Positions 1-20,625 of a stretch of DNA of 20,625 nucleotides are shown here, one piece after another. The translations under genes and the position numbers were made by a program. This DNA is from a virus. The stretch is taken from the IMG/VR virus record IMGVR_UViG_3300033388_003009, positions 1 to 20,625 of that record; one strand, written 5' to 3'. The stretch's first letter is position 1. Every line of letters starts with the position of its first letter. Below the pieces are notes generated by a model. The model made no database searches. It was not told where the DNA came from and saw nothing but the letters and a program-made list of their open reading frames with translations.

Positions 1-384
1 AGAGTTGATGGAGTGAGAACTCAAGCAGAATCAGAAGTTAAGGCTTCTGTCGGAGCAATCTATGAATTGCCGTTAAATGCTTCCTGTGAGGTTATAAAGA
101 CAATTACGAGGTTATTAGCAGCAGGTTGGTTAATGTTGCAGGAGTATGGCGAGGAGGCTTCAGGAACGAGCAAAGATGGGTCAGTTAAAGTAGCAGAGGC
201 GAGGAGTATGTTAAAAGCCATTAGGGAAAGACGATTAATTTTAAGAGATAATTCAGATGCAGAATTAACTAAAGTATCAACTCCTGAAGGACAAATTAAA
301 GGGTGGCCAGATGACACAACAAAAGATGCTACTGATGACAATGCCGGTGGAGGTATTAAGTTTAGAATAAGTAAAGAATTTTAA
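1..384 (+). CDS. Probable head-tail connector (Gp36/DUF1320-like), 5' truncated
   Basis: The reading frame is open from base 1, so the gene is cut by the window edge; the GTG at 13 is only an in-frame codon, not a convincing start. The visible 128 residues contain a YELPL segment followed by a helical stretch with RLLAAGWLMLQEYG, then a GWPDD turn and a glycine-rich end. This order (YELPL near the start, helices, a D-rich turn) resembles the Mu Gp36-like/DUF1320 head-tail joining proteins, which sit between portal and tail. The next two genes are tail completion and terminator proteins, which is the usual position for a connector. The family call rests on remembered pattern and position only; another connector family is possible. 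Confidence 0.5.
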   Translation, partial: RVDGVRTQAESEVKASVGAIYELPLNASCEVIKTITRLLAAGWLMLQEYGEEASGTSKDGSVKVAEARSMLKAIRERRLILRDNSDAELTKVSTPEGQIKGWPDDTTKDATDDNAGGGIKFRISKEF

Positions 385-385
385 T

Positions 386-808
386 ATGCTTACATTTGAA
401 TTACAAGGCGAGAAACAATTGATTAGAAAGTTTAGAGGAATAAAATTAGCAGGTAGAAATTGGCTACCTACAATGAGGTTAATAGGGAGAGATTTAACAG
501 GAGTATTTTCAGGAGTTGTCTTTGATACTCAAGGACGAGCAATAGGAGAACCCTGGAAAAAAAGAAAAAAACCAAAACCGTGGCCACTACTTGATAGGAC
601 AGGAAAATTAAAAGGAGGGTTTAGGTATAAAGCAAAAAGATTATCAGTAGAGATTTATAATATTACAAATTATTTTATTTATCATCAGAGCAATCAACCA
701 AGAAGAAAATTACCAAGACGAGTGATGATGAAATTAGACAATAAGAGAAAAGCAAATATAATGAGAAGATTTCAACAAACAATGAGGAAAAAAATATGGC
801 AGATATAA
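386..808 (+). CDS. Tail completion / phage virion morphogenesis protein
   Basis: 140 residues, very basic. The order LLDRTGKLKGG (about residues 68-78), then a beta segment VEIYNITNYFIYHQ (about 88-101), then RKLPRRVMMKL is the signature layout of the phage virion morphogenesis family (Mu gpG / P2 gpS type), where the block is usually DRTG.L..S, a YA..HQ.G segment and a LP.R motif. Such proteins complete the tail at its head-proximal end. The ATG lies two bases after the upstream stop and no SD is visible. The last 13 bases overlap the next gene, so translation is probably coupled. The family call is fairly secure from these motifs. Confidence 0.75.
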   Translation: MLTFELQGEKQLIRKFRGIKLAGRNWLPTMRLIGRDLTGVFSGVVFDTQGRAIGEPWKKRKKPKPWPLLDRTGKLKGGFRYKAKRLSVEIYNITNYFIYHQSNQPRRKLPRRVMMKLDNKRKANIMRRFQQTMRKKIWQI

Positions 809-1272
809 TTAAAAAAGTTATAACTTTATTAGAGGATCATTCTAATTCTAATTTGAAAAGACCATTTTACGATGGCGATCCTGTTATAATTCCACCAAGT
901 AAATTGCCAACTGTTTCAGTAGAATTAACTGGATCAGATATTGACGAGGGGGCAACAGGATATGATAGTCATTCTGATTTAATTACAATTAAAGTTATAG
1001 TAGATAAAAGACCAGATTTTAATAAAGAGCCCGGACAAGTTGTAGCACAGAAAACATTAAGAGATTTTGTTAAGGGAGTAGATGATAACGGAAACTTATT
1101 AGCAAATTCTATTGTGGGAGTTTTAAGGAAATATCTATCTTTAGACAGCACAGTTTTAGACCAAATGATGTCTATTGACTTTTCTGTCATAAAGCGTGAA
1201 GATATAATTACAGAAGAAGCGTGGATTTCCTTTGCGGTTGAGTCAATCGTAGAGATGTCTGCAAGAGAATAA
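796..1272 (+). CDS. Probable tail terminator protein
   Basis: 158 residues with no sharp motif. An N-terminal helix (MADIIKKVITLLEDH) is followed by alternating strands and helices, including a PTVSVELTGSDIDEG strand-turn and an ITIKVIVDKR strand. That pattern, small size and position between the tail completion gene and the tail tube gene match tail terminators of long-tailed phages (gpU-like), which cap the tube and join it to the head. A weak SD-like GAGG lies about nine bases before the ATG. The start overlaps the upstream gene by 13 bases. The function is inferred mainly from gene order. Confidence 0.5.
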   Translation: MADIIKKVITLLEDHSNSNLKRPFYDGDPVIIPPSKLPTVSVELTGSDIDEGATGYDSHSDLITIKVIVDKRPDFNKEPGQVVAQKTLRDFVKGVDDNGNLLANSIVGVLRKYLSLDSTVLDQMMSIDFSVIKREDIITEEAWISFAVESIVEMSARE

Positions 1273-1278
1273 AGGTCG
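1271..1278 (+). repeat. AAAGGTCG leader element, copy 1
   Basis: Exact octamer that overlaps the TAA stop of the preceding gene. It ends 21 bases before the ATG at 1300. It is the only copy within the tail gene cluster. Confidence 0.6.
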
Positions 1279-1299
1279 TTTAATCAAAGAAATTAAAGT

Positions 1300-1485
1300 A
1301 TGAAATATAAGAATACAAGCAACCAAACTCAAGAACTTATCGGTTTTGGAGTGGTTGAACCTGACGGAATAATAGAAACAAAAGAAGAAATTAATAATCC
1401 TAATTTTGAATTGATTAAAGAAGAATCAAAAAAAATAGGAACAAAAGAAAATGCCAACATTAAGCACATTAGAAAGACAATCTAA
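1300..1485 (+). CDS. Small protein of unknown function before the tail tube gene
   Basis: 61 residues, not recognised. It reads as a short beta-rich segment (ELIGFGVVEPDGIIET) followed by a charged helix rich in Lys, Glu and Asn. Small proteins of this kind often sit next to tail tube genes in siphoviruses, but I cannot assign a role. The ATG follows an AAAGGTCG element and an A/T-rich leader. The last 35 bases overlap the start of the tube gene, a longer overlap than the others here; either the overlap is real and couples the two, or the tube gene starts later. Confidence 0.55.
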   Translation: MKYKNTSNQTQELIGFGVVEPDGIIETKEEINNPNFELIKEESKKIGTKENANIKHIRKTI

Positions 1486-2665
1486 TCTCGGATATTTTGG
1501 ATTAAAATTAGAAGCAGCAAAAGGAACTCCTTTACAGCCGGCAACTTTCGTTCCATTATATTCTGAAGATGTAGCAATCAATCTAAATATTGATGAGGAT
1601 AATCCGATAGTAGGAATTAGGGCAGCAAGATATGATTCATTTAGAGGACAAGAAGATTATCAGGGTTCGGTTAAGGTTTTAGCAGAACCAAAAACATTGC
1701 CTCATTTTCTAAATATGCTTTTGAAAAAAGGCACAACTACTGGAAATGATACAACTGGATATACGCACCCATTTACATTAGGAGATTCAACAAAGAGTTA
1801 TACAATTGAGTTTCTTAAGGGAAACATTCCTTTTAGGTTTTATGGTGTAGAAGCAAGTAGCATAAAACCAACTTTTGAAGATAACAAAATGGTTTTAGAT
1901 GTGAGTATTTCAGCATTAGGACAATTTTCAGTTGCTAAGATTAAAACCGCTACCGGAACTGCTGTCGTTTTTGAAGACGAAAGACCTAATCCAACAAAGG
2001 GATTAACCACAGATGATAGTTTAAGATTATATGATGTGAGTGAAGGAACTTATGAAGATGTGACGATTAGCGATATAAATGCTGATGGAAAGACATTGGA
2101 AGTTTCTACAATTTCAGGAACTTATGAAGAAGGAGATTTATGCTGGTTAAAACCACTAACTCCAAGTTATTCTATTTCAGCACCATTTAATTGGGGCAGA
2201 ACAGAATTTCGTTTTGGCACAGGATCCGCTGTTGCTTTAGCCGCAACACAGGAAAGAGTTGAAAGAGGAAGTGAATGGACTCTAATAAATTCATTAGAGG
2301 ATAATGCTGGTGCTAAAAGAAGTGGCAGTTTTAGACCTGCTTCTTTAGTCAGAACTCAAGGAGATGTAGAAATTAGTATTAAGAAATTCTTTAAAGATGG
2401 ACAAGACCATAACAGATTTTTGCAAAGTTTATCAAGGGCATTGGTAGTTAGGCACTACTCACCTGCCCACGCAGGAACTGATTTAACTGAAGCAGAATTA
2501 AGGGTTACGATTAGTGAGTATGATATTAAGGAGAACTCGGTTCCTCTTAATACCGGAGAAATAGTGTATGGGAATCTTACATTGATTCCAAAATACAAAA
2601 CAGCTGATGCTCAAATGTTTGATGTAAAAGTCGTTAATAGCTTGGCTGGTGCAACTTACGAATAA
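1451..2665 (+). CDS. Major tail tube protein with an extra middle domain
   Basis: 404 residues. The N-terminus (GYFGLKLEAAKGTPLQPATFV) matches the start of phage tail tube proteins, in which a G.K.E...GTP segment leads into the tube beta-barrel. The tube-like part spans roughly residues 10-165 and resumes after about 245. Between them, at about 168-245, is a separate acidic beta-rich segment (FEDERPNPTKGL to LCWLKPLTP) that looks like an inserted decoration domain, making the protein longer than the usual ~300 residues. It precedes the tail chaperones and tape measure, the standard place for the tube gene. The start follows the A-rich phage leader type. A 17-bp stem hairpin follows the stop. 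Confidence 0.75.
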   Translation: MPTLSTLERQSNLGYFGLKLEAAKGTPLQPATFVPLYSEDVAINLNIDEDNPIVGIRAARYDSFRGQEDYQGSVKVLAEPKTLPHFLNMLLKKGTTTGNDTTGYTHPFTLGDSTKSYTIEFLKGNIPFRFYGVEASSIKPTFEDNKMVLDVSISALGQFSVAKIKTATGTAVVFEDERPNPTKGLTTDDSLRLYDVSEGTYEDVTISDINADGKTLEVSTISGTYEEGDLCWLKPLTPSYSISAPFNWGRTEFRFGTGSAVALAATQERVERGSEWTLINSLEDNAGAKRSGSFRPASLVRTQGDVEISIKKFFKDGQDHNRFLQSLSRALVVRHYSPAHAGTDLTEAELRVTISEYDIKENSVPLNTGEIVYGNLTLIPKYKTADAQMFDVKVVNSLAGATYE

Positions 2666-2670
2666 GATAA

Positions 2671-2730
2671 TAGGAGGAGGTAGGAGTGGCTGATTTCCTT
2701 CCTGCATTGGTTTATTCCTGCCTCCTCTTA
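2671..2730 (+). other. Strong 17-bp hairpin after the tail tube gene
   Basis: Arm 2671-2687 pairs fully with 2714-2730 (17 bp, three of them G-U), with a 26-base loop. It begins six bases after the tube stop codon. There is no T-tract, so it is not a classical terminator; it could be a processing or stability element that lets the abundant tube message be separated from the chaperone and tape measure messages. A perfect palindrome TTCTGCAGAA follows at 2731-2740. The sequence is related to hairpins at 18275 and 19826. Confidence 0.75.
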
Positions 2731-2745
2731 TTCTGCAGAAGGCTT

Positions 2746-3072
2746 ATGAAACAAATAGATATAACAAAAGAAACCTATGGCGAAAGGATTAACAAAAGTC
2801 CTTCTTTTGCCAAAGATGTAATAATAACTCTTTCAGATGATATTTCTATTGAGGTTATGAATCTTTTTAGAAAAGGAAAGGTAGATAAGTGGATGAATCC
2901 TATGTTAAAAGAATTGATAATTGATTGGAACTTAGTAGATGAAAAAGGAAAGAAACTACCAATAACCGTAGATGGCTTAGATAGAATTAAATCTATAAAA
3001 TTAAGAAACTGGATTATCATTACAATCCAAGAGTTTATTGTTGAGAGTTTAGGGGTTTCAAAAAAAAAATAG
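2746..3072 (+). CDS. Tail assembly chaperone, short form (lambda gpG analogue)
   Basis: 108 residues from the ATG at 2746; a GTG 60 bases upstream lies inside the hairpin and would add an unlikely hydrophobic leader. The protein is mostly helical after an N-terminal beta segment (DVIITLSDDISIEVMNLF) and ends GVSKKK at TAG. Its position between tube and tape measure genes, its length and the A10 run directly before the stop identify it as the first half of a frameshifting tail chaperone pair, as in lambda G/GT. Chaperones of this type bind the tape measure protein before tube polymerisation. No sequence motif is diagnostic; the call rests on position and the frameshift site. Confidence 0.7.
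   Translation: MKQIDITKETYGERINKSPSFAKDVIITLSDDISIEVMNLFRKGKVDKWMNPMLKELIIDWNLVDEKGKKLPITVDGLDRIKSIKLRNWIIITIQEFIVESLGVSKKK
3060..3069 (+). promoter_or_regulatory. A10 slippery run, probable -1 frameshift site
   Basis: Ten adenines end directly at the TAG stop of the chaperone gene. A -1 slip enters a frame open to 3296. The +1 frame stops at once (TAA at 3074-3076), so only -1 is productive. A small palindrome, GAATTAATTC at 3078-3087, follows; no strong pseudoknot is evident. Confidence 0.7.
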
Positions 3073-3296
3073 TTAAAGAATTAATTCTCTTCTTAGATAA
3101 CGCAGGAGTAAATCCACCTATGGAATATCTTGAGATGTGTTATAGGAGGGACTTTGGAATAACCCATAGGGAATTAATGCAAATGCCTTATCGTGTATTT
3201 TTACTTGATATGGAAATGATGAATACCGAAAGGGCAATGAAAAATAATGTTAGGAAAAACAGAAACACTAACAATTTTATTAAAAGGAAAAGATAA
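3069..3296 (+). CDS. Tail assembly chaperone, -1 frameshift extension (gpT-like)
   Basis: After a -1 slip on the A10 run the message reads 75 more codons, starting IVKELILFLDNAGVNPP and ending in a Lys/Arg/Asn-rich tail before TAA at 3294. The fusion is about 183 residues. Features include a helix with YLEMCYRRDFGITHRELMQMP, typical of the second halves of tail chaperones, where a short all-helical domain binds the tape measure. The segment has no good start of its own apart from an internal ATG at 3120, which could instead give a separate 58-residue product. It overlaps the tape measure start by 50 bases. Fusion by frameshifting is the best-supported reading because this gene position in long-tailed phages commonly uses it. 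Confidence 0.65.
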   Translation: MVKELILFLDNAGVNPPMEYLEMCYRRDFGITHRELMQMPYRVFLLDMEMMNTERAMKNNVRKNRNTNNFIKRKR

Positions 3297-4806
3297 GTTT
3301 TCAAGAGTTTTTGATAAAGCAAGTGGCAAACTTGGAGGTTTTTCTGGTATTTTAGGAAAAGTAGGAAAAGCCGCAGGAGTAGCGACTGCTGCTATCGGTG
3401 CTATGGCAGTAGGGATCGGAGTAAAATCTGTTTTAGCCGCAGCAAAGTTTGAGAAGTCAATGGCAAATGTTGCAACCTTAGTAGATACCAGCACGGAAAG
3501 TATGGCAGATATGAAAAAAGAGATATTAGATATGTCAGGCAGGGTTCCAGTTTCAATAGAGGATTTAACAGATGCTCTTTATCAAGTCAGGTCTGCTGGG
3601 ATAGATGCCGCAGACGCTATGGATGTTTTAGAAACTTCCGGAAAATTAGCAGTAGCAGGATTAGCCACAACTGAAGAAGCAACAAATCTTTTAACTTCTG
3701 CTATCAATGTTTATGGCGATGAAACCCACGATGCAAATACAATAGCAGAAATTTTATTCAAAACGGTTAAATATGGTAAGACAACAGTTGCTGGATTAGC
3801 ACAAGGCTTTGGTAAGGTGGCTGGAATAGCAAAAGAAACAGGAATTAGTATTGAGGAATTATCAGCCGCAACTGCCGTATTAACTACAACAGGTATTACT
3901 GCTTCAGAAGCTCAAACATCTTTGAAAGCAATGATATCTAATGTATTAAAACCAACAGCAGACGCCACAAAAGCTGCTGAAAAATTAGGTATTGAATTTA
4001 ATTTAGGAGCATTACAAGCCAAAGGGCTTTCAGAAATGTTAGTTGAGATAGCCGAAAAAGCAGGAGATGATAAACAAGCATTAGCAGATTTATATGGATC
4101 AGTAGACGCAGCTAATTCTGTTTTTACATTAACATCTGATGAGGGTGGAACGAAATTACGAGATACATTAAATGACATATCAATAGCAAGTGGAGCATTA
4201 GATGAAGCATTCCAGAAACAAAAAGATACTTTTGAAATGCAATGGCTATTAGTTAAAAATAAATTAAACAAAGCATTTATAGAATTAGGAATTAAGTTAA
4301 TGCCAAGTATTAAAGATGCAGTAGATAGATATGTTTTACCTGCTTTAAATAGTGTATCAAATTGGGTTGAGAATAATGGAGATAAAATAAGTGCACCTTT
4401 TGAACGAATATCAGACATTATGAAAGGATTCCAAATGTTTTATTCTAAAGATGAAGAGACAAGTAAGTTGATGAGAGATAAATTAAAAGAAGAAAAGTTT
4501 ATCGGACCGGTATTGAAGACAGTAGACTTTTTTGGAGGAGTAAAAGAAAGATGGAATAAATTACGAACAGCACCGGGAGAGGCTTGGTCAGATTACTGGG
4601 GAAAATTCAAAGAAGATATCGGTGGCAGTATGTCATCAATGGTTGCTGGTGCAAGAGAAAATAGAGGACAACAAAGTTTTGGATCTAATCCTACTTATAA
4701 TTTTGATTTTAAGGGTGCTTTTATAGGAAACCCAGATGAGTTTAAAGGTCAAGTAATTGATTTAATAAACCGAGAGTCTGAGTTAGGCTCTATTGGTGGA
4801 GAATAA
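3247..4806 (+). CDS. Tail tape measure protein (TP901 type)
   Basis: 519 residues. The N-terminus carries a Gly/Ala-rich hydrophobic stretch (about residues 36-66), followed at about 65-260 by the TP901 core: FEKSMANVATLVDTS, ALYQVRSAGID, AMDVLETSGKLAVAGLATTEEATN and the LTTTGITASEAQTSLKAM block, all recognisable hallmarks of this family. The C-terminal third is helical and ends with a short glycine-rich piece. The protein sets tail length and is ejected into the host. At the usual ~0.15 nm per residue, 519 residues predict a tail near 75-80 nm, short for a siphovirus. No lytic domain is visible. The gene overlaps the chaperone extension at its start. Confidence 0.92.
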   Translation: MLGKTETLTILLKGKDKFSRVFDKASGKLGGFSGILGKVGKAAGVATAAIGAMAVGIGVKSVLAAAKFEKSMANVATLVDTSTESMADMKKEILDMSGRVPVSIEDLTDALYQVRSAGIDAADAMDVLETSGKLAVAGLATTEEATNLLTSAINVYGDETHDANTIAEILFKTVKYGKTTVAGLAQGFGKVAGIAKETGISIEELSAATAVLTTTGITASEAQTSLKAMISNVLKPTADATKAAEKLGIEFNLGALQAKGLSEMLVEIAEKAGDDKQALADLYGSVDAANSVFTLTSDEGGTKLRDTLNDISIASGALDEAFQKQKDTFEMQWLLVKNKLNKAFIELGIKLMPSIKDAVDRYVLPALNSVSNWVENNGDKISAPFERISDIMKGFQMFYSKDEETSKLMRDKLKEEKFIGPVLKTVDFFGGVKERWNKLRTAPGEAWSDYWGKFKEDIGGSMSSMVAGARENRGQQSFGSNPTYNFDFKGAFIGNPDEFKGQVIDLINRESELGSIGGE

Positions 4807-4807
4807 T

Positions 4808-6145
4808 ATGGCTTCAATAAAATTTGATTCAACAGAAATATGCAATTCAACATATATACCTCGTTTTGTCAAACACGAGTCTGCACCTGAAAGAGAATTG
4901 TCAACATTAAAATTAGCAGGTGAGGACGGAGTTGTTTTAATATCCAAGAGATATGGAGTTAAACATATTACAATTATTGGGAAGTTGACTGCAGCTTCTC
5001 GTTCTGCTTTAGATACTGCTATTGATAATTTTAAAGAATTATTTTCTCGTAAAGATAAGAATTTAGATATTAGTTGGGAGGGTAGCACAAGAAGATATGT
5101 TGCTACTTGCACAAGGCATAATTTTGACAGGGATTTTTATCACGATTTATTTGTTCCTTGGAGTGCAGAGTTTATAGTGCCAACAGGTTATGGAAAAGAT
5201 ACAAGTCAAACAACTGCTTTAGATTTAGAAAACCAAACAGCGACAGCAATATCTCAAAATGTTTCTTTTAGTGGCTCAATACCTCCTGAGCCAATTTTTA
5301 CAATAAATTTTGATACAGTTGGGAATTGTGCTGCTATTAAAATAGAAAATGAAGATACTGGCGATTATATTAAAATTGCTAAAGAATTTAGTGCAGCAAC
5401 TGCTTATATAATTAATACAGAAGATTTACAAATTACAGAGGGAGGAATAGAAATAGATTTTAGTGGTTTATTTCCTAATTGGATAATAGGAAGTAATGGA
5501 TTTAAGTTAACAACAATTGGTTCAGGATCAACTTTAGATCAATCACAAACTTATAATGCTGGTGGAATGAGGTCAGTATTATATGACGCTGGAGATTTTC
5601 CTTTTCAAGCACAATCTTTTATATTATCAGAATCAGGGTGGATACATAAAATGAGTTTTTATGTAGATAAAACAGGTTCGCCAACAGGCAAAATGCAATT
5701 CTTAATTTATAGTGATAATAATGGAGTTCCAGGGACTAATCTAAGTGGCGATGGATATGAAATAAATTATGCTGATGTTCCGAGTAGTGCGGCTTGGACA
5801 GAAGCCATTTGGGCTACGGGAAGCAGACCATATTTAGAAGCAGGAAAAAGATACTGGATAGTTCTTAATAGTGGCACTATGACAGGGACAGACTCTTCTA
5901 ATTTTTATGGTTGGAGATATAACCTAAATGCTTCAGGACAAGATAGATATTTAAATGGAAAAGCAATGGCAAGACCAACTGCTTCAACATCGGATCCTTG
6001 GGAAGACGGAAATGCAAATGCTCAAGCTGGAGATAATGTAGACCAACAAGCATCAGATATGATGTTTAAGATTTATTATGGAGATGGTGCAGGTGTAAGT
6101 CATCAATTAGATTTGGATATTAAATATACTAAACATTGGTTATGA
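4808..6145 (+). CDS. Distal tail protein (Dit-like) with inserted beta-sandwich domain
   Basis: 445 residues from the ATG at 4808, which has a usable GGTGGAG upstream; a TTG 15 bases earlier is less likely. Residues ~1-240 read as a siphovirus Dit: an N-terminal ring domain with LKLAGEDGVVLISKRYGVKHI and a second beta domain ending NGFKLTTIGSGS. The last residues (LDLDIKYTKHWL) are the canonical end of this family. Between them, at about 245-427, lies an extra domain with the order FILSESGWIHKMSFYV, GSPTGKMQFLIYSDNNGVPG, YLEAGKRYWIVLNSG and a final MMFKIYYGD strand. This matches the extracellular beta-sandwich module known as choice-of-anchor R and is likely a surface-binding module. The gene forms part of the baseplate cluster, with an ATGA overlap into the next gene. 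Confidence 0.78.
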   Translation: MASIKFDSTEICNSTYIPRFVKHESAPERELSTLKLAGEDGVVLISKRYGVKHITIIGKLTAASRSALDTAIDNFKELFSRKDKNLDISWEGSTRRYVATCTRHNFDRDFYHDLFVPWSAEFIVPTGYGKDTSQTTALDLENQTATAISQNVSFSGSIPPEPIFTINFDTVGNCAAIKIENEDTGDYIKIAKEFSAATAYIINTEDLQITEGGIEIDFSGLFPNWIIGSNGFKLTTIGSGSTLDQSQTYNAGGMRSVLYDAGDFPFQAQSFILSESGWIHKMSFYVDKTGSPTGKMQFLIYSDNNGVPGTNLSGDGYEINYADVPSSAAWTEAIWATGSRPYLEAGKRYWIVLNSGTMTGTDSSNFYGWRYNLNASGQDRYLNGKAMARPTASTSDPWEDGNANAQAGDNVDQQASDMMFKIYYGDGAGVSHQLDLDIKYTKHWL

Positions 6146-7281
6146 AAAAGATTTATATTAAAGTTTATGATCAGTGGGGCAATTTCAAAACGATTTGGAC
6201 AGATGCAAAGTTTAATGGTTTTACTAAACAGATGTTTGGAGGATTAGGCAGTTGTATGATAGAGTTAGGAAAAAATTATGATTATAGTGGAGATGATTTA
6301 CAATTAAATAACGAAGTAAAGATTTATATTCACGATGAAGATTTATTAGCAGGAGAAACAAAATTGATTTATGATGGCTATATATATGAATATGAACCTT
6401 GGATAGATGGTGGAGAGCAGGGTATCAGGGTTACCCTAATGGGTTATTATACGACATTGTCGCTTGATATTTATCAGATTATTGCTGACAAGCAAACAAC
6501 GATTACCGAGTCAGCAGTTGCAACAAGTGTTATGGTTAAAAATCTTATAGATAGATATCGTGCTGCGAGGGACAATCCTAAAATAGAATATACTCAACCC
6601 TCTATTGAGGCTTCAGGAGATACCCAAACTTACATTTTTGAAGCAAGAACTTATAGAGAAGCATTAGACGAGATTGTAGATATAGCACCGATCGGCTGGT
6701 ATTATTATGTGGATGCTGACGGAGTAATGAATTTCAAGCAAGTATCATCAACAACAGATCATACTTTTGTTATAGGAAGACATTGCCAATCTGCGAGGAT
6801 TTATAAAAATATGGGATACATTAAAAATTTAATGTTGGTTTGGGATAGAGATACAAATTATAAACTTTATCAAAAGCAAGATTCTATTGAGAGATATGGG
6901 AGGAGAATGGAGAAAAGATTTGATGCTGGTTTTCAGAACAATGCAGATACTATGGACGATATGGCTAATAAGTTTTTACAGCAAAATAATGAGCCAAGAG
7001 TTAAGATAATTGCCGAGATAATAGATAATAACGAGTCAGATAAAGGATATGATATTGATAGTGTAGAGCCAGGGGATACTTGTATTTTTAGAGGATTTGA
7101 GGAAGGGTTGGAAAGTATTTTTAATCAAACAATGTTAATCAGTAAAGTTGATTATACATTAAGTAAAATAAGAATTACGGTTGAACCAGTTAAAAGTGGT
7201 ATTCTTTTTGAACAAAGAAAATTAAGTCGATCAATCGGAAAAATGGCGAGTGAGGGAGTTCAAACTGCTTATGCAGTATAG
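6142..7281 (+). CDS. Baseplate / tail protein, siphovirus ReqiPepy6 Gp37-like
   Basis: 379 residues from the ATG at 6142, overlapping the upstream TGA. The protein has the layout of gp27/Tal-type baseplate hub proteins: an N-terminal beta domain starting IYIKVYDQWGNFKTIW, a middle part with LIYDGYIYEYEPWIDGG and GIRVTLMGYYTTL, a helix-rich insert, and a C-terminal beta domain with DSVEPGDTCIFRGFEEG and LISKVDYTLSKIRITVEP. This matches the family named after ReqiPepy6 Gp37, found directly after Dit in many siphoviruses. It probably forms the hub below the Dit ring through which the tape measure and DNA pass. There is no visible peptidase or lysozyme domain and no long receptor-binding tail. 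Confidence 0.75.
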   Translation: MKKIYIKVYDQWGNFKTIWTDAKFNGFTKQMFGGLGSCMIELGKNYDYSGDDLQLNNEVKIYIHDEDLLAGETKLIYDGYIYEYEPWIDGGEQGIRVTLMGYYTTLSLDIYQIIADKQTTITESAVATSVMVKNLIDRYRAARDNPKIEYTQPSIEASGDTQTYIFEARTYREALDEIVDIAPIGWYYYVDADGVMNFKQVSSTTDHTFVIGRHCQSARIYKNMGYIKNLMLVWDRDTNYKLYQKQDSIERYGRRMEKRFDAGFQNNADTMDDMANKFLQQNNEPRVKIIAEIIDNNESDKGYDIDSVEPGDTCIFRGFEEGLESIFNQTMLISKVDYTLSKIRITVEPVKSGILFEQRKLSRSIGKMASEGVQTAYAV

Positions 7282-7283
7282 AT

Positions 7284-7529
7284 ATGAAACAAACAATTAA
7301 CGAAAAAATAATAGAAATGAAACAAGATATTCATTACATTAAATTAGCATTACAAAAAATGCCAACGATAGAGGGTATGAAGTTGGCTAATCAAAAGTTA
7401 GTAGAGAAAATCTTTGAAGAATCAGAAAAGAGATATGCCTCTAAAACAATAGAAAAAATTGTATGGGCAACTGCTGGTATAGTCGGCACAGCAGTCTTAT
7501 ATTCTCTTTTGGGGTTAATAATAAAATAG
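7284..7529 (+). CDS. XhlA-like membrane protein, probable lysis accessory
   Basis: 81 residues: an N-terminal coiled-coil-like region (about 1-58, heptad-rich with Lys, Glu, Ile and Leu) followed by one transmembrane helix (about 59-80, beginning IVWATAGIVGTAVLYSLLG) and a single Lys. This is the architecture of the XhlA/haemolysin-like phage lysis proteins, which sit in the cytoplasmic membrane and assist a holin. The gene starts three bases after the baseplate gene and precedes the lysin and holin genes, consistent with a lysis role. Single-helix tail-associated proteins look alike, so the function remains an inference. Confidence 0.6.
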   Translation: MKQTINEKIIEMKQDIHYIKLALQKMPTIEGMKLANQKLVEKIFEESEKRYASKTIEKIVWATAGIVGTAVLYSLLGLIIK

Positions 7530-7530
7530 T

Positions 7531-7710
7531 ATGGAAGAATACGGTCGTTGTTATGAGTGTGGAAAACTTTTACCATTAGAAGTATTAAAGCAAAAGAGAT
7601 TTTTTGTTTATCACAAACATCACGGCGATTTTCATCATAAACTTTTTTGTTATACCTGTCTTAAAAAGGCAGATGAGGCAGGAAAGGAAGCAATGAGAGA
7701 TAAGTATTAA
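7531..7710 (+). CDS. Small zinc-finger-like protein (two CxxC pairs)
   Basis: 59 residues, starting directly after the XhlA-like gene. Two cysteine pairs, CYEC (residues 7-10) and CYTC (40-43), are separated by a His-rich segment (VYHKHHGDFHHKLF), so a single zinc-binding knuckle is likely. The rest is a basic helix. No family is recognised. Such proteins can bind nucleic acid or act as structural adaptors; nothing here decides between them. The next 99 bases carry no gene apart from a short hairpin. Confidence 0.6.
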   Translation: MEEYGRCYECGKLLPLEVLKQKRFFVYHKHHGDFHHKLFCYTCLKKADEAGKEAMRDKY

Positions 7711-7713
7711 AAA

Positions 7714-7737
7714 ACCCCTTCCTTTTCAGATAGGGGT
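7714..7737. terminator. Weak hairpin, terminator-like on the minus strand
   Basis: ACCCCT (7714-7719) pairs with AGGGGT (7732-7737) across a 12-base loop. On the + strand it is followed by gaaaaattg, not a T-tract. On the - strand the stem is followed by TTTTTTAA, as in a rho-independent terminator. Since no minus-strand genes are seen, it may block antisense transcription, or be a partial attenuator between the tail and lysis genes. Confidence 0.35.
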
Positions 7738-7809
7738 GAAAAATTGCTTTATTAAGTTAACTCAATAAGATTTTATCTTTAAAAAGCATTATACTACAAT
7801 TCAAATTAT

Positions 7810-7938
7810 ATGTCAAGAGCAAACAAAGAAATTATTAAAAAAGTTAAGAAATTAAAAAAAGTCGTAAAGTTTCCAAAACCTCGTAGCAAAACAAATGGGG
7901 TTTGGAAAAAGATAGATAAAAATGGAGAGTGGAAATAA
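7810..7938 (+). CDS. Small very basic protein
   Basis: 42 residues, with 14 Lys and 2 Arg, starting at an ATG preceded by the A/T-rich leader aattcaaattatATG. It is a Lys-rich helix followed by a short Trp-containing tail (GVWKKIDKNGEWK). The Trp/Gly/Lys ending resembles a short beta-hairpin. It overlaps the 5' end of the peptidase frame and may couple its translation. The family is not recognised. A nucleic-acid- or envelope-binding role would suit the charge, but this is speculation. Confidence 0.5.
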   Translation: MSRANKEIIKKVKKLKKVVKFPKPRSKTNGVWKKIDKNGEWK

Positions 7939-7948
7939 TAATAAATAT

Positions 7949-8950
7949 ATGTGGATTATAAAAACAATAAAAAACATATTTAAGAGAAAAGAAACATTAG
8001 GATTATTAGCCAAAGATCCAATTGATGTTCGTGATTATCAGTTAGCAGAATTACAAGCACCGGTAGAGTTGCCAGATGAGTTTGATTTAAGAGATAAGAT
8101 GACTTCGGTTCAAAGACAGAATTGGGGAACTTGCACAGCAAATATGGCTGACGGAGTTAAGGAGTTTTTAGATAAAAAAGAATATGGAAAAGAGATTAAA
8201 CTATCTCAAAAGTTTATTTATATAAATACTAAAAAGATTTCAGGGCTTTGGGATAATCAAGGAGACTATTTAAGAAATGCTTTTAAGTCTGTATGTCAAT
8301 ATGGTGCTTGTTTAGAAGAAACTTTTCCTGATATTAAAAGATCCTCGTGGAATAGTTATATTAAAGACAGACCATCAGAACAAGCATATAAAGAAGCAGA
8401 AAAATACAAGGGCAAAACATTTTGGGCTGTTGGCAGAACATTAGAGGATTTCAGACAAGCAATTTTCCAAAATAAATGTCCTGTGGGATTTGGAATGATG
8501 TGGTATAAATCTTATCGTAGTCCTGCGAGTGATGGCAGATTACCTCTACCCGATACAAAACTAAGCGGACACGCAATTATCTGTGTCGGTTGGACAAAAG
8601 GTAAACTTTGGTTCAAAAACTCTCACGGAACGAACTGGGGGCTAAATGGGTATGCTTATATTCCATTTGAGGAGTTTGAGAAACACGATATTTGGAATGC
8701 TTATGTTTTATTAGATATTAAAGTTCCTAAAAAGCCAGAAATAAAAGAGGGCTGGGTTGCAGACGGATATTTGAGAAAGGATTTTATCAAAGGCGATATT
8801 GTATATCCTATTTGTAATCTTAATTTTAGAGATGCTCCTTGGGGTTCAAAATTAAAAGTTTTAGGCAAGGGAAAAAAGATTAAGATATTAGGAGAGAGTA
8901 AAAAGACAACAAATATAACTTGGCAAAAAGTAAAGGTCGTAGAAACTTAA
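7949..8950 (+). CDS. Papain-like (C1) cysteine peptidase with C-terminal SH3-like domain, probable lysin
   Basis: 333 residues from the ATG at 7949, whose ataaatat leader suits this phage; an in-frame ATG at 7922 would add nine residues. Numbered from 7949, the C1 catalytic set is complete: the oxyanion Gln in the QRQNWGTC block, Cys62, His208 in SGHAIICVGW and Asn224 in FKNSHGTNWG. The LPDEFDLRD segment before the active site is also typical of the family. After the peptidase (about 40-260) comes a small beta domain (about 270-333, with NFRDAPWGSKLKVLGKGKK) that resembles a bacterial SH3b wall-binding domain. It sits between an XhlA-like protein and a holin, so it probably acts as an endolysin cutting peptide cross-links or a surface protein. 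No signal peptide is seen. Confidence 0.85.
   Translation: MWIIKTIKNIFKRKETLGLLAKDPIDVRDYQLAELQAPVELPDEFDLRDKMTSVQRQNWGTCTANMADGVKEFLDKKEYGKEIKLSQKFIYINTKKISGLWDNQGDYLRNAFKSVCQYGACLEETFPDIKRSSWNSYIKDRPSEQAYKEAEKYKGKTFWAVGRTLEDFRQAIFQNKCPVGFGMMWYKSYRSPASDGRLPLPDTKLSGHAIICVGWTKGKLWFKNSHGTNWGLNGYAYIPFEEFEKHDIWNAYVLLDIKVPKKPEIKEGWVADGYLRKDFIKGDIVYPICNLNFRDAPWGSKLKVLGKGKKIKILGESKKTTNITWQKVKVVET
8932..8939 (+). repeat. AAAGGTCG leader element, copy 2
   Basis: Exact octamer inside the last codons of the peptidase gene. It ends 24 bases before the holin ATG at 8964. Confidence 0.55.
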
Positions 8951-8963
8951 TAAATATAATCTT

Positions 8964-9200
8964 ATGGTTTTAAATATAACAATTTTAGTAGCATTAACTA
9001 TTGGAATAGTAGAAGTGATTAAAGGATTTGAATTAGATAAAAGATTTTTACCAATAGTTGCTATAATAATCGGATTAGTGTTTTCTATAATAAGCAATAT
9101 CGGTGGAGATACCATAATGAATATCTTTGCTGGTATAGGAATTGGATTAGCAAGTTGTGGTTTATTTGATTTCGGAAAGAAAACTATTGCTGGAAAATAA
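8964..9200 (+). CDS. Probable holin
   Basis: 78 residues with three hydrophobic segments (about 3-19, 28-45 and 51-69) separated by charged turns (KGFELDKRF and SNIGGD) and ending in a basic tail (FGKKTIAGK). Size, three-helix topology, basic C-terminus and position directly after a lysin candidate indicate a class I-type holin that permeabilises the cytoplasmic membrane. The family is not named with confidence. The start follows an A/T-rich leader (aataaatataatcttATG). This is the last gene of the late block: a strong terminator follows 29 bases after its stop. Confidence 0.7.
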   Translation: MVLNITILVALTIGIVEVIKGFELDKRFLPIVAIIIGLVFSIISNIGGDTIMNIFAGIGIGLASCGLFDFGKKTIAGK

Positions 9201-9229
9201 GACGACAAAAACCTTTTTGTTTTTTAATG

Positions 9230-9261
9230 ACCCTTTTGAAACAGAAGGGTTTTTGTTTTTT
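9230..9261 (+). terminator. Strong rho-independent terminator ending the late region
   Basis: Nine-bp stem (9230-9238 with 9242-9250, one G-U pair), three-base loop and a T-rich tract TTTTGTTTTTT at 9251-9261. A smaller palindrome, ACAAAAACCTTTTTGT, lies just upstream and may reinforce it. The next promoter begins six bases later, so this separates the lysis operon from the early region. Confidence 0.9.
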
Positions 9262-9266
9262 AGGGC

Positions 9267-9295
9267 TTGACAAGGGTTTCTTTTTTTTGTAATAT
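9267..9295 (+). promoter_or_regulatory. Sigma70 promoter P1
   Basis: TTGACA at 9267-9272, 17-base spacer, TAATAT at 9290-9295, preceded by TAGGGC. It sits immediately after the late terminator. No gene longer than 12 codons follows before P2, so it makes either a second start for the early operon or a short leader RNA. The segment 9262-9481 holds no larger gene, only P1, P2 and the leader. Confidence 0.85.
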
Positions 9296-9396
9296 CATAA
9301 GTAGAGTATGGTTAGTTCCTATAAACTTAATACAGAACAGGTGTAAGGGGGATAGATGTAGCATTGATTGGTTATTGACAAAAGTTGTTTAGGGTC

Positions 9397-9425
9397 TTGA
9401 CAAGGGTTTTCAAATGGTGTAATAT
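9397..9425 (+). promoter_or_regulatory. Sigma70 promoter P2 (duplicate of P1)
   Basis: TTGACA at 9397-9402, 17-base spacer, TAATAT at 9420-9425. It shares CTTGACAAGGGTTT and TGTAATATCATAAGTAG with P1, so the two are duplicates 130 bases apart. A second TTGACA lies at 9375-9380, exactly 22 bases upstream, as at the 15101 promoter. The AAAGGTCG element begins ten bases after the -10, near the likely 5' end of the message. Confidence 0.88.
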
Positions 9426-9435
9426 CATAAGTAGA

Positions 9436-9443
9436 AAAGGTCG
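9436..9443 (+). repeat. AAAGGTCG leader element, copy 3
   Basis: Exact octamer close to the expected transcription start of P2, 38 bases before the ATG at 9482. Confidence 0.65.
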
Positions 9444-9481
9444 AGTAAGGTAATTAAATAAAATAATATAAAAATAAATTT

Positions 9482-9646
9482 ATGGAAACAGAAAAATATA
9501 GCATTACTTCCACAAGCAATTTTGAAGCATACGAAACTGAAGGAAATAACAATTACTTAAATGATGTAAATGTAGAAAATCTTAAAAGTGGAGATAAAGT
9601 AATAATTGCTTGGGAAGGTGGTTCAAAGGAAGTAGAAATTGCTTAA
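9482..9646 (+). CDS. Small acidic protein, first gene of the early operon
   Basis: 54 residues from an ATG preceded by aaaataaatttATG. It is acidic, with an Asn/Thr-rich first half and a short beta-rich second half (GDKVIIAWEGGSKEVEIA). The family is not recognised. As the first product from tandem strong promoters it is probably made early and in quantity, which suits a host-takeover or anti-defence peptide, but nothing in the sequence shows its target. Confidence 0.5.
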   Translation: METEKYSITSTSNFEAYETEGNNNYLNDVNVENLKSGDKVIIAWEGGSKEVEIA

Positions 9647-9673
9647 GGTTAAAATAAAATAACAAAAAAATAT

Positions 9674-9799
9674 ATGTCAAAAGTAATGGGAATTGAAATA
9701 AGCGAAGACGAAAGAGAAATGGCAGAAGATATGGGGTTATGGGATTTTATAGAAGAAGACGAAGAAGATGATAAAGAAGATAAAAAAAATAATAAATAA
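9674..9799 (+). CDS. Small highly acidic protein
   Basis: 41 residues after an aaaaaaatatATG leader. The second half is nearly all Asp, Glu and Lys (from DFIEEDEEDDKED onward) with a Lys/Asn tail. The family is not recognised. Small, very acidic early phage proteins can mimic DNA, but that is only an idea here. It lies 27 bases after the previous gene in the same operon. Confidence 0.45.
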   Translation: MSKVMGIEISEDEREMAEDMGLWDFIEEDEEDDKEDKKNNK

Positions 9800-9805
9800 A
9801 AAAAT

Positions 9806-9958
9806 ATGTCTAATATGTCTTATTGTCGCTTTCAAAATACTCTGGCAGATTTAGAGGACTGCTATGAGAATATAAGCGACGACGATTTATCAGAAGAAGA
9901 AGACAAAGCAAGAGAAAGGTTGATTGAGATTTGCGAAAAAATAATACAAGAAGCATAA
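9806..9958 (+). CDS. Conserved small phage protein (SYCRFQNTLADLEDC type)
   Basis: 50 residues. An in-frame ATG nine bases downstream (MSYCRFQ) could equally be the start. The MSYCRFQNTLADLEDCYEN segment and the following acidic helix recall a small hypothetical protein that recurs in many phages; I recognise the pattern but know no function for it. Three cysteines (residues 7, 19 and 42) are spread out rather than paired. It lies six bases after the upstream gene in an apparent operon. Confidence 0.6.
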   Translation: MSNMSYCRFQNTLADLEDCYENISDDDLSEEEDKARERLIEICEKIIQEA

Positions 9959-9986
9959 GAAGTCAGAGAAAAGAAAATAAAAAATT

Positions 9987-10241
9987 ATGAATATAAAAAG
10001 ACAAACAAAAATTATAAGGATCATTAGTGACTGCGATGAAGTTAATAGAAGTTATATTGCTGGAATGGTTGAAAAGGAAGAAGCAGATAAAGCAATGGAT
10101 AGAGCAGAAAAAAGAATTGATAAAATGAAGTTAACAAATGAAGAAAAAAAATATTCAGGATTACTTATGGCAGATTGTTTCAAAAGAATAACCAATAGAT
10201 TAAGAATACCAAAAGAATTAAAACCAAACTTATGCAAATAA
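9987..10241 (+). CDS. Hypothetical helical protein
   Basis: 84 residues, predicted almost entirely helical and basic, with the segments EEADKAMDRAEKRIDKMKL and KRITNRLRIPKELK. Not recognised. It follows an ATG with the aaaaattATG leader and overlaps the next gene, the HExxH protein, by 10 bases, so the two are likely translated together and may act together. Confidence 0.5.
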   Translation: MNIKRQTKIIRIISDCDEVNRSYIAGMVEKEEADKAMDRAEKRIDKMKLTNEEKKYSGLLMADCFKRITNRLRIPKELKPNLCK

Positions 10242-10783
10242 TAAATCATACAAAATGGAATACATCAGATTTGAGAAATCTATTTTCTGAATGTATCTGG
10301 CAAGTTAAAAAGATTGAGGGTAGAGGAAAGAATATAGGAATAAAGATTGAGGTTAAAAATAATAATGTCTGGGAAGAAACAATGAATGGAAGGGCTTATG
10401 TGGGATATTATAAGATGATGATAAAAATTGGGACAAAGATAGATTTAACAAAGATTGAAAAACAAAAGGAATTAGCATTTTTATTTATCCACGAGTATTA
10501 CCACAATCTCGGATTTAGAAGTCAGGACTACAAAAACTATACAAAAGATTGGACTCAAAGATATGATGTAAGTTTTGTTAAAAATTATCCGATTAGATTA
10601 GCAGAAACAAAGATAGAATTAAAAAGAGATATACAAATGGAAAGGTATCAGAAAGTTTTAGGATATGTAAAAGAATATCAAAGCAAGGTTAAACGAGTTC
10701 AGAACTTATTAAAGAAATGGAAACAGAAACAAAGAAGATATGAAAGAGTGCTAACTGCGGCAGGGAAAATAAAACCTGAATAA
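10232..10783 (+). CDS. Putative zinc metalloprotease (HExxH)
   Basis: 183 residues. A strong zincin motif is present, HEYYH at residues 87-91, preceded by a hydrophobic helix (ELAFLFI) and followed by NLGF, as in minimal metallopeptidases and SprT-like proteins. A third zinc ligand is not obvious; Glu or His residues further on could serve. The C-terminal third (about 125-183) is a long, very basic helix that may bind nucleic acid. Phages encode such small zincins, but their substrates are mostly unknown. The gene overlaps its upstream partner and is followed by a structured intergenic region. Confidence 0.65.
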   Translation: MQIINHTKWNTSDLRNLFSECIWQVKKIEGRGKNIGIKIEVKNNNVWEETMNGRAYVGYYKMMIKIGTKIDLTKIEKQKELAFLFIHEYYHNLGFRSQDYKNYTKDWTQRYDVSFVKNYPIRLAETKIELKRDIQMERYQKVLGYVKEYQSKVKRVQNLLKKWKQKQRRYERVLTAAGKIKPE

Positions 10784-10917
10784 TCTGGCTACTGACTAAG
10801 GGCTTATCTTAGTAGTGTGAACCATTAGATGAGGAGTCAACGATTTAAAGTAAATAGTTGATGTAGCACCTGTTTGGAACATAATCGTTGTTCACAGGGC
10901 AACCTCGTGGACGAAAA
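10784..10917 (+). ncRNA. Structured intergenic RNA element, possibly a cis-regulatory switch
   Basis: The 134 bases before the next gene are less A/T-rich than other gaps here and can fold several ways. (1) ACTAAG (10795-10800) pairs with CTTAGT (10808-10813). (2) CAACGATT (10838-10845) pairs perfectly with AATCGTTG (10883-10890), and the adjoining GTGAA (10817-10821) pairs with TTCAC (10891-10895), giving 13 bp with a 16-base bulge. (3) Bases 10890-10912 form a hairpin with a GCAA tetraloop ending five bases before the ATG at 10918. Folds 2 and 3 share 10890-10895 and so exclude each other, as in a riboswitch. Not a tRNA, and not a riboswitch class I know. Confidence 0.55.
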
Positions 10918-11304
10918 ATGGGGTTAATCAATGAATATAAGGGTATGCAAACATTATTTGAAGTAAACAATAAAATAAGGAAATCAGAGAAAGAGAAATC
11001 ATTAAAAAAAGAAATAACAAATTCAGAGTATTCTAAAGATTATTTTATCAAGCAGATATTAACTGAGGAATATCTTTGGGATATGAGATGCTGGGATAAG
11101 CCAAAAAAGGATTATTCTAAAGAGGAAGTAATAAAGCAATTAAAGAAATGGTTGCAAAAAGATACTTGGTTATGTAATTGTGGTCATACTCTATTCTGTA
11201 TTGAGAAACTATTATTATATAAGTGGATGGGGATAGATGAAATTGCTGATCTTGTGATACAAAATAACAAAGTTAAATACCAAGATGAAATTGGGACTTG
11301 GTAA
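10918..11304 (+). CDS. Hypothetical protein downstream of the structured RNA
   Basis: 128 residues from the ATG at 10918; an earlier TTG at 10888 lies inside the RNA hairpin. It is mostly helical and Lys/Glu-rich, with a CNCGH segment at about residue 92 and two further cysteines that could form a weak metal site. Not recognised. If the upstream element is a switch, this is the gene it would control, so its function would help identify the signal. Confidence 0.55.
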   Translation: MGLINEYKGMQTLFEVNNKIRKSEKEKSLKKEITNSEYSKDYFIKQILTEEYLWDMRCWDKPKKDYSKEEVIKQLKKWLQKDTWLCNCGHTLFCIEKLLLYKWMGIDEIADLVIQNNKVKYQDEIGTW

Positions 11305-11311
11305 TAAAATT

Positions 11312-11476
11312 ATGAAAAATATAAAAAAACAAATAGAAGAAACAACAGGAGAAACAAAAGAGGATATGGGCTTACAGGAGGAAGTAGAATACTGGGAGGC
11401 AGGAGAGGAAGACGAGGATTTTAAGAAAAGAGAAAAAGAAGAAAAAGAAGTAGCAGAAGAAGACGATGATTATTAA
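11312..11476 (+). CDS. Small acidic protein
   Basis: 54 residues from the ATG at 11312, which has the native aataaaattATG leader; an in-frame ATG at 11285 would overlap the previous gene by 20 bases. The protein begins with a basic helix (MKNIKKQIEE) and continues with a run dominated by Glu, Asp and Lys ending EEDDDY. Charge-rich and probably disordered. No family recognised. Confidence 0.5.
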   Translation: MKNIKKQIEETTGETKEDMGLQEEVEYWEAGEEDEDFKKREKEEKEVAEEDDDY

Positions 11477-11482
11477 AGGTCG
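11475..11482 (+). repeat. AAAGGTCG leader element, copy 4
   Basis: Exact octamer overlapping the TAA stop of the upstream gene, 23 bases before the ATG at 11506. Confidence 0.6.
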
Positions 11483-11505
11483 TGGTTTAATTAAAATAAA
11501 ATAAA

Positions 11506-11706
11506 ATGACTAAAAAACAATACAAAGATTTACTAACCAATAATGGTTATATAAATTTTCCAAATGTAAGCGAGTTTTTAAGAAATAACTGCATTGCTGA
11601 TTACGAGGTAATTGCTGAAATCTTTAATAAGGGTATGAGCAATGATGATTATCATAATTTACAAGAAGCAATTGATGAAATTGGAGATGGAGAGGAAGAT
11701 GAATAA
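11506..11706 (+). CDS. Small hypothetical protein
   Basis: 66 residues following an AAAGGTCG element and the leader ttaaaataaaataaaATG. Helical, with an acidic C-terminus (AIDEIGDGEEDE). The central part (FPNVSEFLRNNCIADYEVIAEIF) looks like a compact helical domain. Not recognised. Confidence 0.5.
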   Translation: MTKKQYKDLLTNNGYINFPNVSEFLRNNCIADYEVIAEIFNKGMSNDDYHNLQEAIDEIGDGEEDE

Positions 11707-11754
11707 TTGGTTTTAAATAGTTAATATCGGATAATAAAATAAAAAAATAAAAAT

Positions 11755-11967
11755 ATGAGATTATTAAAATCCAAAATTATGAATTACAAAGAATTAGAAA
11801 AAAAGTTATTAAAAGAATATAGAGTGCTTTGGACTGATTGGAAAATGTTAGATAATAACAAAATGAGAAGGGTAGAAAATAAAAGTGCGAAGTCTTTGAT
11901 AAAAATGCTTATTGGCGAAGCGTTTAGAGCAGGGCTTAATAGAGCAAGTGAAATAATAAATAAATAA
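11755..11967 (+). CDS. Small basic helical protein
   Basis: 70 residues from the ATG at 11755 after a long A-rich leader; an in-frame ATG at 11779 (MNYKELEKK) is an alternative start. Lys/Arg/Leu-rich and helical, with no motif that I recognise. It is followed one base later by the start of a small ribbon-helix-helix-like protein, so the two may be co-regulated. Confidence 0.5.
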   Translation: MRLLKSKIMNYKELEKKLLKEYRVLWTDWKMLDNNKMRRVENKSAKSLIKMLIGEAFRAGLNRASEIINK

Positions 11968-11968
11968 T

Positions 11969-12115
11969 ATGTATAGTCCACAAATAAAAGACGAACAAAT
12001 CAAAAAGATTTATCTCATATCAAGAGAACTTTCATTGCCAATGACAAAAGTCGTGGAGATAGCGATTGATGATTTTATAAAGAAATGTGAAAGATTAAAG
12101 AAAAAGAAAAAATGA
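11969..12115 (+). CDS. Small ribbon-helix-helix-like DNA-binding protein
   Basis: 48 residues. The sequence IKKIYLISRELSLPMTKVVE followed by IAIDDFIKKCERLKKKKK fits the Arc/MetJ-type ribbon-helix-helix pattern: a short strand, a helix, a turn at SLPMT, a second helix with the typical VEIAIDDFI, and a basic tail. Such proteins bind operator DNA as dimers. It ends directly before the 12137 promoter, so it could regulate the next transcription unit. Too short for a firm assignment. Confidence 0.5.
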   Translation: MYSPQIKDEQIKKIYLISRELSLPMTKVVEIAIDDFIKKCERLKKKKK

Positions 12116-12136
12116 AAAGTGTGCTATTTTTAGGAC

Positions 12137-12165
12137 TTGACAAACCGCTCTAAATGCTTTACAAT
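12137..12165 (+). promoter_or_regulatory. Sigma70 promoter P3
   Basis: TTGACA at 12137-12142, 17-base spacer, TACAAT at 12160-12165, preceded by TAGGAC as in the other early promoters. The AAAGGTCG element starts eight bases later. It drives the exonuclease and DNA-binding gene block. Confidence 0.88.
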
Positions 12166-12173
12166 ATAAGAAC

Positions 12174-12181
12174 AAAGGTCG
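12174..12181 (+). repeat. AAAGGTCG leader element, copy 5
   Basis: Exact octamer near the expected 5' end of the P3 message, 24 bases before the ATG at 12206. Confidence 0.65.
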
Positions 12182-12205
12182 GAAAAACATAACTAATAAA
12201 ATAAA

Positions 12206-13273
12206 ATGGAAAACAAGCAGGAAGGTCAAAATTGGGCTTTAGCCCCAATTTGGAATAAACAATTAACATTTGGGAGAGAAGATAGAGAACTTAAAAAAAG
12301 AGAAAGAATTTGGGCAAGTGAAATTGGCAAGAATTATTATGAAAGGTATCTCAAAATGAGTGCTATCAAACCTGACTTTGATTATGATGAAAGAACCTTG
12401 CGAGTATTTGAAGCAGGGAACTTTTTTGAAAGGATAGTTGGGTTTGTTTTAGTTGCTGCTGGAATTATGATTTATGATAATAAGCCATATAGTATTCCAG
12501 AAGACAAAGATCATTTAAAGGTTTCTGTTAGACCTGACTTTATTGCTGGAGGAAAACCTGATTGGGAAAGAGCAAAAAAGCAAATAGATCAAGAATTGTT
12601 ATTTAAGATAATGCCGAACTTAAAAAGGATAGCCGAACAATTAGTTAAAGAGTTTTCTAAAAAATATCCTAATGGATTAAAAAAGAGATTACTTGAAATC
12701 AAATCTATCAATAGCCAAGTATTTTGGGCTAAAAAAGATTATCTCACAGAAGCATATCCACATCATATTATGCAATGTTTTACAGGAATGAAAGCAACAG
12801 GAATAGACGAGGGTGGAGTATTCTATATTAGTAAGGACGATTTAACAACTGCTGAATTTGTGGTTTATCTTAATAGCGAAAGATTAAATGAGAAGTGGGA
12901 AAAAGATGTTAGAAAGATGACAAAGTATATCAGAGATGGAGTTGAACCACCAAAACCTGAAAACATAGTTTTTGACGAAAGAAAGAAGTTAAGATTTCAA
13001 TATCTTAACCAGAAGCGAATAATTATGGGTTGCTATACTGAAAATTGGGAGATTGGTTGGAGTAATTATATAAGCAGGATTACAGGGATCAAAGGAAATA
13101 CACAAAAAGAAGTATGTGAGAAATGGAAGTATAAAATCAAAGCAGAATTAAAAGAGAAGAATGATAAACTGAAAGAAGATTTTAAGGCAACTCCTAAAAT
13201 AGTAGAAGAAAAGAAAAAGTTTGATGAAGCAACAGAAAAGGCTAAGGCATTAAAGAAACAAAAAAATGACTAA
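12206..13273 (+). CDS. PD-(D/E)XK nuclease, RecB/Cas4-like exonuclease
   Basis: 355 residues. The catalytic pattern is visible in order: a helix with Glu75 (GNFFERIVG), Asp111 in VSVRPDFI, the ExK pair in LLEIKS (Glu164 and Lys166), and a C-terminal HHIMQ helix (Gln190) matching the RecB-family QxxxY-like motif. This is the usual phage Cas4/RecB-type exonuclease, acting in recombination or DNA processing. No four-cysteine Fe-S cluster is visible. The last ~60 residues are Lys/Glu-rich and coiled-coil-like. It is the first gene after promoter P3 and lies upstream of the single-stranded DNA-binding protein, a common arrangement for phage recombination modules. Confidence 0.8.
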   Translation: MENKQEGQNWALAPIWNKQLTFGREDRELKKRERIWASEIGKNYYERYLKMSAIKPDFDYDERTLRVFEAGNFFERIVGFVLVAAGIMIYDNKPYSIPEDKDHLKVSVRPDFIAGGKPDWERAKKQIDQELLFKIMPNLKRIAEQLVKEFSKKYPNGLKKRLLEIKSINSQVFWAKKDYLTEAYPHHIMQCFTGMKATGIDEGGVFYISKDDLTTAEFVVYLNSERLNEKWEKDVRKMTKYIRDGVEPPKPENIVFDERKKLRFQYLNQKRIIMGCYTENWEIGWSNYISRITGIKGNTQKEVCEKWKYKIKAELKEKNDKLKEDFKATPKIVEEKKKFDEATEKAKALKKQKND

Positions 13274-13439
13274 AATAGATATAAATAACGCAGACCACCC
13301 ATCAAGACAAAAAGCAATTAGAATTTTGAGATTTATTGATGAAAGATGTGAAATAGATTTATGTGGAGTGCTTTATTATGAATTAGAAGATTTTATTACA
13401 AAAGTAATAGAAGAAAAAAAGAAAGGTCGTAAAAAATAA
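13266..13439 (+). CDS. Small hypothetical protein
   Basis: 57 residues starting 8 bases inside the nuclease gene, so translation is coupled. It contains a central segment ILRFIDERCEIDLCGVLYYE with two cysteines and ends in a Lys-rich tail. No family recognised. Its last codons contain an AAAGGTCG copy that precedes the next gene. Confidence 0.5.
   Translation: MTKIDINNADHPSRQKAIRILRFIDERCEIDLCGVLYYELEDFITKVIEEKKKGRKK
13422..13429 (+). repeat. AAAGGTCG leader element, copy 6
   Basis: Exact octamer inside the 3' end of the preceding small gene, 25 bases before the ATG at 13455. Confidence 0.55.
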
Positions 13440-13454
13440 TATAAGAATAAAAAT

Positions 13455-13805
13455 ATGAAAAAAATAAATTTTTACATAGTTGTTCCTATCATTTGTTGTT
13501 TAATAATCGGAATAAGTTTAATAATTATTCAAAACAATAAACAAAATTCTATTGAAAGACAACAACAAATTGATATTTTACAACAAGAGAAAATTACAGA
13601 ACAAGAAAAAAAAGAGGAGGTAAAAAATCAAAGATTGTTAGAAAGTTGCGAACAAACTGCAGTAAGGGATTTTTGGGAATATGTAGAACTTAATGGAGAA
13701 AAACAAAACGATGGAAGTATTTTAGCAGAAGCAAGAATTTGGGATAGAGCAGATAAGAGAAAAAAAGAAGCATTAAATAATTGTTATAGGAAATATATTA
13801 AATAA
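13455..13805 (+). CDS. Membrane-anchored small protein
   Basis: 116 residues. An N-terminal hydrophobic helix (about 6-25, with a double Cys) acts as a membrane anchor; a Gln/Glu/Lys-rich coiled-coil-like stretch (about 28-62) follows; then a small domain with two cysteines (SCEQTA and NNCYRK) that could form a disulphide outside the cell. The family is not recognised. A membrane-anchored coiled-coil protein among DNA-metabolism genes may act in superinfection exclusion or as an envelope-associated factor, but this is inference. Confidence 0.55.
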   Translation: MKKINFYIVVPIICCLIIGISLIIIQNNKQNSIERQQQIDILQQEKITEQEKKEEVKNQRLLESCEQTAVRDFWEYVELNGEKQNDGSILAEARIWDRADKRKKEALNNCYRKYIK

Positions 13806-13813
13806 AAAGGTCG
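13806..13813 (+). repeat. AAAGGTCG leader element, copy 7
   Basis: Exact octamer directly after the upstream stop, 37 bases before the ATG at 13851. Confidence 0.6.
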
Positions 13814-13850
13814 ACAAAGTAAAATAATTTAATTGTGTCAAATTAGTGAT

Positions 13851-14537
13851 ATGGATAAAATAATTAACGAAGATGATATACCGGTTATTGAAACAGATGA
13901 AAATGGTTATTGGGAAGTTTATCCAAACCATAAAATCTGGCACGATTACAAAGATATGCAATTTAAAGATTACAAAAAAGGTGAAGAAAAATACGGATTA
14001 GGAGGTAATTGGATGACATTAGAGGACGGAGATAACAAGGTTAGAATAGTAAGTGAGTTTATTGATTATGGAAGTCATTTTAATCAAGAAACAAAAAAAT
14101 CCGTTATATGTGTAGGAAAAGAAAATTGTATTCCTTGTCAGCAAGGAGATAAGCCAAGAGTTCAATATCTTGGTTGGATAATAGATAGAAAAGATAAGAA
14201 ATTAAAATTGATTCATATAGGACATCAGATTTTCAAACAGATTGGAGAATATGCTATGAATGAAGAATATGCTTTTGATAGTATTCCTGGATATGATATA
14301 ACTATTCGTAAATCAGGACAAGGATTAAAAACAGAATATACCGTTATTCCAGCAAGAAAGAATACTGATTTAACCGAAGAAGAAAAGTTAATGATAGAAG
14401 AAAAAATGAAAGATCCACAGAAGATAATTGATAGTATGAAAGCCAAAGTATCAAAGAGTGAGGGAGAAGAAAATACTGAAACAGAAACTACTGAAGAAAA
14501 AGAGAAAGAGGTAGATGTCAATGACATTCCGTTCTAA
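13851..14537 (+). CDS. Single-stranded DNA-binding protein (gp32-like)
   Basis: 228 residues from the ATG at 13851; a TTG 18 bases earlier is possible. It carries a cysteine cluster CVGKENCIPC (Cys87, 93 and 96) inside a beta-rich core running from about 50 to 180, and ends in a long acidic tail (from about residue 200) whose last residues are DVNDIPF. An acidic tail ending in a hydrophobic tip is the hallmark of phage and bacterial SSBs, where the tip recruits replication and repair partners. The core fits T4 gp32-type phage SSBs, which often bind zinc. Its neighbours (nuclease, HNH-like protein, replication initiator) support a DNA replication and recombination role. Confidence 0.8.
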   Translation: MDKIINEDDIPVIETDENGYWEVYPNHKIWHDYKDMQFKDYKKGEEKYGLGGNWMTLEDGDNKVRIVSEFIDYGSHFNQETKKSVICVGKENCIPCQQGDKPRVQYLGWIIDRKDKKLKLIHIGHQIFKQIGEYAMNEEYAFDSIPGYDITIRKSGQGLKTEYTVIPARKNTDLTEEEKLMIEEKMKDPQKIIDSMKAKVSKSEGEENTETETTEEKEKEVDVNDIPF

Positions 14538-14553
14538 AATAACATAAAAGTAT

Positions 14554-14760
14554 ATGGAATCAATAAATGAAAGAGTAATTAAGTTTAGTGGATCTTCTGC
14601 CATAGAAGAAGATTTAGAGTTAGGGCAGGAGGTATCAGTTAAAGTTGTTGGAGGAGTGGTTAAAATTGAATACAGGGACAATCAAGACGGGACTTGTGAC
14701 AAGGTTGCAGTTGTGAAATTAATGTCTGTTGAAAATGAAAAACAAGGGATTGAAGAATAG
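14554..14760 (+). CDS. Small beta-rich hypothetical protein
   Basis: 68 residues after the leader aacataaaagtatATG. It is mainly beta (VIKFSGSS, EVSVKVVGGVVKIEYRD, KVAVVKLMSVE) and could be an OB-like or small barrel fold. Not recognised. It lies 16 bases after the SSB gene and overlaps the HNH-like gene by 26 bases, so it probably belongs to the same translation unit. Confidence 0.5.
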   Translation: MESINERVIKFSGSSAIEEDLELGQEVSVKVVGGVVKIEYRDNQDGTCDKVAVVKLMSVENEKQGIEE

Positions 14761-15082
14761 ATTTGACATAGATAGATTAAACTCAGTATTTGCATTTTAC
14801 TACAAGTGCTTATGGTGTGATAAAGCAGGAGCAGATTGCTTCCATCACATCATAAGTGCAAGTAGTCCGAATTATAAAGAGGGAGAGTTTAATAGTTCTA
14901 TTTTAAATGCTTGTCCGATTCATAATTATAAATGTCATCTATATAATTCAGAACTGCATAAAACAGAAAATGAAAAAATGTTATTGAAAAAAGTATTAAA
15001 CATTTTAGCAAAAGAAAATATAAAGTTTAATGATTCAGACAGAAAGTTTTTTGATACTTATAGAAAATTATATGGCTATTGA
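14735..15082 (+). CDS. HNH-like zinc-binding nuclease candidate
   Basis: 115 residues from the ATG at 14735, overlapping the previous gene. A zinc-binding arrangement is clear: CLWC (Cys25 and Cys28), then CFHHI (His37 and His38), then NACPIHNYKCHL with Cys60, His63, Cys67 and His68. The HHI motif followed by a central Asn and a final His matches the beta-beta-alpha-metal core of HNH nucleases, with the cysteine pairs holding the fold. Phage proteins of this size can act as DNA-repair or packaging nucleases or as Holliday-junction processors. The fold call is fair; the specific role is unknown. Confidence 0.55.
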   Translation: MKNKGLKNRFDIDRLNSVFAFYYKCLWCDKAGADCFHHIISASSPNYKEGEFNSSILNACPIHNYKCHLYNSELHKTENEKMLLKKVLNILAKENIKFNDSDRKFFDTYRKLYGY

Positions 15083-15100
15083 CAAATTATGCATAGGGTC

Positions 15101-15128
15101 TTGACAGGGTGTTCTCATTTGTTATAAT
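15101..15128 (+). promoter_or_regulatory. Sigma70 promoter P4 with upstream TTGACA repeat
   Basis: TTGACA at 15101-15106, 16-base spacer, TATAAT at 15123-15128, preceded by TAGGGTC. A second TTGACA lies at 15079-15084, 22 bases upstream, the same spacing as at P2. It drives the replication initiator-like gene and those after it. Confidence 0.88.
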
Positions 15129-15135
15129 TAAGGTA

Positions 15136-15180
15136 GTGGGAGGATTGACTTTCTGTAAATAAAATCTTTAGTTCTCCCAT
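15136..15180 (+). promoter_or_regulatory. Leader hairpin before the replication initiator gene
   Basis: GTGGGAG (15136-15142) pairs with CTCCCAT (15174-15180), 7 bp including one G-U, with a 31-base loop. It occupies the leader between P4 and the ATG at 15194 and leaves only the A/T-rich start region single-stranded. It may protect the 5' end or control translation. Confidence 0.55.
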
Positions 15181-15193
15181 TATCATAAATAAA

Positions 15194-15961
15194 ATGGAAA
15201 AACAATTAACACTTTTTAAGGTAAGAGATTTGAGAAAAAAGGATCAATTTAAGATAGATGATAAATATCTTAATGGATATGCAAGAGTTTGCAAACCAGT
15301 AGCAACAGCAATTTATAATTCATTATGCAGACACGCAGAATTTCATAGTCAAAAAGCATTTCCATCTCAACAATTAATGGCTTATCAACATAATATTTCA
15401 GTTAAAACGGTAAGTAGAGCAATAAGAAAATTAGCAGAATATAATATAATCTTAATAGAACGAGATAGAAGCAGAGGAAAGTTTGATAGATATATTTATA
15501 CACTTTTAGATAAATCAGAATGGAATGTAATCAACCAGCGGACAAAAACGACTACTGGTGAACCAGCGGACAAATCCACCAGCAGACAAAAAACCAGTAT
15601 GGTGAAAAGGGATACTAAGGATAACAAAGAGTATAAGGATAACAAATATACATATAAGGATAATAAAGAGAGAGAAGCAAAACTTTCTCCTGCTGAAGAA
15701 ATGAGACTATTTTTAAATGAGAAGGAATATTTTATAAAGGTAAGTAATTTAATAGCAGAAAAATCTGGGATCCAACAAGATTCAGTTTTACGAGAATTAT
15801 ATAATTTTAAAAGTTATTGGTCTGAACTTAATAATAGTGGTAAAAAGCAGAGATGGGAATTAGAAAAAACATTTGAACTTAAAAGAAGATTGGGAACTTG
15901 GCTTAGAAATGCAAACAAGTTTAATAAGTCAAAAGGTAAAAACATAATTTTTGCAAATTGA
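15194..15961 (+). CDS. Winged-helix replication initiator-like protein
   Basis: 255 residues. The N-terminal ~110 residues form a helix-turn-helix/winged-helix domain: PVATAIYNSLCRHAEFHSQKAF is followed by PSQQLMAYQHNISVKTVSRAI and a wing (NIILIERDRSRGKFDRYIYTLL). A Lys/Thr-rich linker (about 115-165) follows, then a C-terminal helical region similar in style to DnaD/replication-initiator proteins. Phage proteins of this build bind the origin or load helicase. It is the first gene after promoter P4. No origin repeats were seen inside the gene. A transcription regulator with the same fold cannot be excluded. Confidence 0.65.
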   Translation: MEKQLTLFKVRDLRKKDQFKIDDKYLNGYARVCKPVATAIYNSLCRHAEFHSQKAFPSQQLMAYQHNISVKTVSRAIRKLAEYNIILIERDRSRGKFDRYIYTLLDKSEWNVINQRTKTTTGEPADKSTSRQKTSMVKRDTKDNKEYKDNKYTYKDNKEREAKLSPAEEMRLFLNEKEYFIKVSNLIAEKSGIQQDSVLRELYNFKSYWSELNNSGKKQRWELEKTFELKRRLGTWLRNANKFNKSKGKNIIFAN

Positions 15962-15962
15962 T

Positions 15963-16295
15963 ATGGAAATGAGATACAAAATAATACTTTCAAATTGTAA
16001 GCAGGGAATAACTATTAGAGAAGAAGAATTGAAGTCAGTTTTAGCAGGAATTAATTCAGGGAGTATTGTAATAGTTAAAGAGGGTATTTTCAATCCAAGT
16101 TATTTTGTAGGAATAGTTGAGGATAAAGAACGAATGGACGAAATTGCAGAATACCTAAAATTGGAAAGACCATTAAAAGAACCAAGTCCATTTGCAAAAT
16201 TATTATCAGGGAAAATGTCAATGATAGATTCTCCTCAGGAGAGAACAAAAATTCAAGAAAAAGTCGCGAGTGAGGAAAGAAAACTAAAAACATAA
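15963..16295 (+). CDS. Hypothetical protein
   Basis: 110 residues from the ATG at 15963, one base after the previous stop (an in-frame TTG lies 12 bases upstream). A mixed alpha/beta N-terminal half (YKIILSNCKQGITIREEELK, SIVIVKEGIFNPSYFVGIVED) suggests a small beta-sheet domain, followed by a basic helical tail. It may bind a partner of the replication protein next to it. Not recognised. Confidence 0.5.
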   Translation: MEMRYKIILSNCKQGITIREEELKSVLAGINSGSIVIVKEGIFNPSYFVGIVEDKERMDEIAEYLKLERPLKEPSPFAKLLSGKMSMIDSPQERTKIQEKVASEERKLKT

Positions 16296-16299
16296 AAAT

Positions 16300-16629
16300 A
16301 TGGAAAACATTTATAAATACTTTCATATTAATACGCCTTACTATGGTGCTTGGTCTAAATATGGCTGGGGCAGGGACGATTGGGGTTTAGGGTTGTGCAA
16401 AGAAAGAATAGACAGATATGCTAAAACGAATGAAACGATATTTGTGTCTTATAAAGAAAAAAAACAACTATATACTATTAAGGCGAGGAAAGTTCAAAAA
16501 TATCCAGTTGAAAAATTGTGGAATAGATTAGAGGTTTATATAATACCAAAGTCAAGTTTAAATTATAAGCCAACTCCAAAAAAATTAGATACGATAGAGG
16601 AATTGGCAAAAGCAGGAGTCTTTGGATAA
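16300..16629 (+). CDS. Hypothetical protein rich in Tyr and Trp
   Basis: 109 residues after the leader acataaaaatATG. The first half is aromatic (FHINTPYYGAWSKYGWGRDD) and the rest basic and beta-rich. No motif recognised. The gene sits in the replication block between an unknown gene and the 3D-domain protein. Confidence 0.5.
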   Translation: MENIYKYFHINTPYYGAWSKYGWGRDDWGLGLCKERIDRYAKTNETIFVSYKEKKQLYTIKARKVQKYPVEKLWNRLEVYIIPKSSLNYKPTPKKLDTIEELAKAGVFG

Positions 16630-16632
16630 TTT

Positions 16633-17130
16633 ATGATTAAAAAACAACAAAATGACGAACCGCCACTTAATTGGATAGATCCAGATAAGATGATGCTTAT
16701 TCTTACAATCATAATTGTAATAACTTCCATCGCATTTGTCTGGGCGATAAATCATTGGGCAAAAGTGCCAGAAGAAGAACAAAAAGAAATTAGTTTAAGT
16801 AGTTATTTAATAGCACAAGCACCACCATATCTTTTTACAGAACATAGTATAAGAGCAACCTTGTCAGCATACAATCCAGTAGAGGAACAATGCGATTCAA
16901 CGCCAGATATAACTGCTTCAGGCAGAAAAGTAAGAGAAGGATATATAGCAAATAATTGTTTACCATTTGGGACGATAGTAAAAATAGAAGGAAAATATTA
17001 TGAGGTTCAAGACAGAATGAATAAGAGATATAGTTGTGAATATTTTGACATTTTAATGTTTGATTATCACGAGGCAATAGTATTTGGTCGTCAAATTAAA
17101 GAGATTAAGTATTATAAATTAGTTATATGA
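16633..17130 (+). CDS. Membrane-anchored 3D-domain protein (lytic transglycosylase-like)
   Basis: 165 residues. A transmembrane helix (about 20-40) follows a short cytoplasmic N-terminus, leaving an extracytoplasmic C-terminal domain. That domain (about 75-165) matches the 3D double-psi beta-barrel of MltA/YocH-type peptidoglycan enzymes: ATLSAYNPVEEQCDSTPDI, TASGRKVREGYIA, the PFGTIVKI strand, Asp127 in VQDRMN and Asp139 in the FDILMF strand. These conserved aspartates are the signature of the 3D domain. Its location in the early region, far from the lysis cassette, is unusual; it may remodel the wall early in infection or prevent superinfection. The ATG of the next gene overlaps its TGA stop. 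Confidence 0.7.
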   Translation: MIKKQQNDEPPLNWIDPDKMMLILTIIIVITSIAFVWAINHWAKVPEEEQKEISLSSYLIAQAPPYLFTEHSIRATLSAYNPVEEQCDSTPDITASGRKVREGYIANNCLPFGTIVKIEGKYYEVQDRMNKRYSCEYFDILMFDYHEAIVFGRQIKEIKYYKLVI

Positions 17131-17282
17131 AAAAAACAAAAGCGTGGGCATTGATAGATAAAAAAGGAAAGTTAATTGACAGATGTGTTTTTAGAACTAA
17201 AGGAGAAGCGGAATTTGATTTAGATGAAGATTTAGGTGAAAAAATAATTAAAGTAGATATTATAAGATATGACAAAAAATAA
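17127..17282 (+). CDS. Small hypothetical protein
   Basis: 51 residues with an ATGA start-stop overlap with the 3D-domain gene. Short beta-rich N-terminus (KAWALIDKKGKLIDRCVF), then an acidic helix and a beta-like end. Not recognised. The overlap suggests co-translation with the membrane protein. Confidence 0.5.
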   Translation: MKKTKAWALIDKKGKLIDRCVFRTKGEAEFDLDEDLGEKIIKVDIIRYDKK

Positions 17283-17302
17283 AGGTTATGGTATTAAAAA
17301 AT

Positions 17303-17653
17303 ATGAAATTAATTTTGACAGGCAACCCATTAAGCACACAAACAATTTATAGATCTTCTTGTCGTGGAAGGTTTCCTACACGCTATATGACAAAACAGGG
17401 TAAGGAGTTGAAAGAACAATATAAATTGGAAGCCAAAGAACAATATAAAGAGGAAATAATATCAGGCGATTGCGAGTTAGAAATTACTTTATTTTTTAAA
17501 GACAAGAGAAGGAGAGATGTAGATAACTTCAATAAATTGATTTTAGATTCTTTACAGGGAATAGTATATGAAGACGATAAACAAATACAAAAATTAATAA
17601 TTGTAAAAGATTACGATAAAGAAAATCCAAGAACAGAAGTAATAATTAAGTAG
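17303..17653 (+). CDS. rusA: RusA-type Holliday junction resolvase
   Basis: 116 residues from the ATG at 17303; an upstream ATG at 17288 would add five. The start MKLILTGNPLSTQTIYR and the block RRRDVDNFNKLILDSLQGIVYEDD are diagnostic of RusA: Asp72, Asp74, Asn75, Asp82 and Asp91/92 supply the metal-binding acidic residues seen in the family. The enzyme resolves four-way DNA junctions as a homodimer. It closes the phage recombination set with the RecB-like nuclease and SSB. RusA-type resolvases are common in tailed phages. Confidence 0.9.
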   Translation: MKLILTGNPLSTQTIYRSSCRGRFPTRYMTKQGKELKEQYKLEAKEQYKEEIISGDCELEITLFFKDKRRRDVDNFNKLILDSLQGIVYEDDKQIQKLIIVKDYDKENPRTEVIIK

Positions 17654-17670
17654 TCCATTAAAATAAAAAT

Positions 17671-17680
17671 AGGAGGTGAT
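17671..17680 (+). promoter_or_regulatory. Full-length Shine-Dalgarno site before the HAD gene
   Basis: AGGAGGTGAT, four bases before the ATG at 17685. It is a complete match to the 3' end of bacterial 16S rRNA, unlike the A/T leaders of most genes here. The same ten bases recur at 18737-18746 before the ATG at 18752. Confidence 0.85.
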
Positions 17681-17684
17681 AAAA

Positions 17685-18276
17685 ATGCTGATAATGATTG
17701 ACCTTGACGGAACTTTATTTGACACATACCACGAAATAGACATACTACACAAAGCACTATTTGGCAAAGAGTTAGATTGGAACGCACTAAAAGATAAAGA
17801 TGACTCTTACTGGAAGACAAAATCAGGCAAGTGGACAATGCAAATGTTTCAAAATGACCAATTCTATGCCGAACTTTGACCAATTCTATGCCGAACTTAA
17901 AGCATACAAAGGAGCAAGAGAAGTATTAAGGATATTTATGAGAAATCCTAAAAACGAGATACTCTATTGCACTGCCAGAAGTCCTTGTTTAGAAGAAGCA
18001 ACTGCCTATTCTCTGGGATTAAACAAAATGCCGTATGGCGATTTAATCTTTGTTAGTAGGAAAGATACCCATTTAAGAAAATTAGAAGTAGCAGTGTTAG
18101 AATGTCCCGATGTATGTATAGATGATGAATCACGAGTATTATTCGCTTTACGAGAACAATGTTTAGCAACTATCTGCTATACACAGGATTACAACAAGAA
18201 ATATCCATTCGGCTACCGTGCTAACGATTGGAACGATGTTCACGAAATATTGAAGGGAATGCAACCAAACCAATGA
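17685..18276 (+). pseudogene. HAD-family phosphatase gene broken by a 22-bp duplication
   Basis: The N-terminal frame begins MLIMIDLDGTLFDT, with the HAD motif I aspartates at residues 6 and 8, and stops at TGA (17877-17879). The rest continues in another frame with motif II-like CTARS and motif IV-like CIDDES, ending at TGA (18274). The break falls in a perfect 22-bp tandem repeat at 17855-17898; removing one copy restores a single frame of 189 codons. The intact enzyme would be a small HAD phosphatase, perhaps a nucleotidase. The gene has a full SD and is GC-richer than its neighbours. As given it makes only a 64-residue fragment, unless the duplication is an assembly error or a variable site. 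Confidence 0.85.
17855..17898 (+). repeat. Perfect 22-bp tandem duplication inside the HAD gene
   Basis: Copies at 17855-17876 and 17877-17898 are identical, starting TGACCAATTC and ending GAACTT. The length is not a multiple of three, so the duplication shifts the frame. No further copies are present. Confidence 0.97.
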
Positions 18277-18307
18277 GGGGTGGTTTGTAAAAAAACGACT
18301 GCCCCTC
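18275..18307 (+). other. Intercistronic hairpin after the HAD gene
   Basis: GAGGGGTGGTT (18275-18285) pairs with GACTGCCCCTC (18297-18307) over 11 bp including three G-U pairs, with an 11-base loop. It overlaps the TGA stop. No T-tract follows. CCTCCTA at 18304-18310 is complementary to the SD sites in this region. Related in sequence to the hairpins at 2671 and 19826. Confidence 0.75.
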
Positions 18308-18326
18308 CTAAATAAAATATAAATAT

Positions 18327-18575
18327 ATGAATAAACAAGATTATAATTTAACAAACTGGGTTGGAGTATTAGAAACAGATTGGGATTATTTTAGAGAAGA
18401 TTTTGGTTCTGCTAATATGGAAAATATAATAGACAGACTTTTATTTCTTCAAAAAGAAAAAATATTAAAAACAATTGAATGGGATGATGAAACAGATAAA
18501 GTATCAATAAATGGTTGTAATATAAATGATGAAGATGATTTGAATGAAGCAATAGAGGGATTAAAACGATTTTAA
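18327..18575 (+). CDS. Small acidic hypothetical protein, native style
   Basis: 82 residues, acidic, with the native leader aaaatataaatatATG and very AT-rich codons. It contains WDYFREDFGSANMENIIDRL and a C-terminal acidic helix (DEDDLNEAIEGLKRF). Not recognised. It lies between the two SD-led units, each bounded by hairpins, and looks like a phage gene left between two acquired pieces. Confidence 0.55.
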   Translation: MNKQDYNLTNWVGVLETDWDYFREDFGSANMENIIDRLLFLQKEKILKTIEWDDETDKVSINGCNINDEDDLNEAIEGLKRF

Positions 18576-18606
18576 GAGGAGGTTTAACCTAATAAAAAAT
18601 CTCCTC
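18576..18606 (+). other. Hairpin between the 18327 gene and the RNA element
   Basis: GAGGAG (18576-18581) pairs with CTCCTC (18601-18606); GGTTT/AAAT pairs extend the stem to about 10 bp. CTCCT at 18601-18605 is also complementary to AGGAG in the downstream SD (18737), so it could switch between the two partners. Confidence 0.55.
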
Positions 18607-18613
18607 GTATAAA

Positions 18614-18713
18614 TAGTTCTTTTTTGGGGCGACTGCAGTATGGGGAGCATTAGAGAATGCCCAACTCCGATGAAAGGGATACCAAGTAATCGGGACTCCC
18701 CAAAAGAGAATTA
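18614..18713 (+). ncRNA. Strongly folded ~100-nt RNA element upstream of an SD-led gene
   Basis: Bases 18614-18629 pair with 18698-18713 in an uninterrupted 16-bp helix (two G-U pairs). Inside, GCATT/AATGC (18647-18660) makes a hairpin with an AGAG loop, optionally extended by GGAG/CTCC, and CCGAT (18667-18671) pairs with ATCGG (18689-18693). Within that loop GG-GATA-CC forms a small tip. AGT (18637-18639) can pair with ACT (18695-18697). No coding potential is seen. The element ends 23 bases before a full SD site, so a cis-regulatory role or an independent small RNA are both possible. It matches no riboswitch or ribozyme consensus I can recall. Confidence 0.6.
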
Positions 18714-18751
18714 TTAAAGAAACTTAAAAACTAAATAGGAGGTGATAAAGA

Positions 18752-18883
18752 ATGAAGAAGACATTAACTGAACTTACAAAAGAAGGTTGGTATAAAGTAG
18801 GAGAGTATGGACTTAACTGCGAGATTTACAAACGAGGAGAGCATAGATTGATATGGAATAGAGAAACTCACCACATACAATAG
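18752..18883 (+). CDS. Small SD-led hypothetical protein
   Basis: 43 residues, starting five bases after a full AGGAGGTGAT site. The sequence MKKTLTELTKEGWYKVGEYG followed by a beta-hairpin-like basic end (EIYKRGEHRLIWNRETHHIQ) suggests a small folded protein. It lies directly upstream of the truncated phosphoesterase in a different frame; it is either an independent small protein or the remains of an upstream part of a fused gene. Not recognised. Confidence 0.55.
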   Translation: MKKTLTELTKEGWYKVGEYGLNCEIYKRGEHRLIWNRETHHIQ

Positions 18884-18906
18884 TCATCTTAGGAGATGGA
18901 TTAGAA

Positions 18907-19557
18907 ATGGAAGCTGTAAATCATTGGCAACACGATAAAAAGAATAGGAAGTTTTTAGAAGGCAAACGACTTAAAAAAGAGTATGATGATTTTGACCGAG
19001 ACATACTAACTCCATTAGAAAAGGCTTGTGAAAAAGTAGACAAACGAAGAAAACCTACCAGAAAGATTTATATGGGTGGTAATCACGAACATTGGATCAA
19101 CACATTACTGGCTAAATTTCCTGAATTTATAGGTATGCTTGAACCTGAAAGTTATCTGCATTTAGCAGAAAGAAAATGGGAATGGATACCATTCCTTGAT
19201 AGAGGACATAGGGGATTACTTTCATTTGGGAAATTAACTGTAATGCACGGTCAATATCATAATAAATATCATACCAGCAAGACAGCTGACGAGTATTCTC
19301 ATAGCGTTGCATATTGCCATACTCACGATGTCCAGCTTTATACAAAAGTGTTTAGCGATGATCTCGGTTTTCATACTGCACAGAGCATTGGTTGTCTTTG
19401 CAACCGGAGTCCGGCTTTCAAATGGGGTAAACCAAACAGATGGGTAAATGCATTTGGCATATTATATGTAAGAAGTGATGGAATGTATAATTTATATGTT
19501 CCAATCATAATCGCTGGAAAGTTTGTCTTTGCTAATAAACTCTTCGGAGGTGATTAG
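18907..19557 (+). CDS. Calcineurin-like metallophosphoesterase, N-terminally truncated
   Basis: 216 residues from the first ATG. GGNHEHW (Asn59, His60, Glu61), VMHGQY (His114) and CHTHD (His138, His140) are the later metal-binding motifs of calcineurin-like phosphoesterases; the usual Gly before HTH is Cys here. The frame is open upstream to 18862 and reads IVILGDGLEME, a typical motif II, but no usable start codon precedes it, and the motif I DxH strand is absent. The N-terminal ~40-50 residues therefore seem to have been lost. An in-frame SD-like TAGGAG at 18890-18895 would place translation after the GD motif. Probably inactive, or a relic. Confidence 0.7.
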   Translation: MEAVNHWQHDKKNRKFLEGKRLKKEYDDFDRDILTPLEKACEKVDKRRKPTRKIYMGGNHEHWINTLLAKFPEFIGMLEPESYLHLAERKWEWIPFLDRGHRGLLSFGKLTVMHGQYHNKYHTSKTADEYSHSVAYCHTHDVQLYTKVFSDDLGFHTAQSIGCLCNRSPAFKWGKPNRWVNAFGILYVRSDGMYNLYVPIIIAGKFVFANKLFGGD

Positions 19558-19558
19558 A

Positions 19559-19819
19559 TTGATTATAAGAAAAATAGCAAAGTTAATGAGAATTGCCGAA
19601 GTAGGAAAAATGAGAGACATCTATCATTGTTCGTTGTATGATCGATGCTTAAAAGTTCCTTGTGCCTATCCTACCAAATCCAGATGTGAGACAATTTTCT
19701 ATGTAGATGAGAAAAATACTTTTCAACTTTGTCGTTGGAGGGTGGAAGAATTAGGACTGGAACTATGTATTAAAGAAGCAGAAGCATTAGCAAAATGGGA
19801 AGAAATGGAAGCACAATAA
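19559..19819 (+). CDS. Small cysteine-rich SD-led protein
   Basis: 86 residues from a TTG at 19559, chosen because CGGAGGTGAT (19545-19554) precedes it and the phosphoesterase stops at 19557; a longer frame opens at 19523. Six Cys and several basic residues appear in HCSLYDRC, VPCAY, SRCETIF and QLCRWRV, suggesting a zinc-binding or disulphide-bonded fold, followed by an acidic helical tail. Not recognised. It is translated in tandem with the phosphoesterase. Confidence 0.55.
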   Translation: MIIRKIAKLMRIAEVGKMRDIYHCSLYDRCLKVPCAYPTKSRCETIFYVDEKNTFQLCRWRVEELGLELCIKEAEALAKWEEMEAQ

Positions 19820-19825
19820 AAACAA

Positions 19826-19857
19826 AGGGGGTGGTTTAGATAACTATTCTGCCCCCT
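19826..19857 (+). other. Intercistronic hairpin ending the SD-led unit
   Basis: AGGGGGTGG (19826-19834) pairs with CTGCCCCCT (19849-19857) over 9 bp including two G-U pairs. It lies six bases after the stop of the cysteine-rich gene. The 5' arm GGGGTGGTTT and 3' arm CTGCCCC repeat those of the 18275 hairpin. No T-tract follows. Confidence 0.75.
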
Positions 19858-19877
19858 ACCAAAATAATTAAACTTAT

Positions 19878-20153
19878 ATGTTAACACTCAAAAAATTAAA
19901 AGAAATAAAACCACATACTATCTTTGAGTTTAAGGCAGGAGAGAACGAGGAAAGAACTTTTATGTGGGTAGCAGTTAAGGGAGGAATACACGACTGGGCT
20001 ATTTACACCAGTTTAAATGCTATTCCTATGGTAGATTTTTGGGGAGGAGATAAAAAAGGAATAGCTGACTACGGACAGAAATTACACGATGAAAAGAAAA
20101 TAAAAGAACTTGTTCCTTGTGATGATGAGGCATTCAAAATGTATAGATATTAA
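19878..20153 (+). CDS. Conserved small protein of unknown function
   Basis: 91 residues. The order KEIKPHTIFEFKAG, MWVAVKGGIHDWAIYTS, GIADYGQKLHDEKKIKELVP and CDDEAFKMYRY recalls a family of small proteins common in Firmicutes and their phages (IHDWAIY followed by a G.K segment and a C-terminal YR). I recognise the pattern but know no function. The native aacttatATG leader replaces the SD sites seen just upstream. Mostly beta with short helices. Confidence 0.55.
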   Translation: MLTLKKLKEIKPHTIFEFKAGENEERTFMWVAVKGGIHDWAIYTSLNAIPMVDFWGGDKKGIADYGQKLHDEKKIKELVPCDDEAFKMYRY

Positions 20154-20174
20154 CTTAACTAATAATTAAAATAT

Positions 20175-20360
20175 ATGAAAAAAGAAAATAAAATACACAT
20201 AAATGAAGTAGAAAATACAGCAAATATAAAATTAATGTCTGGATGTTGTGATGCAGAAGTAGATATTAGTGGTGGTGGTTATGAAGGAGAGGATATTGTT
20301 CCAATTACTGAGCGTTGTAGTAAATGTGGAAAGTTGTCTCCTAAAACATATAGTTTCTAA
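20175..20360 (+). CDS. Small zinc-ribbon protein
   Basis: 61 residues. A cysteine pair CCDAE (about residues 24-25) and a knuckle CSKCGK (about 48-53) are separated by a glycine-rich loop, forming a zinc ribbon. Proteins of this build are common as small phage gene products of unknown role. The leader is aattaaaatatATG. Confidence 0.6.
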   Translation: MKKENKIHINEVENTANIKLMSGCCDAEVDISGGGYEGEDIVPITERCSKCGKLSPKTYSF

Positions 20361-20444
20361 TTATTACGATTGGTGTTTTAATTGGAGTTTTAATAACCAG
20401 AAAGTATATTGAACCATTATTTTTTAACTAACTGCTAAAGATAT

Positions 20445-20625
20445 ATGAAACAAACTAATAAAGATATAATAAAAGAGATATTAGATGAAGAAATTGCAGC
20501 TTGTTATAATGGAGGAGAAGGTTGTGTGGAAAGACTTACTAATAAAATTGTCAAAGTTTTTTCTCAAATTCGAAAAGAAGAAAAAAAAGAGATAATAAAA
20601 AAAGTTATTGAAGATATAAAGAAAA
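20445..20625 (+). CDS. Hypothetical protein, 3' truncated by the window edge
   Basis: 60 codons are visible from the ATG at 20445 (leader gctaaagatatATG). The visible part is helical and charged (NKDIIKEILDEEIAACYNGG, then a Lys/Glu/Ile-rich end) with two cysteines. The frame runs off the right edge without a stop. Not recognised. The 84-base gap before it (20361-20444) has no start codon for a convincing gene. Confidence 0.5.
   Translation, partial: MKQTNKDIIKEILDEEIAACYNGGEGCVERLTNKIVKVFSQIRKEEKKEIIKKVIEDIKK

Follow-up and report, generated by a model that had tools for sequence, protein, structure and literature searches.

An intergenic hairpin in a phage genome fragment is a real RNA structure and not a chance hairpin, and the pairing of its sense RNA is under selection. 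The fragment (IMG/VR virus record IMGVR_UViG_3300033388_003009, 20,625 bases) was analysed at its full length and is referred to below as the window. Nine copies of the element, present in eight phage contigs (the window, L006, L007, L013, L021, L037, L151, and L019 with two), appear to belong to a family of small phage RNAs not described before. With a probability of roughly one half, the element is modular, a closing helix of constant sequence acting as a maturation or binding handle around a small, exchangeable RNA.

Element in the window

The window has siphovirus-type tape-measure and distal-tail genes and encodes RusA, a DnaD-like protein and a 5'-nucleotidase-like protein, with nearly all genes on the + strand. 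TTGACA/TATAAT-like promoters, recognized by eye, suggest a bacterial host. The element is flanked by a stop codon at 18575 and the start of a 43-aa ORF at 18752. The features of the locus are:

18576..18606, + strand: separate intergenic hairpin (GAGGAGG...CTCCTC), outside the element; also in L006 without an adjacent element
18612..18629, + strand: 5' arm of the closing helix (AATAGTTCTTTTTTGGGG), forming 18 consecutive pairs with 18698-18715; contains the core common to the nine copies and shows covariation
18630..18697, + strand: variable interior of 68 nt that none of the other eight copies shares
18644..18662, + strand: inner hairpin 1 (GG-GCAUU-AGAG-AAUGC-CC), prediction only
18666..18694, + strand: inner hairpin 2 (UCCGAU...AUCGGG with inner GG/CC), prediction only
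18698..18715, + strand: 3' arm of the closing helix (CCCCAAAAGAGAATTATT), the most conserved part of the element
18724..18745, + strand: recurrent Shine-Dalgarno (SD) leader TTAAAAACTAAATAGGAGGTGA, also found after the elements of L007, L021, and L006
18752..18883, + strand: small downstream ORF P0001 (43 aa), which resembles the ORF following the L021 element (15 of 38 positions identical)

The preliminary description had proposed a perfectly paired 16-bp outer helix. The helix is slightly longer, with 16 Watson-Crick and two wobble pairs (G.U at 18616/18711 and U.G at 18621/18706), and is thus perfect if G.U is counted and imperfect on Watson-Crick pairing only. Short enclosed hairpins are indeed predicted, no + strand frame of at least 50 aa spans the element, in line with its supposed lack of coding potential, and the SD (AGGAGGTGA at 18737-18745), placed earlier 23 bases downstream, starts 21 nt past the helix and lies outside it. 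An undescribed structured RNA had been suspected, and Rfam 15 agrees with this, giving no match to the window at the gathering threshold and none to 18540-18780 at E up to 10.

The full element folds at -37.6 kcal/mol (z -4.9), a value equalled by 0 of 200 shuffles. Judged on its own sequence, however, the window hairpin is good, not exceptional. A shuffled window holds on average about 0.4 stems of 16 bp or more with a loop of at most 110 nt (10 of 25 shuffles hold one), the real window having five, and the earlier argument that such pairing is unlikely by chance is therefore weak. The helix is accepted as real because of its relatives, not because of the window sequence alone.

Other features of these records were noted. 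The metallophosphoesterase ORF of the window (18907-19557) is without about 38 N-terminal residues found in L004 and L005; since the sequence just upstream of it belongs to P0001, a deletion or fusion junction, real or an assembly artefact, is placed near 18870-18885. The 5'-nucleotidase frame is split at 17857-17900 by about 22 bp repeated in tandem (ccaattctatgccgaactt...), of which L006 and L007 have a single copy. Intergenic G-rich hairpins of the GGGG.GUGGUUU...CUGCCCC type (18274-18305, 18576-18606, and 19825-19858; same in L006 and L007) stand after several stop codons and before AAATATATG-type starts. The motif AAGGTCG/AGGTCG recurs about 25 nt before the starts of SD-less genes in the window (e.g., 1273, 11477, 13806, 12163). 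In L151, long GGTCTN hexanucleotide repeat runs at 3380-3560 encode Gly/Ser-rich short ORFs, with similar runs near 4006-4284.

Relatives and pairing of the closing helix

The first relatives, L006 and L007, were reached through the neighbouring 5'-nucleotidase gene. L007 has identical-type arms at the corresponding place before an HNH gene, around a wholly different interior. Viral contigs were scanned for the 3' arm by itself and for the two arms separated by a free gap, and each match was checked for the partner arm. The nine copies have in common a near-invariant core (AUAGUUCUUUUUU / AAAAGAGAAUUAU), of which AAAAGAGAATTAT in the 3' arm is identical in every copy. Closing stems have 18-23 pairs, consecutive or nearly so (in L006, 18 pairs plus an inner extension). 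The interiors are about 50-205 nt long, the aligned arm regions standing 48-200 nt apart, and when all nine were compared no two could be aligned, only the arms being alignable. An all-against-all search of the eight records for conserved-arm helices placed this family well above background and returned no other comparable family.

Most one-arm matches had no partner arm and are attributed to chance; in L011/L014, the apparent pair arises only from the SD of a reverse gene. Bacterial two-arm matches were either chance or a different element with a conserved interior in Moranbacteria/Parcubacteria, the sole true member being the L007 contig, binned as L081. This bacterial element of ~84 bp (TTTCTTTTTTGGCACGCTTTTGGAT...; L039, L050, L057, L061, L065, L066, L070, L073, L077, L098, L099) is MITE-like and unrelated to the phage element. 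L081 (JAFCGI010000010.1) is the L007 virus contig within a Candidatus Pacearchaeota genome, probably through a binning error, and it bears on the host question. Exact interior patterns had no match in the viral and bacterial collections, and a BLAST search of 50,697 named phages with the elements of the window, L019, and L037 returned no element, matches to Pseudomonas phiKZ-type phages being 26-nt chance hits. The neighbouring metallophosphoesterase as query gave three relatives, all without the element, and the Cas4-like protein gave none. Rfam searches of six related loci returned only one unrelated tRNA, and L021 gave sub-threshold microRNA hairpins scoring far below gathering.

Compensatory changes in the outer helix had been proposed as the decisive test, and the homologues have them. 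In the arm alignment of the nine copies, double-sided changes occur in 10 of 25 helix pairs compared with 4.4 in shuffles (0 of 500 shuffles reach 10), and the covariation score is 0.258 compared with 0.113 after shuffling; these figures are descriptive, since the nine copies are not independent draws, and several separate columns agree. Sliding the partner by one to three columns abolishes the signal (slid controls at most 0.113). Altogether, 89.8% of the helix cells are paired, and the 5' and 3' variable columns of the same copy pair better than permuted ones (p<1e-5). The two-arm scans demand pairing in alignment columns 11-21, and the covariation claims therefore rest on the other columns and on L006, which the two-arm patterns did not match. 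For the inner columns 20-27, none of 100,000 permutations of the 3' columns among copies matches the observed pairing. For example, the outermost A-U becomes G-U in L013 and G-C in L037 and L151, and the inner GGGG/CCCC becomes GGAG/CUCC in the second L019 copy (L019b) or UUAG...CCAGC / GCUGG.CUUAA in L006. Conservation of the inner hairpins is not supported, as the interiors of different copies are unrelated.

The pairing is that of one strand. Over columns 6-26, 182 of 189 cells are paired on the sense strand compared with 158 of 189 on the reverse complement, and non-Watson-Crick cells comprise 26 G.U and 2 A.C. In eight of the nine copies, G.U occupies both non-Watson-Crick positions of the core, and each copy folds better in sense than in antisense. 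A DNA inverted repeat is not expected to favour G.T over A.C on one strand. Because G.U occurs on the sense strand and A.C almost never, the structure is that of a sense RNA, not of a DNA repeat.

Genomic context and possible roles

All nine copies are co-oriented with neighbouring genes or tRNA genes and sit almost wholly in intergenic or tRNA-array positions. In L019, tRNA-Ser(GCT) and tRNA-Trp flank one copy, and tRNA-Asp and tRNA-Ser(TGA) flank the second, the tRNA ends being a few bases away in each case. The copies of the window, L007, L021, and L006 are followed by the leader TTAAAAACTRAATARGAGGTGA, with the SD about 20-25 nt downstream, and then by a small ORF (window, L021), an HNH gene (L007), or the 5'-nucleotidase gene NT5C (L006); the L013, L037, L151, and both L019 copies do not precede this leader. 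The HNH leader has the element in L007 and not in L006, and the NT5C leader has it in L006 and not in L007 or the window. Because the leader also occurs without the element before orthologous genes, the element is gained or lost as a unit. The earlier idea that it is carried with SD-led genes thus describes four copies, where it comes and goes before orthologous genes, but not the other five. The rtcB gene ends about 20 nt before the element in L037 and lies about 370 nt upstream in L151; it was not found in the remaining element-bearing records, all of which may be fragments, and two of the eight records carry it.

Other RNA-like features were seen in these contigs. The minus strand of L019 (3963-3450 and 2163-2038) has other unannotated closed-helix RNAs between tRNA genes, with different arms (e.g., AATAATTAGTTAAGTTCTGG ... 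CCAGTATTTAGCTAATTATT). A second, weaker arm pair (GAAGTGTRGGGCTG ... CAGCCCTACTCTTGAGRGAG) was found by eye around unrelated interiors in L007 (5786-5865; interior about 44 nt) and L021 (10870-11025, minus strand; interior about 118 nt), that of L021 having a T-arm-like GTAGGTTCAATCCTAC. L013 has at 1916-2034 a tRNA-like RNA with acceptor GGCATGG/CCATGCC, T-arm GTCAAGCGCAAATCTTGAC, and a long insert in the anticodon region, called by neither ARAGORN nor Rfam.

If the closing helix is a handle, the element would be co-transcribed with the neighbouring tRNAs or mRNAs, and a double-strand-specific nuclease, e.g., host RNase III, or a sequence-specific binder would bind or cut its 18-24 bp stem of about two helical turns. 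This could set free and protect a stable RNA of roughly 100-250 nt, detaching it from the tRNA or mRNA alongside; the working part of that RNA would be the variable interior. A helix of some two turns makes host RNase III the obvious candidate, and the stems of the copies have the length of an RNase III site (about 20 bp or more). No RNase III gene was found in the eight records, and therefore the host enzyme would have to act. The near-identity of the core exceeds what an RNase III site needs, for which reason greater weight may belong to a more specific binder or to a recombinational origin. More tentatively, a single conserved double-stranded handle may be reused for maturing or presenting many unrelated small RNAs, with cassette-like gain and loss before accessory genes and in tRNA arrays, as an RNA counterpart of swapped anti-host effector genes.

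The helix may instead be functional by itself, as an intergenic stem that insulates, stabilizes, or marks the ends of mRNAs or tRNAs. This reading, possible though somewhat doubtful, agrees with interiors unrelated in sequence and length and with the many other intergenic hairpins of these phages. Taken alone, the window interior has only a slight folding advantage over shuffles (z about -1.0 to -1.3), and the combined values over the copies, about -3.6 for sense and -2.9 for the reverse complement, come partly from inner stem extensions; being weakly more structured than shuffles, the interiors could be filler. Nevertheless, interiors of about 50-205 nt far exceed the needs of a loop, and the window interior has a GC content of 0.50 compared with 0.32 for its contig. 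The interiors of the window, L006, and both L019 copies are in the top 1-4% of their own contigs for GC, as in structured RNA, but those of L021, L151, and L013 are not. Weak interior folding and the restriction of unusual GC to some interiors keep this explanation close behind the handle.

A DNA mobile element or recombination site with unrelated cargo, i.e., a small non-autonomous transposon bounded by terminal inverted repeats or a folded attC-like site, would account for conserved ends, a variable middle, and presence or absence before orthologous genes. It is nonetheless unlikely, as G.U pairs occur on one strand only, the stem is extended by compensation both inward and outward with a different sequence in each copy, and all nine copies are in sense where random orientation would be expected. 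The recombinases sought are also absent: tyrosine recombinase (PF00589) had no match in the eight records, and Y1 transposase, the sole transposase family sought, was not found in these records, which are fragments.

Regulation of the downstream gene by a 5' UTR element is very unlikely, even though the copies of the window, L007, L021, and L006 stand about 20-25 nt before an SD. A riboswitch had been suggested, but the interiors are non-homologous and share no aptamer, Rfam gives no match, and the downstream genes differ (small ORF, HNH, NT5C, tRNA). An RNA thermometer, also considered earlier, is contradicted by an SD that is free and outside the structure, and neither proposal suits copies between tRNA genes or before genes without the SD leader. 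As to the alternative pairing of CTCCTC with the SD, it is possible in the window sequence, but its partner is not shared among the copies; the hexamer (18601-18606) closes the separate hairpin at 18576-18606, shared with L006, and is not present before the L007 and L021 elements, which makes a CUCCUC switch unlikely. Riboswitch, thermometer, and SD switch thus fail together: the interiors are non-homologous, five of the nine copies (two in L019, L013, L037, L151) are not before the recurrent SD leader, and CUCCUC is no common feature of the copies. Least probable of all is an RNA processed and joined by phage RtcB ligase, e.g., circularized through the stem, since rtcB, upstream of the element in L037 and L151, is encoded by only two of the eight records and not by the 49.6 kb L019 record, and a search for a self-cleaving motif found none.

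Comparison with known systems

RNase III processing stems, such as rRNA leader-trailer stems and T7 intergenic sites, consist of a ~20 bp helix that encloses an RNA and is cut for its release. The phage element likewise has a long helix around an RNA; here the core sequence is almost invariant across phages and cleavage is putative. Integron attC sites have constant paired ends and a variable centre, with a RYYYAAC/GTTRRRY core and an IntI-type recombinase. Unlike attC, the phage element has no GTTRRRY core in its arms, its eight records have no tyrosine recombinase, and its G.U bias indicates RNA pairing.

The part of the literature on phage tRNA arrays and RNA processing that was covered describes no such element. 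A family conserved only in its closing stem escapes whole-RNA alignment, which marks a limit of family-based RNA discovery. Reports of small RNAs from the tRNA regions of phages go back to T4, and because the interiors are unrelated, interior homology cannot find RNAs of the present kind, for which the constant handle offers a search key. If the interior is the working part, its fast turnover would suggest a role in conflict between phage and host or between phages, and a nuclease or binding protein would have a defined substrate in the handle.

ROOL and GOLLD, structured RNAs of phages with no known function, often occur in the neighbourhood of tRNA islands, and the descriptions consulted in PMC12286853 include no shared stem around unrelated interiors. 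They are large according to the same descriptions (many GOLLD members >800 nt) and modelled in Rfam, whereas the phage element has no Rfam match. RNAC and RNAD are two small RNAs from the tRNA region of T4 whose role is unknown, as outlined in the portions consulted of PMC3014915 and PMC9697503. Two copies of the present element are similarly inside a tRNA array, a location that applies to L019 only. Unlike RNAC and RNAD, judged by those partial descriptions, the phage element has a common stem with exchangeable interiors, and most of its copies lie outside tRNA arrays.
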